From Tenacibaculum sp. SZ-18 (GTDB lineage Bacteria > Bacteroidota > Bacteroidia > Flavobacteriales > Flavobacteriaceae), in the NCBI RefSeq assembly GCF_002813915.1, contig NZ_CP019335.1:2277777-2341776 (forward strand): a stretch of 64,000 nucleotides of DNA, given 5' to 3'. Positions within the stretch are counted from its first letter, which is position 1. Each line of letters starts with the position of its first letter. Below, piece by piece: positions 1-64,000 of this stretch. The notes under the pieces were generated by a model. It saw only the letters and a list, made by a program, of their open reading frames with translations. It was not told where the DNA came from and searched no databases. A program made the translations under genes and the position numbers.

Positions 1-865
1 CATTTTTATGAGGAATTCCTTCTTTCTGTTTGCTTACCACCGAAGGCAATAACAACATAACAAACATCCAAGCAATAAAATACACAACTCTACCAATTAA
101 AGCTAGAGAAGCATACAATCCAGCATTATAATTATCAAAATAGGTCTTTACCAATAGAATATCACTATTATTTATAATGATTTGCGTACACTCATAAAAG
201 GCAGTAAGCAACAAAAACTTATAAACAATTTCCCTATTCTTATCACTTAAAATTCCACTTTTAAAAAAAGACATACTTCTACTTAATGGTAACAACCCAA
301 AAACTAAAGAAATGATGATGCCAAGTGAAATGAGGATTGAGGATTCAATCTCAACAAATAAATACAATAGTAAAAGAGTAATTGATAAACGAGAAATCAT
401 TTCCGTTTGGTATGTAATAGCTAATTTTAAAAAATTTTTGCACCCTTGAAAAATACCTCTATTCACACTCATCAAAAAATAGATTGGCACACTTACTCCA
501 AATACTACAAACATAATAGCATTATGAGTATTAAAAACCTCTTGAAGTCGTTTCGAAAAAATTACAATCAAAGCACCAACGACAACTCCAAAAAGAACCG
601 CTCTTTTCAAAATAAACAACATAAATCGCTCAAAAACCTTATTATCAAAAAGCACAGTATATTTTGCTGTTACCAATTGAAAAGTCATCGCAATAAAAGA
701 TAACACCAAAAGAAAGGTTATTAAAATAGCTGCATCGGCAAATTTTGTTGGTCCAAGAATTCTACCAATTAATAAATTATATAAGTAGTTCCCTCCATTA
801 ACGATAATTGCACTTAGCATGAATACTCTCTCTGGAGTTAGCAATTTGTTATTTAAAATTTTCAA
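1..865 (-). CDS. Wzx-like polysaccharide/oligosaccharide flippase, 3' end missing
   Basis: Reading the minus strand from 865 gives an unbroken frame to the window edge, so the C-terminal part is cut off. The visible ~287 residues form a series of hydrophobic helices with few charges, as in the polysaccharide transporter / MATE-like flippase superfamily. The start region reads KILNNKLLTPERVFMLSA, then VNGGNYLYNLLIGRILGPT, a typical first helix with the G-R-x-L-G-P turn of this family. The frame opens after a stop at about 884 and the likely start is TTG at 865; the first ATG (820) would remove part of helix 1. The role would be moving lipid-linked sugars across the inner membrane. Exact substrate is unknown. 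Confidence 0.7.
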   Translation of the reverse strand, partial: MKILNNKLLTPERVFMLSAIIVNGGNYLYNLLIGRILGPTKFADAAILITFLLVLSFIAMTFQLVTAKYTVLFDNKVFERFMLFILKRAVLFGVVVGALIVIFSKRLQEVFNTHNAIMFVVFGVSVPIYFLMSVNRGIFQGCKNFLKLAITYQTEMISRLSITLLLLYLFVEIESSILISLGIIISLVFGLLPLSRSMSFFKSGILSDKNREIVYKFLLLTAFYECTQIIINNSDILLVKTYFDNYNAGLYASLALIGRVVYFIAWMFVMLLLPSVVSKQKEGIPHKN

Positions 866-1007
866 GCTTTCGGGGTAGTTTGTTTACATTCTAAGTTACA
901 TAAATATACCTATAAAAACAATGTAGAGTTAATTTTTTTATGAATAAAAAAAACACAAGTAGTAATAAAACAAAAGCTTTTAAAAAATCATATTCATCAT
1001 AAAAACA

Positions 1008-1080
1008 AAAAGCCCTTTTACACATTGGGGGTGTAAAAGGGTTTTTAATCAACCAAATAAATCTAAAAACCTTCAATTTT
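1008..1080 (-). repeat. Repeat unit A: hairpin plus conserved 30-nt tail
   Basis: Perfect 11-bp stem (1013-1023 with 1031-1041) around a 7-nt loop, followed on the + strand by the tail 1042-1080, whose core is ATCAACCAAATAAATC. Read on the minus strand, the tail comes first and the hairpin then runs into CTTTTTG, the form of a factor-independent terminator. The same arrangement recurs at B, C and D. No clear promoter was found for this copy. Confidence 0.7.
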
Positions 1081-1283
1081 ATGAAGTGTGTTTTTCAATG
1101 AATGAAAAACAAATATTTTTGTACACAAAACATAGAATATACGCTTTATTGTACTCTCCAAAAGTATATAAGACTTACGATTTGAGAATTGTAAATTCGC
1201 TAAGTGCATTCACAACTATAGATTAACGGTAGTAAACATTCGATAAACCGAAAAAGCTCTACTTTTAACTAAATTCTGGGAAA

Positions 1284-1406
1284 GGAAAAACCCTATTGCA
1301 CAAGAAGAATGGCAATAGGGTTCTTAATCAACCAAATAAATCTAAAAACCTTTAATTATTTTTTCTTTAAATGTATTTTAAATGAAAAAAAACTAAAACT
1401 TAACTA
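1284..1406 (-). ncRNA. Repeat unit B: putative ~120-nt small RNA
   Basis: On the minus strand a perfect Bacteroidota -7 element (TATCTTTG, 1412-1419) is followed by about 50 nt of variable sequence, the conserved tail (1321-1355) and a hairpin (1291-1299 with 1312-1320) that runs into TTTTT. This is the layout of a free-standing small RNA with its own terminator. No reading frame is conserved between copies. What it regulates is unknown. Confidence 0.45.
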
Positions 1407-1411
1407 CGTTT

Positions 1412-1419
1412 CAAAGATA
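1412..1419 (-). promoter_or_regulatory. -7 promoter element for repeat unit B
   Basis: Minus-strand TATCTTTG matches the Bacteroidota TAnnTTTG consensus exactly. The following ACGTAGTTAAG block is similar to the ACGTAATTAAG that follows the corresponding element of unit D, so the start region as well as the tail is conserved between copies. Confidence 0.45.
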
Positions 1420-1560
1420 CACTCAATTCAAGGGAAAAACTGTTGTTTTTCGTTGTAGCGAACTACTATATTAGACCAGCTGTCTGCAACACTCGATAAA
1501 CTGTGAAAACAAAAATCCTTTAAAACTATATCAACAACATAAATAAAGGTCATAATGGAA

Positions 1561-1630
1561 TCCCTTCATTTTTAATAAAGTATGAAAGGGCTTCTATGAA
1601 TAAATCAAATAAATCTAAAATTTTGGATTT
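1561..1630 (-). repeat. Repeat unit C: degenerate copy
   Basis: The stem CCCTTCA / TGAAAGGG (1562-1568 with 1583-1590) has a bulge, and the tail (AATAAATCAAATAAATC) has lost several conserved positions. It shares AAGTATGAAAGGG with unit D, which suggests the two copies are closely related. No good promoter element is visible, so this copy is probably decayed. Confidence 0.55.
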
Positions 1631-1847
1631 CATCAAGTTCAACTAGGTTCAGAGTTAAAATTCTCTTTTTTTCAAAAAAAATATACTTTAACAAAACATA
1701 ACAATCTTAAATACAATTCAAAAAACAATAAATATGAGTATTATTTGGACATATTTTTCTAAAAGCTAAAATTAGAGAAATCAGTAAATACCTATTGGAT
1801 AAACATTTTTATCAATAGAGATAATCGAATAAAATCAATATTGTAAA

Positions 1848-2002
1848 ATAATAAAACCCTTTCATATTGGCGAAGTATGAAAGGGTTTTATTATCAACCA
1901 AATAAATCTAAAAACCTTCAATTTTACAGAGCTGAAGAACTCTAAAATGAAAAAAACTTATAAATGTTTTAATGTAATGTTTAAAATGTCAATCTTAATT
2001 AC
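1848..2002 (-). ncRNA. Repeat unit D: putative ~150-nt small RNA
   Basis: Minus strand: -7-like TATCTTTA (2007-2014), then a leader with a small AGAG...CTCT hairpin next to the conserved tail (1890-1926), then a 14-bp perfect stem (1853-1866 with 1876-1889) that ends in TTTTATTATTTT. This is the best-preserved hairpin of the four. It lies downstream of the LytTR regulator gene on the same strand, so it could also be a processed 3' end of that transcript. The near-consensus promoter and the parallel with unit B favour an independent RNA. Confidence 0.45.
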
Positions 2003-2006
2003 GTTT

Positions 2007-2014
2007 TAAAGATA
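2007..2014 (-). promoter_or_regulatory. -7-like promoter element for repeat unit D
   Basis: Minus-strand TATCTTTA, one mismatch from TAnnTTTG, in the same position relative to the conserved downstream block as the element of unit B. Confidence 0.35.
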
Positions 2015-2156
2015 AGACAGACTTCTGATATAAATTTACCCAGTTTGCTATTTGGTTTGTTAGTGTAGATAAAATGAGAATATATGTGGACTAAACGACA
2101 AAAAACTCTTTACTATAAAATCGATGCTATAAAATTTCTTTTCTATAACTAAATGA

Positions 2157-2873
2157 TTAAAGTAAATTTAATCTTTTCATAAGTTCAGACCTATTTGACC
2201 TGCTTACTGGTACTACGTCGTTAGCTATTAAAACACTATTATCTTCAATATCAATAATCCTTTTTAAATTAATGATGTAAGATCTGTGTACTTTTAAAAA
2301 TAAATCTTTTGGCAATTTTTCTTCAATTTTCTTCAGAGTCGAATGAACAGTGTAGTTTTTTGTATCTGTTTTAATTAAAATGTAATCCCCTTTAGCCTCA
2401 ACCAAATAAATACTTGGTATTTCTATTTTAATTAATCTTCTATCAATATTAATATATAGCTGCGATTCTTCTTCTTTAGCTTCTCCATTTAAACTAGTAA
2501 CTTCCTGAACTGGAATTTTGGTAGAAATCTTTTTAGCTTTCTCTATTGCCTTTTGGAATCTCTTAAGTGTAATTGGTTTTACCAAATAATCTACGATACA
2601 TTCGTATTCAAATGCATCAATAGCGAATTTAGCATCCGAAGTTGTTAAAATTATTTTAGGTGGATTCTTTAACGTTTGTATTAAATCGAAACCAGTAAAA
2701 TCAGGCATATGAATATCTAAAAAGATAAGATCAACCTCATTTTGATTCAAATATTTTATTGCTTGAATAGCATTAGAAAATTGATCAACAACGGTTAAGT
2801 TTCCCTCATTTTTGCACAACTGTGCTACTATAGCTCTAGCAGCAGATTCATCGTCAATAATTAAACAATTCAT
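2157..2873 (-). CDS. LytTR-family response regulator
   Basis: Two domains: a receiver (about 1-118) with the acidic pair near D7/D8, the phospho-acceptor D53 in FLDIHMP and K at about 98 in VKPI, then a LytTR DNA-binding domain (about 135-238) with YLVEAKGDYILI and the VHRSYIINL signature. It should bind DNA and control target promoters when phosphorylated. It is the last gene of a minus-strand run with an Hpt gene 15 nt upstream and a hybrid-type sensor before that, so the likely phosphate source is that phosphorelay. Length 238 aa is normal for the family. Targets cannot be read from the sequence. Confidence 0.93.
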   Translation of the reverse strand: MNCLIIDDESAARAIVAQLCKNEGNLTVVDQFSNAIQAIKYLNQNEVDLIFLDIHMPDFTGFDLIQTLKNPPKIILTTSDAKFAIDAFEYECIVDYLVKPITLKRFQKAIEKAKKISTKIPVQEVTSLNGEAKEEESQLYINIDRRLIKIEIPSIYLVEAKGDYILIKTDTKNYTVHSTLKKIEEKLPKDLFLKVHRSYIINLKRIIDIEDNSVLIANDVVPVSRSNRSELMKRLNLL

Positions 2874-2888
2874 TTAGGATGTATTTAT

Positions 2889-3209
2889 TTATTTGGTCAA
2901 AAAATCAGACATAGTAGCCAAAATCTTAAAAAAGTTTTCGTGATTGCTTTTATCACCGTTTAATAGCTCTTTTTCGTATCGAATTGTAAACTCGTATGAT
3001 TTTTCCAGTCCTAAAATACTAATTTTATGTTTAATTTTATGTACGATTTCAGCTGTTTGTTTTAAATCGTTGATTTCCAATGTTTTTAAGTAGTTTTTCA
3101 TCTCTTCTGGCAACTCTCTTCTTAAAATTGACACCATTTTCTCTTCAAACTCAACATCACCACAAGAAAGCTCCTTAATGTAGTTAATATTTGGCTGTTC
3201 AATAATCAT
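2889..3209 (-). CDS. Hpt (histidine phosphotransfer) domain protein
   Basis: A 106-aa, mostly helical protein with VHKIKHKISILGL at about residues 56-68. H57 fits the phospho-accepting histidine of the Hpt family (usual form HxLKGxxxxxG), although the residue after the lysine is H rather than G or S. It lies between the PAS kinase gene (11 nt upstream) and the LytTR gene (15 nt downstream), which suggests a His-Asp-His-Asp relay. The sensor has no fused receiver; the single-domain receiver at 5655-6068 could supply the middle Asp. The family call is good, the relay order is inference. Confidence 0.75.
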   Translation of the reverse strand: MIIEQPNINYIKELSCGDVEFEEKMVSILRRELPEEMKNYLKTLEINDLKQTAEIVHKIKHKISILGLEKSYEFTIRYEKELLNGDKSNHENFFKILATMSDFLTK

Positions 3210-3220
3210 TTGATTTTAAA

Positions 3221-5533
3221 TTATTTCTTAAATTGTATAAAAAACGTAGTTCCTTTTCCTTCCTCGCTTTCTACCCATATCTTTCCATCGTACACATCAA
3301 CAATTTTTTTCACGATAGACAATCCAATTCCAGTAGAATCTTTATGATTACCTAAGGATTCAAAAACTTGAAAGATTTTTTCATGATACTCTTTAGGAAT
3401 TCCGACACCATTATCTTCTACCATAAAAATATGATGCTTTCTCTTTTCCTTATATTTGATATTAACATAAGCTACATCTTTATCAGAGTAATTAACAGCA
3501 TTACTAATTAAGTTTTGAAAAAGTTGTTGAATTCTTACTTTATCAGCCCGGATTAGTGGTAGATTTTCATCGATATTTATACTTACATGCTTTGGCACAA
3601 ATATCAACTTTTTGATATCCTGAATTAATTCATACATATCAACTTTCTCAAGATCTTCAGATTTTTCTTTAATACTTGAATAATTTAATATGTCATTAAT
3701 CAAACTCTCCATTTTTTGAACCACCTCTTGTATTAAGTCAATATTTTTCGCACCATCCCTATCTAGCTTATCTCCATAATCTTCTTTCAGCCAACTTGTA
3801 AGCGCAGATATACTTCTTAAAGGAGATTTCAAATCATGAGAAACAATATGAGCATATTCCTCCAGTTCAACATTTCTTCTTTCTAGAGTTTTTAAAAGCG
3901 CTTCTTTTTGAGATTCCAGTTTTTTAATATTAGTTATATCCAAAATAATTCCAATAGAACCAGTCATTTCACCTCGAACACTATAACTTGGAGCTGCGCT
4001 CACCAGTAATATCTTTTCTTCATTTGCATTATTAATAAACTTAAATTCATAGGAACCTGTTTTACCTTCTCTTCTATCATTATTACGCTGTTGTATTAAA
4101 TCTTTAATACGTTCTCTTTTAAATAAACCTCGTAAACTCTTACCTAAAATTTCTTCCTCGTCTAAACTTGTCATTTTAACAAAACTCTTATTTGCCGACA
4201 AAATTTTACCTTCATTACTTAACTCAACTAAACCTAATTTAAGATTTGCTATAATATTGCTATACCTCTTTTTCTGAGCCTCCAAGTTCTTTCGGTAACT
4301 TCTAGATAAAGTAACATCTCTGTACGTCCAAAGGTGACCTTTATATTCGAGATTTTGAGAAATAGGTGCATAATCTCTTTCTATAATCCTACCATCTTTT
4401 AATCGTAGTTCATCCCCAAGGATTACTTTTTTATCTTTTATAAGTTTATTGATTCGATATTCTAATTTATCAGGCTGTTCAAAATACTTTTTAATTTCTT
4501 TAAATAAATTTCCACAATCCTTACCTATGAGACTTTCAATTGGAACCGAGATTCCAAACATGTTACAAAACTTCTTATTAACTATAGAGATTTCTCTTTT
4601 TTCGTTTTCTAATAGCACAGCACTATCTAAATTAGATATTAAAGAAGATAATCTGTTTTCAGATTCTATTAACTTCTCTTTATCAATTTTATTCTCTGTT
4701 ATATCTTCAACAATTGCTACTTGAAAATTTACTTTGCCTTCGGAGTTTTTTACAGAATTCACGATAGTTTTTGCCCATAGAATTTCACCATCTCTTCGAA
4801 TGTATCGTTTTTCCATATTAAAACTATCTATTTTTCCAGATTCTAAATGATCTCGATATCTGCGAGAAATCACTCTGTCATCTGGATGAGTAAACTGATC
4901 TACCTTCACATTTTGGAGTTCCTCCATTGAATACCCCAACATGTCGCCTATAGCTTTATTAATTAGCAGAAAATCATCATCTTTTTCTTTGGATAAAACA
5001 ATACCCACAGGAGAATTATTGAAAATAATATCTAATTGCTTCTTTTGTTGTTCTAACAACTCTTGGACTTCAATTTCCTGACTTACATCTCTTGCAATCC
5101 CTTGGACTCCAATAATACTATTATCCTTATTTCGAACTAAACTACAGTTTACCTCAAGGATTTTCTCAATATTTCCATTTGCAATTATTCGAGATCTATA
5201 CTTAGAGTACTTTCCAAACTTCATCAGCTTTCTAAATGCTTCTTGGGTATATTCATAATCGTCAGAATGAACAAGCTTTAAGAGATTTAAGGGATTATTT
5301 TCATCATAAGTATATCCGAATAATCCTTGTGCGATGCTATTCATCTTTAACACATTTCCGAACAAATCGATTAACACAAATGCATCGTTAAGATTCTCAT
5401 AAACGCCTCTAAACTCAGATTCCTTGCGAAGAAAGCTCTCCTCCAACTCGACACATTTTTGCTCGGCTAGTTTTCTTGCAATTCGCTCCTCCTCTAAAGC
5501 TTTCTTTAAACTTAGAAATTCATTCTCGTTCAT
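3221..5533 (-). CDS. Four-PAS sensor histidine kinase
   Basis: 770 aa. It begins with a short coiled coil (about 5-40), then four PAS/PAC modules (about 40-155, 165-285, 290-410, 420-545), then HisKA with H-box HIVSHDLKSPLRSI near 560 and a HATPase domain with N-box LISNAVNYS, G1 VEDNGVGIP and G2 DSTGIGLSIV. No membrane segment or signal peptide is seen, so it is probably cytoplasmic and reads an internal signal. The combination resembles the phytochrome-like multi-PAS kinases common in Bacteroidota. ATG at 5533 is the clear start. It probably heads the unit with the Hpt and LytTR genes. The ligand is unknown. Confidence 0.93.
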   Translation of the reverse strand: MNENEFLSLKKALEEERIARKLAEQKCVELEESFLRKESEFRGVYENLNDAFVLIDLFGNVLKMNSIAQGLFGYTYDENNPLNLLKLVHSDDYEYTQEAFRKLMKFGKYSKYRSRIIANGNIEKILEVNCSLVRNKDNSIIGVQGIARDVSQEIEVQELLEQQKKQLDIIFNNSPVGIVLSKEKDDDFLLINKAIGDMLGYSMEELQNVKVDQFTHPDDRVISRRYRDHLESGKIDSFNMEKRYIRRDGEILWAKTIVNSVKNSEGKVNFQVAIVEDITENKIDKEKLIESENRLSSLISNLDSAVLLENEKREISIVNKKFCNMFGISVPIESLIGKDCGNLFKEIKKYFEQPDKLEYRINKLIKDKKVILGDELRLKDGRIIERDYAPISQNLEYKGHLWTYRDVTLSRSYRKNLEAQKKRYSNIIANLKLGLVELSNEGKILSANKSFVKMTSLDEEEILGKSLRGLFKRERIKDLIQQRNNDRREGKTGSYEFKFINNANEEKILLVSAAPSYSVRGEMTGSIGIILDITNIKKLESQKEALLKTLERRNVELEEYAHIVSHDLKSPLRSISALTSWLKEDYGDKLDRDGAKNIDLIQEVVQKMESLINDILNYSSIKEKSEDLEKVDMYELIQDIKKLIFVPKHVSINIDENLPLIRADKVRIQQLFQNLISNAVNYSDKDVAYVNIKYKEKRKHHIFMVEDNGVGIPKEYHEKIFQVFESLGNHKDSTGIGLSIVKKIVDVYDGKIWVESEEGKGTTFFIQFKK

Positions 5534-5654
5534 AAACTTTAGTTTTAGAATTTTTTTAAATTCTACCTTGATAAATAATGTATGTTGTGAAATGAAAGAA
5601 TTTACAAGTTTAAATACTAATGGTAAAGCAAAAATTTTTATTGACAGCTTAAGT

Positions 5655-6068
5655 TTAAACCGTAATCAATTCATTAACGCTCCAGTAAGATAATAATTTT
5701 ATTAGTTTATTTTTATAATCTTCATATTTTAATGGCTTTACGAGGTAGCCGGCAATGCCAATTTTATAGCATTCGAAGATATCTTTATAATTATTTGATG
5801 TAGTTAAAACTATTGTAGGTATATATTTCAACACATCGTCATTCTTTAAAATTCTTAAAAATTCAATGCCATTTACTTTAGGCATATTAAGATCTAAAAG
5901 AATAATACTCGGAAGGTTTTCTTTTTTATATAAATGATTTAAAGCTTCTTCTCCATTGTGAGCCTCTATTACATTGTGTTTTAAATCCATCTTGGATAGG
6001 ATCCGATTGAATTTCATGACTTCAATCTGATCATCTTCAATTAACATGATCGTTAATACATTTTGCAT
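5655..6068 (-). CDS. Single-domain response regulator (Rcp1-like)
   Basis: 137 aa, receiver domain only: acidic cluster EDD at 11-13, phospho-acceptor D59 in LLDLNMPKVNG, T/S in VLTTSN and the conserved K in VKPLKYEDY. No output domain, so it works by protein contact or as a phosphate shuttle. The style (LLDLNMP, EEALNHL) is that of receivers that partner multi-PAS/phytochrome-like kinases. It precedes the PAS kinase by about 120 nt on the same strand, and the Hpt protein further down is a plausible partner. Confidence 0.92.
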   Translation of the reverse strand: MQNVLTIMLIEDDQIEVMKFNRILSKMDLKHNVIEAHNGEEALNHLYKKENLPSIILLDLNMPKVNGIEFLRILKNDDVLKYIPTIVLTTSNNYKDIFECYKIGIAGYLVKPLKYEDYKNKLIKLLSYWSVNELITV

Positions 6069-6567
6069 TCCTAAGTTTATTTAATCCCTACATGCAATTT
6101 AAGATAATTTAATGAAAAGATTACATTCTTTAGGTTAACCTATGTTATTAAACGATAAAAAAACAATAAGTATAGATGAGTTGATGTAAAATAAGGTTTA
6201 ACTGTCAAAATACAATTTTATCTAGTCATCATAAAACCAAAATATTATCCTTTTATTAGCTCCTCTAAGGAACTCTATTTCCTTTCTAAGGAGCAACTTT
6301 AAAGTCTACCAACATAAAAGCTCCCTCCACTCTCATATAAACTATACTTAATGAACACATAAGTATAAAAATCTGCGTAAAACGCGCTTTCTAATTTTTA
6401 ATAGAACACCCTATTTATTTACCCCTTTTTGTACAAAAAGTCTTTTATTTTCAGTTTATAATATTAGTTTTCAATTTATGTCATCTATAAAACCACATTA
6501 ACCTATGAATTTAACAAAAATAGAAACAGTGAATTTTATTGACCTTCATTCAATTATTTCCAAAAAT
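6069..6567. other. Intergenic region with one long imperfect hairpin
   Basis: About 500 bases between the receiver gene and the GAF kinase gene, both on the minus strand. The one structure seen is an imperfect stem of about 14 bp (6259-6272 with 6279-6294, GCTCC...GGAGC) with a 6-nt loop. It has no U-run after it, so it could be an RNA element in the leader of the receiver gene, not a terminator. Nothing else is apparent. Confidence 0.5.
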
Positions 6568-7803
6568 CTAATAGTTTCTTCCTTTAATATTTTTCAAATA
6601 AGTCGAACTTCTGATTGTAAAAACAAAACAAACTCCTTTCTCTCCATCAGGTCGATCTGTTAAGGAAATATCACCACCCAACCTTGAAACTATTGATTTT
6701 ACCGTTGCTAGACCAATTCCAGTACTTTGATAATTATCATTTTCTAAAGTTTCAAATATTAAGAATATTTTATCTCGATATGCTTGCAAAATTCCGGGAC
6801 CATTATCCATGTATACGAACTTCAAAAACTCATCTGTTTTGCTAAATTTAATTACTACATTACATTGACTTTCGTCACAAAACTTATGAGAATTCGTTAA
6901 AAGATTTTGAAAAATTTGGATAAAGGATATTTTAGAATGTGTGATGGTCTGAGTTATATCTGAAAAGTTTAACTTTATCTTATTTTCTAAATCACAATTT
7001 TTCAAGATATCAGCGAACATGGATTTCAAATTAAACTTCTCAAAATTTAAATCAATATTTGTAACCTTAGTATACTGTAATAATTGCTCAATCATTGACT
7101 CCATGTAAATTGTTTTAGAAGAAATCAAATCAATCAACTCCATTACTTTATAATTACTCGATTCCTCAAAATCTTCTTTTATAAATTCAGCCAAAGAATT
7201 AATTCCTCGAATCGGAGTTTTTAAATCATGTGTTAATCGATATGCAAAATGACTTAGCTCATCATTTAATCTTGTAATCTCCTTATTTGCCTGTTCTAAA
7301 ATATCATTTTTCTTTCTTAATTCTAACAATCTCATGACTTGTTGCGACAAAGCTTTTAACGACTCCTTTTGTCCTTCCGACAGAGATTTTCGAGGCTTAT
7401 TATCAATTACACACAAAGTTCCTATCGGATAACCTTCATTGGTATTTAAAGGAGCTCCTGCGTAAAAAATCACACCTGGATCATTTTTTGTTAAAGGATT
7501 ATCACGGAAACGTTCATCTTTAGTTGCGTCAGGAACAATAAATAAACTATCAGGCTCCAAAATACTATGAGCACAAAAAGCGAGATCTCTAGAGGTTTCT
7601 GTTACCTCAATGCCATAAGCAGACTTAAACCACTGTCTATCTGGATCTATTAGAGAAACCAGTGCTATTGGGGCATCACATATTTGAGCAGCAATTTTAG
7701 TGATATTATCATAAGCCTCTTCAGGTAAAGTATCCAGGATATTAAAACTTTTTAGAGCTTCAATTCTTTTTTCTTCATTTTGAGGTAAAGGCGCTTTTTT
7801 CAT
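6568..7803 (-). CDS. GAF-domain sensor histidine kinase
   Basis: 411 aa. N-terminal GAF domain (about 20-165; ALVSLIDPDRQWFKS, YAGAPLNTNEGYPIGTLCVID) of the kind often annotated in GAF kinases of Bacteroidota, a short coiled linker, HisKA with the H-box FAYRLTHDLKTPIRG near 190, and HATPase with N-box LLTNSHKF, G1 DNGPGI and G2 STGIGLATV. No membrane helix, so cytoplasmic. Transcribed away from the cobQ operon across the shared region 7804-8193. No receiver gene is directly next to it; the one at 5655 could serve both kinases. Confidence 0.92.
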   Translation of the reverse strand: MKKAPLPQNEEKRIEALKSFNILDTLPEEAYDNITKIAAQICDAPIALVSLIDPDRQWFKSAYGIEVTETSRDLAFCAHSILEPDSLFIVPDATKDERFRDNPLTKNDPGVIFYAGAPLNTNEGYPIGTLCVIDNKPRKSLSEGQKESLKALSQQVMRLLELRKKNDILEQANKEITRLNDELSHFAYRLTHDLKTPIRGINSLAEFIKEDFEESSNYKVMELIDLISSKTIYMESMIEQLLQYTKVTNIDLNFEKFNLKSMFADILKNCDLENKIKLNFSDITQTITHSKISFIQIFQNLLTNSHKFCDESQCNVVIKFSKTDEFLKFVYMDNGPGILQAYRDKIFLIFETLENDNYQSTGIGLATVKSIVSRLGGDISLTDRPDGEKGVCFVFTIRSSTYLKNIKGRNY

Positions 7804-8193
7804 AAGTTATTTTTTTGAAAGAATGACAAACAATAGAGGATTATATTAATTCTACGAAACAATATAAAAAGGGCTCTGCCATTCAAGAATCGATGTTAAA
7901 TATAAATATAACCTAATCAACCGAATGAAAGAAATTTTATTTTTCATTTGGAAAAATGAAGAAAGCACTTGGTAAAACTACTTTTTGTATTCCTCAAATT
8001 CACAGAAAATAAGAATATGTTCTAATGATGGATAATAGAATAATGTGAAGAACTATAATTAAAACACAAAAGCCTTACTAAAAACCAATAAGACCTATTC
8101 TGATAACGACAGTAATTAAACTTGTGTCTTTCTGACAAGAAGGCAATTCATGAAGAATCTTTACTATTTTAGCGTTTTAATTTGAAATTTATA
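7804..8193. other. Divergent promoter region, GAF kinase / cobQ operon
   Basis: 390 bases between divergent genes. It must hold promoters for both, but I see no clean TAnnTTTG match with a good -33 element. No cobalamin riboswitch is present: there is no GCCACTG box or conserved core. So the cobQ unit is either controlled another way or constitutive. Confidence 0.5.
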
Positions 8194-9660
8194 ATGACTC
8201 AAAAATTACGTCCAATAATGCTAGTTGGAACTGGCTCTGATGTAGGTAAAAGTATGTTAGTAACTGGTATTTGTCGCATTTTAAGACAAAAAGGATTTAC
8301 TCCTGCTCCATTTAAAGCACAAAATATGTCCTTAAATAGTTTTGTAACTAAAGATGGATTAGAAATTGGACGAGCACAAGCAGTACAAGCAGAAGCTGCA
8401 AAAATTTCATGTACTACAGAAATGAATCCCGTTCTACTAAAACCTTCAGGAGCAAACAAATCTCAGGTCATTTTAAACGGAAAACCAATCGGAGATCAAA
8501 CTGCTCGTTCCTATTTTTTAGGGAATAACAAACAAGAACTTTTTAAAGAAGTTAAAAAAGCCTTTAATAATCTTCAGGAACAATTTAATCCAATAGTTTT
8601 AGAAGGAGCCGGAAGTATTAGCGAATTAAATTTAAAACATCGGGACATTGTAAATATGCGTATGGCTAAGTATGCGAATGCTGATGTTTATCTTGTTGCA
8701 GATATTGATCGTGGAGGTGTTTTTGCAAGTGTTTATGGCAGCATTGAATTACTTGATGAAGATGAAAGAAAATTAATTAAAGGAATCATTATTAATAAAT
8801 TTAGAGGTGACATTTCTTTATTTGAAGAAGGAAAACAAATGATTGAAGAACTTACTAATGTTCCAGTATTAGGAGTTATTCCTTTTACCAAGGATATATA
8901 CATTGAAGAGGAAGATTCTTTAGCCCTAGACACTAAAAATAAAGCTTTCAATTCTGGAAAAATTAATATTGCTGTAATATTACTACCGTTTATTTCTAAT
9001 TTTACTGATTTTAACAGACTAGAAAAAGATGAACGAGTGCATTTATTTTACACTCGAAATCCAGAAGACCTTAAAAAAGCAGAAATTATTATTATTCCAG
9101 GGAGTAAAAATACAATTTCTGATATGCAATTTTTACGAAATGCTGGGATCGCTAAAGAAATCTTGAATGCATATGAACGTAAGAAAAAAATTATAGGTAT
9201 CTGTGGTGGATTTCAAATGTTGGGACGTTCAATCTCTGATCCACATCATGTTGAAAATAAAATCCAAACCATACCTGGCTTAGGAATTATACCCGCTGAC
9301 ACAACAATGGCTTCAGAAAAAACAACATTACAGTGTAATTTTAAATTCAAAGAATACCCTAATATTTGTACTGGTTATGAGATTCATATGGGAATTACTA
9401 CTTTTGATTATCAACAAAAATTAAACACTCTTAATGGTAATTTAGAAGGATATTTTGATGAAAATTGTTGGGGAACTTACATTCATGGAATCTTTGATAA
9501 TAGCATAGTTATTAATGACCTTTTGAGTAATTTTAGCATTAAACAAAACACAACAACTTTCGATTACCAAAAATATAAGGAAGATAATTATGATAAGCTT
9601 GCCATTCATTTAGAATCGAATTTAGACATAGATTATATTATCCGTCAAATGCATTCGTAG
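8194..9660 (+). CDS. cobQ: Cobyric acid synthase (glutamine-hydrolysing)
   Basis: Amidates side chains b, d, e and g of adenosylcobyrinate a,c-diamide, using glutamine and ATP, to give adenosylcobyric acid. N-terminal dethiobiotin-synthetase-like ATPase domain with VGTGSDVGKS (P-loop) and FKAQNMSLNSF; NPVLLKPSGANKSQVI is typical of CobQ. C-terminal class I glutamine amidotransferase domain with nucleophile Cys in GICGGFQMLG (about 337) and His in GTYIHGIFD. About 488 aa, the family length. A TTG at 8182 would add four residues; the ATG at 8194, just before QKLRPIMLVG, is the better start. First gene of a four-gene unit, 10 nt before the next. Confidence 0.96.
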   Translation: MTQKLRPIMLVGTGSDVGKSMLVTGICRILRQKGFTPAPFKAQNMSLNSFVTKDGLEIGRAQAVQAEAAKISCTTEMNPVLLKPSGANKSQVILNGKPIGDQTARSYFLGNNKQELFKEVKKAFNNLQEQFNPIVLEGAGSISELNLKHRDIVNMRMAKYANADVYLVADIDRGGVFASVYGSIELLDEDERKLIKGIIINKFRGDISLFEEGKQMIEELTNVPVLGVIPFTKDIYIEEEDSLALDTKNKAFNSGKINIAVILLPFISNFTDFNRLEKDERVHLFYTRNPEDLKKAEIIIIPGSKNTISDMQFLRNAGIAKEILNAYERKKKIIGICGGFQMLGRSISDPHHVENKIQTIPGLGIIPADTTMASEKTTLQCNFKFKEYPNICTGYEIHMGITTFDYQQKLNTLNGNLEGYFDENCWGTYIHGIFDNSIVINDLLSNFSIKQNTTTFDYQKYKEDNYDKLAIHLESNLDIDYIIRQMHS

Positions 9661-9670
9661 TTTTTAATAT

Positions 9671-10693
9671 ATGATAGAATACGGCCACGGAGACGATACG
9701 CATAAGTTTAATGGAATTGATTTTAAAGCAAACTTCAGTTCTAATGTATTTAATTTAGGCGCTCATACAGAGCTTAAAGAACATTTAAGAAAACAACTAG
9801 ATTTAATAGAAAGTTATCCTGCTCCCAGCAGTGAAGATTTTATTGAACTACTTAGTAAACATCATAATACTTCCAATCAAAATTGCCTGGTAACTAACGG
9901 AGCAACTGAAGCTTTTTATTTAATTACCAATGCTTTTTACGGAAGTAATACTACCATTTGCACGCCTTCTTTTTCTGAATATGAACAAGCCGGAAAAGCT
10001 AATAATTTACAGTTAGAGTTTATTGAGCGTAAATCTATTCTCCAACATAAATTCACTGCAAAACTCGCTTTTATTTGTAACCCTAACAATCCTGATGGTT
10101 TTGAAAATACTAGTGAAGAAATTGCTACTATAGCAACATTATATCCTAATACCTATTTTGTAATCGACGAAGCATATACTGAATTTACAAGCAATTCTAT
10201 ATCTTGTATTGACTTGCTAAAAGAATATCAAAATATTATTCTTGTAAAATCGTTAACAAAACTATTTGGCATTCCAGGTTTACGATTAGGATATATACTG
10301 AGTTCCTCATCTATTATTAATAAACTTTTACAACATAAAATGCCTTGGAATGTAAATAGTCTTGCTTTACAAGCTGGTCAATTCATTTTTAAAAACTATA
10401 ACAAAATTCTACCTGATTTTGAATCGTATTTTTATGATGCAAAAATATTACAAAATGAGATAGACAAACTGGATGACTTTGAAGTAATTCCTACAAATAC
10501 AAGCTATTTTTTAATTCGTTTATCTCAACCAAAAGCTTCAGAATTAAAATCATATCTAATCAATTGTCATCAACTATTGATACGAAACGCTTCAAACTTT
10601 AGGTCTTTAGATGAGCACTATATAAGAATTGCCAGTCAAACTCCGGAAAAAAACACCTTATTAATTAAAGCTTTATGCTCATGGAACAGTTAA
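9671..10693 (+). CDS. cobC: L-threonine-O-3-phosphate decarboxylase (PLP-dependent, CobC/CobD type)
   Basis: Makes (R)-1-amino-2-propanol O-2-phosphate, the linker joined to cobyric acid by CbiB. Fold type I aminotransferase family: opening HGDD...FKANFSSN is typical of this branch, CNPNNPDG binds cofactor, IDEAYTEF carries the PLP-nitrogen Asp, and K197 in VKSLTKLFGIPGLRLGY is the Schiff-base lysine. 340 aa. Related histidinol-phosphate aminotransferases share these motifs, but position between cobQ and cbiB settles the role. The gene is called cobD in Salmonella and cobC in Pseudomonas. It overlaps the start of cbiB. Confidence 0.9.
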   Translation: MIEYGHGDDTHKFNGIDFKANFSSNVFNLGAHTELKEHLRKQLDLIESYPAPSSEDFIELLSKHHNTSNQNCLVTNGATEAFYLITNAFYGSNTTICTPSFSEYEQAGKANNLQLEFIERKSILQHKFTAKLAFICNPNNPDGFENTSEEIATIATLYPNTYFVIDEAYTEFTSNSISCIDLLKEYQNIILVKSLTKLFGIPGLRLGYILSSSSIINKLLQHKMPWNVNSLALQAGQFIFKNYNKILPDFESYFYDAKILQNEIDKLDDFEVIPTNTSYFLIRLSQPKASELKSYLINCHQLLIRNASNFRSLDEHYIRIASQTPEKNTLLIKALCSWNS

Positions 10694-11610
10694 TGTTTTT
10701 AATTCCTTTAATTATTGCTTATATATTAGATTTAATTTTAGGTGATCCTAGATGGTTACCACATCCCATTCGTTTATTTGGAAATTTAATTGCATTTGGA
10801 GAACGAAAATTGAACCAAGGTCAATCTCGATTTTCAAAAGGTATGTTATTAACTTTAATACTTACTTCAGGTACATTTCTTTCATTTTACCTTATAGAAT
10901 TTCTATTAAAACCGTATCCTATTGTATATATAATAGTTCATAGTATATTTTTATTCTATGCCATTGCTAATAAGAGTTTGATTGAAGAAGGAAAAGCTGT
11001 TTTTGATGAATTAGCTAAAGGAATTACACAAGGGAGAAAAAGGTTGTCGTGGATTGTAGGAAGAGATACTTCTCAATTGAATGAACAACAAATTAAAAAA
11101 GCTGTTTTTGAAACTTTATCCGAAAACTTAAGTGATGGTGTAATTGCTCCTCTATTTTTTTATATAATACTTGGAGTCCCTGGCGCTATGTTGTATAAAA
11201 TGGTTAATACCTTAGACTCCATGATAGGTTATAAAAATGAACGTTATTTTTACTTTGGAAAATTTGCTGCGAAACTGGATGATGTCTTTAATTATATTCC
11301 ATCAAGAATAACAGCGATAATTATGCTCTTTATTTCAGGAAAAATGAAATATACACTTAGTGTTTTTAAAGAAGGGAAAAAGCATACAAGTCCAAATGCA
11401 GGATATCCTGAAGCAGCATTAGCCTATATTATAAAATCCAAATTTGGAGGTCCAAATTATTATCACGGTAGACTTGTACAAAAACCATTTATAGGAATAT
11501 ATGATCGTAAAATTGAGGATAACGATTTTTATACAGTATCAAGAATAAATCAATTTACTACTTTTTTCTTTATTAGTATAACTGGGGTCTTTTGCTACCT
11601 TTGTTGGTGA
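10675..11610 (+). CDS. cbiB: Adenosylcobinamide-phosphate synthase
   Basis: Integral membrane enzyme that attaches aminopropanol phosphate to adenosylcobyric acid. Family marks: LDLILGDPRWLPHPIRLFG near the N-terminus, RDTSQLN, ETLSENLSDGVIAPLFF, and MVNTLDSMIGYKNERYFYFGKFAAKLDDVFNYIP. Several hydrophobic helices. About 311 aa, normal. Three in-frame ATGs (10675, 10681, 10693) are possible; 10693, which overlaps the cobC stop as TAATG, gives a start closest to family N-termini. Called cobD in Pseudomonas. Confidence 0.95.
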   Translation: MLMEQLMFLIPLIIAYILDLILGDPRWLPHPIRLFGNLIAFGERKLNQGQSRFSKGMLLTLILTSGTFLSFYLIEFLLKPYPIVYIIVHSIFLFYAIANKSLIEEGKAVFDELAKGITQGRKRLSWIVGRDTSQLNEQQIKKAVFETLSENLSDGVIAPLFFYIILGVPGAMLYKMVNTLDSMIGYKNERYFYFGKFAAKLDDVFNYIPSRITAIIMLFISGKMKYTLSVFKEGKKHTSPNAGYPEAALAYIIKSKFGGPNYYHGRLVQKPFIGIYDRKIEDNDFYTVSRINQFTTFFFISITGVFCYLCW

Positions 11611-11613
11611 TAT

Positions 11614-12138
11614 ATGAAAAGATACATTATTACAGGAGCACCAAGCACTGGTAAGACGACACTTATTAATAGGTTACAGAAAAACGATCACACTGTTTTT
11701 GAGGAAGTATCTCGAAAAATTATAATTTCTGAACAGAAAAAAAACAGTAATAAAACTCCTTGGGAAGATGTTTTTGGTTTTACAAATCTTGTTTACCAAC
11801 AAACTATTAAAGAATTGAGTACACCTATTTTTAAACATGCTTTTGTAGATCGAGGTTTGGCTGATAACATTGCCTATTTATTATTAAAAAAACAACCTGT
11901 TTCTGATGACTTTTTAGATTTTAATTATCACAAATTTTATCATAAAACAGTCTTATTCTGTCCACTTTGGAAGGAAATATATACTCAAGACGAACAAAGA
12001 TTACAGACTTTTGGAGAAGCAAAAGAATTAGAACAGTTATTGTTAAAAACTTACATTAGTTTAGGATTTAAAATTTTAGAAATACCAAAAACAACAGTTG
12101 AAAAACGTGTAGAATTTATTAACACTTTGTTAAATTAA
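11614..12138 (+). CDS. P-loop ATPase/kinase, AAA_28 (NadR-like) type
   Basis: 174 aa with Walker A GAPSTGKTT (about 8-16), an early EEVSRKII motif, and FVDRGLADNIAYLL in the Walker B position, the layout of small nucleotide/nucleoside kinase-like NTPases in the AAA_28 group. The gene starts 3 nt after the cbiB stop, so it is probably co-translated with B12 genes, but it lacks the CobU signature (GGARSGKSxxAE). It may be a stray NTPase or a non-orthologous partner in the nucleotide-loop steps, whose usual kinase gene is not in the window. Function unproven. Confidence 0.7.
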   Translation: MKRYIITGAPSTGKTTLINRLQKNDHTVFEEVSRKIIISEQKKNSNKTPWEDVFGFTNLVYQQTIKELSTPIFKHAFVDRGLADNIAYLLLKKQPVSDDFLDFNYHKFYHKTVLFCPLWKEIYTQDEQRLQTFGEAKELEQLLLKTYISLGFKILEIPKTTVEKRVEFINTLLN

Positions 12139-12164
12139 AAAGCATTATTTTTACACTGGATTAA

Positions 12165-12330
12165 GGTTTTTTATGAAAATAAAAATTAAAAGGGAATTTG
12201 GTGTAAATCCAAAACTGTTCCCGCAACTGTAAAGTTCGTTTAAAAAAAGATCAAGATGCCACTGCTTAATAAACCAATTAGGTGGGAAGGCGATGTTTTT
12301 AGAACTGAGTCAGGAGACCTGCCAAAATTC
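12165..12330 (+). promoter_or_regulatory. Cobalamin riboswitch
   Basis: Conserved Cbl riboswitch core on the + strand: GGTGTAAATCCAAAACTG with CCCGCAACTGTAA (12200-12232), the B12 box GCCACTG (12258-12264), GGTGGGAAGGCG (12281-12292) and GAGTCAGGAGACCTGCC (12307-12323), all in the right order and spacing. It lies in the leader of the operon at 12546-15865, so high adenosylcobalamin should lower expression of those genes. It is the only such element seen; the cobQ unit and the long minus-strand unit have none at their 5' ends. Confidence 0.96.
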
Positions 12331-12431
12331 ATTAAATAATCAATAACTCTCGGGTAAAGAGTTGGAAAATTATAAACTACACATTACGTAGCGTTTTCTA
12401 CAAATTACCTGCCTAAAATTCTTTTTTAATA
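12331..12431 (+). promoter_or_regulatory. Riboswitch expression platform with a partial repeat of the core end
   Basis: A hairpin AACTCT-CGGGTAA-AGAGTT (12345-12363) follows the core where the regulatory P13 hairpin is expected. Its loop GGTAA can pair with TTACC at 12405-12409. The latter lies in ACCTGCCTAAAATTC (12407-12421), a near copy of ACCTGCCAAAATTC at the end of the core (12317-12330). No strong hairpin plus U-run is present, so control of translation is more likely than termination. The mechanism is inferred. Confidence 0.45.
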
Positions 12432-12542
12432 ATGAAAAGATTAGTATTGCGCAGTGTATTTTTATCATCTCAAAATCGAAAGACTGATAATTATACTAAA
12501 AACAACATATTCTCATATTGTCAAAATCAAAAAATTGAATAA
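12432..12542 (+). CDS. Putative 36-aa leader ORF
   Basis: ATG at 12432 opens MKRLVLRSVFLSS..., ending at TAA 12540-12542, three nt before the ATG of the [2Fe-2S] protein gene. An ORF this short could occur by chance in AT-rich DNA, and no homology is recognised. The position, right after the riboswitch platform and nearly touching the first gene, fits a leader peptide whose translation is coupled to the operon. Low confidence. Confidence 0.3.
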   Translation: MKRLVLRSVFLSSQNRKTDNYTKNNIFSYCQNQKIE

Positions 12543-12545
12543 AAT

Positions 12546-13385
12546 ATGGGTAAAGATGTATCAAAAGCTACAACTACTTTCTTATTTTGTGATGGTGGTT
12601 CGTGTAAAAAAGCGAAAAGTGAAATGGCTGTTCGTGAAGCCAGAGCACATCTAAGAAATGGAGGACTTTGGGATAAAACTCACAGTATTAGAACTCGATG
12701 TAATGGTCGTTGTGAAGACGCTCCAACTTGGATCGTACAACCTGGAAATTACTGGTATAAAAACGTAACTCCAGAAAAAGCTGTTGAAATTATCGATACT
12801 CATATCAATGAAAATAAACATATCGATTCATATCTTTTGTATAAAGATGGAGATGAAGTAATGGATTCAGAAAATGAAAGAACTGTCAAACCAATTGTTT
12901 TTAAGGAGAAAGATGATAAAGATTATGGAAATGCATTAGTAGCTCGTTCTCCCGCTTCAGATCAATTTCTATACCCACTATTTAAAAAACTTTTTGAAAC
13001 ACCATCTAATATTCAAGTAAATTTTCCAAATGAAAATCAGAAAATAATCACACAATCGCATCAGGTTACTTATACCGACGATTTTGATATTGTTGTAGAA
13101 GGACCAGAAACATATTTAATATTAGCCATTGGTCCGATTACTAAAGTAATGGAAAATGATGTTACTCAAGAAATTAAAGATAGAAAAGTTGGTGTTGCAG
13201 AAGTTATCTGGAAGCAAGAAGACACTGATTACATTGCTCATATTCGTTTAAAGAATAGGAAAGGAAAATTTTTAGTATCATTGGGAATTCCAAAAAATAA
13301 TAATACACTTTGGGAATATATTCTTAGTATTTACCTAAGTATGGATAGTAAAAAACCTAAAATAGTTTTACCTGTTGAACAATAA
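12546..13385 (+). CDS. Thioredoxin-like [2Fe-2S] ferredoxin-domain protein
   Basis: 279 aa. Residues about 8-85 match the thioredoxin-like [2Fe-2S] ferredoxin fold (NuoE C-terminal type): C15-x4-C20 in FCDGGSCKK and C52-x3-C56 in TRCNGRCEDAP, followed by PTWIVQPGNYWY. The rest (about 100-279) is not recognised; parts such as YLILAIGPITK and VGVAEVIWKQE look like a compact alpha/beta domain. No signal peptide, so cytoplasmic. It is the first full gene behind the cobalamin riboswitch and overlaps the next gene, before cobA and cbiX. An electron-transfer or metal-handling role in early corrin synthesis is likely but not shown. Confidence 0.8.
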   Translation: MGKDVSKATTTFLFCDGGSCKKAKSEMAVREARAHLRNGGLWDKTHSIRTRCNGRCEDAPTWIVQPGNYWYKNVTPEKAVEIIDTHINENKHIDSYLLYKDGDEVMDSENERTVKPIVFKEKDDKDYGNALVARSPASDQFLYPLFKKLFETPSNIQVNFPNENQKIITQSHQVTYTDDFDIVVEGPETYLILAIGPITKVMENDVTQEIKDRKVGVAEVIWKQEDTDYIAHIRLKNRKGKFLVSLGIPKNNNTLWEYILSIYLSMDSKKPKIVLPVEQ

Positions 13386-14193
13386 ACAAATTAGCATATT
13401 AGGATGTGGATGGCTTGGTTTGCCTCTAGCTGAATATTTAATGGATAGAGATTATAGAGTAAAAGGCTCAACAACATCACATTCAAAAGAAGAAACACTT
13501 AAGGAACGTAATATTATTCCTTTCGTGTTTAAGTTAGGTGAATCCTATGAGAAAACTTTAGTGACTGAATTCTTTTCAGACAGTGAAGTAGTTATCATCA
13601 ATTTTCCCCCTAAACGTATTCCTAATATTTTCAATGTGTACCAAGAACAAATAAAAGAAATATTACCATATATAAAACCAGAACAAAAAGTAATTTTTGT
13701 TAGTTCTACTTCTGTATACCAAAACACAAACGATTGGGTTACTGAAACCATAGAAAACAAACCTGAAAAAGAATCAGGGAAAGCAGTTTTAGCTGTTGAA
13801 CAACTTTTACAAGCACATGTGAGAAATAATCTTACCATTCTTCGTTTAGCTGGATTGATTGGTTATGATAGAGTCCCAGGACGTTTTTTAGCAAAGAAAA
13901 AAGAAGTTGCAAATGGTAAAGCTCCGATCAATGTAATCCATCAAGATGATTGTATCGGATTAATCAATGCTATTATTTCTGAAAATGCTTGGGGAACTAT
14001 AATTAATGGTTGTGCTGATGAGCATCCGTTACGAGAAACTTTTTATACTTTGGCTGCTGAAAAAGAGGGATTAATTCCTCCTGAATTTAAAGCTTTTGAC
14101 CGTATTGAGTTTAAAAAGATATCAAACACGAAAAGTAAAATGTTACTAAAGTATAACTATAAATATCCAGATCCTTTAATTCTTGTTTCGTAA
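13375..14193 (+). CDS. Rossmann-fold NAD(P)-binding protein, SDR/epimerase-like
   Basis: 272 aa. The N-terminus ISILGCGWLGLPLAEYLM is a dinucleotide-binding glycine motif, followed by INFPPKR, VIFVSSTSVY (catalytic Ser/Tyr region of extended SDRs) and RLAGLIGYDRVPGRF. It resembles the YeeZ-type / NAD-dependent epimerase group. The start is a TTG overlapping the 3' end of the preceding gene by 11 nt; there is no ATG before the glycine motif. The gene abuts cobA exactly. Because no Met8/CysG-type precorrin-2 dehydrogenase is in the window, a redox step at precorrin-2 is one possible job, but this is speculation. Confidence 0.75.
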   Translation: MNNKQISILGCGWLGLPLAEYLMDRDYRVKGSTTSHSKEETLKERNIIPFVFKLGESYEKTLVTEFFSDSEVVIINFPPKRIPNIFNVYQEQIKEILPYIKPEQKVIFVSSTSVYQNTNDWVTETIENKPEKESGKAVLAVEQLLQAHVRNNLTILRLAGLIGYDRVPGRFLAKKKEVANGKAPINVIHQDDCIGLINAIISENAWGTIINGCADEHPLRETFYTLAAEKEGLIPPEFKAFDRIEFKKISNTKSKMLLKYNYKYPDPLILVS

Positions 14194-14916
14194 ATGCAGA
14201 AGATAACTATTATAGGTGCAGGTCCTGGAGACCCAGAATTACTAACAGTAAAAGCTTATAAACTGATTAAAAATGCTGATGTTATTTTACATGACAACTT
14301 AGTTTCTTCAAATATTTTAGATTTAAATATTGCTGCTGAGAAAATATATGTAGGTCGAAAATTTGGAGATCAATCAGATCAAATTAGTAGACAAGATCGT
14401 ATTAATCAATTGTTACACGAATATTATTTAAAGGGCAAAAAAGTAATACGATTAAAATCAGGCGATCCTTATATTTATGGGAGAGCTGCTGAAGAAGCTC
14501 GATACTTAGTAAAACATGAATTACCGTTTGAAGTAGTTCCTGGAATTACCGCTTCAATTGCAGCTGCAAACACATTAAATATCCCTATAACAGAACGAAA
14601 TCATTCAAATGCAATGCTCATTTGTACTGCTCATACTGCTGATTATTCTTTTGAACAACTCAACGGAATTGCACATATGCTAAAAGCAGGAAATACGATT
14701 TCTATTTATATGGGATTAAAAAGTTTACATAGAATTATTCCAAAACTTTTAGAAGTTTGTAAAGATGAGACGATTCCAGTAAACGCTATTTCAAACGTAT
14801 CAAGAGAAAATCAACAAATTATTACAGGTACTTTGGCTAATATAGAAAGCAAAATAGCCGATAGTGCTATTCCAATGCCTGTAGTTTTTATTATTGGAGC
14901 TACTCCAATCCATTAA
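14194..14916 (+). CDS. cobA: Uroporphyrinogen-III C-methyltransferase (SUMT)
   Basis: Adds methyl groups at C2 and C7 of uroporphyrinogen III, giving precorrin-2, the branch point to sirohaem and B12. Tetrapyrrole methylase fold: IGAGPGDPELLTVKAYKLI at the start, VILHDNLVS, the RLKSGDPYIYGRAAEEARYL signature and the PGITASIAAANTLNIPITER SAM-binding region. 240 aa, a single-domain SUMT without the CysG dehydrogenase part. Starts directly after the stop of the SDR gene, and cbiX begins 11 nt after it. Confidence 0.95.
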   Translation: MQKITIIGAGPGDPELLTVKAYKLIKNADVILHDNLVSSNILDLNIAAEKIYVGRKFGDQSDQISRQDRINQLLHEYYLKGKKVIRLKSGDPYIYGRAAEEARYLVKHELPFEVVPGITASIAAANTLNIPITERNHSNAMLICTAHTADYSFEQLNGIAHMLKAGNTISIYMGLKSLHRIIPKLLEVCKDETIPVNAISNVSRENQQIITGTLANIESKIADSAIPMPVVFIIGATPIH

Positions 14917-14926
14917 AACAAAACCA

Positions 14927-15865
14927 ATGAAAGAAGGAATTTTATTATGCGGGCATGGTTCTAGACGAGCGGCTGCTGTTACATCGTTTAAAAGATTAGT
15001 TACCGTTTTAAAAGAACGTTATGAAGACAAATACGAAGTTGATTATGGTTTCTTAGAGTTTAACCACCCAACTTATGAAGCAGCTGTTGAACGAATGTAT
15101 TTAAATGGAGTTCGAAAAATATATGCTTTACCTGTAATTTTGTTTGCTGGATCGCATGCTAAAAATGATATTCCTTTTGAATTAAACACCTTACAAACTT
15201 ACCACGATGACCTAACTATTTCAATGGCAAAACATATTGGTGTGAGCTCTTTTTTATTGGATTTAGCCGTGAAACGAATCACAGAAACTGAAGCAAAACT
15301 TACTCCTTTAGATAGAAAAGAAACATGTTTAATTGTGGTAGGTAGAGGCACAACAGATCCTGATGCGAATAGTGATGTTGCTAAATTAATGAATATGCTT
15401 TGGGAAGGTTTAGGCTTTGGTTTTGCCACTGTTGGTTACAGCGGAACTGCTTATCCGAATGTAAAAGAGAGTTTAGAATTGGTAAATAAATTAGGATTTA
15501 AACGTACCATTATCATCCCGTTTTTCTTCTTTACCGGTGTATTATTGGAACGTATTTACGGAGCAGTTGCCGCCATGCATGAAAAGTCTGAACATGAATA
15601 CATTTATACCGATCCTTTTGGGACTGATGAATTAATTTTAAAAGCTTTTGATGAGCGTTTAGATGAGGCTAAAAATGGTATGGCTAATATGAATTGCCAG
15701 ATGTGTAAATACCGAAAGCAAGTTGTTGGTTTTGAAGAATATTTAGGTCAAGAGCAAATGGGACACCATTTAAATGTTAAAGGTGTTTTATTTGAAGAAG
15801 ATGAAAAACCCGGAGAAACGAAAGGAGGTATCAGTAATACAATTAAAAAGATTTTAGGAATTTAA
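14927..15865 (+). CDS. cbiX: Sirohydrochlorin cobaltochelatase, long form with MxCxxC motif
   Basis: Inserts cobalt into sirohydrochlorin early in the pathway. Two CbiX repeats: the first starts GILLCGHGSRR with LPVILFAGSHAKNDIP (metal-binding His), the second has LIVVGRGTTDPDAN. Near the C-terminus MNCQMC matches the MxCxxC motif that in long CbiX proteins binds a [4Fe-4S] cluster; only a short HH pair follows, not a long His run. The ATG at 14927 precedes KEGILLCGHG; the upstream TTG at 14894 lies inside cobA and is unlikely. 312 aa. Last gene of the riboswitch operon. Confidence 0.93.
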   Translation: MKEGILLCGHGSRRAAAVTSFKRLVTVLKERYEDKYEVDYGFLEFNHPTYEAAVERMYLNGVRKIYALPVILFAGSHAKNDIPFELNTLQTYHDDLTISMAKHIGVSSFLLDLAVKRITETEAKLTPLDRKETCLIVVGRGTTDPDANSDVAKLMNMLWEGLGFGFATVGYSGTAYPNVKESLELVNKLGFKRTIIIPFFFFTGVLLERIYGAVAAMHEKSEHEYIYTDPFGTDELILKAFDERLDEAKNGMANMNCQMCKYRKQVVGFEEYLGQEQMGHHLNVKGVLFEEDEKPGETKGGISNTIKKILGI

Positions 15866-15910
15866 ATGAGAATCTAATGGATTAATACTCTTGGATTAGC
15901 CTATTTTATA

Positions 15911-18900
15911 TTACTCCACAATTCCTTCTCCTTCAAGGTATAGATCTTCTAGTTGTTGTTTAATTTCGCTTGAAGGTTCTTGCCACATACCACGTTGAAT
16001 TGCTTCTAGCAAACGCTCGCTCATATCTTTTAACGCCCACGGATTGTTGTCTTTAATGAAGGTTCTATTTTTTTTATCTAGCAAATAACGCTCTGTGATA
16101 CCTTCATACATAAAATCATCAATCAAGTTTGTAGTTGCATCATAAGCGAACAAATAATCTAAAGTTGCCGCCATTTCAAAAGCTCCCTTATACCCATGGC
16201 GCTGCACACCAGCAATCCATTTTGGATTTATCACCCTTGATCGATATACTTTTAACAACTCTTCTTTTAATGTTTTTACTTTTGGCGTTTCTGGCCTTGA
16301 ATGATCTCCGAAATATACTTCAGCTTCACTTCCCTTTACGGTAGCAACAGCATTTGCTAGTCCGCCTTGGAATTGATAATAATCATCACTATCTAAAATA
16401 TCATGTTCTCTATTATCCTGATTATGCATTACTATTTGCATCGCTTGCAACCTGTTTGTAAATGATTCGTGTGCTGAAACACCTTTCTTAGAATTTCCAT
16501 AAGCATAACCACTCCAATTAATATATACTTTGGCTAAATCTTCTTGTGTTTCCCAATTTTTCTCATCAATCACAGCTTGTAAACCTGCGCCGTAGGCGCC
16601 TGGTTTAGATCCGAAAACTCGATATAAAGCGCGTTGTTTAGCTTCTTCCTCAACTAAACCTTTTGCTTTCCAATCGTTAGATTCTTCTACAAATCGTTTA
16701 CGAATCGGGTTTTCCTCTAAAGATTCATCTAACTCAGCAACTCTAGCTACAGCAGTATTGAATAAATTAACTACATCTGGGAAAGCATCTCTAAAAAAAC
16801 CAGAAATACGTAATGTAACATCTACTCTTGGACGTTGTAATTTAAGTAATGGAATAACTTCAAAATCGCTTACTCTTCTATTAGCATTCTTCCAAATTGG
16901 TTTTACACCCATTAAAGCAAAGGCTTGAGCAATATCATCTCCTCCAGTTCGCATTGTAGAGGTTCCCCAAACAGAAATTCCAATTGTTTCGGGATAATCT
17001 CCATGTTCTTGGATATAACGATCTATTATTAGTTTTGCACTTTTTTCACCTAAACGAAAAGCAGTTTCGGTAGGAATTGTTCGAACATCAACTGAATAAA
17101 AATTACGACCTGTTGGTAATAAATCTACACGTCCTCTTGTTGGAGCTCCTGACGGACCAGAAGGAATATACGCTCCATTCAATCCTTCTAATAAATTTGT
17201 AATTTCTTCAGTTGTGTTGTGTACAGCAACTAAGGTTTTATGTTTTATGATTGCTAAAACTTCATTTAGTTTAGGGTATGTTTCAGATAAAATATTTGCA
17301 TCTAAAAATTGTATCAGTTGTTGTTTTGCTATAAACTCTAATTGCTCAACAACTTGACCTACAGTTTTGCATTTTTTTTCACCAATCTTTATCTCTAATT
17401 TTTCAGCATAATCTAATGCTAAAATATTTTGTTCTATTCCAAGATCTTCGGCTAAAACTTGTGTTATTCCTTTCTGCTCGTAAGTTGGCATTCTGTGTAA
17501 AGCAATTAATAAATCAATTAATTGTTCATCAACTGGAGCTTTTCCGAAAATATGCAATCCATCACGAATTTGTGCTTCTTTCAATTCACATAAATATCCA
17601 TCTAATTTTACCAAAAGTTCATCTACATCATCCGAAGTAATTCCTAAATCAACATTCAGTTTAGTTTCTTTAACCAAATTGGCAATTTCGTTCTCTAAAG
17701 CTTTTGATCGTTTCGGATCTAAATTTGAAGCTTCATAATATTCATCAACTAAATGCTCTAGTTTCATTAAACTCCCGTAACTTTCAGCTCTTGTCATCGG
17801 TGGAATTAAATGATCTATAATTACAGCTTGATTTCTTCGTTTTGCTTGAGTTCCTTCTCCCGGGTCATTGATGATAAATGGATAAAAATGCGGTAACGCA
17901 TCGAATAACATCGCTGGAAAACAAGTTTTAGGATCTAAAGACACACTTTTTCCTGGCAACCATTCTAAGTTTCCATGTTTTCCTAAATGAATCACAGCAT
18001 CTGCTTGATATGTATCTTGTAACCAGAAATAATAGGCTAAATATTGATATGTTGGAGCTAAATCTGGAGAATGATAAATTGCTTGAGGATCTTGATTATA
18101 ACCTCTGGAAGGCTGAATACTTATAAAAATATTTCCTAATAAAAATCCGGAAACGATAAAACCTCCTTCTGTAAAATAAGGATCATTATCTGGAGTTCCC
18201 CATTGTTCAATTATCTTTTCTTGTAATGTTTTTGAAACATTAGCGAATCGTTTTTTAAAATCTGATAAACCATATATAATTGCGTGAGGACGAGTTTGTG
18301 TTGTGCTAATATCATTGGTTGTAACCTGGGTAATCCAATGCATTAACTCTGTTCCAGATTGTGGTAATTGTTCTCCTAAATTATAATTCGCTTCTTGTAA
18401 TGCATTTAATAGAACGGTACAACTTGCAGGTGTATCTAACCCTACTCCGTTAGCCAATCGACTATCCTTATTGGGATAGTTAGGTAATATAACAGCTACT
18501 CGTTTTTCTCCATTTTTCTTTTCTTGTAATTTAATCCAGTTCTTTGCCAATCGCGCCATAAATTCACAAGCTGGTTTGTGAGCTTCATATTTTACGATTG
18601 TACTATCGGTAATTTCATCTTTTTGAACCTCTTTTTTAAAAGATACTGCTCTACCTATAATTCTTCCATCAATTTCTGGTAAAGCTACATTCATAGCAAT
18701 ATCAGTAGGTGGAAGACCAAACATACCTTCTTCCCAAACTGTTTTATTTGTAGTAGAAAAAATGGCTTGTAAAACAGGAATTCCTAATCTATCAAATATA
18801 AAATCTGTAGTATCAGAAGATTTAATTGTAAATCCTGTTGTATTAATTATGGCTGATATTTTTCTAGTGCCTGAATTCGTCATTAGTTTTTCAAGATTAA

Positions 18901-19657
18901 ACAAGGTATCAGTATCTCTCAGATTATTCGCAAAAGCCACAACAGGCTGTATTCCTTGATTTAATAAAGATTGGCTTAAAACTTCTAAAGGTTCTAAGTT
19001 ATTGGCCAAGAAATGAGTTCTATATGCTAATAAAATTGTTATTGGTTGGCTATGAGCTAAACTTAAATCTAATTCCTCTTGTGTGACAATTCCGTTGTCA
19101 AATGTATATAAGAATAAGTCCTCTACTTGTTCAGCTGTAACTACCTCAACAGTTTGATTGAAAAAGTTCTTACGGATATAATTTAAAAAGTTAATTGCGT
19201 TTGCTTTTCCTCCTTGTTGTAAATATTGTCTACAATGATGCACCGTTTGTATTGGTACAGAAGACAACTTCATCAATTCGTAATCGGGCTCATGAGCGGG
19301 AATAAAAAGTAACACACAATTGGTTTTTTCTTGTAGTTCAACTAACGATTCAACCAAATATTTATAATAACTTATTCCTCCTAAGAGACTGCAAACAATA
19401 ACTTTCGCTTTTTCTAAAACATCTTCTACATAATTATCTATAGTCAATTCTTGTTTTAGATATACCAAATTGGTCATACGTAAACTTGGCAGTGTATCAC
19501 TTTCTTCGGCATAAAGTGTTTTATAAGCTTCATTTACCGTATGTATTTCGGTATCACCTGCACTTAAAAAAACAATATCTCCTGGTTTTTGTTCAATGTA
19601 AAAAACTCCGTCATCGTCTGGATTCCAACCTCCAGGTATTGTTGCTATTAAATGCAT
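15911..19657 (-). CDS. cobN: CobN-type cobaltochelatase large subunit
   Basis: 1248 aa, the length of CobN/BchH-family chelatase large subunits. Diagnostic stretches: VIHLGKHGNLEWLPGKSVSL, FPFIINDPGEGTQAKRR, YIPSGPSGAPTRGRVDLLPTGRNFYSVD (about 845-875) and SGYAYGNSKKG. It binds the tetrapyrrole and cobalt while the AAA+ subunits provide ATP hydrolysis; in the aerobic pathway the substrate is hydrogenobyrinate a,c-diamide. Last gene of the long minus-strand unit, 6 nt after cbiA, with the ChlI/ChlD-like subunit two genes upstream. Its presence with CbiX is notable. It converges on cbiX with a gap of 45 nt. Confidence 0.95.
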   Translation of the reverse strand: MHLIATIPGGWNPDDDGVFYIEQKPGDIVFLSAGDTEIHTVNEAYKTLYAEESDTLPSLRMTNLVYLKQELTIDNYVEDVLEKAKVIVCSLLGGISYYKYLVESLVELQEKTNCVLLFIPAHEPDYELMKLSSVPIQTVHHCRQYLQQGGKANAINFLNYIRKNFFNQTVEVVTAEQVEDLFLYTFDNGIVTQEELDLSLAHSQPITILLAYRTHFLANNLEPLEVLSQSLLNQGIQPVVAFANNLRDTDTLFNLEKLMTNSGTRKISAIINTTGFTIKSSDTTDFIFDRLGIPVLQAIFSTTNKTVWEEGMFGLPPTDIAMNVALPEIDGRIIGRAVSFKKEVQKDEITDSTIVKYEAHKPACEFMARLAKNWIKLQEKKNGEKRVAVILPNYPNKDSRLANGVGLDTPASCTVLLNALQEANYNLGEQLPQSGTELMHWITQVTTNDISTTQTRPHAIIYGLSDFKKRFANVSKTLQEKIIEQWGTPDNDPYFTEGGFIVSGFLLGNIFISIQPSRGYNQDPQAIYHSPDLAPTYQYLAYYFWLQDTYQADAVIHLGKHGNLEWLPGKSVSLDPKTCFPAMLFDALPHFYPFIINDPGEGTQAKRRNQAVIIDHLIPPMTRAESYGSLMKLEHLVDEYYEASNLDPKRSKALENEIANLVKETKLNVDLGITSDDVDELLVKLDGYLCELKEAQIRDGLHIFGKAPVDEQLIDLLIALHRMPTYEQKGITQVLAEDLGIEQNILALDYAEKLEIKIGEKKCKTVGQVVEQLEFIAKQQLIQFLDANILSETYPKLNEVLAIIKHKTLVAVHNTTEEITNLLEGLNGAYIPSGPSGAPTRGRVDLLPTGRNFYSVDVRTIPTETAFRLGEKSAKLIIDRYIQEHGDYPETIGISVWGTSTMRTGGDDIAQAFALMGVKPIWKNANRRVSDFEVIPLLKLQRPRVDVTLRISGFFRDAFPDVVNLFNTAVARVAELDESLEENPIRKRFVEESNDWKAKGLVEEEAKQRALYRVFGSKPGAYGAGLQAVIDEKNWETQEDLAKVYINWSGYAYGNSKKGVSAHESFTNRLQAMQIVMHNQDNREHDILDSDDYYQFQGGLANAVATVKGSEAEVYFGDHSRPETPKVKTLKEELLKVYRSRVINPKWIAGVQRHGYKGAFEMAATLDYLFAYDATTNLIDDFMYEGITERYLLDKKNRTFIKDNNPWALKDMSERLLEAIQRGMWQEPSSEIKQQLEDLYLEGEGIVE

Positions 19658-19663
19658 AATTTT

Positions 19664-20965
19664 CTATTTTTTTGTAAACCAATTAAAGTTTCCTGCTCCC
19701 CAATACAAATGAATGTAACTTGCCATCACATTTTTGTATGAAAATACTTTAGTTGCTATTTCTTTTTCTCTTGCTGTATAAACTTTTGCTGTAGAATTGT
19801 ATTTATCATGAATCATCGAGGAATAATGAAATTCATGCCCCCAAATCGTTTCGTCTTCAAAAACAACTTTTCTATATCCTAAATGTAATTTCTTTTGCTC
19901 CATTGTTGTACTAAAATCAAAAACTCCTGTCATGGTGAAAGAATCTCCTTCTCCATTAATAATTTGATTTCCTAAGTACATCATTCCTCCACATTCTGCC
20001 AAAATTTTAATCTCATTTTCAGCAGCATTTTTTATAGCTGTTTTCATTTTAGTATTCGAACTTAATTGTTCTAAGTATAACTCTGGATACCCTCCCGCTA
20101 AATAAATAATATCAGCCTTAGGTAGTTTCGTATCGTGAATTGGACTAAAAAACGTTATTTCACCTAACTGTTTTAAATAGGCTAAGTTTTCGACATAAGT
20201 AAATGTAAATGCTTCATCTTTAGCAACAGCTATTTTTAAAGTCTTTTTTTCTGAAAGATTAACTTGTTTCTTTGTATCTTCAATCGAAGTTTTTTTAATC
20301 GAGGTCGCAACATTTAAAAGTTCTTTTAGATTAGTATGTGTACCAATATGACTTGCTGCGTTTTCTATTAATTCTTCGAATTTATCTTCAATATGTAAAC
20401 CTAAGTGTCTCGAAGGAATTTTAATATCGTCGCTTGGAGGAATATATCCTAAAGAAGGAATTCCAGCGGTTTCGCAAGCTTCTTTTAAAAATGCATAATG
20501 AGATTCTGTTCTCACAAAATTGAACAATACTCCTGCTATTTTAACTTCAGGATCAAACGTTTTCAATCCATATAAAATTGGAGCAATCGTATAGGCCATT
20601 GCCTTTGCATTAACTACTAGAACGACTGGAATATTAAGTTTCTTTGCCAATTCAGCCGAGCTTCCTTTGTCTTTAACTGCTCCATCAAACAATCCCATAA
20701 CGCCTTCAACAATAGAAATGTCAGCTTTATTAGTATATTTTGTGAATACTTCTTGAATATGCGTATCTGACATCATTATACTATCTAAGTTGATGCTTGA
20801 TCTTCTAGCTGCTCTGGAATGATGAATTGTATCTATATAGTCTGGTCCGCATTTAAAAGTTTGTACTTTATAGTTCTTATTACTAAAGTAACGAGCTAAA
20901 CCAAGTGTTATCGTTGTTTTTCCTGAGTTGCTCCAAGGAGCTGCTATTAAAAATGCCTTTGCCAT
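19664..20965 (-). CDS. cbiA: Cobyrinate a,c-diamide synthase
   Basis: Glutamine-dependent amidation of the a and c acetate side chains of (cobalt-)cobyrinate. N-terminal ATPase part with IAAPWSNSGKTTITLGLARYF and FKCGPDYIDTIHH, then VEGVMGLFDG, and a class I amidotransferase domain with nucleophile Cys in ILAECGGMMYLG (about 335) and HEFHYS near the end. 433 aa, within the normal range. Also called cobB in Pseudomonas. 2 nt from the upstream chelatase gene and 6 nt from cobN. Confidence 0.95.
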   Translation of the reverse strand: MAKAFLIAAPWSNSGKTTITLGLARYFSNKNYKVQTFKCGPDYIDTIHHSRAARRSSINLDSIMMSDTHIQEVFTKYTNKADISIVEGVMGLFDGAVKDKGSSAELAKKLNIPVVLVVNAKAMAYTIAPILYGLKTFDPEVKIAGVLFNFVRTESHYAFLKEACETAGIPSLGYIPPSDDIKIPSRHLGLHIEDKFEELIENAASHIGTHTNLKELLNVATSIKKTSIEDTKKQVNLSEKKTLKIAVAKDEAFTFTYVENLAYLKQLGEITFFSPIHDTKLPKADIIYLAGGYPELYLEQLSSNTKMKTAIKNAAENEIKILAECGGMMYLGNQIINGEGDSFTMTGVFDFSTTMEQKKLHLGYRKVVFEDETIWGHEFHYSSMIHDKYNSTAKVYTAREKEIATKVFSYKNVMASYIHLYWGAGNFNWFTKK

Positions 20966-20967
20966 AA

Positions 20968-22626
20968 TTATAAAGATGAAAAAGGTACATATCGTAAATT
21001 TAAAGCTTTGGCCAATTGTTTTGCTTTGCCTAGTTTCACAAAACTGTTTTCTGTATCTACAATTGTAGTATTTGATAATTTAGACAAATACATTTTGTAA
21101 TTTTTCACAGCAAAATCAAATGGACTTTCATGACCCGCATTAATTTTTCCGTCAGTTAATACAAATAGTTGTACGGTTTTAGTATTTATTGATTTCAACA
21201 ACTCAAACACTCTCAAAAAAGCACTTCCTAAGTTTGTTTTACCTCCAGCTTTTAATTGATAACTAGCTTCTTGAATTCGCTTACTATCTGTAGTAAAATA
21301 TTGTAAAATTTTTGCTGATGAATTTTCTAAAACTACAATAGCGTATTCAATCTTTTTTGAAGGATAAGAAGCTATTGTTTTCTGAATAATGCCTTTAACA
21401 AAACCTAATTGTTTATCAACTGCCATAGAAGCACTAGTGTCTAACAAAAAAACAATTTTAGCCGATGCTTTCTCAGAAATCTGTTGATATATCTTGGTAA
21501 ACTTTCGAGTTACAATATAATTTTTAATTGTCTTAACAATTGCCAAATGATCTGCTTCTTTAGCAATGTATGGACTTTTTACAAGTTCATTATTCGTTGG
21601 TAGTGCTTCTACTTTTTTTTTTGACGCCTGCGGAATAGAAAATTGTAATCCATTTTTAATATTCTCTGGAAGTTGAAACGAATTTGATCCTTGTTGAAGC
21701 TCTTTATTTTCTTTCTTCTCTTCTTCTTTTAAAGTCCGCTCACTTGAATTCTCTTTATCCTTTGACGGAGTAAAATCATTACTTCTATGCGCTAAAACAA
21801 AAGGAGCTATTTTATATAACATTGCCTTTGTAGTTTCACTTTCTCCTAATAAAGCTGCATAAGCTCTAGTAGTTTTTAATAAAAGTATATCTGCTCTTAA
21901 TCCCTCTACATTGGCTTCAACAGTTAATTTAGCAGCTTCGTTTTGTACTTTTTCTGTTAATACTACGTCTACTAATTTATTTTTTGCTGAAATAATTTCT
22001 GCTCTTAATACTGATTCTTCTTCTTTTAATTGTTCATAAAATTCAGTAGAATTCGTGTCAAAATTTAAACGTTGTAATGCTATTTTTTTTCGAAGCTTAA
22101 TATCTTTTGGTGTTGAAATAGCAACACTTAATCCGAATCTATCTTTTAGCTGTGGACGTAATTCTCCTTCTTCAGGATTCATTGTACCAACTAAGCAAAA
22201 TCTACTATCTAACCATTCAGAGATCCCTTCTCTTTCTAAATGATATCCACCAGATGCAGCAGCATCTAATAGCACATCCATTAAGTAGTCATTCAACAAG
22301 TTGATTTCATCTATATATAAAAATCCTTGATGTGATTTTGCTAATAAACCTTTATCTACAATAGTTTTTTTCTGATTAATAAGTGCTTCTAAATTTACAC
22401 TTCCTAATACACGGTCTTCAGTTGCGCCAATAGGTAAGTTTACAAACGGAAAATCTTCTCCCATTAATTGACTTAATGCTCTAACCGTGGTTGTTTTACC
22501 TGTTCCTTTATCTCCAGTTGCTAAAACTCCTCCAATAGTTGGATCTATTAGATTCAGTAGCAAACATAATTTAAAATCATCTTGACCGACAATTGCTGTA
22601 AATGGAAAATTAATTTTGTTTTGCAT
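20968..22626 (-). CDS. Magnesium-chelatase ChlI/ChlD-like AAA+ and VWA fusion
   Basis: 552 aa. AAA+ part (about 1-300) with Walker A TGDKGTGKTT (about 38-47), Walker B GFLYIDEINLLNDYLMD and RFGLSVAI; an acidic and Lys-rich linker (about 305-355); a C-terminal VWA domain (about 385-552) with MIDAS motif FLLDTSASM and the distal LTDGK. It combines the ATPase (ChlI/BchI) and integrin-like (ChlD/BchD) roles that CobS and CobT play in classical B12 producers, so it is the likely energy-coupling partner of CobN in the same operon. Magnesium chelation is unlikely because no chlorophyll genes are present. Confidence 0.92.
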   Translation of the reverse strand: MQNKINFPFTAIVGQDDFKLCLLLNLIDPTIGGVLATGDKGTGKTTTVRALSQLMGEDFPFVNLPIGATEDRVLGSVNLEALINQKKTIVDKGLLAKSHQGFLYIDEINLLNDYLMDVLLDAAASGGYHLEREGISEWLDSRFCLVGTMNPEEGELRPQLKDRFGLSVAISTPKDIKLRKKIALQRLNFDTNSTEFYEQLKEEESVLRAEIISAKNKLVDVVLTEKVQNEAAKLTVEANVEGLRADILLLKTTRAYAALLGESETTKAMLYKIAPFVLAHRSNDFTPSKDKENSSERTLKEEEKKENKELQQGSNSFQLPENIKNGLQFSIPQASKKKVEALPTNNELVKSPYIAKEADHLAIVKTIKNYIVTRKFTKIYQQISEKASAKIVFLLDTSASMAVDKQLGFVKGIIQKTIASYPSKKIEYAIVVLENSSAKILQYFTTDSKRIQEASYQLKAGGKTNLGSAFLRVFELLKSINTKTVQLFVLTDGKINAGHESPFDFAVKNYKMYLSKLSNTTIVDTENSFVKLGKAKQLAKALNLRYVPFSSL

Positions 22627-22627
22627 A

Positions 22628-23341
22628 CTAACCTAATAAAGTTTTATATACCCAAATGCCTCCAATTATTATTGATATAATTCCTATTGATGCATTTAAC
22701 CATTTAAAAATTGACATGTTTCGTTCTATAAATCTACTCATCGTAAAAATAAGCACATAACTATAGGCAGCCATGGCAAAAATAACACCCAAAGATTCTA
22801 TAACTAAAATCCAAATCGCCTCAGCAATTGTACTTGCACTAATTACTAACGCAGATGTTAATGCACCTCCAGTACCTGCTAAACCATGTAACATACCGAC
22901 CCAAAAAGATCTATTGATTGGATTCATTGCTATTTCCTCTCCCGATTTACCATGTAAGTGAATTATATTATTCGGATCGTGTTCATGTTCTTCAATTTTT
23001 TTGTGATCCGACATCATGTCTTTTAATTTATGATTTCTTCTGATTGCTGTAATTCCTAACCAAATCATAATTGGTCCGACTGCCAATTCAGCAAAATATG
23101 AGATGTCTTCGATAAATGATAATAATACCGATCTAAATAATAATGCTATTCCTCCGAAAAGTAATAAAGTAACAGAATGACCAAAAGCCCATTGTGAAGC
23201 TGTAAAAACAGTTTTTAAAGTTACTTTTTTCTTGTTAATTGCGTTTTCCGCAGCTAATACTGAAACGGCAGAAACGTGATCTGGTTCAAAAGAATGTAAA
23301 ACTCCCGCGATTAATGGACGTGTAAAGTTTAAAAAACTCAT
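22628..23341 (-). CDS. Putative cobalt/nickel transporter, NiCoT/HupE-like
   Basis: 237 aa with about six hydrophobic helices. The first helix region GVLHSFEPDHVSAVSV contains H-x4-DH, the signature of NiCoT-type nickel/cobalt permeases, and a His-rich cytoplasmic loop (HKKIEEHEHDPNNIIHLHG, about 93-112) sits between helices 3 and 4. Gene order (after cbiD with a 4-nt overlap, before the chelatase subunit) points to cobalt uptake for B12. The family also includes nickel and urease-linked proteins, so metal choice rests on context. Confidence 0.82.
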   Translation of the reverse strand: MSFLNFTRPLIAGVLHSFEPDHVSAVSVLAAENAINKKKVTLKTVFTASQWAFGHSVTLLLFGGIALLFRSVLLSFIEDISYFAELAVGPIMIWLGITAIRRNHKLKDMMSDHKKIEEHEHDPNNIIHLHGKSGEEIAMNPINRSFWVGMLHGLAGTGGALTSALVISASTIAEAIWILVIESLGVIFAMAAYSYVLIFTMSRFIERNMSIFKWLNASIGIISIIIGGIWVYKTLLG

Positions 23342-24438
23342 ACTTTTTTATAGGATATAACTTGGTTGTTGTTGTTTATTAAATACAAATTCAATGTCAC
23401 ATTTGGCGCTATTTTACAACAATGCTCGTAACATTTTTGAAGTAACATTTGATAAAAAGGTTCTTCTGCATCAAAAGTAAAGATTTCTTGCAACCTACCT
23501 GCCATATTTAGTGCTAAAACCTTACTAGAAATTTCTTCATTATAACCAGAATCTAAAGCCAGTTTGTAAATAAAGTTTTTATCCCAAGTTGCTTTGTTAC
23601 TATGTGTGTTTGTATGACCTTTAGCTAATTTAGAAGCCTTGCCTAACATGATTCCCATATTCACAATTTTTATAGCTTTTTCTTTCTGGATTTTCTCAAA
23701 AGTTTCTTGAATCCAATTTCCATAATGAATACAAGCTACTTCTGGGAAATCAGGAAAAATGCTTCGAAGTGATTTTTCGCTTCTTGCGCCAGAATTAATT
23801 AATAATTGAGTTTTATTATTTGCCAAGGCAACATCTATTCCTTGTTGAATACTCGCTATGTATGACGCCGCAGAAAACGGAGTTACGATGCCAGAAGTCC
23901 CTAAAATTGAAATTCCATATAAAATTCCTAAACGACCATTTAACGTTCTTTTTGCTAGTTTTTCTCCATCTTTTACAGAAATTTCTATAGTAACTCCTTT
24001 ATCGGTAAGGTTATAATCTGATAACATTTTATGACATACTGTAGTCATCATTTTTCTAGGAACAGGATTAATTGCTGGTTCACCAACAGCTATTTCCAAT
24101 CCAGGTAAAGTTACTAAACCAACACCTTCTCCTCTTTTAAAAATAATTTTCTTAGTTGTATTGAATGAAACTTTGGCTGTAATTTCTGCAAGATGGGTAA
24201 CATCCGGATCGTCACCAGCATCTTTAACAGTAGTAATTACACTTCTTTCTTTAGAAATAGTAGCATTTTTTAGATAAAAGATTGCTGTTTCTCCCACAGG
24301 AAGTAATACTGATACTTTGTCCTGTTTCTCCTGAGAGATTAAACCTAATAAAGCTCCTTTTACACAAGCTGTAGCACAAGCTCCTGTTGTATATCCTTTG
24401 CGAAGAGGTTTATCGGGTATTTCTTGTAAATCACTCAA
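23338..24438 (-). CDS. cbiD: Cobalt-precorrin-5B (C1)-methyltransferase
   Basis: Methylates C1 in the anaerobic-type (cobalt-first) pathway. Family marks: LRKGYTTGACATACVKGALL at the N-terminus, VKDAGDDPDVTHLAEI, GEPAINPVPRKMM and LGTSGIVTPFSAASYIASI. 366 aa, normal. The apparent start is TTG at 24438, overlapping the reductase gene by 8 nt; no ATG lies before the GYTTGAC motif. CbiD, with CbiG, marks the cobalt-early chemistry, unlike CobF of the aerobic route. Confidence 0.95.
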   Translation of the reverse strand: MSDLQEIPDKPLRKGYTTGACATACVKGALLGLISQEKQDKVSVLLPVGETAIFYLKNATISKERSVITTVKDAGDDPDVTHLAEITAKVSFNTTKKIIFKRGEGVGLVTLPGLEIAVGEPAINPVPRKMMTTVCHKMLSDYNLTDKGVTIEISVKDGEKLAKRTLNGRLGILYGISILGTSGIVTPFSAASYIASIQQGIDVALANNKTQLLINSGARSEKSLRSIFPDFPEVACIHYGNWIQETFEKIQKEKAIKIVNMGIMLGKASKLAKGHTNTHSNKATWDKNFIYKLALDSGYNEEISSKVLALNMAGRLQEIFTFDAEEPFYQMLLQKCYEHCCKIAPNVTLNLYLINNNNQVISYKKV

Positions 24439-25174
24439 TATATGCTATAATCGTTTGATTCAATTCTTCAATAGAATTTATACAAAGATACCTATTTGAC
24501 ACCAAAGGCTTTTTTAAAATAACTATTGGAATATGAGTTTTAAGCGCCGCAGAAATTTTTTGATCTAATTTTCCATTCACTCCACTTTCTTTCGTAAATA
24601 TTATATCTGGTTTAAGCTCTTTGTACAAATTAATTTCCTCTTCTACATTTTGAGGATATCCAAAAAGCAATTGTGACGAAGGATAATTTGCTTTTTTTGC
24701 AATACTTCTGGAAACATCTCTATCCAGAATTCTAAACCAAGATTTATTATTTTCCCAATATGATTTGAGCCTAGTGATTGTCTGAACTCCAGAAAGTGCT
24801 AATATTGATTTATACTGTCTTTTATTAAATTCACATAGTGACTCTTCATAAGAATTTGTATAGGTTACAAGTTTATGTTTCACTCTTGCGGTAAATTCTC
24901 TTTCGAAACGAATTATTGGAATATCATTTTCAATTGAAGCAACTGTATCATGAAGAATTTCAGCAAATGGATGAGAAGCATTAACAATACATTTGATATT
25001 ATTAGCAATACAAAACTGCTCTAATTCATGCTTTGTTAATGCTCCATTTATCGGAATTCCTTTACCTTTAAATGAAACTTTCGTTTTGGTCGAATAGTAA
25101 TAAGGAATACAAGCTTCATCTAAAAATGATGCTACTTGCTTGCCTTCTGTAGTTCCACCAAAAACCAGTATCAT
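24431..25174 (-). CDS. cbiJ: Precorrin-6A (cobalt-precorrin-6A) reductase
   Basis: NADPH-dependent reduction of the macrocycle at C18-C19. 247 aa with MILVFGGTTEGKQVASFLDE at the N-terminus, NASHPFAEILHDT, IIRFERE and FTKESGVNGKLDQKISAAL, all typical of CobK/CbiJ. It lies between cbiG-cobM and cbiD and overlaps the latter. The cobalt or cobalt-free form of the substrate cannot be told from sequence; the neighbours favour the cobalt form. Confidence 0.93.
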   Translation of the reverse strand: MILVFGGTTEGKQVASFLDEACIPYYYSTKTKVSFKGKGIPINGALTKHELEQFCIANNIKCIVNASHPFAEILHDTVASIENDIPIIRFEREFTARVKHKLVTYTNSYEESLCEFNKRQYKSILALSGVQTITRLKSYWENNKSWFRILDRDVSRSIAKKANYPSSQLLFGYPQNVEEEINLYKELKPDIIFTKESGVNGKLDQKISAALKTHIPIVILKKPLVSNRYLCINSIEELNQTIIAYIE

Positions 25175-25180
25175 ATTAAA

Positions 25181-27031
25181 CTATTTTACAAGTTTTGCCT
25201 TTTTCCTAAAAATGTGATGCCAATTATCATCGTACAACCAAGACCTATTCTTTCTTGCACCAACAGCTTCTCCAACAACTATTAAAACCGTTCTAGTTAA
25301 TTTATTATCCTTTATTATTTGAGTCAATTCTGTCAGTTTCCCTGTCCATACCTCTTCATCTTTCCAACTTACTCGGTATAATACGGCTAAAGGAGTTTCA
25401 GGTGGATAATGTTCTAGTAGTTCCCCTTGAACTTTCTTTGCTATTCCTGCACTTAGAAAAATACACATTGTAGCACGCAATTTTGCCATATCAGCAATAT
25501 TTTCATGTTCAGGTGTAGGTGTATTTCCTTCTCCTCTTGTTAAAATTATTGTTTGGGCAACTTCTGGAATGGTAAACTCGGATTTTAAATAAGCGGCAGC
25601 TGCCTGAAACGATGAAATTCCTGGCACAATAAAATAGTCATATCCTTTGGCGTCAAAAATGGTCATCTGTTCCTGAATTGCTCCATAAATAGAAGGATCA
25701 CCTGAATGTAACCTTACTATTTTTTTTCCTTGCTCATAATAACTATCCACAATTTCTATTTGTTCTTCCAGAGTCATCGAAGCAGAATTTCGAACCAAAG
25801 CACCTTCTTTTGCCATATGTGTTAATTCCTCTGGAACTAAGCTCCCAGCATATAAAATACAATCTGCTTCCTCCAATAATTGCTGACCCTTCAAAGTTAA
25901 AAAGTCAGGATCTCCAGAACCAGCTCCAACAATTGCAATGCTTGGTTTTCTAGCAAAATCAGTAACTAAACTGATTGCATAAGTGAATTTTTTACCAGAA
26001 TCGGTATTTACTTTTGTTTTCTCTACCAACCATTCACTTTCACTAGCGATTAAGGCTGCAGATGCTTCGGAAACACCATAAACTCCTACTTTTTTCTTAA
26101 CTACTTCTGATGGATTTGCCACATCGATACTATTAAGTTCGTCTCCATTATAGGTAATTAGTGGAATATCTAATTTGGTAACGATGTTGAGATAAGCTTG
26201 TTCTTCTGCTTTAATATCAGCAGAACCAATAGCCATTACACTTTCAATTGCCACTTTCTGCTTTTGCAACTCCTCACGTAACATTTTCTCAAAGAGTTCT
26301 GGTTCAATATCCTTAGAACAACCACTTCCTAGTGCAATACATTTTGGATAAAATGCTAATGTCGGTAAATCTAATTCAATTAACTCGTAACCTACATATA
26401 CTAAAGCTTCATATTTGTCTCTAACGACATTATCTAAACTGTAATAAATGGTAATAAAATCCGGACAGGTTTTTTCTAAAAATTCAGTTCCTTTATCTTT
26501 TACTTTTAAAACTAAAGCAATCGGTTTTCTGTTAACAAATGAGGAAATTATAGTATTTAATTCGGTGTTACATTTCTGAGTCCAACCGTATTGTTCTGCT
26601 AACATATCTAAATTCCACAAATCTTGTAAATCACTAGATGTCGAAACAACAGGAGTTGCTTGTAATATTCTACTAATTTGAGCCGTTAGTTCATTCGCTT
26701 TACCTACATGTCCGCTTAACACAGACTGTGCAAATTTTCCTTGATCATCGATATTAACTACCGCAGGATCTGTTTTTTTATCTTGAATTACATTTGCAAT
26801 ACTTCGCACACAAATACCTAAAGCTCCAATAAAAAGCCAAGCATCGTATTTATGAAATGAAGCTTCTATTAACTCCTTTACAGAATCAATCCGTTTTATA
26901 TCTTTTGTTTCTTCAACTGCTCTTGTTGTAAAAACTTTACTTCTGTAAAACTCATTTTGTAATGTTATAGCAATATCTGATCCTTTATCTGTAAAACTGA
27001 TAATTGCTACTTTTAAAACTTGCTCTGCCAT
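25181..27031 (-). CDS. CbiG-CobM fusion: cobalt-precorrin-5A hydrolase and precorrin-4 C11-methyltransferase
   Basis: 616 aa, two enzymes in one chain. Residues about 1-345 are CbiG: WLFIGALGICVRSIANVIQDKK, SVLSGHVGKANELTAQI and the C-terminal CIALGSGCSKDIEPELF repeat; it opens the delta-lactone and releases acetaldehyde. Residues about 360-616 are CobM/CbiF: IAIVGAGSGDPDFLTLKGQQL, LYAGSLVPEEL, VRLHSGDPSIYGAIQEQM and PGISSFQAAAAYLKSEFTIP. The two catalyse neighbouring steps, so substrate handover is plausible. The fusion occurs in some Bacteroidota. 6 nt from the reductase gene, 4 nt from cobL. Confidence 0.94.
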   Translation of the reverse strand: MAEQVLKVAIISFTDKGSDIAITLQNEFYRSKVFTTRAVEETKDIKRIDSVKELIEASFHKYDAWLFIGALGICVRSIANVIQDKKTDPAVVNIDDQGKFAQSVLSGHVGKANELTAQISRILQATPVVSTSSDLQDLWNLDMLAEQYGWTQKCNTELNTIISSFVNRKPIALVLKVKDKGTEFLEKTCPDFITIYYSLDNVVRDKYEALVYVGYELIELDLPTLAFYPKCIALGSGCSKDIEPELFEKMLREELQKQKVAIESVMAIGSADIKAEEQAYLNIVTKLDIPLITYNGDELNSIDVANPSEVVKKKVGVYGVSEASAALIASESEWLVEKTKVNTDSGKKFTYAISLVTDFARKPSIAIVGAGSGDPDFLTLKGQQLLEEADCILYAGSLVPEELTHMAKEGALVRNSASMTLEEQIEIVDSYYEQGKKIVRLHSGDPSIYGAIQEQMTIFDAKGYDYFIVPGISSFQAAAAYLKSEFTIPEVAQTIILTRGEGNTPTPEHENIADMAKLRATMCIFLSAGIAKKVQGELLEHYPPETPLAVLYRVSWKDEEVWTGKLTELTQIIKDNKLTRTVLIVVGEAVGARKNRSWLYDDNWHHIFRKKAKLVK

Positions 27032-27035
27032 ACTA

Positions 27036-28226
27036 TTACTTTCCTTCTGTTTTAGTTGCTTTTAATAAGCATATCGGATTATGCAAATCTAAGGTTAAAT
27101 TTATCTCTTCTACTAATTCCCATCCTAGGATTTTACAACTCTCTTTAAATATTTTATTACTCCTTTCTTTCACTGTATTCATAACAATAATTGCATTAGG
27201 AGTAATGACTTGATTCACTTTTTTTAGCAACTCTTCTAATCTACCTCCATGTCCGCCAATAAAAACTGTATCTGGTTGACTATAATTTTCTATATCTTGT
27301 TCAAAAAAATCACCTATAACTCCTCGAATTCCTGGGACTCCGAATGTTTTTTGATTCTGATAAAGTATATCTTCACATTCTTCTCTTTTTTCAAAAGCTA
27401 TAACTTCTATATTAGGATTTTTCAACTTTGCTTCAATAGCAATTGAGCCTGTGCAGAATCCGATATCCCAAAATACTTTTGTTTTTAGTATTTCTAATAA
27501 ATGTAAAGTCGTTAACCGAACTGGCATTTTCGTAATCATATTGGGTCTACCTGGTAATCCTTTAAAATTTCCATCCTTAATTCCAAAATGCTTTTCTCTT
27601 TTCTCTATTCTATGCAATAACACACAATTCAATTTATGATAATCGTTGTTTAGAGCTTCTGATAATTTTAAGGTTTGAACTTTTTCCTGTTCACCTTCTA
27701 AATCTTCTCCGATACTTATTTTATAATTTGTAAATCCATATTCAAGTAATCGCTTTGCTATTGCCTTTGGACTTTTAACCACATCTGTTAATACGCCAAT
27801 CAAACTTTTTTGTTGAATTAATACAGCATCTAGTGCTTTCCAAGTTCTTCCATGTACACTAACCGCTATTAACTCATTACTATTGGTATTTGTTTTATTT
27901 GCTAGTAATTGAATCGAACTAAAATAAGGCTGAGTATGGATTACAGCATTTGGATATTTATTCTGAAGTGTGTTTGAAAAACCATAAAATAATGGATTTC
28001 CAGAAGCAAATATCACAACATTGGTTTGTAAACTTTCATACTCCTGAAATACAGTTACCATAGGACTTTTAATATATATCCATCGGTAGTTTTCGGGAAG
28101 TACATCTTTAACCAATTCAAAATGACGTTTACCTCCACTAAAAACCTTTGTATTTCTAATTAACTCGTTTTGTTCATTGGAAAAAACAGGTTTTGAATTC
28201 CCTATACCAATTACATGAAATATCAT
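27036..28226 (-). CDS. cobL: Precorrin-6Y C5,15-methyltransferase, decarboxylating (CbiE-CbiT fusion)
   Basis: 396 aa. N-terminal tetrapyrrole methylase (CbiE, about 1-205) with VIGIGNSKP, VFSGGKRHFELVK and IFASGNPLFYG; C-terminal class I SAM methyltransferase (CbiT, about 215-396) with VFWDIGFCTGSIAIEAKL, IEVIAFEKREEC and FIGGHGGRLEELL. It methylates C5 and C15 and removes the C12 acetate carboxyl. The SAM-binding glycine loop reads GFCTGS rather than the usual GAGTGS, an unusual bulky substitution. Starts by overlapping the last base of the bluB gene's stop. Confidence 0.94.
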   Translation of the reverse strand: MIFHVIGIGNSKPVFSNEQNELIRNTKVFSGGKRHFELVKDVLPENYRWIYIKSPMVTVFQEYESLQTNVVIFASGNPLFYGFSNTLQNKYPNAVIHTQPYFSSIQLLANKTNTNSNELIAVSVHGRTWKALDAVLIQQKSLIGVLTDVVKSPKAIAKRLLEYGFTNYKISIGEDLEGEQEKVQTLKLSEALNNDYHKLNCVLLHRIEKREKHFGIKDGNFKGLPGRPNMITKMPVRLTTLHLLEILKTKVFWDIGFCTGSIAIEAKLKNPNIEVIAFEKREECEDILYQNQKTFGVPGIRGVIGDFFEQDIENYSQPDTVFIGGHGGRLEELLKKVNQVITPNAIIVMNTVKERSNKIFKESCKILGWELVEEINLTLDLHNPICLLKATKTEGK

Positions 28227-28879
28227 TAATACTTTTCTTGAATTACAACTTCTTGCTGAAACTTTTTATAGTCCCACTTTTTAATTTCTAATTCGGGTTT
28301 ATTATAGAACTTATCTGTATAACCGAAACATAAATATCCAATTAATTGATTGTCAACAGGAGCATTTAAAATATCTTTCACTTTTTTAGGGTCTAAAATA
28401 CTTACCCAACCCATGCCTATATTTAGTGACCTTGCCATTAACCACATATTTTGAATTGCACAAACTACGCTGTATTTCCCCATATTCGGCATACTTGTTT
28501 GTCCTAATACCGGTTCTTTTTTAGGCTTGTAAAACACCGCAATATTTAATGGAGATTCAGTAATTCCTTCTAACTTTAATTGAAGATATTTTTGTTGCTT
28601 TTCATCTGAAAATTGAGTTATTGCTTTTTCATTTTCTTTTTGAAATGAACTACGTATCGCTTTTTTAGTTTTTTCATCATAAATAATAACAAATTCCCAA
28701 GGCTGTGAAAATCCAACTGATGGTGCAGCTAGGGCAGCTTGTAAAATTCTATCTATATCCTCTTCTCCAATAGGATCTTTTTTAAAATGATTTCCTCTAA
28801 CATCTCTACGATGCAGTAGAATTTCTTCTAGAACCTGTTGTTCTTTTTCATTGAAAAAACGTTGTGTTTCACTTTCCAT
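28226..28879 (-). CDS. bluB: 5,6-Dimethylbenzimidazole synthase
   Basis: Nitroreductase-fold enzyme that breaks down reduced FMN with oxygen to make DMB, the lower ligand of B12. 217 aa with LHRRDVRGNHFKKDPIGEED at the N-terminus, AAPSVGFSQPWEFVII, and GMGWVSILDPKKV near residue 150; these match BluB better than general nitroreductases. Because the reaction needs O2, its presence points to an aerobic host, at odds with a strictly anaerobic reading of the CbiD/CbiG route. 2 nt downstream of the cobJ-cobH gene. Confidence 0.95.
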   Translation of the reverse strand: MESETQRFFNEKEQQVLEEILLHRRDVRGNHFKKDPIGEEDIDRILQAALAAPSVGFSQPWEFVIIYDEKTKKAIRSSFQKENEKAITQFSDEKQQKYLQLKLEGITESPLNIAVFYKPKKEPVLGQTSMPNMGKYSVVCAIQNMWLMARSLNIGMGWVSILDPKKVKDILNAPVDNQLIGYLCFGYTDKFYNKPELEIKKWDYKKFQQEVVIQEKY

Positions 28880-28881
28880 CT

Positions 28882-30249
28882 TTAGGATAATTCTAATTTA
28901 GAAACTTCATCAAAAGTAAAAGCTGCATTTACAATAGCTGCTGCAAAATTACTTCCACCACGCCGTTCTGTAATTAGCGCAAATGAAGTCTCTTTTTGCA
29001 TTTTTAAACGTTCTTTAGATTCTATCACATTTATAAATCCTACTGGTGCTCCTACAATTCCTACTGGTTGTATTGTTCCTTCATGAACTTGATCTACAAT
29101 TTCAATTAAGGCTGTTGGTGCATTTCCAATTACAAATAATGCGTTTGGATATTTCATAGCAGCACGTTTAATCCCAGCCTGAGATCTGGTTAATCCTTCT
29201 TCTGCTGCTAGCTTTAGCGTTTCTTCATCATTTAACAAACAAACAACTTCATTGTTATATTTTCCAGTAAAAGCTCTTGTGATTCCTGCTTTTACCATAG
29301 TTACATCAGTAACAATTACTCCACCATTCTTCAAATAATCATTCCATTTTTCAATAGCTCCTTTCGAGGTTTCTATATAGTTGATATAATCGAAATCTCC
29401 TGAAGTATGGATACAACGAATAGCTGCCCATAAATGATCTTTATCTAGATTTTTTTCAGGTAAATTCTCTAAGATTTCTCTAAAGCTTGCATCCTGAATT
29501 TCTTGTCCGGTTTCTGGTTTTCTATTTAAATATCCTCTTGGTGTAATTAAATGATCTCTATACCTAAATGTTTGGCTATTTCCAATCATGACAACACTGA
29601 ACATATCTACGTCTTCTACATTTAATTCTCCTAGCGTTGTTATTTGAATATTTTCTTCTGTTCTTCCCAATTGCTTACAAATAGCGATAGGTGTTGATGC
29701 TTCTCTATACTTTAAATAGATGTTTTTTAAAGCTTGTAATTGCCAATATCTCTTCTTACTTCTTGGGTTATACAATCCTGTAACAAAATCACCTTGAGCT
29801 GCCGCTTTTATTCTCTTTTCAATAGTTGTCCATGATGTCATTAAATCAGACAGAGAAATACAACAAAAATCATGTCCTAAAATTGCTCCTAGTTTGCTTC
29901 CTGCTGTAATAAATGCTGAAATCCCTGGAATAGTTTCTACTGGAATTTCTAATTGTTGTTCTGCTACTTTCTGATATACAATAGAAGCCATTGCGTAAAT
30001 ACTGGCATCTCCAGAACCAATAACAATTACATTTTCTCCTTTTTGAGCATATTCTATTGCTATTTCTGCTCTTTTTTCTTCTTCACTTAACTCTTTTCCA
30101 ATACAAACTGCATTAGGTTCTATTAAATGTTGAATGAATTGAAAGTAGTAATGATACCCAATAATTACTGTTGCTTTTGCAATTACTTCTGCAGCCATAG
30201 GAATCATATATTGATGATTTCCCGGACCTATTCCAACAACTTTAATCAT
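28882..30249 (-). CDS. CobJ-CobH fusion: precorrin-3B C17-methyltransferase and precorrin-8X methylmutase
   Basis: 455 aa. Residues about 1-245 are CobJ/CbiH: VVGIGPGNHQYMIPMAAEVI, VIGSGDASIYAMASIV, GISAFITAGSKLGAILGHDF and FVTGLYNPRSKKRYWQL; this half methylates C17 and contracts the ring. Residues about 265-455 are CobH/CbiC: AIRCIHTSGDFDYINYI (His of the methyl-shift site near 286), VTDVTMVKAGI, FVIGNAPTAL and GAPVGFINVIESKERL; this half moves the C11 methyl to C12. The two steps are separated in the pathway, so the fusion suits a shared complex, not direct channelling. Overlaps cobI by 8 nt. Confidence 0.95.
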   Translation of the reverse strand: MIKVVGIGPGNHQYMIPMAAEVIAKATVIIGYHYYFQFIQHLIEPNAVCIGKELSEEEKRAEIAIEYAQKGENVIVIGSGDASIYAMASIVYQKVAEQQLEIPVETIPGISAFITAGSKLGAILGHDFCCISLSDLMTSWTTIEKRIKAAAQGDFVTGLYNPRSKKRYWQLQALKNIYLKYREASTPIAICKQLGRTEENIQITTLGELNVEDVDMFSVVMIGNSQTFRYRDHLITPRGYLNRKPETGQEIQDASFREILENLPEKNLDKDHLWAAIRCIHTSGDFDYINYIETSKGAIEKWNDYLKNGGVIVTDVTMVKAGITRAFTGKYNNEVVCLLNDEETLKLAAEEGLTRSQAGIKRAAMKYPNALFVIGNAPTALIEIVDQVHEGTIQPVGIVGAPVGFINVIESKERLKMQKETSFALITERRGGSNFAAAIVNAAFTFDEVSKLELS

Positions 30250-30943
30250 TTATTCTGTTGTTTTTTATAATTAAAAGGGAGAAATACGGTATTTCTCTCT
30301 CTGAAATTTCTTGTAAGTTCGTGGTGATATACTCTTGATCTGTTCCTAAACGTTCACAATAATAAAATTGCCATGTTTGTGTTTTCAATTGATCGTAAAA
30401 ATGCTTCCAACTTGTTTTTACTTTCATTAATACTAAAGTATCTACACTATTAAAATATGTTGCAATCTCTTCAATGGTTTTTACTCTCGGTACTATCGCG
30501 ATTTTATCGTTTAAAAGGCTTAATGGAACTTGATGTTTTGCCGCTCCTAGGCTAAAGGAATTAATTCCTGGTATTAACGAAATTGGTACGTTTAATATTT
30601 GTAAATGTTGCATTATGTAAGTGAAAGAAGCATATAAACTCAAATCTCCTTCACAAACAATTGCTACTTTCTTTCCTTGATTAGCTAATTTCTGAATTTC
30701 AAAAGCTGTAGTTTCATAAATTTTTTTTGATTGTGATCTATCATCGGACATTTCTAAATAGAACCCTCTAAGATCTTTATTCCTTAAATTATGAAACTCT
30801 AGTAACGGATAAACGAAACTCTTTTGAACACCATTAAAAGTAGAACCTGGATAAAATATAACATCGCTTTCTTGTAAAATACGTAATGCTTTTATAGTTA
30901 ACAATTCAGGGTCACCTGGGCCTAAAGCCACTCCATATACCAT
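30242..30943 (-). CDS. cobI: Precorrin-2 C20-methyltransferase
   Basis: Tetrapyrrole methylase of 233 aa that methylates C20 of (cobalt-)precorrin-2. Marks: VYGVALGPGDPELLTIKALRIL, VIFYPGSTFNGVQKSFVYPL, AIVCEGDLSLYASFTYIMQHL and PGINSFSLGAAKHQVPLS. Also called cbiL; the cobalt form is more likely given CbiX. It sits 3 nt after the pduO gene. Confidence 0.94.
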   Translation of the reverse strand: MVYGVALGPGDPELLTIKALRILQESDVIFYPGSTFNGVQKSFVYPLLEFHNLRNKDLRGFYLEMSDDRSQSKKIYETTAFEIQKLANQGKKVAIVCEGDLSLYASFTYIMQHLQILNVPISLIPGINSFSLGAAKHQVPLSLLNDKIAIVPRVKTIEEIATYFNSVDTLVLMKVKTSWKHFYDQLKTQTWQFYYCERLGTDQEYITTNLQEISEREIPYFSLLIIKNNRIND

Positions 30944-30946
30944 AGG

Positions 30947-31528
30947 TTATTTTTTCTTCTTTCGTTTGTAAAGAAATAATTGCCATTTTTCTTCTGCTAC
31001 ACCTTCTTTATCCATTTCAGCTCTAGCCATAGTAAAAAATAAATCCGATAATCTATTCACATATGCCATAATATACTCTTCAACACTTTCTGAATCTTCC
31101 TGCATTAAGGTTACTAAAGTGCGTTCTCCTCTACGGATTTGAGTTCTACATACATGACATAAGGCAGAAATTTCGTTTCCTCCTGGTAAAATAAAATAGT
31201 CTGAAGGTGAACTAATACTTCCTTCTAGAGCATCTAACCATTCCTCGCAGAATTCTGCACCATCAATAGGTTTCGGATTTGGATTTTCTTTTTTAGAATC
31301 TGATGGACGTGCTAAATGTGACATCATATCCATCATATCTTTTTGAATACGATGTAAATTATTTTGCCATTCATGTTCTGGGCCTAACTTTGCTCTTAAT
31401 AAACCGATTGTTGAGTTTACCTCATCTAAAGTTCCAATGCATTCAATTCTCGCAGAATTTTTATAAGTACGTTTTCCTCCAAAAACTCCAGTCTTTCCTA
31501 AATCTCCTTTTCTTGTATATATCTTCAT
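30947..31528 (-). CDS. ATP:cob(I)alamin adenosyltransferase, PduO type
   Basis: 193 aa helical protein that attaches the 5'-deoxyadenosyl group to cobalt. N-terminal KIYTRKGDLGKTGVFGGKR, IGTLDEVNSTIGLLRA, and the C-terminal CRTQIRRGERTLV with VNRLSDLFFTMAR, the classical PduO motif set (the second contains the ATP-binding Arg residues). PduO family, distinct from CobA/BtuR (CobO). 3 nt after the cobW gene; adenosylation precedes CobQ and CbiB in the pathway. Confidence 0.95.
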   Translation of the reverse strand: MKIYTRKGDLGKTGVFGGKRTYKNSARIECIGTLDEVNSTIGLLRAKLGPEHEWQNNLHRIQKDMMDMMSHLARPSDSKKENPNPKPIDGAEFCEEWLDALEGSISSPSDYFILPGGNEISALCHVCRTQIRRGERTLVTLMQEDSESVEEYIMAYVNRLSDLFFTMARAEMDKEGVAEEKWQLFLYKRKKKK

Positions 31529-31531
31529 TTA

Positions 31532-32644
31532 TTAAGCTATAACAGTTAATTTACTTTCAATTGCTTTCTCTAAATCGCTTTCAACTAATTGTTCTCCAAT
31601 AATAACTAAACGAGTTCCCCTATTTTCTCCTTCTTTCCATTTTCTATCGAAATAATTTTCAAATCTACTTGCAACACCTTGGACAATCATACGCATAGGT
31701 TTGTATGGCACGTCAATAAAACCTTTAATTCTATAAATTTCAAATTCCGCAACAAGCTCTTCTAAAGCTCTTATTAATTGCTTTGGTGTATGTGGTACTT
31801 TAACCGATAATACTAATGAGTTAATTGTATCATCATGATCGTGATCATGGTGGTGATGGTCATGATCGTGTTCGTGATGATGATGATGTCCATGTTGATC
31901 ATGGTCGTGATGGTGATGATTTGCTTCGTGGTGTGAATGTTTTTCTTCAATGAAATCTTCAGATTTCGCATCTAAGCCTAATATAACATCAACAGGAATA
32001 TTTCCTTTTACACCAGAAATAATCTTAATTTGATTTCCAATTTTATTCTGAATAATATCTCTTACTTCATTGAATTTTTCTTCATCTATTAAATCTGACT
32101 TTGTCATGATTACTAAATCCGCACATGACAATTGATCTTCAAATAATTCTTCAATTGAAGACTCATGATCTAAACTATCATCTGCTAAACGTTGCTCTTG
32201 AACTTTCGCTCTATCACAAATTTCTCCAGTAGCTTGCCCCACGCTATCCACAACAGTAACAACTGCATCTACTGTAATTTGCGGTTTTAAATCTGGCCAA
32301 TTAAATGCTCTAACTAATGGCTTAGGTAAAGCTAAACCAGATGTTTCTATAATGATATGATCAATTTGATCTTTGCGCTCCATTAACTGAAGCATTGTTG
32401 GTAAAAATTCTTCTTGTACAGTGCAGCAGAGACACCCATTACTTAATTCTAAAATATTCTCTTCTTCACATCCACAGTCATTTCCTTTTAAAATCTCTCC
32501 ATCCATTCCTAACTCTCCAAACTCATTCACGATGATTGCTAAACGCCTACCATTGGCATTTTTTGCTATTTGATGAATTAATGTAGTTTTACCAGACCCT
32601 AGAAATCCGGTTATAATGGTTACTGGTATTTTGTTTGTAAACAT
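31532..32644 (-). CDS. cobW: CobW-family G3E GTPase with His-rich metal-binding stretch
   Basis: 370 aa. P-loop TGFLGSGKTTLIHQI (about 11-25), the CXCC-type motif GCLCCTV (C71, C73, C74), TKSD guanine motif, and the CobW C-terminal domain (about 285-365). Between the two domains is a stretch of about 35 residues that is mostly His and Asp (about 237-272). Family knowledge: such proteins act as GTP-dependent metallochaperones; CobW of B12 producers is linked to cobalt supply for CobN. First gene of the 13-gene minus-strand B12 unit, far from CobN at its other end. Confidence 0.93.
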   Translation of the reverse strand: MFTNKIPVTIITGFLGSGKTTLIHQIAKNANGRRLAIIVNEFGELGMDGEILKGNDCGCEEENILELSNGCLCCTVQEEFLPTMLQLMERKDQIDHIIIETSGLALPKPLVRAFNWPDLKPQITVDAVVTVVDSVGQATGEICDRAKVQEQRLADDSLDHESSIEELFEDQLSCADLVIMTKSDLIDEEKFNEVRDIIQNKIGNQIKIISGVKGNIPVDVILGLDAKSEDFIEEKHSHHEANHHHHDHDQHGHHHHHEHDHDHHHHDHDHDDTINSLVLSVKVPHTPKQLIRALEELVAEFEIYRIKGFIDVPYKPMRMIVQGVASRFENYFDRKWKEGENRGTRLVIIGEQLVESDLEKAIESKLTVIA

Positions 32645-32667
32645 GGTATTTTCAGATTTATTTGAGT

Positions 32668-32675
32668 CAAAAATA
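32668..32675 (-). promoter_or_regulatory. Predicted -7 promoter element for the cobW-cobN operon
   Basis: Minus-strand TATTTTTG is an exact match to TAnnTTTG, about 25 nt before the cobW ATG. The short distance leaves no room for a riboswitch in the leader. A TTTT-rich stretch about 20 bases upstream could act as the -33 element. Confidence 0.4.
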
Positions 32676-33459
32676 CGGGTTTTAAATTTCTTTTAAAACA
32701 GTAATTACACAAAGAAATTATATTTAAAATATGTTATTTGAAAAAATAGAAATCTTCCAATCTTCTAAAATATATTACTCAATCATGATAAAATTTCGTA
32801 ATTAACGATACACCTTCAAAAAGAATTCTAACTAATTAAACATAAAACTACACCTGTTTATGTATAAACATATCAAAAGGTTATATTTTTTGAATTCAAA
32901 ATAATCTTAAAATTAAATTTACTGTTATCTATTATTTTATATCACAGAGAACCCCAACTATTACCAAACTAGTCTATCAATTTAATTTTCCAATAATTGT
33001 CAAAAACACAACTCGTAATCCAGTATTTTATCTATATACTTGTGGTTTTATACATTTTCCTCTTTAAATCATTTAGGAATCTTCAAGTTGTATTGGACAC
33101 TCAAGATTTTCTAGTTTGTATTAATTCTTTTAAAAACCATATTGCATTTAGATTGTAAATTAATATCTACGCTTAAAATAAAACAATATGTAAGGAATGA
33201 TATTATTCTTTTATTTGAGCGAGCCACCAAAACAAATAGATTGAATATTTCGTTTCAAATTAACGCATAATCCAAAATTGAAATATTCAGGATGAAAAAT
33301 TTTGTCATAATTAACTCTTTATTTATTCTGAGTTTATCATTAGTACTTCATTTTTAATTTATTGATACAAAAATTAAATGAAAATTAATTTCTAAAAAAT
33401 AACCTTACTGTTAATATTTATCTAAATGAAGACACAAATAGTAAATAAATGTACTTATT
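32676..33459. other. Intergenic region, no gene recognised
   Basis: About 785 AT-rich bases. No riboswitch core, tRNA or convincing ORF is visible. A 21-codon frame (ATG 33292, stop 33355) begins with a hydrophobic stretch like a signal peptide but is too short to call. Confidence 0.5.
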
Positions 33460-34878
33460 ATGAAATCAAAATTCCACATATTCTTTTTTATCGCTTTCGT
33501 AACATCAATTCAAATCGCTGATGCACAATTTTTTAAACGATTAAAGAATAGAGTTAATCAAAAGGCAAAAAGTATTGAAAATAAAGTTATCAATAAACTC
33601 GATAAAAAAATTGACACAAAAATTGATAAAACAATAGATCAAACTGTAGAAACTAAAGAAAATAAAAAAAGAAAAACAGCTCCAAAAGAGGAAGCGACAA
33701 GTTTAAAAGAAAAAGATTTTGGTGATGTAACTATTAATCACTCCAAAACTTATGGAAATATAACTTTAACAGAAGTTAGACAGATAAAAGTAGATAAAAC
33801 CAATACAGGTTACAACATTTATGGAAATTGGTGGTCACATAAAGCAGATGTTTATGATGGCTTTTTTCTCACTCTAGTTACAAATAAGGACTTGAAAAAC
33901 AATGTAAAGACGAAAGCTACTTTTAAAATTCCAGAGGAAGCATCACTCAAAGTTGGGTATGACCCAACACTTCCTTACAATAAAGAATCAGAAGATGGTT
34001 TTAGTCGTGCTATCACAGAAAATTATCAAAAATACAATATCACCAAAGGAGAAGTTCATATTGATGAAATTTCTGATAACAACATTAAAATTAGTTTTTC
34101 TGGAAGGACCTCTCTTACAAAACTTAACAAAAATTCAACTAATGAAATCTATAATAAGATACCATATGACGCTACTGTAAGTGGAAATATCGATGGTAAA
34201 ACTCCTCTATTTCAAAATCAAGAAACCATTGTTAAAAATAATACTAAAAATGATAAGCCGTCATCTAGGGAATTAGACAATTTAGACACTAATAATACTC
34301 ACACTACAACACCTGGAATTTATCAATTTAGTCACGAAACAATTACAAAAATTACAGTTCCAAAAGAAGACAAAAATTATGAAATATCCTATCTATTAAA
34401 TCCCAACGCAAAATATATCGCAATACGAGCGGACCTAGGAGCATATTCAAGCGGAGGAATGGAAGGAGAATCTATTATTGTTATGGATAATGAAAATGTA
34501 CAAATATTTGTAGAAAGTAATGGTATGAAAATGCGTTTGTCCAATGGAATGATGGGGCAAGAAAAAATGAGTGACTTAACCAATCAAATGAACAAGTATA
34601 ATTACAAAAAATTAAAAAAAACAGGGAATTCTAAGACTATTCTTGGTACAATTTGTTATGAGTATGCAATGGCTGATAGTACCACAAAAATTAACTTTTG
34701 GGCCGCTCCAAGTATCAAATTACCAAACTGGTTTGTTCAAGAAAAAGGAGTTATAGATGGATATATAATGGAGTATACAATCCAGTCGAAAGAAGGAAAT
34801 ATGACGAGTACAACAGTCGCAATTAAAGATCATATTAACAAAGTAATTGACTCAAAGGAATACAAAAAAATGTTTTAA
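33460..34878 (+). CDS. Secreted DUF4412-like protein of unknown function
   Basis: 472 aa with a Sec signal peptide (about 1-22, ending IADAQ). A strongly basic, repetitive segment (about 24-75, NKVINKLDKKIDTKIDKTID) follows, probably a coiled coil. A central domain (about 85-265) contains NWWSHKADVYDG. The C-terminal part (about 285-472) has MEGESIIVMDNENVQIFVES and TKINFWAAPSIKLPNWF, which resembles DUF4412 proteins of Bacteroidota. Probably periplasmic or surface-exposed. It is a single gene with a strong terminator after it. The family call is from pattern memory; the function is unknown. Confidence 0.75.
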   Translation: MKSKFHIFFFIAFVTSIQIADAQFFKRLKNRVNQKAKSIENKVINKLDKKIDTKIDKTIDQTVETKENKKRKTAPKEEATSLKEKDFGDVTINHSKTYGNITLTEVRQIKVDKTNTGYNIYGNWWSHKADVYDGFFLTLVTNKDLKNNVKTKATFKIPEEASLKVGYDPTLPYNKESEDGFSRAITENYQKYNITKGEVHIDEISDNNIKISFSGRTSLTKLNKNSTNEIYNKIPYDATVSGNIDGKTPLFQNQETIVKNNTKNDKPSSRELDNLDTNNTHTTTPGIYQFSHETITKITVPKEDKNYEISYLLNPNAKYIAIRADLGAYSSGGMEGESIIVMDNENVQIFVESNGMKMRLSNGMMGQEKMSDLTNQMNKYNYKKLKKTGNSKTILGTICYEYAMADSTTKINFWAAPSIKLPNWFVQEKGVIDGYIMEYTIQSKEGNMTSTTVAIKDHINKVIDSKEYKKMF

Positions 34879-34903
34879 TGAAAAAAAGAAAACTAATAAA
34901 TAA

Positions 34904-34936
34904 AGCCTTACCTAAACTAGTAAGGCTTATTGTGAT
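34904..34936 (+). terminator. Terminator after the DUF4412-like gene
   Basis: Stem AAGCCTTAC / GTAAGGCTT with a 7-nt loop, about 25 bases after the stop codon. The bases before it are A-rich (AATAAATAA) and those after it are TATTGTG, so it could work in both directions. Confidence 0.65.
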
Positions 34937-35041
34937 CGACATAGTTTTTATACATTTAACCTTCGTTGAATTCCGCTTCTAATCAATTGTTTCGGGTATC
35001 ACTAAAATCATCATAAATGATAATATTAATTTCTAATTGAC

Positions 35042-35065
35042 TTCTGTTCTAAAAATAGAACAGAA
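35042..35065. repeat. Perfect 10-bp inverted repeat
   Basis: TTCTGTTCTA and TAGAACAGAA separated by AAAA. It stands alone in the gap 34937-35486, about 420 bases before the next gene. It could be an operator or an RNA hairpin; it has no U-run on the + side. Confidence 0.5.
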
Positions 35066-35411
35066 AAATCCCATCTAAACCACTACTATATCAGAATCTA
35101 TTTGTAAAAACTCCGATATTCAGCACAATGTCGGCATATTCTTTTGTGCCTTTAAGTACGAAGTTAAGAAAAAGAAAAGTAGAACAATAAACGTTGAGGA
35201 TGTTTGTAAATAGGTTAGAACTAGCAATAAATAGTATGCTATATTGAAGATCGTTATTTTTGGCATTCTATTTACACTTTCATTAGTCATTTCATTCAAT
35301 TTCAATTTGTCTTTTTATCTATTCTTAGATATTAGGTTAATGATACTATCTGAAAACCAACTATTTTTAAATTTATTCAAGCATATTTTTTTCCATATTT
35401 AGCTGAATTTT

Positions 35412-35419
35412 GGTATTTT
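35412..35419 (+). promoter_or_regulatory. Possible -7 element before the 35487 gene
   Basis: TATTTTTG, an exact TAnnTTTG match, 67 bases before the ATG. Between it and the gene, CCCAAAAAT and ATATTTGTGGG can pair to form a weak leader hairpin. Confidence 0.3.
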
Positions 35420-35486
35420 TGTCAACCCAAAAATTTATTGTAATATTTGTGGGTTTTAAAATAATTTAAATTGTAAATCAGACTCT

Positions 35487-36134
35487 ATGAAACGTCTACT
35501 TTTATTATTACTAGTGTTGCCTTCGTTTGTGACAGCTCAAGAAAAAATTGGTAACAAAATATATAAATACGGGGATCTCTATCACTCAATAGAGGGAGCT
35601 ACCTTAATTTCATTTGATGAAGCAAAGGCAAAATTGATGAGTAAAACTCTCGAATACTTTACGGATGCTGGAGCTAAGATAAAATCTTACAATTCTCTTT
35701 TCTTTCCAGGTTCTGAAGTATCTGAGGATGCTTTTGCAAAAACCCTCGACAAGAATAATATTAAAACCTTAATCTCAGTTGATGTTATAGATTCTTCAGA
35801 GGCTACGATGAGCAGAACCACCTCCTCTGCATATTCTTCGGTAAACAATAAAAGAGAAAGATCAAGCTCTGCAACTAACAATGGATGGGCGGGAAAATAC
35901 AAAGCAAATTCTAATTCTTCATCTGGTTCTGTAAGTACAACACAAAACGTTAATTTCATTACCGAAATGAGTTTACGTTTAACAATTTATTCTAAAAAAG
36001 ATGGCTTTAGTGCCCCTGTTGCTGTGGTTGAAGGAAGAGCTACAAATGGAAGCCCAGATACGAAGCCTGACCAACTTGCAAGGAGAATTGTAAGAAGAAT
36101 GGTCAAAGCCTTAGTGAAGCAAAGAGCTTTTTAG
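35487..36134 (+). CDS. Secreted protein of unknown function
   Basis: 215 aa with a signal peptide (MKRLLLLLLVLPSFVTAQ, cleavage after about 17). The mature part has an alpha/beta N-terminal region (about 20-105), a Ser/Asn/Arg-rich low-complexity stretch (about 108-150, e.g. SSSATNNGWAGKYKANSNSS) and a C-terminal domain with ITEMSLRLTIYSKKDGF and RRIVRRMVKALVKQRAF. Probably periplasmic. No family recognised. It stands alone between 600-base gaps and has its own terminator. Confidence 0.75.
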   Translation: MKRLLLLLLVLPSFVTAQEKIGNKIYKYGDLYHSIEGATLISFDEAKAKLMSKTLEYFTDAGAKIKSYNSLFFPGSEVSEDAFAKTLDKNNIKTLISVDVIDSSEATMSRTTSSAYSSVNNKRERSSSATNNGWAGKYKANSNSSSGSVSTTQNVNFITEMSLRLTIYSKKDGFSAPVAVVEGRATNGSPDTKPDQLARRIVRRMVKALVKQRAF

Positions 36135-36315
36135 TATTTGAGTTAAAGCTTGCTTTTTTATCATTAAATAAGCTTGTTGGTATTCAATATAAAAAAAACG
36201 TTCCTAGCGAAACCTTAAATGGTCTAGACGTACTATAATCTTTGTAAGATCGAATTTTTTGATGGACCAGATTATAGAAGCCTTTTGACAATTAGATCAT
36301 CTAACAAATAAAATT

Positions 36316-36355
36316 AGCGAATGGGTTTACTGAAGTGTAAACCAATTCGCTTTTT
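36316..36355 (+). terminator. Strong factor-independent terminator
   Basis: Stem AGCGAAT-GGTTTAC / GTAAACC-ATTCGCT (36316-36330 with 36337-36351, one G-A mismatch), 6-nt loop, then TTTTT. About 180 bases after the stop of the 35487 gene. Confidence 0.8.
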
Positions 36356-36493
36356 CTATCTATAAGAACTTGTTAATGTATAAATTGTCGTTAATGATTT
36401 CATACAGATCCTATCTTGACAATTCTTCGAGAATGATTATCATACGAGTCACTTTATGACTTCAAAATCACAATCTTTCTATAACCTTTTTGT

Positions 36494-36676
36494 TTATTTT
36501 AATGTTACACGCTTTCCATGTAGTATGCTATCAAAGACCTAGTCGAGATATAATTGGTATTTTAAAATTCAGTAAATACGTTCAGTAATTGCATTTTCGT
36601 AACAATGATTCTCTTCTGTAATACTGTTTCCGATCTTGTTTTGCTTATAAATTTTCTTTAAATCTTTTGTAGTCAT
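36494..36676 (-). pseudogene. Decayed C-terminal fragment of an IS3-family transposase (OrfB)
   Basis: Minus-strand frame of 61 codons with two in-frame stops (TGA, TAG). Between them the protein keeps the order of the IS3/IS150-type DDE transposase end: TEENHCYENAITERIY, then ILKYQLYLD, then VFDSILHGKRVT. In intact relatives the first part reads CYENAxAERVNGILKxEF, so the first stop replaces the Gly of NG and the second the Gln before the VF/TF pair. The catalytic Glu of DDE (in YENA) is present, but the first two Asp regions are gone. It lies just after the TlpA gene's stop; no terminal repeats were found. Confidence 0.75.
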
Positions 36677-36679
36677 GTT

Positions 36680-37717
36680 TTAATGAAGGTTTGCCTCTAG
36701 TTTTTCCAATAATCCAGGGTTAGATGGTCTTATCTCTTCAGGATTAATAACTTTACCTTCTTTGTCTAAAAATATAAATCTTGGTAGAGCACCAATATCG
36801 TAAAATTTAACAAAATCTGAATTTGCACCCGAATAAAGTTGGGTACCTTCAATTGAATTTTCATCGATATATTTTTTCCATTTTTCAAACTTTTCATCGG
36901 TACTTACCGAAATTATTTTTATTTCATTGCTCTTGGAGAAATATTGTTCTAACTTTCTTAAAAAAGGATACTCTACTTTACAAGGTTTACACCATGTTGC
37001 CCAAACATCGATATAAACATATTTCCCTTTAAAGTCTTTTAATGATTTAACGTTGTTCTTTAAATCTTTGAATTTAAAATCGTTACCAATTTTACCAATT
37101 AGTGAGGCTTTGTATAAGTATTTGATGTTTTTTTGCTTAAGAATTTCGGAAAAGTCATTGAATTTTTGGTCAACATAAGAGCTAAGGCTATCGACTATTT
37201 TTAAAGCTTTTCCCTTTTCATTAATTAAATTACTTTTTTCTTTAATCATATTCTCTAGCTTATCCTCCTCTATTCCATTGCGAACTATTTGAGTCAATTC
37301 GTTCTGGTAATTCTTGGAAAAGGCTAAGAAGTTGTTAGGTGTCTCAAAACTCCCAGAATAGTTTACAGATTCAAAAAGTTGATTCTCATCTATTGAAAGT
37401 ATTATGTTACTATTAGAGGAAATAAAGAGCTCTCCTAAACTACCTTGTTTTCCATCAATAAATGAATAAATTTCATATCGTTTAGTTTCAGAAATATTTA
37501 AAGTATCCGTAACACTATTTGATTGTTTGAACCTAATTGTAGACTTTATTTCCCAAGAGTTTTCTTTGTCATATATAATCAGACTGTCTAATTGTTTATG
37601 ATTTTTAATACTAACTTGTAAAACAGAAAAGGTATTTTCTTTTTTATCTTCACAACTTAAAATCAGATTAGAAAGCAGAATTATTATTACAGATAGTTTT
37701 AAGAATTTATATGTCAT
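36680..37717 (-). CDS. TlpA-like thiol-disulphide oxidoreductase lipoprotein
   Basis: 345 aa. N-terminal lipoprotein signal ending LILSC (Cys at about 22) then EDKKE. An N-terminal DUF4369-like beta domain (about 30-125), a helical linker with many Lys/Glu (about 130-205), and a thioredoxin-like domain (about 210-345) with active site WATWCKPCKVEYP (CxxC) and cis-Pro loop GALPRFIFLD. The +2 residue after the Cys is Glu, so sorting may be to the periplasmic face of a membrane. Such proteins reduce disulphides in the periplasm. It is a single gene; the IS3 fragment abuts its 3' end. Confidence 0.88.
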   Translation of the reverse strand: MTYKFLKLSVIIILLSNLILSCEDKKENTFSVLQVSIKNHKQLDSLIIYDKENSWEIKSTIRFKQSNSVTDTLNISETKRYEIYSFIDGKQGSLGELFISSNSNIILSIDENQLFESVNYSGSFETPNNFLAFSKNYQNELTQIVRNGIEEDKLENMIKEKSNLINEKGKALKIVDSLSSYVDQKFNDFSEILKQKNIKYLYKASLIGKIGNDFKFKDLKNNVKSLKDFKGKYVYIDVWATWCKPCKVEYPFLRKLEQYFSKSNEIKIISVSTDEKFEKWKKYIDENSIEGTQLYSGANSDFVKFYDIGALPRFIFLDKEGKVINPEEIRPSNPGLLEKLEANLH

Positions 37718-38319
37718 GATTTGTGGCTTATTAATGTATTTAAATTGCGATTAGTCCTGCAATTGATTTTTTCATTTGTTACACAATTTAAAATTAGTTA
37801 TAATTTTTTGTTTTATCAATTATATAGAAATAGTTTATAGGCTAATGGTTTTCCGGTAAAGGATAGTATTTTGATATTATATATAACTGCATCAATTTTA
37901 GAGTAATCAACTGTCATAAGAAACTATCTAGACATATTTCCTTTCCATAAGTAATAGGTGATAAAATTTTTGTTTTGTATACCTAAAACTTAGGTCTATA
38001 TTTTCAATTTCTATTTGTGATTACTCAAATTTAGTAAGAAAAAACACATCATCTTTGCAACCCTTATTTTGAGATACAATTAACAGTTGGAACTATTTTT
38101 ATTATTTTATAATTGGATGTTCAATAAAACTTAAAATGTTATTTGTTTATGCGAAACAGCGCTACTTAAAATAGTGAACTTTTAAATCAACTTTAAGTTA
38201 AAACAGTAAGTAAATTTCAGTCATTTAAATTCAAATTAACTAGAGGAAGTTGATTATCTCCAAAGACTAATATCCTTTTACTTGGAATATATTATGTTTT
38301 AATTTGATCTGTTATTCCA
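37718..38319. other. Intergenic region, nothing recognised
   Basis: About 600 AT-rich bases between two minus-strand genes. No RNA gene, hairpin with U-run or frame with coding character was seen. Confidence 0.5.
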
Positions 38320-38901
38320 TTAATTGTCCTTAATTGTTGGTTTTAACACTTTAAATCCTAGCATCATTACAAAACCTTGAACTAACAATCCTATTATAAG
38401 TCCTATGATATGAGAATTTAATGAGATTAGATTTTGAGAGACAAAATAATATATAGTATAAATTCCTACTGGAATATTTAGAAATAGACTAATAAAAAAT
38501 CCAGGATTATATTTATGTTTTAAAAACATCCCAACATGAGACATAGCATTTATTATTGAAAAATATGCTGTCCAAATTCCTATAGACAAATCAATATAAC
38601 CCGATAAAATTGCAGAAACAGGATATCCAACAAATATTATTGGAATATTAATCCAAAAAGAAAATTTTTTATCAGCGGGAAAATCACTTTCTGCAGAGCC
38701 TAATAATTCTTTATTTAAAAATTCTAGAAATCCTCCTGGCAATACATATTCTTCAAACTGATGTACGAGATAGATTACGAATTGCAGCCAAATCAGAAAC
38801 AAGGAGAAATTTGTTTGAAATAAAAAAAGAAATAAGAATATTAAAACATAAATCGCTAAAAATATTGTTGATTTAAACCAATTTTCGTAGAGCCATTTCA
38901 T
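38320..38901 (-). CDS. HXXEE-domain membrane protein
   Basis: 193 aa, about five or six hydrophobic segments. VHQFEEYVLPGGF (about 46-58) has the H-x2-EE motif and the Pro-Gly-Gly that define the HXXEE family, and INAMSHVGMFLKHKYNPGF (about 117-135) carries the second conserved His. The conserved His/Glu residues suggest metal binding in the membrane; function of the family is not established. Single gene. Confidence 0.8.
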   Translation of the reverse strand: MKWLYENWFKSTIFLAIYVLIFLFLFLFQTNFSLFLIWLQFVIYLVHQFEEYVLPGGFLEFLNKELLGSAESDFPADKKFSFWINIPIIFVGYPVSAILSGYIDLSIGIWTAYFSIINAMSHVGMFLKHKYNPGFFISLFLNIPVGIYTIYYFVSQNLISLNSHIIGLIIGLLVQGFVMMLGFKVLKPTIKDN

Positions 38902-39005
38902 ATAATATTATTTAATTGTGTTCCTCTGAATTTATATTTTTTATGAAATGAATTTAAGAATTTCATTTATAAATTCATAAACATTAATATTTGGTGTTGC
39001 TTGCC

Positions 39006-39401
39006 TTATAGGATAAATCCTGAGGCTTTTAATGAGTAACCAACATAAGTTTTATATAATCCATAATATTGAAAATAAGTATTTCTATTGTATTTTCCAT
39101 TATAAATTCCTAAACCATACTTATTGTCTTGCTTAGTAGCTAATTTCAAACTAATTATCAATTTCAATGATTGTTCACTAATTAGTTTTAAAGTGTACTA
39201 CGATTTAGTAAAGCTTGGTCAATATCTATTAGTCGAAACAACTCCACCTTCAAACCAATCGTAAAAGTTATTTATGATACAATTCATCAATCGATTTTGG
39301 TGCAAATTCTCTTTTTGTGTTTTGATATAGAATCTCAAAAAATTTTGTCTCTTATCTGAAAAGATATCTACTAAACCAGATAGTAGGTAAAAAGAAAACA
39401 A
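39006..39401 (-). pseudogene. Remnant of a gene of unknown family
   Basis: Two adjoining minus-strand frames look coding but lack proper starts or continuity. The second (39006-39197) reads LATKQDNKYGLGIYNGKYNR and ends YVGYSLKASGFIL before TAA. The first (39219-39401) ends FYDWFEGGVVSTNRY. They are in different frames, about 20 bases apart, with stops between. This is consistent with a frameshifted, shrinking gene. No family recognised. Confidence 0.3.
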
Positions 39402-39639
39402 ATAAACCGAGCAAAGAATAAAACAGTTGATTGTTTGTTTTTCTAACTGTTTGAGGAAAATGTTTTTACTATACTATATATATTGAATTGTTCTGTTCTG
39501 TTGCATTTTTTATTTAAAAATGAATCACTTGATATTTCGCATGGATATAGATTTTGTATTGTTGATAAATTTAGAAATCTGTATTATTTTAAAACAAACC
39601 AATATCAGAACGCAAAACTATATTTGTATAAATGCCTTT

Positions 39640-40065
39640 CTATTTATAACATATCCCTGTGAAAATTATGTCTTCACCTCTGTTTACAGCTTTTTCAATT
39701 CGATCTATCCAATAATAGTTATGATGATTATTAGCATTGTAGGTTAAGCACTTACTTAACCAAATATCTAATAAATAACAGCCAAAAACTTCGTGAGTTA
39801 AAGCGTCATTCTGAAAAACATCTTGTATATTCGGATATCCGAATTCACCAAGGAGATCTTCAACTTTACCAGTTAATTTCTGATCTTCTTCAAGTTCATA
39901 TCGCATTTTGTTATATTCTTCTAATGAAAGGTATATTAACTTCTCTTTAGAAATCTGAAAACTAAAATTCATTTTTTTCATAGTACTACGAGATGAACTT
40001 AAACTCATTTCAGGTAAAATAAAAAAAGATGAATCAATCGTAAAATTTTGAATGGTAAATTTCAT
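39640..40065 (-). CDS. Hypothetical protein
   Basis: 141 aa, soluble, no signal peptide. Features: an N-terminal beta-rich part, a charged helix (LEEYNKMRYELEEDQKLTGK, about 48-67) and a C-terminal part with WLSKCLTYNANNHHNYYWIDR. No family recognised. A -33/-7 style promoter (TTG, then ACAACTTTG, about 40115-40140 on the minus strand) lies roughly 50 bases upstream, which supports it as a real gene. Confidence 0.6.
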   Translation of the reverse strand: MKFTIQNFTIDSSFFILPEMSLSSSRSTMKKMNFSFQISKEKLIYLSLEEYNKMRYELEEDQKLTGKVEDLLGEFGYPNIQDVFQNDALTHEVFGCYLLDIWLSKCLTYNANNHHNYYWIDRIEKAVNRGEDIIFTGICYK

Positions 40066-40248
40066 GTGATAATTTTGAACTCTTAAATTTTAATATTTTA
40101 CTTTTTTCGATACAAAGTTGTATTTTTTATTGGGTTGCAACGAAGATTATGTACATCTATTAAATAGTGTAAAATTTAACCATTTCTTACCATACTTGAT
40201 TTTACACCTTTTGAGTATTACTACTTTTTTCTTCTCAATATGATACTA

Positions 40249-40995
40249 TTAATGAATCGTAAGTCGCAGATCTTTTCCTAATCGCTGTTTAAATTTTCCA
40301 ACAATATTAGCTTTACTATTGGTTCTAGTCTCACCATAATACACAAATTTAACCTTTCCAATAGATTTAAGTTTGCCTTTGTAACCTCTATCATAATCTG
40401 TCTCGTAGTAATTTATTTTTAATTTACCAATGGAAGTAAGTTTCCCAACTATTCTTGCTTTTTCACCCCAATTTGACCAACCTTCGTATTGAAACTGTCT
40501 TCCTCCCAATGATTTAATTTTTCCTCTATACCTGCCTCTTTCGGTATACCCAGCAGAGGTCCAATAGGTGATAGAGACATTTCCAATTTTGGTAAGCTTA
40601 CCAACTACTCCGGAGTTTTTATTCCAGCTATTATCAGGTGCATATGTAAATGTTAAATTATTGATGGATTTAATTTGTCCGGACAACCCTGAACTTGTAT
40701 TACTCGTATAATATTCTACAGAAGATACAGAATTCATAAATATTGTTGTCTCCCCCACTTGATATTTATTCTTAGGGATGCTACTATAATCTCGATTTTG
40801 TAAAAAATCTTTAGCTCTTGAACTTGACTTAAACTGATAGATTTCATCAATACTTTCGGATATTTTTATAACCCTATTTCCATCGAGTATATAAACACTT
40901 TCGATAAAACCTTCATTGGTATTAACATCGAAACTAAACTCCTGACACATTAATAATGATGGAATGATTAGAATAAGTACATTTAGAATTCTCAT
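40249..40995 (-). CDS. Secreted protein built of ~25-residue GK[L/I]KSIG repeats
   Basis: Signal peptide MRILNVLILIIPSLLMCQ when started at the ATG at 40995; an upstream ATG (41022) would add nine residues. After an N-terminal region (about 20-90) there are six repeats of about 23-27 residues, each with the core GK(L/I)(K/T)SIG followed by a beta strand ending in Tyr (for example VGKLTSIGKLKINYYE and KGKLKSIGKVKFVYYG). The repeat suggests a beta-solenoid or beta-roll in the periplasm or at the cell surface. No family recognised and no partner gene is evident. Confidence 0.75.
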   Translation of the reverse strand: MRILNVLILIIPSLLMCQEFSFDVNTNEGFIESVYILDGNRVIKISESIDEIYQFKSSSRAKDFLQNRDYSSIPKNKYQVGETTIFMNSVSSVEYYTSNTSSGLSGQIKSINNLTFTYAPDNSWNKNSGVVGKLTKIGNVSITYWTSAGYTERGRYRGKIKSLGGRQFQYEGWSNWGEKARIVGKLTSIGKLKINYYETDYDRGYKGKLKSIGKVKFVYYGETRTNSKANIVGKFKQRLGKDLRLTIH

Positions 40996-41074
40996 AGTTA
41001 TTGTCTTTTTTAATATAAACACTAGGTTAAAAGAGATTTATTTCTTCGAAACTATCAACTAATAATCATAGTTT

Positions 41075-41917
41075 TTAGTTACTAATTTTTAATTGTTGAT
41101 TCAGAATAGCTTCCCACGAGTTTTTTATCAACATTGAATATTTATTAATAATTTCATCCTTCTGATGCTCAGATAAATCTTGCCCAGCATTATACTTTGT
41201 AATTAACTTTTGATAGTTTTTAAGCATTAAATCAATAGCATCAAAATCCTTTTTATCAATAAATGGCATTAGTTTATATAATTCAATGCGACAATAATAT
41301 AGTTCATTGTTTCTTATCGTATTATTATAATAGAGATCGAATATCAATGTTTTGCCTAATCTATCAACGAAGCCTTTATAACTCGGATAAATTATATTTG
41401 AGTTGAGTTCTATTGTTTTAATCTCAGATTTTGTTTCGGCAAATTGAAGTTCATAAGTACTCTTTTTTAAGACCATAAATAGAAATAAGGCAAAAATTAA
41501 CATCAAAAAAATTGATGGAATAAATGAAGGTTTGAGTTTTCTTCTCCGTTCTTTCTCCACAAAATATTCAGAAATATGATTTATTCCCCATTTGATTATT
41601 GAATCGTTAATACTATTACTACCACTTGAATTTACAAATTGATTACCATAAACATCATTGGTTGATATTTTATCAAACTCATGAGGACTGCTTCCATTAT
41701 TTAGCATTTTTCTTTTCCACTCTTCAAGAGTTATTGTAGTTACTTGATACGTAAATAATTCTGGGAAAAGTTGTACTAAATCTTGTAAAACTTCAATATT
41801 TATTGTTTCACTTTTATCGATTATGCTTTGAAATGTTACTAAAGTTGATTTTTCATTACAACTAATCACCCATAATAAAGTTGTTAATCTTATATTCTGA
41901 ATGGTTGTATTGTTCAT
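41075..41917 (-). CDS. Membrane-anchored hypothetical protein
   Basis: 280 aa with one clear transmembrane helix in the middle (FIPSIFLMLIFALFLFMVL, about 132-150). The N-terminal ~125 residues (EVLQDLVQLFPELFTY, EEWKRKML) are cytoplasmic by charge, preceded by basic ERRRKLKPS. The C-terminal part is helical with YCRIELYKLMPFIDKKDFDA. No family recognised. The arrangement resembles small anti-sigma-like or regulatory membrane proteins, but no zinc-binding or sigma partner is seen, so this remains open. Confidence 0.6.
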   Translation of the reverse strand: MNNTTIQNIRLTTLLWVISCNEKSTLVTFQSIIDKSETINIEVLQDLVQLFPELFTYQVTTITLEEWKRKMLNNGSSPHEFDKISTNDVYGNQFVNSSGSNSINDSIIKWGINHISEYFVEKERRRKLKPSFIPSIFLMLIFALFLFMVLKKSTYELQFAETKSEIKTIELNSNIIYPSYKGFVDRLGKTLIFDLYYNNTIRNNELYYCRIELYKLMPFIDKKDFDAIDLMLKNYQKLITKYNAGQDLSEHQKDEIINKYSMLIKNSWEAILNQQLKISN

Positions 41918-42111
41918 TGATTAAGATAGGATAAATACTAAAGATTTATTGAAAATGTTGTTCTGTATAATAAATAAAACTAACATCATAAAATTGATTT
42001 TCTCATGAGCCAAAATCATGCCATAATTGAAAATAAACTCCCTAACTCAAACATATTGATAAAAGGTATTGGATAACAATTAGTTAATTATTAGTCTGTA
42101 TTAAGGTTCAA

Positions 42112-43023
42112 TTATGGTACAAACTGTTCTCTCATTTCCATTACAATTCCGTTTCTAATTTTCAAAATCATTATTGGCTTGGTTGAAAGATACTTTTGGA
42201 GTTCATTAATATTTACTATTTTGAAAACTCCATTACTTTTAAAATAATCCCAAATTTCAATTTTCACATTATCATCTAATTCAAGTGTTCTAAGTTTTGG
42301 ATTCACATTAGACACGTAATAGTCGTTATTTACAAAATATAAAGTATCTCCTTTTTCACTAATATCATAGTCAGCATCACCATTTTCTTTAGCTTTTTCA
42401 ATTGCCTTATCACCAATTAAAAAGTCAACATAATCTGCTACAACATATTTCTTTCCGTTTTCTATTACTATTTTATTTATCAAGCAATGTTTGGTAGCTA
42501 AAACTATATTTTCGGAATTTCCATCAGTTTTAGGTTGATTAATATTTGTGTTTGGAGAAGTCTGAATTCCTTTTTTCTCAGGTACATAAATGAGTGTATT
42601 TCCTCTAGGAGTATATATTAAACTCATAAAATCATCACTATATCCAAGTATTTTATATTCTAATGTGTCAGAATCATTTGATAGTATTAGAAACTCTGAA
42701 TATTTGTACTCATTTCCTAACTCTTTTCTATCTTCTTTTCGTATAGTATAATCATACATATCAGAAGATTCGGTTTTCACTCCTTTATAAAACATTATCC
42801 ATTTACCATTTTTAATTTCAATCCCAGAAAGAGAGTCTGCTGTACTTAACCAACGTCCGTTTTTAAATTTCGTTAATTTCACAGTTGGCTTTTCCTCTCG
42901 TTCAATTTCATTTTTATGAATATCATCTTGAACTCCTTTTCCAAACTCAAGCATTTCAATTCCCAAATAAGTAATTATGATTATTACAATTCCAATTATT
43001 ACTATTAATATTCTTTTTTTCAT
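42112..43023 (-). CDS. Membrane-anchored or secreted hypothetical protein
   Basis: 303 aa. N-terminal hydrophobic helix (about 4-25, ILIVIIGIVIIIITYLGI) without a clear cleavage site, then a charged periplasmic part. Segments such as GRWLSTADSLSGIEIKNGKW and DYTIRKEDRKELGNEYK look like a lipocalin/avidin-like beta domain, followed from about 175 by a second domain. No family recognised. Lies 71 nt after the start of a separate 135-aa gene on the same strand. Confidence 0.65.
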   Translation of the reverse strand: MKKRILIVIIGIVIIIITYLGIEMLEFGKGVQDDIHKNEIEREEKPTVKLTKFKNGRWLSTADSLSGIEIKNGKWIMFYKGVKTESSDMYDYTIRKEDRKELGNEYKYSEFLILSNDSDTLEYKILGYSDDFMSLIYTPRGNTLIYVPEKKGIQTSPNTNINQPKTDGNSENIVLATKHCLINKIVIENGKKYVVADYVDFLIGDKAIEKAKENGDADYDISEKGDTLYFVNNDYYVSNVNPKLRTLELDDNVKIEIWDYFKSNGVFKIVNINELQKYLSTKPIMILKIRNGIVMEMREQFVP

Positions 43024-43093
43024 ATCTATTGTTTAATTTTTTTTGCTTGTAAAGCCACGTTTATATCTATTTTAAGTTTTGTAAACAGTTTGG

Positions 43094-43501
43094 TTACTTT
43101 TTCTGATTTATAAATTCTACCAACTTTTGTTTAATCAGCCTTGACTCTTCGTAGCTAATTATGAATTTATTTAAAGGAAATGAAAATTGATGATTTTGGT
43201 CAGTCACCTCAAGAATGGATTTAATCCCATTATAATGGATCGATTTAATTCTGATAAAATTACGTTCAGCATAAACTTTATTTTGTACTATCAGAGTTAT
43301 TCTTTTTTCAATTAAAAGTAGAATGTCTAATTTTCTTCTTGTCAAAAAAAACATAGCGGAAAAAATAGAAATCCAATTACTTAAAATCACTTCCAAGAAA
43401 GATTGTTCTGACTCCTTTTCCAATAGTATAATTCCAGATTCTGTCTTCAGAATATTGTTGATTTCTTTTTTGGTCATTTTTGAATATCCGTAATTTTCCA
43501 A
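43094..43501 (-). CDS. Hypothetical protein with central hydrophobic segment
   Basis: 135 aa. One hydrophobic stretch (about 38-60, VILSNWISIFSAMFFLTRRK) and a C-terminal beta-rich part (IKSILEVTDQNHQFSFPLNK). Looks like a small peripheral or single-pass membrane protein. No family recognised. Confidence 0.5.
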   Translation of the reverse strand: MENYGYSKMTKKEINNILKTESGIILLEKESEQSFLEVILSNWISIFSAMFFLTRRKLDILLLIEKRITLIVQNKVYAERNFIRIKSIHYNGIKSILEVTDQNHQFSFPLNKFIISYEESRLIKQKLVEFINQKK

Positions 43502-43823
43502 TATTTTATGCTGTCTTATTTTCGATTTGTTTGTTATAAAATTAATTAAAAGAATTGACCTTTTGGTTTTTCAAAATTTAATCTAAACGAATAACCTTTA
43601 TCCTTATAAACTATAACATTTCTTAATTTAATATTTTATGAAATTAAATAACTATATAAATTTATTTTCTGTTTTTTTCAGTACTCAAAACTGGTATACC
43701 ACTTTCTATTGATTAACTTGATTACGTTTTCACCCATTAAAATAGCTGTCTGTTAAATATTTCGAATGAATTCGGAGGTAATCGAATTCGCCATAATTGG
43801 TGTTAAGCGTTGTTAGTATATCT
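43502..43823. other. Intergenic region with a GAATTCG palindrome
   Basis: About 320 bases. It holds an inverted repeat GAATTCG / CGAATTC (43768-43774 with 43783-43789, 8-nt loop), followed on the + strand by GGTGTTAAGCGTTGTTAG (43798-43815). On the minus strand this lies right after the stop of the 43824 gene. See the finding on 3'-end motifs. Confidence 0.45.
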
Positions 43824-44582
43824 CTATTTTTCTCCAATCCACCATTTTCTATTTTCGATTTCTTTAGCATTTTCACCTTTATCTCCATTACTAAAGTGAG
43901 CGTTTTTATAATTCTCCCAACCAAATTGATTATAATCAGGATTAGGTCCAAATTCTGCAACTCCAATGTCTAATTTTCCACTATCTGGAATTCTATAATC
44001 TCCCCAGTTGCACTTTTTAGATTTTCCGTTTTTATAGCTAATCCAAGTTCCTTGAAACATATTATTATAAAATCCGTCCGCACTAAACATTAAAGCATTG
44101 TATTGAATTAATCCATTCTTGTCTATATAAAAATTTGTTTCAAAAACTCCATTAAACACTCCACTACCTTTTTGATTAATGTTTTCAAAGAATTTATACT
44201 TTCCTTTGATTATTCCTTGATTCACCTCAGGAAATTCTAAGTCGGAAAAAATTTTCACATTTTCAATAATGATGTTTCCTTGAAATTCACAAATATTATT
44301 TTTCACTTTAGTTTTACCATAAACGAAGTACTTTGACGGAATATCCTGATTTTTAATTACAGAAATAATTTGTATTTGAAATCTTTGATAATTATTTCCA
44401 ATATAACCTATAGGTTTTGCTCTTTTAATAATTTCTTCACTGACTCCATAATTAAATTCAGTTAATGTAAGAAGATTAGAAATATCCTTTTTTAATATTT
44501 CTTTTGTGTAATTTAAAGTGTCTTTCTGACCAAACATTTGAAGAGAACAGAGTATTATAATTCCGATTAATATTTTTTTCAT
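43824..44582 (-). CDS. Secreted hypothetical protein
   Basis: 252 aa with a signal peptide (about 1-18, ILIGIIILCSLQMFGQ). The middle part is beta-rich with repeated Gly/Tyr/Lys patterns (GIIKGKYKFFENINQKGSGV, FNGVFETNFYIDKNGL), a MORN-like texture. The tail is FGWENYKNAHFSNGDKGENA. Likely periplasmic. No family recognised. Confidence 0.65.
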   Translation of the reverse strand: MKKILIGIIILCSLQMFGQKDTLNYTKEILKKDISNLLTLTEFNYGVSEEIIKRAKPIGYIGNNYQRFQIQIISVIKNQDIPSKYFVYGKTKVKNNICEFQGNIIIENVKIFSDLEFPEVNQGIIKGKYKFFENINQKGSGVFNGVFETNFYIDKNGLIQYNALMFSADGFYNNMFQGTWISYKNGKSKKCNWGDYRIPDSGKLDIGVAEFGPNPDYNQFGWENYKNAHFSNGDKGENAKEIENRKWWIGEK

Positions 44583-44742
44583 AGATTCTAGTTCTTATTG
44601 AAGTCAAGGTATTCGTGTTTAATTTTTTTACGGAAAAATAATACACCTCTTTTTCCATTGTTGAGGGAAGATAATTAATCAAATTGAATTTATACTTCGG
44701 AAATTCAGCCGCAATTAATTACAGGTTTTGTAGGACATAGTT

Positions 44743-46020
44743 TTATTTCTTTTCTGTTTTTTTATACAGCCACTCCATTAAAAAACAAAAACTAGTAAGA
44801 ACAATTGCAATTATTACACCTACAGTATTTGAAGTATATTGTTGAATAATTAATACTACTGTAGCAATTATACATAAAATAAAACCTATTAAAGATATTG
44901 TTTTATTGCTATTGATTTCTTTGGATAATCGATATCCAACTAGGTTAACCATGCCAAAAATGATTAAGAAACCAACACTTCCCGCTGTTGATATACTTTG
45001 TAAGTTAAGTATATTAACTAGAATTAAAGTTGCTGCTGCTGTGACCATTAAACCAATTGGCTGATTCCAAATTTTTGCTAAAAAATGATGTGGTAATTCA
45101 TCATCTTCTGCAATCTCATAATTTACTTTACTGCCGCCATAAAGAGATGCATTAATTGCAGAAAAAGTTGAAATTAAAGCTGCAACGGTAATAATGGAAA
45201 ATCCAACTTTTCCTAACATTGGTTCTGCGGCTTCTGCAAGAACATAATCTTCTGCTGCAGCTATTTTTGCGAACGGAAGTGACCCCACTGTTACTAGTGC
45301 TATAATAATATATAAGATTATTACAAAAATTACAGAATAGTAATAAGCTCGTGGAATATTCTTTTTAGGATTTTCGATATCGGGTGCTGCATTTGCGATA
45401 AGTTCAAAACCTTCATAAGCCACAAAAATAACCATACCACCAGCAAATAAATTTATTGGTTTTTCCCAATTTGTGATTGATAATTGAGCAATATTTGGAT
45501 TCCCAATTAAACCATAAACACCAATGAAAATAAATGAGACTAAAATTACTAATTTAATAATTACAGCTAACGATTCTATTTTTCCAACGACAGTGATACT
45601 ATAATAATTAATTGCTGTAGCTAACACAACAATAGAACTTGCATAAATATGTGAATCAATTGTTTTGTCTTGAGTTAGCTCAAATAAGTTTGGTGCATAA
45701 GACCCGAATGCAGAGGCGTACAATGATAGCATTATGATATAACTTATCCATAACAAATTATTAATTCCGCCACTAAATATTGTTTTACCAAAACCTTGGT
45801 TGATGAATTTAACAGTTCCACCTCTGTCAGGATATTTTAATGAAAGATTGACGTAACTGTAAGAAGTTATCAATGCTAAAATACCAGCAAATAAGAAGGC
45901 TAATGGCGTTCCTCCTTTCGCAAGAGATACAGCAAGACCTAGTACTGCGAAAATTCCACCACCAACCATTCCACCAATACCAATAGATATTGCTTCTTTT
46001 AAACCTATTTTTTTATCCAT
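44743..46020 (-). CDS. APC-family amino acid permease
   Basis: 425 aa with about 12 hydrophobic helices. The start LKEAISIGIGGMVGGGIFAVLGLAVSLAKGG is the APC helix-1 motif with the unwound GIGGMVGGGIF loop that binds the substrate amino group; helix 6 region is GGMVIFVAYEGFELIANAAPDIENPKKNIPRA. Secondary transporter of amino acids or polyamines. Substrate not determinable. A single gene among hypothetical ones. Confidence 0.92.
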   Translation of the reverse strand: MDKKIGLKEAISIGIGGMVGGGIFAVLGLAVSLAKGGTPLAFLFAGILALITSYSYVNLSLKYPDRGGTVKFINQGFGKTIFSGGINNLLWISYIIMLSLYASAFGSYAPNLFELTQDKTIDSHIYASSIVVLATAINYYSITVVGKIESLAVIIKLVILVSFIFIGVYGLIGNPNIAQLSITNWEKPINLFAGGMVIFVAYEGFELIANAAPDIENPKKNIPRAYYYSVIFVIILYIIIALVTVGSLPFAKIAAAEDYVLAEAAEPMLGKVGFSIITVAALISTFSAINASLYGGSKVNYEIAEDDELPHHFLAKIWNQPIGLMVTAAATLILVNILNLQSISTAGSVGFLIIFGMVNLVGYRLSKEINSNKTISLIGFILCIIATVVLIIQQYTSNTVGVIIAIVLTSFCFLMEWLYKKTEKK

Positions 46021-46783
46021 TTACAGTACCTTGGTAATGCTCAACTATTCTATTAATAAGTAGTAAGTCTTTTTGATTCAATCAAACACTAACCTTAGTG
46101 AGCTATTTTTATGTTTATTATTATCTTTAATAAAGATACAAATTGCAAGCGGAAAACAAATCAAAAGTTATGTTTATGAAATTTATCTCGTGCTACTTAT
46201 AACAATTGTTATCAGGTGTTCTTATTCAGTTGTGCCACCTTTTGTTCTGATTAATTCATCTTTCATTCCTACATTTTTAAATCCAAACTTGTTTATAATT
46301 TTCTCATTCAAATTCCATTGCTATTTGTATATTCTATTTGTACTTTCAGGATTTTTCATGTTCTGATGAAATCTTGATTATCAATTTTATATTTTCAAAA
46401 AAGAATTCGAAATTCCATATCATTTCCGAAAAACTATTTTTTGTATTGTAATTTTCTGTTTGTTTTACATATATGAATTTCCGTAAAGTTTAAAATAAAC
46501 TTCTTGACAAAAGATATCTTATTCGTAATACTCTATTTGGATTATTTTGTGTCAATTTTCCAATTCTCAAATACTACATTTTATAAAGAAAAGGTTTACA
46601 ATCAGAATAATTTATCATCAGTTCTAAATTGACTTTTTCTTAAAAATAAACCACTTGATATAAGTCACTTCGCATAACTATAAAATTACTTACTAGGAGG
46701 CAAGGTTATTATAATAAAAAGGAGTTTTATAATTGTAGATGACATTTCCTGTAAGTTGCGTTTTAATGCAATTAGGTGTTGCA
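46021..46783. other. Intergenic region with a gene fragment
   Basis: About 760 AT-rich bases between the permease and the GNAT gene. It holds the disrupted 46-codon frame listed separately and one 3'-end motif (46748-46784). A 97-codon + frame in this stretch is the complement of the fragment and has no coding look. Confidence 0.5.
46222..46359 (-). pseudogene. Disrupted small coding fragment
   Basis: Minus-strand frame of 46 codons starting MKNPESTNRIYK, then an in-frame TAG, then WNLNEKIINKFGFKNVGMKD and an ending of TKGGTTE before TAA. NEKIINKFGFKNVG resembles the end of GNAT acetyltransferases, where a GF(K/E)N step is common. Too short to be sure; probably the tail of a lost gene. Confidence 0.3.
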
Positions 46784-46784
46784 C
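46748..46784 (-). repeat. 3'-end motif, copy at the GNAT gene end
   Basis: See the copy at 47287-47327. The stem GCAA/TTGC around the centre is perfect here. A looser relative occurs at the end of the MutS-like gene (47845-47873, GCAAATAGGTTTATATGGTG then TTG). Confidence 0.5.
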
Positions 46785-47257
46785 TAGCTATTTACATTCT
46801 TCCATTTTACTTTTACAGCAGAAATTTTGTCTAACTCTAATCTATTTGCCGTCAATTTTCGAAATCCATTTTTTAGATAAAAATTCAATGGTGAAATATA
46901 TAATTCACCATTTTTCTTTTTGTTTTTATTATGATCAATTACCCAACCATTTAATTCATTTTCTTTCTGTTTTGCGAGTTCAAGAATTTTAGTTCCAAAT
47001 CCTTTTCCGTGAAGCTTTGAGTCTAAAATAATTGCAAACCATTTTTCGTTATCTCGCTTAAAGTCAAAATACCAACCCTTAACTTTCCGTTCTTGATTAA
47101 TTAAAAGTAGATGACTTTGTTCATTCAGTTCATTGAGGTATGCATCAAATTCTTTAATTGAATTAAAAGATAGCTTATCAGGATATTCGTTGTTCCATAA
47201 ATCAAAAACCTCAAGCTTTTCAGGTTCCAATAGTGCTGTACGTTGGATGAATTCCAT
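46784..47257 (-). CDS. GNAT-family N-acetyltransferase
   Basis: 157 aa. The central part DNEKWFAIILDSKLHGKGFGTKILEL has the (Q/R)-x2-G-x-G/A acetyl-CoA loop (here LHGKGFG), and the C-terminal NFYLKNGFRKLTANRLEL is the usual GNAT last strand and helix. Acceptor unknown. The gene ends inside one of the recurrent 3' motifs. Confidence 0.8.
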   Translation of the reverse strand: MEFIQRTALLEPEKLEVFDLWNNEYPDKLSFNSIKEFDAYLNELNEQSHLLLINQERKVKGWYFDFKRDNEKWFAIILDSKLHGKGFGTKILELAKQKENELNGWVIDHNKNKKKNGELYISPLNFYLKNGFRKLTANRLELDKISAVKVKWKNVNS

Positions 47258-47286
47258 TTTAGAGATTATTTTAATTCCTATATTTT

Positions 47287-47327
47287 GGCTAAGATGCGTT
47301 TTAAAGCAGTTTAGATGGTGTTGTGCC
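47287..47327 (-). repeat. 3'-end motif, copy at the DUF6090 gene end
   Basis: Plus-strand TAAGATGCGTTTTAAAGCAG then TTTAGATGGTGTTG, spanning the last codons and stop of the DUF6090 gene. It matches the copy at 46748-46784 (TAAGTTGCGTTTTAATGCAA then TTAGGTGTTG) at most positions. Both have a small stem (TGC/GCA or TTGC/GCAA) around TTTTAA. Confidence 0.55.
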
Positions 47328-47717
47328 TTCGTTATTTTCTATTTCATTCTCCAAATCTGTAACTAAACTATGATATTCTGATTTTAAACTCTTACCTTTT
47401 GCTATAACATTACCCATCTTGTTAAGAAGCAATATGTACATATTCTTAACTTCTTGTAGACTTCCATTTCGTTGAATTTGATTATTGAGAGTTTGATCAA
47501 ACTCATCAATATTAATTTTTATTGACTTTTGCATGCTTTTTAAAATCCTTAATTCATCTTTTTTCAACTGTTCATTTTGATTCCAATTATTTACTTGGAG
47601 TGCAATTAAAATCCCAATAACGACAAGTATAATTTCACCGACTGCATATTTCAAATATTTTATAGTTTTTCCTTCCGAAAGCAAGTTTTGTCTAATATTT
47701 CTAAAAGGTTTTATCAT
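47301..47717 (-). CDS. DUF6090-like membrane protein, short form
   Basis: 138 aa starting MIKPFRNIRQNLLSEGKTIK then YLKYAVGEIILVVIGILIALQVNNWNQ, the N-terminal signature of a family common in Flavobacteriaceae: one membrane helix then a coiled coil (about 45-130). Family members are usually about 230-250 aa, so this one lacks roughly the C-terminal half. Its stop lies within the 3' motif, which suggests the gene was cut short by the event that placed the motif. Confidence 0.7.
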   Translation of the reverse strand: MIKPFRNIRQNLLSEGKTIKYLKYAVGEIILVVIGILIALQVNNWNQNEQLKKDELRILKSMQKSIKINIDEFDQTLNNQIQRNGSLQEVKNMYILLLNKMGNVIAKGKSLKSEYHSLVTDLENEIENNEGTTPSKLL

Positions 47718-47856
47718 TTTTTAGCATTTTGTAGTAATGAAGCACAAAATTGCTGTGTAAGATTAGTTGTGTTATTTAAGCCTTAAATTAGCAAATAAAT
47801 CACAAATAAAAAGCCTGCGAATACTTTCCTAAGTAATCTAAAACTAGCAAATAGGT

Positions 47857-49524
47857 TTATATGGTGTTGCCAGTATTGTTTTTTATAAAATATGTTTTAT
47901 CTAAATCATTGGCAATTTCGATTGCTTCTTTAACAACTTCTTTTGGATAATCATTAATTTCCAGTATTCTAATGGCATTTCTATTTTTTAATTTTCCTGT
48001 TTTCAGTTTATAATCAAAACCTACATTATTGTCATTTACTGTTTCGCTAAAATGGTATAGTTCAAATTCATCTGAAAGCATATCCGTTAGTTCTATGTCG
48101 TGAGTTGAAACCAATATTTTACTCTTTTCTTTTGTTAGAGCAGATAATACTGATTTTCCAGCGGAAATTCGTTCTACTGTATTGGTTCCTTTAAATAATT
48201 CATCTAAAAGGAATAAATTTTTATTTCCACTTAAACTCTCTTTAAGCATCTCCTTAATGGTTAAGACTTCTTCAAAATAGTAACTTTTATCGTTCATTAA
48301 GTCATCACTTATTCTTATAGCCGAAAACACCTTTAACAATGGAAAAGTCATTGATTTTGCAAAACAAGTATTAATTGTAAATCCTGTTATTACATTCAGT
48401 CCAATTGCGCGAATAAAAGATGTTTTTCCAGACATATTTGAGCCTGTTAGAAGTATGGATTTTTCACCAATATTTATATTGTTCGTTGTGCATTTAAAAA
48501 TTAAAGGATGACTTATATCTTTAGCAATTATATTATCTCCATTTGTAATAATTGGTAAGCAGAATACTTCAAGTCCGCTTCTTAAAGATGCTATGGAAAT
48601 TAGCATATCAATATGCCCAACAAACCTGAAAACGCTTTCTATTTCTTCTCTTTTCGAATTCAGCCTTTTTAAAATACCAAACAATAATAAAGGCTCAAGC
48701 AAAAACATTGTTTTAAAAATTTCAAATATAAACCAAGCTATGATTTCAAATTCTCCTTGAAGTTTGGCTTCTAGTGAGAAAAAAGACATCCTATTCTTAA
48801 CTTCATTTATTAGCTTTATTGACTTTGTTAAGTCAGGATCCAATTTTTTAAATAATGGGTTGGTAAATAAATGTGATGCAACATTATTAAGTTTTAGAAG
48901 CTGAGGAATTGAACCTACATATTGAAATAAGTTATTTTTATTCCAATAATGAAGTACAAAATTCACGCAAAATACACCTAATAGAACTATGAAAAATATA
49001 GGGTTTAAAAAGCTCAAAATGAGTGATGCTAAACTAGCAAATGACAATAGTTTTAGTACTATAAACCAATTTGGTGGATTTAGATGTTCTTCTTGAAATA
49101 AAGAGCATATATAATATGCATCTTGATGTTTTAGCTTTTCAAGCTTTTTTTGAATTGAAATTCGTAATTCAGGATTTTCTGATAATTCAGTTATTATTTC
49201 TTCGTTCAACTTGGTTTGCTTTTCATTTACTTTTATTGTCCGAAGATTATTATAAAAGTATTGTTGACCAACTTTTGAATTAGTTCTGTCAAGAAACATA
49301 AATAAGTCATCAAAATCCAAGTCATTACATGTCTTGTCTGATAATACTTGATGTACTTTTGAATTGTCTTTTTTTCTGAAGTATTTTTCAATACTCTCAA
49401 AATCAAAACTACTATCTTTCAACCTTCCAAAAGATTCTTTTAACCTTTGATTTATCTCTTTATTTCTATTTAATTTTAGATTAGAAAAAGTTTGTTTAAT
49501 TGGAAATATTATGTCTTTAATCAT
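47857..49524 (-). CDS. MutS-family ATPase with membrane segments
   Basis: 555 aa. C-terminal MutS-type ATPase domain: Walker A LLTGSNMSGKTSFIRAIG (about 355-372), Walker B NLFLLDELFKGTNTVERISA (about 440-460), and VSTHDIELTDML. N-terminal half lacks the mismatch-recognition domain (no F-x-E) and instead has two hydrophobic segments (about 165-195 and 262-280), a form seen in Bacteroidota as membrane-linked MutS-related protein. Not a canonical mismatch-repair MutS; the role is unknown. Single gene. Confidence 0.85.
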   Translation of the reverse strand: MIKDIIFPIKQTFSNLKLNRNKEINQRLKESFGRLKDSSFDFESIEKYFRKKDNSKVHQVLSDKTCNDLDFDDLFMFLDRTNSKVGQQYFYNNLRTIKVNEKQTKLNEEIITELSENPELRISIQKKLEKLKHQDAYYICSLFQEEHLNPPNWFIVLKLLSFASLASLILSFLNPIFFIVLLGVFCVNFVLHYWNKNNLFQYVGSIPQLLKLNNVASHLFTNPLFKKLDPDLTKSIKLINEVKNRMSFFSLEAKLQGEFEIIAWFIFEIFKTMFLLEPLLLFGILKRLNSKREEIESVFRFVGHIDMLISIASLRSGLEVFCLPIITNGDNIIAKDISHPLIFKCTTNNINIGEKSILLTGSNMSGKTSFIRAIGLNVITGFTINTCFAKSMTFPLLKVFSAIRISDDLMNDKSYYFEEVLTIKEMLKESLSGNKNLFLLDELFKGTNTVERISAGKSVLSALTKEKSKILVSTHDIELTDMLSDEFELYHFSETVNDNNVGFDYKLKTGKLKNRNAIRILEINDYPKEVVKEAIEIANDLDKTYFIKNNTGNTI

Positions 49525-49709
49525 TAAACAATTAGTATATAACTTCTATTTAATGTTACAAAAATTTACAGTTTGTTATTTATCTCGTGAACTTTAACGA
49601 ATTGTTTTTCTATTACTGGCAACATCTCGACTATGGTTAGTACGATCATTAAAAGTAGTAAGCTTTAGATTTAACAAGTAGCCATAATTAATTGTCTTCT
49701 TTGTTGATG

Positions 49710-50789
49710 CTATTTTACTTTTAAATTTTGTCTTTCAGTTAAAAAATCGAAAGTTAATTCAAACAAGCCCTTTCCTCCTACTTCTCCATTCCAAGCGCCA
49801 TGTCCAGCTGGATCTCCATTTGGTTGTACAAGGGTTGCTAGTTTATTATAAATTCCTAAAGAGTTATAAATTTCTTGCAATTCAAGAGCTTCTTCATAAG
49901 GAGTGACAAGATCTTGTGCGGTACCATGCCCCATAAATAATTCAGGGTCACTATCGTCATATCTGTCGTACTTGTTTAATTTATAAACTGATTCAAATAC
50001 ATCTAGTTTTATATTTGAACCCCAGAAATAAACCATACTTTTAACTTCATAAAACTCATTTAAGTTAGTAGAAGAAAGTGTTGGATCGTCATTTACAGTA
50101 ATTTCGTCTCTAAAATCTTCTTGATTTGAAATACCTAATGCGATTGTCGTTATCGCTCCAGCTGATGCTCCTCCAACTGTAATAAAATCTTTATTTATGT
50201 TGTATGTACTTGCGTTTGCCATAATCCAACGAAGTGCGGCTTTTGAATCCCTTTGGGCAATATACATAGCAGTAGCTTGCTGAACTTCGTCAGGACTCTG
50301 AGATCCTTGTAAAGCATTTTCTATCCATTCTCGAGGTGCAATTCCTTTATAATAGGTTAATAATTCTTCTTGAGTCATTCCTTTAATTATACCCAATTCT
50401 TCTACAGTTCTATAATCTATAGAAGCAAAAACCCATCCTCTAGAAGCGTAGTAATTCGCCATCTCTACAATTTCGGGCTTAGTTTTTGTTCCACCCTTAA
50501 ATCCACCTCCATGAATAAACATAAAAAAAGGTCTGTTGCTAGTATTATTGTCGGGATAGTACAAATCTAATTTTAAAGGAATTGTAAAAGATGAATTGCT
50601 TGTATTATCATGGCTAAGTCCATTAGCATAAACAATATTATCTTCTTTTAAAACCGCATATGAGGGTTCAGATTTTACTTCAGGTATTCCATTATCATCT
50701 GAAATTAGTTCATTATTACTACAAGCAGTAAATAATACAGTAGATAATATTGATATCATGAAAATTTTAAAACCCGTTACTTTACTCAT
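49710..50789 (-). CDS. Alpha/beta hydrolase lipoprotein, carboxylesterase/acetyl-esterase-like
   Basis: 359 aa. Lipoprotein signal with LFTACSNN (Cys about 23). Alpha/beta hydrolase fold: FMFIHGGGFKGGTKTK is the HGGG oxyanion loop of the HSL/bacterial esterase family, VGGASAGAITTIALG has the nucleophile Ser in GASAG, LFMGHGTAQDLVTPYE carries the acidic residue and HGAWNG the catalytic His. Probably secreted to the cell envelope and active on acyl esters or acetylated sugars. A single gene without glycan-degrading neighbours. Confidence 0.85.
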   Translation of the reverse strand: MSKVTGFKIFMISILSTVLFTACSNNELISDDNGIPEVKSEPSYAVLKEDNIVYANGLSHDNTSNSSFTIPLKLDLYYPDNNTSNRPFFMFIHGGGFKGGTKTKPEIVEMANYYASRGWVFASIDYRTVEELGIIKGMTQEELLTYYKGIAPREWIENALQGSQSPDEVQQATAMYIAQRDSKAALRWIMANASTYNINKDFITVGGASAGAITTIALGISNQEDFRDEITVNDDPTLSSTNLNEFYEVKSMVYFWGSNIKLDVFESVYKLNKYDRYDDSDPELFMGHGTAQDLVTPYEEALELQEIYNSLGIYNKLATLVQPNGDPAGHGAWNGEVGGKGLFELTFDFLTERQNLKVK

Positions 50790-51265
50790 TTCTAACTTAA
50801 TTAATTAGTTTTCTATTTAGACTTTACTTTTATATAAAGGTTTAATTATTAAAAATTTCTTCAGCAAAACCATCACTTTTTTTTAGCTACTATAATTTTC
50901 TAGAGGATCTAAGAAATACCAATTGCAGTGATTCAATTCTCCTTGATATACTCTGAAAAATATTCAAAAGAACTTTAAAATAAATTAAACGTTTTCGCCC
51001 CTTCCAATGACCGAATTCAACGGAAGTACTAAGAAAAGTAACCTCGTAATAAGCTTTAAAAAAAATCAGAGAAAGAATTACAGACTTTCAAGTATCTATT
51101 AATTTGATCCATCTAAGGCGCATACATTCATTACTAATAATAGGTTTATGATAATTACAAATAAGTATTCAATAATTAAAAAACTTTCTGAATTAAATAT
51201 AAAAAGTAATCATAAAAAGACCTCAATAAATTCTAAAGGAATTAAAAAATAAATCATTAAAAATA
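50790..51265. other. Intergenic region, no gene recognised
   Basis: About 475 AT-rich bases between two minus-strand genes. Apart from the terminator that follows it on the + strand, no structure or gene was seen. Confidence 0.5.
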
Positions 51266-51293
51266 AAAAAGCACCAATTTCTTAGTGCTTTTT
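51266..51293 (-). terminator. Terminator after the VWA-domain gene
   Basis: Stem AAAAAGCAC / GTGCTTTTT with a 10-nt loop, starting 4 bases after the stop. On the minus strand it ends in GTGCTTTTTTATTTTT. Probably works in both directions. Confidence 0.8.
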
Positions 51294-51296
51294 GAT

Positions 51297-53315
51297 CTAT
51301 TTAAAATCGCTGTAGGTTTTAACGAGTCGTATAAACTCACTTCTATAACCATACTCGTCTTGGCCTTTACCTTTTGCGGCAAGTTTAATTACATCCTCCA
51401 AATTCGCATCGTTCATAAATTGAGATTTCCTTAAGTACATTCCGAATAATGCAACAGACGAAGCAAAATTCATGTCAGAAGTTGGCTTTACTGTTTTATC
51501 TTTTACTACTCTTTCCATCTCAATACTTTTTTTACCATCAGGTTTTTTATACCTAAACTTTACAGTAAGTAATTCGTCTTGATAAGAATTGTCCTTATTA
51601 TTCGTATACTTTAAATCATGAATTTTATTTAAATACTTACTATCTACACCAACGGGAATTACTTCATATAAAGCTGTTACAGAGTGACCACTTCCTAACT
51701 CACCAGCATCTTTGGTATCATCAATAAAATCTTCATCATTCAACAATCTGTTTTCATACCCAATTAATCGATAGGCTTTTGCCTTATTCGGATTAAACTC
51801 AACTTGAATTTTAACATCCTTTGCAATAGTATATAAAGTTCCACCGAACTCTTTTCCAAAAACTTTTTGAGCTTCTTGCATTGTGTCAATGTAGGCATGA
51901 TTTCCATTTCCTTTATCTGCTAAAATTTCAAGCTTATCATCCTTGTAATTTCCGTAAGCAAAACCTAAAACAGACAAGAAAACTCCTGATTTTCTCTTTT
52001 GCTCAATCAATTCTTCCATAGCTTTATTCGAACTTCTTCCTACATTAAAATCTCCATCTGTAGCCAAAATAACTCTATTATTACCTCTCTTTTTAAAGTT
52101 CTTTTCTGCTAATTTGTACGCTAATTCAATTCCTTCTCCACCTGCTGTGGAACCTCCCGAATTTAAATTATTCAAGGCCGTGAAAATTTTTTCTTTATTT
52201 CTTCCCGAAGTTGGCTCTAATACAACACCTGCTGCCCCTGCATAAACAACAATTGAAACCCTATCTTCTTCTCTTAATTGATTCACTAATAACTTAAAAG
52301 CCTTCTTTAATAATGGTAATTTATTAGGTTCTCCCATTGATCCAGAAACATCGATTAGAAAAGTAAGGTTTGATGGAGGTAAATCTTTATTCTCATATGT
52401 TTTTCCTTGTAATCCGATTTTTAAAAGTTTCGTTTCAGTATTCCATGGTGTTTTAATAAACTCTGTAGTTATAGAAAAAGGATGTTTCCCTTGAGGTTGT
52501 GGATAATTATAATCGAAATAATTAATCATTTCTTCAATTTTCACAGCATCTTCTTTTACGACCTCACCATTATTTATCATTCTTCTTATATTACTATAAG
52601 AAGCTTTATCTACATCTATTGAGAAAGTAGACAATGGAGAAGCAACCACATTTTTAAAAGGATTCTCGGTTATTTTAGCATAAGAGTCATTCTCTTCTAT
52701 TTGAAAGTTTCCTTTTTTTGTAGTAATAATTACACACCCATTTTTTCCTTTGGGTCCATAAAGTTCAATTGCATTATTACCCTTCAAAACTTCTACAGCC
52801 TTTATCTCTTTCGGATCTAACTTATTTAATATTACCTGAGAATTAGCTTTCACAGGAATACCATCAACGATAAATAAAGGAGACGTCTTTTTGTCTCTAA
52901 TTTGTTTTTGATCCGAATCATAACTCATAGTATTACCCATAGCCATTTGACTAGCAATACTTGCATAAACTTTATTTTTACGAGATCTTAAATTTGAAGC
53001 TGTTGAAATTACTACTTCATCTAAAGTTGCATCGCTTTCCTCTAAAAGAACGTTAATTACGGTTCTTTTACCTACTTTTTCTTGCTTTGTTTTCATACCA
53101 ATTAAAGAAAAAATCAATACATCATTAGCTGAAGCCTTTATCGAATATTTTCCTTCCATATTTGTACTAGTTCCAATATTTGTTCCTTTTATGTATACAC
53201 TTACTCCTGGAATTGGGAAATGTTTATCCGAAACTGTACCTGTAACTTTTTTTTGTTGTGCCTGAAGAATTGATAAACAACAAAGGAAAAAAAGTAATAT
53301 TTCTCTTTTCATCAT
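51297..53315 (-). CDS. Secreted VWA-domain protein with CarboxypepD_reg-like and TonB-plug-like domains
   Basis: 672 aa. Signal peptide (about 1-20, ending ILQAQ). A carboxypeptidase regulatory-like Ig domain (about 24-95; SVYIKGTNIGTSTNMEGKYS), then a partial TonB-receptor plug (about 95-205; DEVVISTA, VDGIPV, KGNNAIELYGPKGKNGCVII), then a VWA domain (about 310-490) with complete MIDAS motif DVSGSMGE and TDGDFNV, followed by the DUF3520-like C-terminal region. This order is typical of YfbK-like proteins of Bacteroidota. The plug lacks a beta-barrel, so it is not a receptor. Probably a surface or periplasmic interaction protein. Confidence 0.88.
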   Translation of the reverse strand: MMKREILLFFLCCLSILQAQQKKVTGTVSDKHFPIPGVSVYIKGTNIGTSTNMEGKYSIKASANDVLIFSLIGMKTKQEKVGKRTVINVLLEESDATLDEVVISTASNLRSRKNKVYASIASQMAMGNTMSYDSDQKQIRDKKTSPLFIVDGIPVKANSQVILNKLDPKEIKAVEVLKGNNAIELYGPKGKNGCVIITTKKGNFQIEENDSYAKITENPFKNVVASPLSTFSIDVDKASYSNIRRMINNGEVVKEDAVKIEEMINYFDYNYPQPQGKHPFSITTEFIKTPWNTETKLLKIGLQGKTYENKDLPPSNLTFLIDVSGSMGEPNKLPLLKKAFKLLVNQLREEDRVSIVVYAGAAGVVLEPTSGRNKEKIFTALNNLNSGGSTAGGEGIELAYKLAEKNFKKRGNNRVILATDGDFNVGRSSNKAMEELIEQKRKSGVFLSVLGFAYGNYKDDKLEILADKGNGNHAYIDTMQEAQKVFGKEFGGTLYTIAKDVKIQVEFNPNKAKAYRLIGYENRLLNDEDFIDDTKDAGELGSGHSVTALYEVIPVGVDSKYLNKIHDLKYTNNKDNSYQDELLTVKFRYKKPDGKKSIEMERVVKDKTVKPTSDMNFASSVALFGMYLRKSQFMNDANLEDVIKLAAKGKGQDEYGYRSEFIRLVKTYSDFK

Positions 53316-53841
53316 AGTATTTACATTTTAGTTTCCATAAAACTACAAAAATTACCCTATCAACTTACTTTTGAATTAGTAAACAAGCCTTTTATCCGAG
53401 TTAACGCATAACTCTAGTGAGTTTAAATACCATAATTTAAAATTGAATTGTTCTTTTAGAAATTTAGAAAAAGGAGTTTAATTAAAGTCCATCAATCATG
53501 AATATTAAGAACTCAAGACCCAAAAACCGAAAATCGAAAGAGTTATTGATTCTGACTACAAACGATTTAAATAGGAAATTTCATATTCGGCAAATATCTT
53601 CGGAATTGATACTACTTTGTAAAAGATTACTCTCTTCCTTTGAACAAAAAAAGCTTTTAAAATACAATTATCGTAAAATTGTTTTGGAATGCTAAGAAAT
53701 AGATAGTAATTACAAATGAACTATAATAATATAAACAGAAATGTAAAAACTTCTAACTATATGAAAGAAGTTTATGGAATTTTATTAACAAAATATCGAA
53801 CTAGATTTGAAACAAAATAATTTTTTGATGAAGATAGATAA
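53316..53841. other. Intergenic region, no gene recognised
   Basis: About 525 bases. One 65-codon + frame (53498-53695) is Lys/Leu-rich but has no family likeness, no promoter and no signal peptide, so it is not called. Confidence 0.5.
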
Positions 53842-54915
53842 TTACTTCTTCGAAGTATTCAATACTAAATCCATGGTTTTTCTACGTTGGACTTTTTTTG
53901 TTTCAGTTTCTATGAAACTTTTCACAAAATATATCTCTTTCGGAACTTCATATTTTTTGATTTCGGGAAATTCATTGATTCTCTTAATAACTTCTTCTGA
54001 GTTAATTTCAGTCGCATTATTTTCAATAACTAAAACTAACTTCTCTCCTAACCTTTCATCTTTAATACCAACAGTAAAAAATCTGTTTTGAATTAGTTTA
54101 GAAAGCTTATGCTCTATTTTTTCAGGGTGGAGTTTAATTCCGCCTGAATTTATGACATTATCATACCTTCCAAGCCATTCAAATTCATTTTCAGAAACTA
54201 ATTGAACAACATCATTCGTCAGAACAATTTCATTTGCAACCAAAGGAGCATTAATCATTAAACAATTTCTTTGATCGATATATATTTTTACATTTGGTAG
54301 AACTTTATAAAATGAAGGCCTTTCCTTTAATTGATTTAACTTTTTTACAGCAATATGAGTAATTGTTTCCGTCATTCCATAGGTCGCAAAAATCTCGGTT
54401 TTAACTTTTAAAATCTTGCTTTTTAAACTTTCTGAAACTACTCCTCCACCAACTATCAATTTATCAATTCTTTCTATTTGGTCTAAAGATTTTTCTAATT
54501 GTAGCGGAACCATTGCTGAAAAGTGATAATTCTTATCCGTAAGTGATAGTGGATTCGAAACTGCATTAAATATATCTAAATCCCAGCCTAAAACCATAGC
54601 TCTTACTAACATCATTTTACCCGCAATATAATCTACAGACATACAAAGTAAAGCTGTCGTGTTTTCCTTAATTTCAAAAAACGCTCCTGTAGCTAAAGCA
54701 GAATTTATCATCTGCTCTTTTAGTAATTTAATTGGTTTTGGTTTTCCCGTAGAACCTGATGTTTGTACTATCAAATAATCTTCATCATTGAACCAATTCA
54801 CAAAAAAGTCATGGGTAGAAGAAAATGACGTTTTAACATACTCAATTAAATCGGCCTTGGAATTGAATCTAATTCCGTTTAATTTAAAACTTGAATGAAT
54901 CTGACTAAAATCCAT
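53842..54915 (-). CDS. menE: O-succinylbenzoate-CoA ligase
   Basis: 357 aa, an AMP-forming acyl-CoA ligase that activates o-succinylbenzoate in menaquinone synthesis. P-loop-like QTSGSTGKPKPIKL (about 52-65), IFATYGMTETITHIAVKKL, and FEWLGRYDNVINSGGIKLHPEKIE with the conserved D and K; a shortened C-terminal domain follows. The size matches the compact MenE of Bacteroidota. Called by neighbours menC and menA. Ends about 10 nt from the CPBP protease gene. Confidence 0.9.
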   Translation of the reverse strand: MDFSQIHSSFKLNGIRFNSKADLIEYVKTSFSSTHDFFVNWFNDEDYLIVQTSGSTGKPKPIKLLKEQMINSALATGAFFEIKENTTALLCMSVDYIAGKMMLVRAMVLGWDLDIFNAVSNPLSLTDKNYHFSAMVPLQLEKSLDQIERIDKLIVGGGVVSESLKSKILKVKTEIFATYGMTETITHIAVKKLNQLKERPSFYKVLPNVKIYIDQRNCLMINAPLVANEIVLTNDVVQLVSENEFEWLGRYDNVINSGGIKLHPEKIEHKLSKLIQNRFFTVGIKDERLGEKLVLVIENNATEINSEEVIKRINEFPEIKKYEVPKEIYFVKSFIETETKKVQRRKTMDLVLNTSKK

Positions 54916-54924
54916 ATAAAAAAT

Positions 54925-55860
54925 TTAAGCTAAACCTTCAATTTGATTTTCTTGATTATTTACAGGTTTTTCAATGCTACCTGTAAGCTTTTCTTTCCAA
55001 TTACTCCAATTATACTTTTTAGCGAAAAACAATAATAATAGTGGATAAAAAACAACTACAGGAATAATAATATCGAAATAGACATCTGGTTCAGAAAGAT
55101 CTTTAAATATAGAATTTGTTTGAAAAGCAGTCCAATCTGCAGTTATCAAAAGAGCTCCAATAAGATTATTTGCGGCGTGAAAGCCTAAAGCAAGTTCAAG
55201 TCCTTCATCTAATAATGTTATCATTCCTAAGAAGAAACCTGTTCCTATATAATAAATCATAACGATATTCCCTAATTTACCAACTTCTGGATTCGCAATA
55301 TGCAGTAATCCAAAAATTACTGAAGTAATAATTAACGGTATTAATCTACTTTTAAATTTCGCACCGATACCTTGTAGTAAGTAGCCTCTGAATAAATACT
55401 CTTCAAAACTTGTCTGTAAAGGAATCATTAGGATTCCAATTACTAACAATCCCAAGAATTTATTAGGTTCAAAATTCCATTGTAATGATGCCGGATCGGT
55501 ATAATAACCATAAATAACAAATACAACTGTCATAAAACCCCAAACAGAAAAAGCAAAAAATACTCGTTTCCAATCTATCTTTTTCCTTGAGGTCGTTAAT
55601 GAAGTTATCGACTGACGATGTACATATTTTACCCATAACAAAAGCGCCGCTAGGAACACAACGAAAGTAGCTAATGATTCAATAAGTACTCTGTTCTCTC
55701 CTTTTTCTGCTATGTCATTACGAATGATTTCAGCTTGATCAATATCAAACATATCAATGGTGATCATATTTAAAATTACGATCCCAATAAATATTACTGG
55801 AATTATCAAATATTTCCAAAATCCTATATCACCTTTGTATGCTTGTTGTATGTAATTCAT
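54925..55860 (-). CDS. CPBP-family intramembrane glutamic endopeptidase
   Basis: 311 aa, about eight hydrophobic helices. FEEYLFRGYLLQGIG (EExxxR) near residue 160, LLHIANPE and FHAANNLIGALL give the metal-binding/catalytic Glu and His residues of the CPBP (Rce1-like, CAAX) family. It lies between menE and menC with gaps of 6-9 nt, yet no link to quinone synthesis is known. Confidence 0.88.
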   Translation of the reverse strand: MNYIQQAYKGDIGFWKYLIIPVIFIGIVILNMITIDMFDIDQAEIIRNDIAEKGENRVLIESLATFVVFLAALLLWVKYVHRQSITSLTTSRKKIDWKRVFFAFSVWGFMTVVFVIYGYYTDPASLQWNFEPNKFLGLLVIGILMIPLQTSFEEYLFRGYLLQGIGAKFKSRLIPLIITSVIFGLLHIANPEVGKLGNIVMIYYIGTGFFLGMITLLDEGLELALGFHAANNLIGALLITADWTAFQTNSIFKDLSEPDVYFDIIIPVVVFYPLLLLFFAKKYNWSNWKEKLTGSIEKPVNNQENQIEGLA

Positions 55861-55866
55861 GCTGTA

Positions 55867-56907
55867 TTAACTTAAATTAAAGTTCCATTTATCTTGAGAA
55901 CTGTATTGCAAACTTCCTTGATTAACAAAAAGAGGGCTATCAAAATTATTTGTAAATAAACCTCCAGTTCCCAAACCCTGTGGCATATGATTCTTTAAAG
56001 TATATGTCCATTGAGCTATTGCATTCAAACCAATGTTACTTTCGAGTGCTGAAGTTATCCACCATCCGATATTATTACTTTCAGAGATATCTATCCATTC
56101 TTTACTTCCAACGAAACCACCAACCAAACTAGGTTTCAAAATAATGTATTGTGGTTTAATATACTCTAGTAATTCCTTTTTATCCTTGTTCAAAAACACA
56201 CCTATTAATTCTTCGTCTAAAGCAATAGGTAACGGTGTTTCCTTACAAAGTTTTGCCATCGCTTCGTATTGACCTTGCTTTATCGGTTGCTCAATTGAAT
56301 GTAATTTAAATTGGGATAATTTTTCTAATTTCTGAAGTGCTTCCATTGGAGAAAAAGCCCCATTTGCATCGACTCTTAATTCAATTTCTTTCTCTGAAAA
56401 CTGTTCACGAATATAATTTAATAATCGTAATTCTTCATCAAAGTCAATAGCTCCTATTTTCATTTTAATACATGAAAACCCTTGTTCTAATTTTTCTTGA
56501 ATTTGGTCTTTCATGAATTTTTTATCTCCCATCCATACTAAGCCATTAATTGAAATTGGAGATTCATAAGCAACAAAATCTGAAGGAAATAAATGGAATT
56601 TATTCGAACTGTTTAGAGATAAAAAAGCTTGTTCTAATCCAAATTGAATTGATGGAAATTCGATGGTTGATTTTAAAAGTTCTTGTAAACCTAAATTAAT
56701 ATGATCACAAACCCATTGCAATTTCTCCTCATAATCGGGTCTATCATCAATACTTAAACCACGAAATAAGCCGCATTCTCCAATTCCTTCTTTTCCATCT
56801 TTACTTAAAATTAAAAAAAAAGTCTCTTTAGTTCTTAAGACACCTCTTGAAGTTCCACTAGGAGTTTTGAACTCTAAAATATACTTGTAAAATTCAGCTT
56901 GAATCAA
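55867..56907 (-). CDS. menC: O-succinylbenzoate synthase
   Basis: 346 aa, enolase superfamily. Converts SHCHC to o-succinylbenzoate. Conserved residues: KMKIG (catalytic Lys, about 148), RVDANGAFSP (metal Asp about 178), SIEQPI (Glu), ALDEELIG and KPSLVGGF (second Lys). MenC is preferred to other enolase-superfamily racemases by its place beside menE and menA. Starts 4 nt after an SRPBCC gene. Confidence 0.9.
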   Translation of the reverse strand: MIQAEFYKYILEFKTPSGTSRGVLRTKETFFLILSKDGKEGIGECGLFRGLSIDDRPDYEEKLQWVCDHINLGLQELLKSTIEFPSIQFGLEQAFLSLNSSNKFHLFPSDFVAYESPISINGLVWMGDKKFMKDQIQEKLEQGFSCIKMKIGAIDFDEELRLLNYIREQFSEKEIELRVDANGAFSPMEALQKLEKLSQFKLHSIEQPIKQGQYEAMAKLCKETPLPIALDEELIGVFLNKDKKELLEYIKPQYIILKPSLVGGFVGSKEWIDISESNNIGWWITSALESNIGLNAIAQWTYTLKNHMPQGLGTGGLFTNNFDSPLFVNQGSLQYSSQDKWNFNLS

Positions 56908-56911
56908 ATCT

Positions 56912-57430
56912 CTATTTTTTCTCGATAAACGACTTAAAATTATTTAAATATTCTTGGTCTTGTTTCTTGAAAACAGCTTTAAAGTAAGGAAATAAACAAC
57001 TTAATAAATATGAATTTCCTCTACAAATGGAACTGTTACTAATGGTTGTTACTCCATTTTCAAATGTAAAAGTATAATCATCTGTTTTCAACATCGTATC
57101 CGCCATAAAAAACAACGTTACTTTTTCATTAGGTACATAAGCCATAATCTTTTCCTGTAAGGTTATTTCCTCTCCATTTTTATTTTCAACTACCATTTTA
57201 TAGGTACTTCCGGTCTTTTCAGGTTTTACGTCAATTGGATCAATCGATTTTAAATCAGTAATCCAATTATTAATTTGTGAACTATCATTGAACAAAGTAA
57301 AAACTTCATCGATTGGCTTATTCACTTTCACCTCAGTTATGTAAGCTGTTTCTTTAAAAATTAATCCTGTTGATAAGAATATAATTGCAATTGTAATTAT
57401 GATTCCTAAAATAATTTTTATTCTCCTCAT
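56912..57430 (-). CDS. SRPBCC-domain membrane-anchored protein
   Basis: 172 aa with one N-terminal membrane helix (about 6-26, ILGIIITIAIIFLSTGLIF), then an SRPBCC (START/Bet v1-like) domain: EVKVNKPIDEVFTLFNDSSQINNWITDLKSI and the long C-terminal helix KAVFKKQDQEYLNNFKSF. Such domains bind hydrophobic ligands. It is translated with the metallo-hydrolase gene (2-nt gap). Specific ligand unknown. Confidence 0.85.
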   Translation of the reverse strand: MRRIKIILGIIITIAIIFLSTGLIFKETAYITEVKVNKPIDEVFTLFNDSSQINNWITDLKSIDPIDVKPEKTGSTYKMVVENKNGEEITLQEKIMAYVPNEKVTLFFMADTMLKTDDYTFTFENGVTTISNSSICRGNSYLLSCLFPYFKAVFKKQDQEYLNNFKSFIEKK

Positions 57431-57432
57431 TT

Positions 57433-58110
57433 TTATAATTCAATAGATTCACCAATTTCGACAATAATAAGCTCCTTACCTGCTCTTTCAAATTTCTTCT
57501 TTGCATCCTCCACATTAATTTCAATTGGAGGAAAAGTATTAAAATGACATCCAATGACTTTATCACAAGCCACCAAATCAGTAGTTATAATGGCATCATC
57601 AACTCCCATCGTAAAATTGTCTCCAATCGGTAAAATAGAAGCAGTTAATTGAGTTGTCATTGGAATTAACTTCATATCCATTGTAACTGCCGTATCTCCT
57701 GCAACGTATAATGATTTTTCTTCAGAAGTAATGACAAAACCTCCTGGCTGACCTCCATAGCTCCCATCCGGAAAAGATGATGTGTGTACTGCATTTACAT
57801 ATTTCGCTGAGAACGAATCTGTTTTAAAAGTACCTCCATGATTTAAAGGATGTGCTTTTAAATCTTTAGCTGTGTAGTACATGTATATTTCATAATTCGA
57901 AACAATTGTTGCTCCTGTATTTTTTGCAATAGCTTCGACATCAAGAATATGATCTTGATGCGCATGGGTTACTAAAATATAATCAGCTTTAATTTGATCA
58001 ATATCTACATGTGAGGCTGCCGGATTTCCTGTAATAAAAGGATCAATTAAAATATGTGTATTATTAAGTTCAATACCAAAACAGGCATGACCATAAAATG
58101 TTATTTTCAT
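57433..58110 (-). CDS. UPF0173 metal-dependent hydrolase (metallo-beta-lactamase fold)
   Basis: 225 aa. Begins ITFYGHACFGIELNNTHILIDP, then VTHAHQDHILD (HxHxDH metal motif), YVAGDTAVTMDMKLI and VIGCHFNTFPPI with the last His. Fits the UPF0173 (YtkL-like) family of cytoplasmic metallo-hydrolases. Substrate unknown. It sits between menA (36 nt upstream) and the SRPBCC gene. Confidence 0.92.
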   Translation of the reverse strand: MKITFYGHACFGIELNNTHILIDPFITGNPAASHVDIDQIKADYILVTHAHQDHILDVEAIAKNTGATIVSNYEIYMYYTAKDLKAHPLNHGGTFKTDSFSAKYVNAVHTSSFPDGSYGGQPGGFVITSEEKSLYVAGDTAVTMDMKLIPMTTQLTASILPIGDNFTMGVDDAIITTDLVACDKVIGCHFNTFPPIEINVEDAKKKFERAGKELIIVEIGESIEL

Positions 58111-58146
58111 AAGTAGAATTAATGTTGTTTGAAGTTATTAGTAAAT

Positions 58147-59097
58147 TTACAAAACGTTTCCTAGCCCAAAAAGAATCGCAAATAAAAAAGTACTTAATGC
58201 TACTTTTTTAAGCTCTCCATCTAATAGGGATTCTTCTTTATTATTATGAACGAAAAGTAAATGTTTTATTAATGGTATATACGCTATCAAAAATAAAAAT
58301 TGAAATGGAGTTCGATAGTGAATTCCAACGTACAGAAATGCAAACAAGAATGACGATCCTATTAAGTAATAGTGATAATACTTTGCAAATTCACTTCCTA
58401 TTTTAACGACTAATGTATTTTTTCCAACCTTGGCATCATTCACTCTATCTCTCATATTATTTAAGTTAAGAACAGCTGTACTCAAAGCTCCGATGGTAAA
58501 TGCTGGCAAAAAAATTGTAAAAGAAAGAGTTTTAGTGTACAAGAAATACGTTCCTACCACTGCAAGCAAACCAAAGAACAAGAAAACAAATAAATCGCCG
58601 AAACCACTATAACCATATGCAGAATTTCCCACTGTATATTTAATTGCAGCAACAATTGAGGCAATCCCTAAACCGAAAAACAATAATGAGAAACCAAAGT
58701 TATCTTTTCCAAAAGCTACATAAATTAAACCAATTGCAACTACCAAGGTAAAAATTGCAGTCATTATCATTGCTTTTTTCATTTGTTTTGGAGTTATCAC
58801 ACCAGAAGCTACCATCCTTGCTTCTCCTTCTCTGTTTTTATCTGTTCCTTTAACACCATCACCATAGTCATTAGCAAAATTGGACAACACTTGAAAACCT
58901 ATTGTAGTTAAGATTGCCAACCAAAAGATTGAAGATTGATATGACGGAACCCTTGCAATACAAATGGTCGTATCTCTCATTTTCTCATATATTGGCAAAA
59001 AACTATCAAAAGAACCTAAATAAGCTCCAACAATAATTCCTGAAACAGAAAGCGGCAAGGTTCTTAACCTAGCCGCTTTAATATAGTTTTTAAACAT
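58147..59097 (-). CDS. menA: 1,4-Dihydroxy-2-naphthoate polyprenyltransferase
   Basis: 316 aa membrane UbiA-family enzyme that prenylates DHNA to give demethylmenaquinone. First Asp motif NFANDYGDGVKGTDKNREGE (about 72-91) and second NNMRDRVNDAKVGKNTL (about 212-228), with about eight helices and the N-terminal AARLRTLPLSVSGIIVG. With menE and menC it shows that the host makes menaquinone. Confidence 0.95.
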   Translation of the reverse strand: MFKNYIKAARLRTLPLSVSGIIVGAYLGSFDSFLPIYEKMRDTTICIARVPSYQSSIFWLAILTTIGFQVLSNFANDYGDGVKGTDKNREGEARMVASGVITPKQMKKAMIMTAIFTLVVAIGLIYVAFGKDNFGFSLLFFGLGIASIVAAIKYTVGNSAYGYSGFGDLFVFLFFGLLAVVGTYFLYTKTLSFTIFLPAFTIGALSTAVLNLNNMRDRVNDAKVGKNTLVVKIGSEFAKYYHYYLIGSSFLFAFLYVGIHYRTPFQFLFLIAYIPLIKHLLFVHNNKEESLLDGELKKVALSTFLFAILFGLGNVL

Positions 59098-59104
59098 GTA
59101 AATT

Positions 59105-59722
59105 TTATAAAAATTCTAATCGTGTGATTTTCTTTCTCACGATATACTCTTTTAATTTTGGTGAAAAATACTCAAGATTAGTGTATGATACACCGACCTT
59201 AGTTCCTGTTACATCGTTTCCTAGATTTATCAAACGATCTGAGCCTTCAAAATTTGTTAACCAAACGAATTTCTGAGTCTTTCCGTCTGTATCTTTTATT
59301 TCCACAACATATAGATCTTGTCCACTTACTTTTTTCAAGGTACCTTCTAAATAAGATTCAACAACTTCATTTTCATCTTCGTAGACTTCATCTCCTGCGA
59401 TAGCCATTAATATATCAGGACAAAACTTAATCATACTAACACCTACTTTAGCACCCATTTTCTCTCCTTCTGCTCTTCCTTTCGTTAAATCATAATTGAT
59501 TCCTTCTTTGGCTAATTCATCTTTGTACTTTAAATAAGTTTGCACCATTTGCACTCCTAATTTAGCGGTCAAATCAGAAGTAGACATATCTTTAAATTCC
59601 TTTTCATTCTTATTGAAATATTCACAAATTTCCATTGCCATTTTATCCAAAGCTGAATCTTGTGCAACAATCTTTCCAAATGACAATAATGCAATTAATA
59701 GGATTGAAATTTTCTTTGACAT
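59105..59722 (-). CDS. Secreted hypothetical protein
   Basis: 205 aa with a signal peptide (about 1-20, ISILLIALLSFGKIVAQ). A helical N-terminal half (about 22-110, EICEYFNKNEKEF and KMGAKVGVSMIKFCPDIL, Cys at about 33 and 102) and a beta-rich C-terminal half (YVVEIKDTDGKTQKFVWLTN). No family recognised. It is 7 nt upstream of menA on the same strand. Confidence 0.75.
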   Translation of the reverse strand: MSKKISILLIALLSFGKIVAQDSALDKMAMEICEYFNKNEKEFKDMSTSDLTAKLGVQMVQTYLKYKDELAKEGINYDLTKGRAEGEKMGAKVGVSMIKFCPDILMAIAGDEVYEDENEVVESYLEGTLKKVSGQDLYVVEIKDTDGKTQKFVWLTNFEGSDRLINLGNDVTGTKVGVSYTNLEYFSPKLKEYIVRKKITRLEFL

Positions 59723-59733
59723 ATTTGTTTTTA

Positions 59734-60513
59734 TTATAAATTATTAGCTTCTGCAATTAACTCTGCAATATCTTTTACGACGATCTGATCTTCCTTCAAA
59801 TTAAATTTAACACCGTCTGTCATCATTGTATTACAATAAGGACAACCTGTTGCAATAATTTCAGGATTCGTTTCTAAGGCATCCTTTGTTCGTAAGATAT
59901 TAATGTCCATATCTCCCTTTTCGGGTTCTTTGAACATTTGCGCACCTCCTGCACCACAGCACAAAGCTGTAGATTTATGACGCTTCATTTCAGTTGATTT
60001 AACCCCTAAACGACGAATTAAATCTCGTGGAGTTTCATAAATATCGTTTGCACGTCCTAAGTAACAAGGATCGTGATAGGTAAGACGTTTACCTTTTAAG
60101 TTTTCACCTTCAATACTAAATCTTCCATCAGCAATTAATTTATTGATATATTGCGTATGATGATAAACCTTATATTTCCCGCCTAAACTAGGATATTCGT
60201 TTTTTAATGTATTAAAAGAATGTGGATCGCAAGTTACAATTGTTTTTACTTCATAGGCATTCAAAATTTCAATATTTGTCATTGCTTGCATTTGAAATAA
60301 AAACTCGTTACCAGCTCTTTTAGCAGCATCACCGGTAGAACTTTCTTCAGTTCCTAAAACCGCAAAATCAACATTTGCTTGCTGTAAAATCTTCACAAAA
60401 GATTTTGTTATTTTTTTCGCTCTATCGTCGTAACTTCCAGCAGCTCCCACCCAAAACAACACCTCTGGTTGTTTTCCTTGAGCCATCATATCTGCCATTG
60501 TTGGTACGTTCAT
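59734..60513 (-). CDS. CCG-domain (Fe-S)-binding protein, HdrB/LutA-like
   Basis: 259 aa. Two cysteine-rich CCG regions: VTCDPHSFNTL with the later YHDPCYLGRANDIYE, and ALCCGAGGAQMF with ATGCPYCNTMM; these bind an Fe-S cluster in heterodisulphide-reductase-like and lactate-oxidation subunits. Cytoplasmic. It lies 70 nt after the membrane Fe-S protein gene, and the two likely form one redox complex. Its substrate is unknown; the first CCG motif is incomplete. Confidence 0.9.
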   Translation of the reverse strand: MNVPTMADMMAQGKQPEVLFWVGAAGSYDDRAKKITKSFVKILQQANVDFAVLGTEESSTGDAAKRAGNEFLFQMQAMTNIEILNAYEVKTIVTCDPHSFNTLKNEYPSLGGKYKVYHHTQYINKLIADGRFSIEGENLKGKRLTYHDPCYLGRANDIYETPRDLIRRLGVKSTEMKRHKSTALCCGAGGAQMFKEPEKGDMDINILRTKDALETNPEIIATGCPYCNTMMTDGVKFNLKEDQIVVKDIAELIAEANNL

Positions 60514-60583
60514 AATCTTTTATCGTTTAAGTTGACTTTTCTATTTAAATAAAAATTAGTGATTGAAATTAACTTAGAAATTA

Positions 60584-61900
60584 CTATTCGTCTTTCCAGT
60601 TTAATCTATCCATTTGACTATACTGCCATGGCGCTCCATTGTTTTCTATATTTGTCATCATCATATTCAACTCTTGCGGCGCAGCAGACTCTTCCATTAC
60701 TAAATACCTTCTCATATCCATAATAATAGATAATGGATCGATATTTACAGGACATTCTTGAACACAAGCGTTACAACTAGTACAAGCCCAAAGCTCCTCT
60801 CTCGTAATGTAATCATCTAATAATTGTTTACCATCAGGATTAAACTGACCTTCGTTGGCATCGATATTTTTTCCTACTTCCTCTAAACGATCACGAGTAT
60901 CCATCATAATCTTACGAGGAGATAACTTTTTCCCTGTTAAATTTGCTGGACAAGATGATGTACAACGTCCACATTCAGTACAGGTGTAAGCATTCATTAA
61001 CTGAACCCAATTCAAATCTGTAACATCAGAAGCTCCGAACTTTTCTGGAACCTCATCTTCAGCACCTTCTTCGGGCATGGCGTATGGATCTGCATCTGGA
61101 TCCATCATCATTTTGACCTCATTCGTAACTGACTCTAAATTATTAAACTGTCCTTTAGCATCTAAATTCGCAAAGAATGTATTTGGGAATGCTAATAAAA
61201 TGTGTAAATGCTTAGAATAATATAAATAGTTAAGGAAAATCAAAATCCCAACAATATGTAACCACCAAGCTGATTTTTCAATGGTATGAAGTGCATTATC
61301 TGAAACCCCTTCAAACCAAGGTGCAATAAATTGAGAAATAACATTACCTGCACCGGCTTCTTGAAATGGTGTATCAGTAGCATTCATTACTAAAAATAAT
61401 GTCATTAAAACAATTTCGAAATATAAAATAATATTTCCATCGTTTTTAGGCCATCCTTCCATTTCCGCACTCATAAAACGTTTAATTCTTTCAATATTTC
61501 TTCTAAACCAGAAAATAATTACAGCCACAAGAACTAATAATGCTAAGATTTCAAAAGAACCAATTAAGAATCCATATAAACCGTTTCCTATTAAAGGTTG
61601 AAATACACGATGTGTTCCGAATAACCCATCAATAACTATTTCAAGTAATTCGATATTAATTAATATGAAACCAACATAAACTACAATATGTAAAACTCCA
61701 GAAACAGGACGGCGTACCATTTTGTATTGCCCTAATGCAATTTTTGCCATATTCTTCCAACGCTCAGGTTTTCGATCAGTTCGATCAATATCCTTCCCTA
61801 ATTTAATGTTGCGAATCAGTTTTCGAACATTCATCACAAAATACCCTATACCTGCAATTAAAATAAATGCAAAAAAGATGTTTGGTATGATTTTTTCCAT
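60584..61900 (-). CDS. Membrane (Fe-S)-binding protein with two 4Fe-4S clusters
   Basis: 438 aa. N-terminal half with about five or six membrane helices and spaced His residues (VLHIVVYVGF, WLHIVGILIF), like NarI/HdrE haem-binding subunits; C-terminal ferredoxin part with CTECGRCTSSCPANLTGK (about 312-329) and CTSCNACVQECPVNIDP (about 373-389), the first ending the first cluster with C-x2-C-x2-C-x3-CP. It probably passes electrons between the quinone pool and the CCG subunit encoded just downstream. This gene pair is widely kept in Flavobacteriia. Confidence 0.92.
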   Translation of the reverse strand: MEKIIPNIFFAFILIAGIGYFVMNVRKLIRNIKLGKDIDRTDRKPERWKNMAKIALGQYKMVRRPVSGVLHIVVYVGFILINIELLEIVIDGLFGTHRVFQPLIGNGLYGFLIGSFEILALLVLVAVIIFWFRRNIERIKRFMSAEMEGWPKNDGNIILYFEIVLMTLFLVMNATDTPFQEAGAGNVISQFIAPWFEGVSDNALHTIEKSAWWLHIVGILIFLNYLYYSKHLHILLAFPNTFFANLDAKGQFNNLESVTNEVKMMMDPDADPYAMPEEGAEDEVPEKFGASDVTDLNWVQLMNAYTCTECGRCTSSCPANLTGKKLSPRKIMMDTRDRLEEVGKNIDANEGQFNPDGKQLLDDYITREELWACTSCNACVQECPVNIDPLSIIMDMRRYLVMEESAAPQELNMMMTNIENNGAPWQYSQMDRLNWKDE

Positions 61901-61991
61901 GTAAAAAATTGATTATAAAAATTTAAATAATTAAAACTACTGTATAGTTGTTTGTTATGATGTTTGTTTTTTTCTTATTTTCAGTAATTCC

Positions 61992-62957
61992 TTATTCGTT
62001 ACTTACATTTTCATTATTCTTATCCTCGTTATAAGGCTTTGGTTTTTTACCAAATAAAGAAAAATGCACGAAACGCTTAGGATTTAGTTTCATCTCTCTT
62101 AGCAACTCTTCCATTTCTTTAGTTGCGTTTGTAAGATTTGTGTAAAGTTGTTCATCAGACATTAATTTCCCTACCGTTCCTTTACCGCTTTCAATACCTT
62201 TAATTAAGTTGTTAACGTTAGAAAGTGTCGATTCCAATTTCTTTACAGTCGCACCAAGATCAGATTTTGCTAAATCACCGGAAACTTTAGAAAAATCATC
62301 TGTAATCTTTTTCGTGTTATCAAAAGTTACACTTATCTTTTCTTTGTTTGATTCGAGTATGTCATTAAATGAAACCATTGTGTTATTCAAACTAGAAACT
62401 GTATTTTCGATACCAATGACACTACGATTTAAACTTTCACGAGCCTTTTTATCAAGTACTTGATTTAAACCTATAAGAAGTGAATCAGCTTCAACTAAAA
62501 CATTTTCAAGCTTCGCCTGAATTGGATTCAACTTTTCACCAACAGATGAGAATAAATCAGACTCAATTTCTCCTTTTAAATAATCACCAGAAACTGCCAT
62601 TTCTCCTTCATAATTTGGAATAATCGCTAAATTTTGACCTCCCATTAATCCAGCTGAATATATTTTCGCAATACTAGCTTTAGAAAACTGAAAATCATCT
62701 TCTAATGACAAGCGCACTAATAAGCTACCTCGTTTATCAAGTTTTGGATTAAAGTTAATGGCATCAACTTTTCCTACTTGAAGTCCATTAATAGTGACAA
62801 CACTCGCCTCGTTTAATCCATTTATATTATCATATTCAACATAAAAATGCCGTGAGTTTGGACTAAATAAGTCCTGTCTCTTCATAAAATTATACCCCCA
62901 AACACCTAGAGCTATAATTAATAATGCTATGATTCCTGTTTTAAGTTCTTTTGACAT
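61992..62957 (-). CDS. MlaD/MCE-domain protein
   Basis: 322 aa when started at the ATG at 62957 (a TTG six bases upstream is less likely). N-terminal membrane helix (about 6-24), an MCE/MlaD domain (about 35-115; NINGLNEASVVTINGLQVGKVD), then a long coiled coil (about 140-290). Component of a lipid-transport ABC system in the periplasm. The ATPase and permease genes are not in the window. It follows the amidase gene on the same strand, 67 nt away. Confidence 0.92.
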   Translation of the reverse strand: MSKELKTGIIALLIIALGVWGYNFMKRQDLFSPNSRHFYVEYDNINGLNEASVVTINGLQVGKVDAINFNPKLDKRGSLLVRLSLEDDFQFSKASIAKIYSAGLMGGQNLAIIPNYEGEMAVSGDYLKGEIESDLFSSVGEKLNPIQAKLENVLVEADSLLIGLNQVLDKKARESLNRSVIGIENTVSSLNNTMVSFNDILESNKEKISVTFDNTKKITDDFSKVSGDLAKSDLGATVKKLESTLSNVNNLIKGIESGKGTVGKLMSDEQLYTNLTNATKEMEELLREMKLNPKRFVHFSLFGKKPKPYNEDKNNENVSNE

Positions 62958-63023
62958 AAGCAAAGTTTGCTAGCCACGAAATTACTAATAATTTTCTTGA
63001 GAACAGATTAGATTTTTTCTAAA

Positions 63024-64000
63024 TTATGGTTTTTTTAGCGCTTCTCTAAGGGATATTTTAGTCCCATTTAAAAAAGCCACAATAAATGCATCTTTATGCC
63101 CAGCTTTTTTAGCTTCTTTTAACGCTATCTTTACTTTTGTAAAACTTTCTGAAGAACCATAATAATATTTGTAATATTCATCAATCACAAGCACCTCTAC
63201 GTTTTCTAATCCTTGAAAATTAAAGTTATCTTGAGAAAGGTATCTTTTGGATGCTGCTATCTGAACTTTGAATTCAATTTTATCAATTTTATTCTCGATT
63301 ACCTTAGGCTTCTCAGTATTTGAAGCAATTGTTGGTTTATTCTCTTTAACTTTCTCAATCAATTTTTTCTGACTATTCCTAACAGCAACAACTGTATCGG
63401 AACTAGTAATATCTTTTTTTATTGGGACAACTTTAACCACTTCCTTCTTTGGAGTTTCTTTTACTTTTACTTTTTTTGGTGGTGTTACTACTACTGAAAA
63501 CTCCTTTTTATCTGATCCTATTTTAACTAAACTATTCGGCTTGTCAGTCCTTTTTGTTTTATTGCTTATAATATCACTTTTCGATTCAGGTATTTTCTTT
63601 CTAATAACTTTTTGGTCCTCTACAGTATTCAGTTTAATACGGTCAATATACTTTTCAATCCCTTTTGCAATTGCACTGGCCATCCTTAACTGACCTGCAC
63701 CCGAATTTAAAAATTTTCCTTCTGCCTTATTTGTAAGAAACCCTAATTCTATAAGAACGCTTGGCATTACAGTTTCTCTTAGTACCAAAAAGTTATTCTG
63801 CTTTACGCTTCTACCGAATCTTTTAGCTCTTCTAAAATTACCTTGAACAAGTTCTGCAAATGCTAAACTTTCATCTAAATTCTCTTCCTGTAACATTGAT
63901 AAACTTATTACAGATTCGGGAGAATTTGGATCGTAATCATAATTCTGTTTGTAATTATCTTCTAAAAGAATTACTGCGTTTTCTCTTTTCGCAATTTCTA
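63024..64000 (-). CDS. N-acetylmuramoyl-L-alanine amidase, N-terminal part missing
   Basis: Frame open through the window edge. The visible N-terminal portion reads AKRENAVILLEDNYKQNYDY, then ISLSMLQEENLDESLAFAEL, FLVLRETVMPSVLIELGFLT and NSGAGQLRMASAIAKGIEKY, a match to the C-terminal half of Amidase_3 catalytic domains. The catalytic Glu is in LIELGF. A Lys/Thr/Val-rich linker (about 125-210 of the visible part) and a SPOR-like domain at the end (FKVQIAASK, YYGSSESFTKVKIALKEAKK, AFIVAFLNG) follow. It would cleave peptide stems from peptidoglycan at the division site. An ATG at 63896 is internal and not the start. Confidence 0.88.
   Translation of the reverse strand, partial: EIAKRENAVILLEDNYKQNYDYDPNSPESVISLSMLQEENLDESLAFAELVQGNFRRAKRFGRSVKQNNFLVLRETVMPSVLIELGFLTNKAEGKFLNSGAGQLRMASAIAKGIEKYIDRIKLNTVEDQKVIRKKIPESKSDIISNKTKRTDKPNSLVKIGSDKKEFSVVVTPPKKVKVKETPKKEVVKVVPIKKDITSSDTVVAVRNSQKKLIEKVKENKPTIASNTEKPKVIENKIDKIEFKVQIAASKRYLSQDNFNFQGLENVEVLVIDEYYKYYYGSSESFTKVKIALKEAKKAGHKDAFIVAFLNGTKISLREALKKP

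Follow-up and report, generated by a model that had tools for sequence, protein, structure and literature searches.

A two-domain [2Fe-2S] protein and an SDR protein at the head of a cobA-cbiX operon in Tenacibaculum sp. SZ-18

Described systems and the operon behind the cobalamin riboswitch

The closest described counterpart of the first gene considered here is cbiW of Bacillus (Priestia) megaterium. CbiW is reported as a thioredoxin-like [2Fe-2S] ferredoxin (PMC6250708), and its gene is the first to follow a B12 RNA element (PMC5948670), in an operon of the order cbiWHXJ... (PMC8123684); the function of CbiW is left unstated in the descriptions used here. In the same organism, the MxCxxC-type site of the long CbiX (CbiX-L) is described as housing a [4Fe-4S] centre. 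For the second gene, the comparison is with CysG, in which a methyltransferase is combined with Met8 (PMC7242693).

The locus compared with these systems lies in a window of 64 kb, the whole stretch of DNA that was analysed. A cobalamin riboswitch (RF00174; 12147..12340, + strand; cmscan 116.6 bits, E 1.4e-28, full model 1-189) is the sole Rfam match over threshold that cmscan returned in this window. It precedes an open reading frame of 279 aa with an ATG start (12546..13385, +), encoding a two-domain [2Fe-2S] protein that we call FdxN, a label of convenience taken from no database. The next frame (13375..14193, +), of 272 aa and with a TTG start, encodes an atypical extended SDR protein, hereafter SDR; the homologues listed carry Met at the position equivalent to the TTG. 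The two frames overlap by 11 nt, and SDR, ending at 14193, directly abuts cobA, the B12-operon copy of the uroporphyrinogen-III C-methyltransferase gene (14194..14916, +; TIGR01469 241.1 bits, cut-off 185). A long-type sirohydrochlorin cobaltochelatase gene follows, cbiX (14927..15865, +; PF01903 147.8 bits; ATG start read from the sequence). CobA and CbiX both score well above their family cut-offs. The initial annotation had described this same arrangement, one cobalamin riboswitch followed by a [2Fe-2S] gene, an overlapping SDR gene, cobA and cbiX, and the coordinates and the Rfam search agree with it. Promoter-like and terminator-like sites were not clearly commoner than in shuffled sequences (10 vs 17.5 and 2 vs 1.5, respectively), and the fold of the leader RNA is unexceptional (z -1.5). 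The gap between riboswitch and FdxN is only 205 nt, and the operon contains no TonB receptor gene.

The window looks like a near-complete cobalt-early B12 gene set; B12 gene names without a family match were assigned by eye from the translations. Assigned in this way, the cbi genes at 25181-30249 (-) include the fusions CbiG-CbiF, CbiE-CbiT and CbiH-CbiC. In locus L041 a single frame has matches to CbiJ as well as to CbiD. The gene that separates cbiB from the riboswitch (11614-12138, +) encodes an AAA_28 NTPase (PF13521), which had no NCBIfam match and could be a candidate non-orthologous cobinamide kinase; it adjoins cbiB in most relatives and cbiA in L059 and L062. Genes for CobN (PF02514, 1311.9 bits; 15911-19657, -) and a ChlI/ChlD-type AAA + VWA protein (20968-22626, -) adjoin cbiX, so that two kinds of chelatase are encoded in one cluster. 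Flavo-1 RNA matches were found in L032 (10406-10487 and 7510-7594) and L044 (8038-8125), where they adjoin the riboswitch, cobA or cbiX.

FdxN and its linkage to cobalamin genes

Further information about FdxN was obtained from its AlphaFold model (mean pLDDT 93.5). Residues 1-105 (12546..12860, +) form a thioredoxin-like [2Fe-2S] ferredoxin domain, as had been annotated from the sequence, and its four cysteines (Cys15, Cys20, Cys52 and Cys56) are kept in 56/56 aligned sequences; the match to PF01257 (E 1.5e-4, 22 bits) is below the cut-off of 24.8. FdxN shares with CbiW this domain with its C-x4-C...C-x3-C pattern, the first position behind a B12 RNA element and an operon with a long CbiX. 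It differs from CbiW, to which it is likened by description and not by direct sequence comparison, in about 160 extra residues with a ChuX-like fold. Residues 118-266 (12897..13343, +) are predicted to fold like the cytoplasmic haem carriers ChuX, HutX and HemS (PhuS), and the predicted domain structurally matches ChuX, HutX, AGR_C_4470 and PhuS. The resemblance is one of predicted fold: identity in the structural alignments is 6-8%, residues 116-279 have no Pfam match, and in a search of the PDB sequences down to an E value of 10 the FdxN profile A1 retrieved no ChuX/HemS sequence. Unlike these carriers, the domain is fused to a ferredoxin and encoded in a B12 operon. Judging from the model, FdxN is a CbiW-like ferredoxin with a second domain, and as far as these searches go the combination has no described member. 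The closest named relatives, 91% identical, are from Tenacibaculum.

The distribution of FdxN was compared with that of CbiD in 396 genomes of the same family. CbiD scored over its cut-off in 13/396, and the FdxN profile (E <= 1e-12), searched with identical settings, found the same 13 genomes and 0/383 of the others (Fisher 1.3e-24, with shared ancestry ignored). A fourteenth CbiD match, in G496, is weak and below the cut-off. The positive genomes are spread over 11 of 187 genera, and SDR, alone or fused to CobA, stands beside FdxN in all 13; for G459, G624, G685 and G704 its placement comes from open frames and coordinates and not from retrieved loci. One genome of the family, G208, carries full-length FdxN and a B12 operon without SDR and cobA, Met8 and CobA being encoded elsewhere in the genome. 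Among 18 B12-pathway genomes from other families of the phylum, full-length FdxN was absent and only short ferredoxin-domain matches appeared.

At the level of loci, 31 distinct FdxN loci were compared, omitting L042, L050 and L054 as repeats of L018, L023 and L020. The gene after FdxN is a separate SDR in 19, an SDR-CobA fusion in nine, cbiX in one and pduO in two (L033 and L034). FdxN precedes cbiX in L040 although that operon has neither SDR nor cobA. The cobalamin riboswitch is present in 30/31 loci, the exception being L034, with only 729 bases upstream. In 15/31 a frame of 665-810 aa lies between riboswitch and FdxN (for example L015 5313-7562, L033 5547-7979 and L014 9271-11313), and 3/3 of those tested are TonB receptors. 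L033 is labelled Thalassovita; with cob genes similar to Bacteroidota ones, this MAG contig is possibly mis-binned. In G746, which is one of the 13 CbiD-positive genomes, FdxN is broken (L053 8409-9032) and the adjoining B12 genes look intact. The co-occurrence of FdxN and CbiD is solid, and we consider it very likely that FdxN is specific to de novo B12 synthesis.

SDR, CobA and the precorrin-2 step

SDR scores just above the cut-offs of Epimerase and NAD_binding_2. The Rossmann-fold, SDR-like character assigned to it at the outset is borne out by a glycine-rich nucleotide motif and by the predicted model (pLDDT 95.6), which is that of an extended SDR; its best structural matches by Z, 3ius and 3gpi, are titled as being of unknown or putative function. 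Escherichia coli YeeZ is a full-length homologue (135.1 bits over YeeZ residues 1-273) with an uncertain position in the SDR tree, being on a long branch. Unlike the operon SDR, its gene adjoins yoeB-yefM and the his operon and not cobalamin genes; no yeeZ paper found in a literature search gave a function in its title or the start of its abstract. The catalytic YxxxK of extended SDRs is not found in SDR. Presumably its Tyr position is occupied by S134, in a register relative to GalE that we assume, and because of this apparent replacement we call the protein atypical; S134 is invariant in alignment A2. Neither PF13241 nor TIGR01470 appeared among the family matches of SDR at E up to 1, and the best 50 structure matches listed for its model are extended SDRs and include no Met8 structure. 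By sequence, then, SDR is YeeZ-like and not Met8-like, and what it may have in common with Met8p and SirC is the proposed reaction only.

In many Bacteroidota SDR is fused in front of CobA, giving a protein of about 514 aa with CobA as its C-terminal half. Both parts occur in one chain in 90 of the 120 homologues listed out of 378, with SDR first in 89 of them, and nine fusion loci were retrieved; this fusion, too, is a solid observation. The order, an N-terminal Rossmann domain followed by CobA, is that of CysG as read from NF007922 matches, but here the Rossmann domain belongs to the extended SDRs and has no Met8 sequence match. Our literature search found no paper on the SDR-CobA fusion, nor on cbiX and cobA of Flavobacteriaceae.

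SDR was also considered as a component of other B12 operons, and this led nowhere. In one genome with an SDR-CobA fusion, a second SDR copy overlaps cobT by 4 nt (L043 6400-7251); the neighbour tested beside the L051 SDR is not cobT. Among ten retrieved copies of family f32, three adjoin cbiA (L059, L062 and L066) and seven do not (L060, L061, L063-L065, L067 and L068). In the source genome itself, a short frame of 125 aa (L071 5176-5553, C1 about 1109175) is what is left of another SDR copy; the wider match there contains stops.

Close stand-alone SDRs were found in at least six CbiD-negative genomes (G356, G571, G582, G633, G681 and G698), a lower bound given that three candidates were scored per genome, and they were judged within stretches of 9-13 kb. 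In G571 and G633 searches for CobA (E <= 1e-15), Met8, CbiD and FdxN found none. The G356 copy looks functional, since its pairwise dN/dS is low (0.09-0.13 vs 0.13-0.25 among operon copies). It could also be the remnant of a lost cob locus, as a galE-like gene near it (L047 3904-4917) shares 74% identity with the gene on the left side of the L018 cob operon. The SDR tree interleaves stand-alone copies with operon and fused copies. With these copies and this mixed tree, the family seems to be active outside precorrin-2 metabolism as well, and the view of SDR as a precorrin-2 dehydrogenase only is weakened; the operon copies are possibly, but not necessarily, specialised.

According to the initial annotation, the pathway from CobA to CbiX needs a precorrin-2 dehydrogenase, and no Met8/CysG-type gene was seen at this locus. 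A PF13241 profile search of the whole genome found none inside the window and one strong match outside it, a canonical Met8/SirC of 195 aa (TIGR01470, cysG_Nterm, 120.6 bits). Its gene is part of a siroheme operon, where its neighbours are another copy of cobA, a sulphite/nitrite-reductase-like gene and cys-type genes. Absence of Met8 from the source genome is thus rejected and, as a dehydrogenase borrowed from the siroheme operon would suffice, this genome has no gap that the pair would have to fill. What survives of the proposal that the pair supplies precorrin-2 oxidation is the tie of SDR to CobA and the fusions in CysG order, although no enzyme is lacking. For the idea that the pair inserts iron or cobalt no support was found, and CbiX is present.

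Met8 was then called in 36 B12-pathway genomes, 32 with CbiD over its cut-off and four chosen for their cob loci (G002, G003, G012 and G018). The calls used PF13241 in 25 genomes (strong being E < 1e-20), with TIGR01470 added for eight, and TIGR01470 in the remaining 11. Met8 was absent in 7/36, three of which (G284, G292 and G382) had no CobA over the cut-off and were set aside. In the other four (G063, G142, G471 and G540) SDR lies within the cob cluster: it adjoins cobA in G142 and G540, is one gene away from it in G063, and adjoins cbiX in G471, whose cobA is about 19 kb further along the same contig. G063 and G142, which are from a different class, have neither Met8 nor full-length FdxN, with SDR close to cobA and cbiX. 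Among Met8-positive B12 makers SDR is beside cobA or cbiX in 15/29, including G459, G624, G685 and G704, placed by open frames and coordinates. G208 is the reverse case, having Met8 and no SDR in its B12 operon. Of the conserved gene order and its anti-correlation with met8/cysG that had been suggested for checking, the linkage holds in 13/13 CbiD genomes of the family, while the contrast with Met8 (4/4 vs 15/29), small and uncorrected for ancestry, is suggestive only.

The MxCxxC motif of CbiX (MNCQMC; 15689..15706, +), located by pattern search, is C-terminal and, together with the CbiX domain (PF01903, 147.8 bits), makes the window's protein a CbiX-L type. The CbiX set from FdxN loci comprises 28 rows, of which one is a repeat, and 27/27 distinct proteins carry the motif; it is absent from the CbiX of the two SDR loci that lack FdxN. 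This pattern fits the earlier suggestion that the [2Fe-2S] protein reduces the Fe-S cluster of CbiX as far as a link between the two proteins is concerned; electron flow from one to the other is conjectural.

Possible roles of the pair and their alternatives

FdxN and SDR probably deal with early B12 intermediates, and we propose that they are dedicated accessory redox proteins at the entry to the cobalt-early ("anaerobic") B12 route of marine Bacteroidota, which are mostly aerobes. The ChuX/HutX-like domain of FdxN would hold a cyclic tetrapyrrole, be it sirohydrochlorin, cobalt-sirohydrochlorin or cobalt-factor III. Such binding is quite conceivable, if somewhat short of an even chance. The cluster would pass electrons either to the bound tetrapyrrole or to the CbiX Fe-S cluster, so that FdxN keeps the intermediate reduced and hands it on. 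SDR would bind NAD(P), work as a partner of CobA and take the CobA product as its substrate. Most likely it would be a second, pathway-specific precorrin-2 dehydrogenase, unrelated in sequence to Met8, which directs precorrin-2 towards cobalt insertion and leaves siroheme synthesis to SirC of the siroheme operon. That SDR does oxidise precorrin-2 is in our estimate rather doubtful. To the observed gene order, riboswitch, co-occurrence, fusion, predicted folds and conserved cluster cysteines, this proposal adds a tetrapyrrole ligand, an electron flow, a substrate and a direction of reaction that we infer. Taken whole, mechanism included, a pair dedicated to redox chemistry and tetrapyrrole handling at the precorrin-2/cobalt-sirohydrochlorin stage is the reading that we favour, tentatively and without calling it probable.

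SDR could instead be a YeeZ-type general enzyme, for instance in metabolite repair or as an unrelated reductase, whose gene sits in the B12 operon for the sake of co-expression. Cobalt may also enter precorrin-2 directly, and either this or SirC, which the genome encodes, would then supply the step. The homology to E. coli YeeZ (135 bits), the stand-alone homologues in at least six CbiD-negative genomes, of which two gave no match for CobA or Met8, and the conservation of many cob-type invariant residues in the wider family alignment agree with this account, which is a real possibility, if a somewhat doubtful one. It sits less well with the widespread CysG-like fusion to CobA, with an operon that keeps SDR in 13/13 CbiD genomes of the family sample, and with the closeness of SDR to cobA and cbiX in genomes of a second class that lack Met8.

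FdxN, for its part, might act at the other end of the pathway, reducing cob(II)alamin or corrinoids for adenosylation or handling imported corrinoids in place of precorrinoids. The TonB receptors (3/3 tested) among the frames that separate it from the riboswitch in 15/31 loci, and pduO directly next in L033 and L034, point in this direction. If uptake or adenosylation were its only task, some CbiD-negative genomes should carry FdxN, and 0/383 do; moreover, it precedes SDR, SDR-CobA or cbiX in 29/31 loci, and the window's operon lacks a TonB gene. We judge a late role to be unlikely. Adjacent and overlapping genes might also suggest one composite dehydrogenase/chelatase replacing Met8 outright, but the two are separable among loci (SDR without FdxN in L038 and L039, FdxN without SDR in L033, L034 and L040) and a CbiX chelatase follows in cobA-containing units, save L035, whose contig ends inside cobA. 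We reject this very improbable idea. Chance neighbourhood with no B12 link has a negligible probability given the 13/13 vs 0/383 distribution of FdxN, the riboswitch in 30/31 loci and the fusions.

Returning to the accessory redox pair, its boldest form would make SDR-CobA an analogue of CysG with an unrelated, non-orthologous precorrin-2 dehydrogenase reserved for B12, and FdxN a new kind of ferredoxin that holds tetrapyrroles and so enables aerobic marine bacteria to use the cobalt-early route despite its sensitivity to oxygen; this combination is unlikely in our view. In summary, the locus brings two questions within reach of experiment, namely what part CbiW-type ferredoxins play in making B12 and whether oxidation of precorrin-2 has arisen in protein families other than Met8. 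FdxN also offers a sequence marker, which in the family sample agreed without exception with B12 capacity as judged from CbiD, in a group that is likely to matter for the supply of B12 to marine algae.
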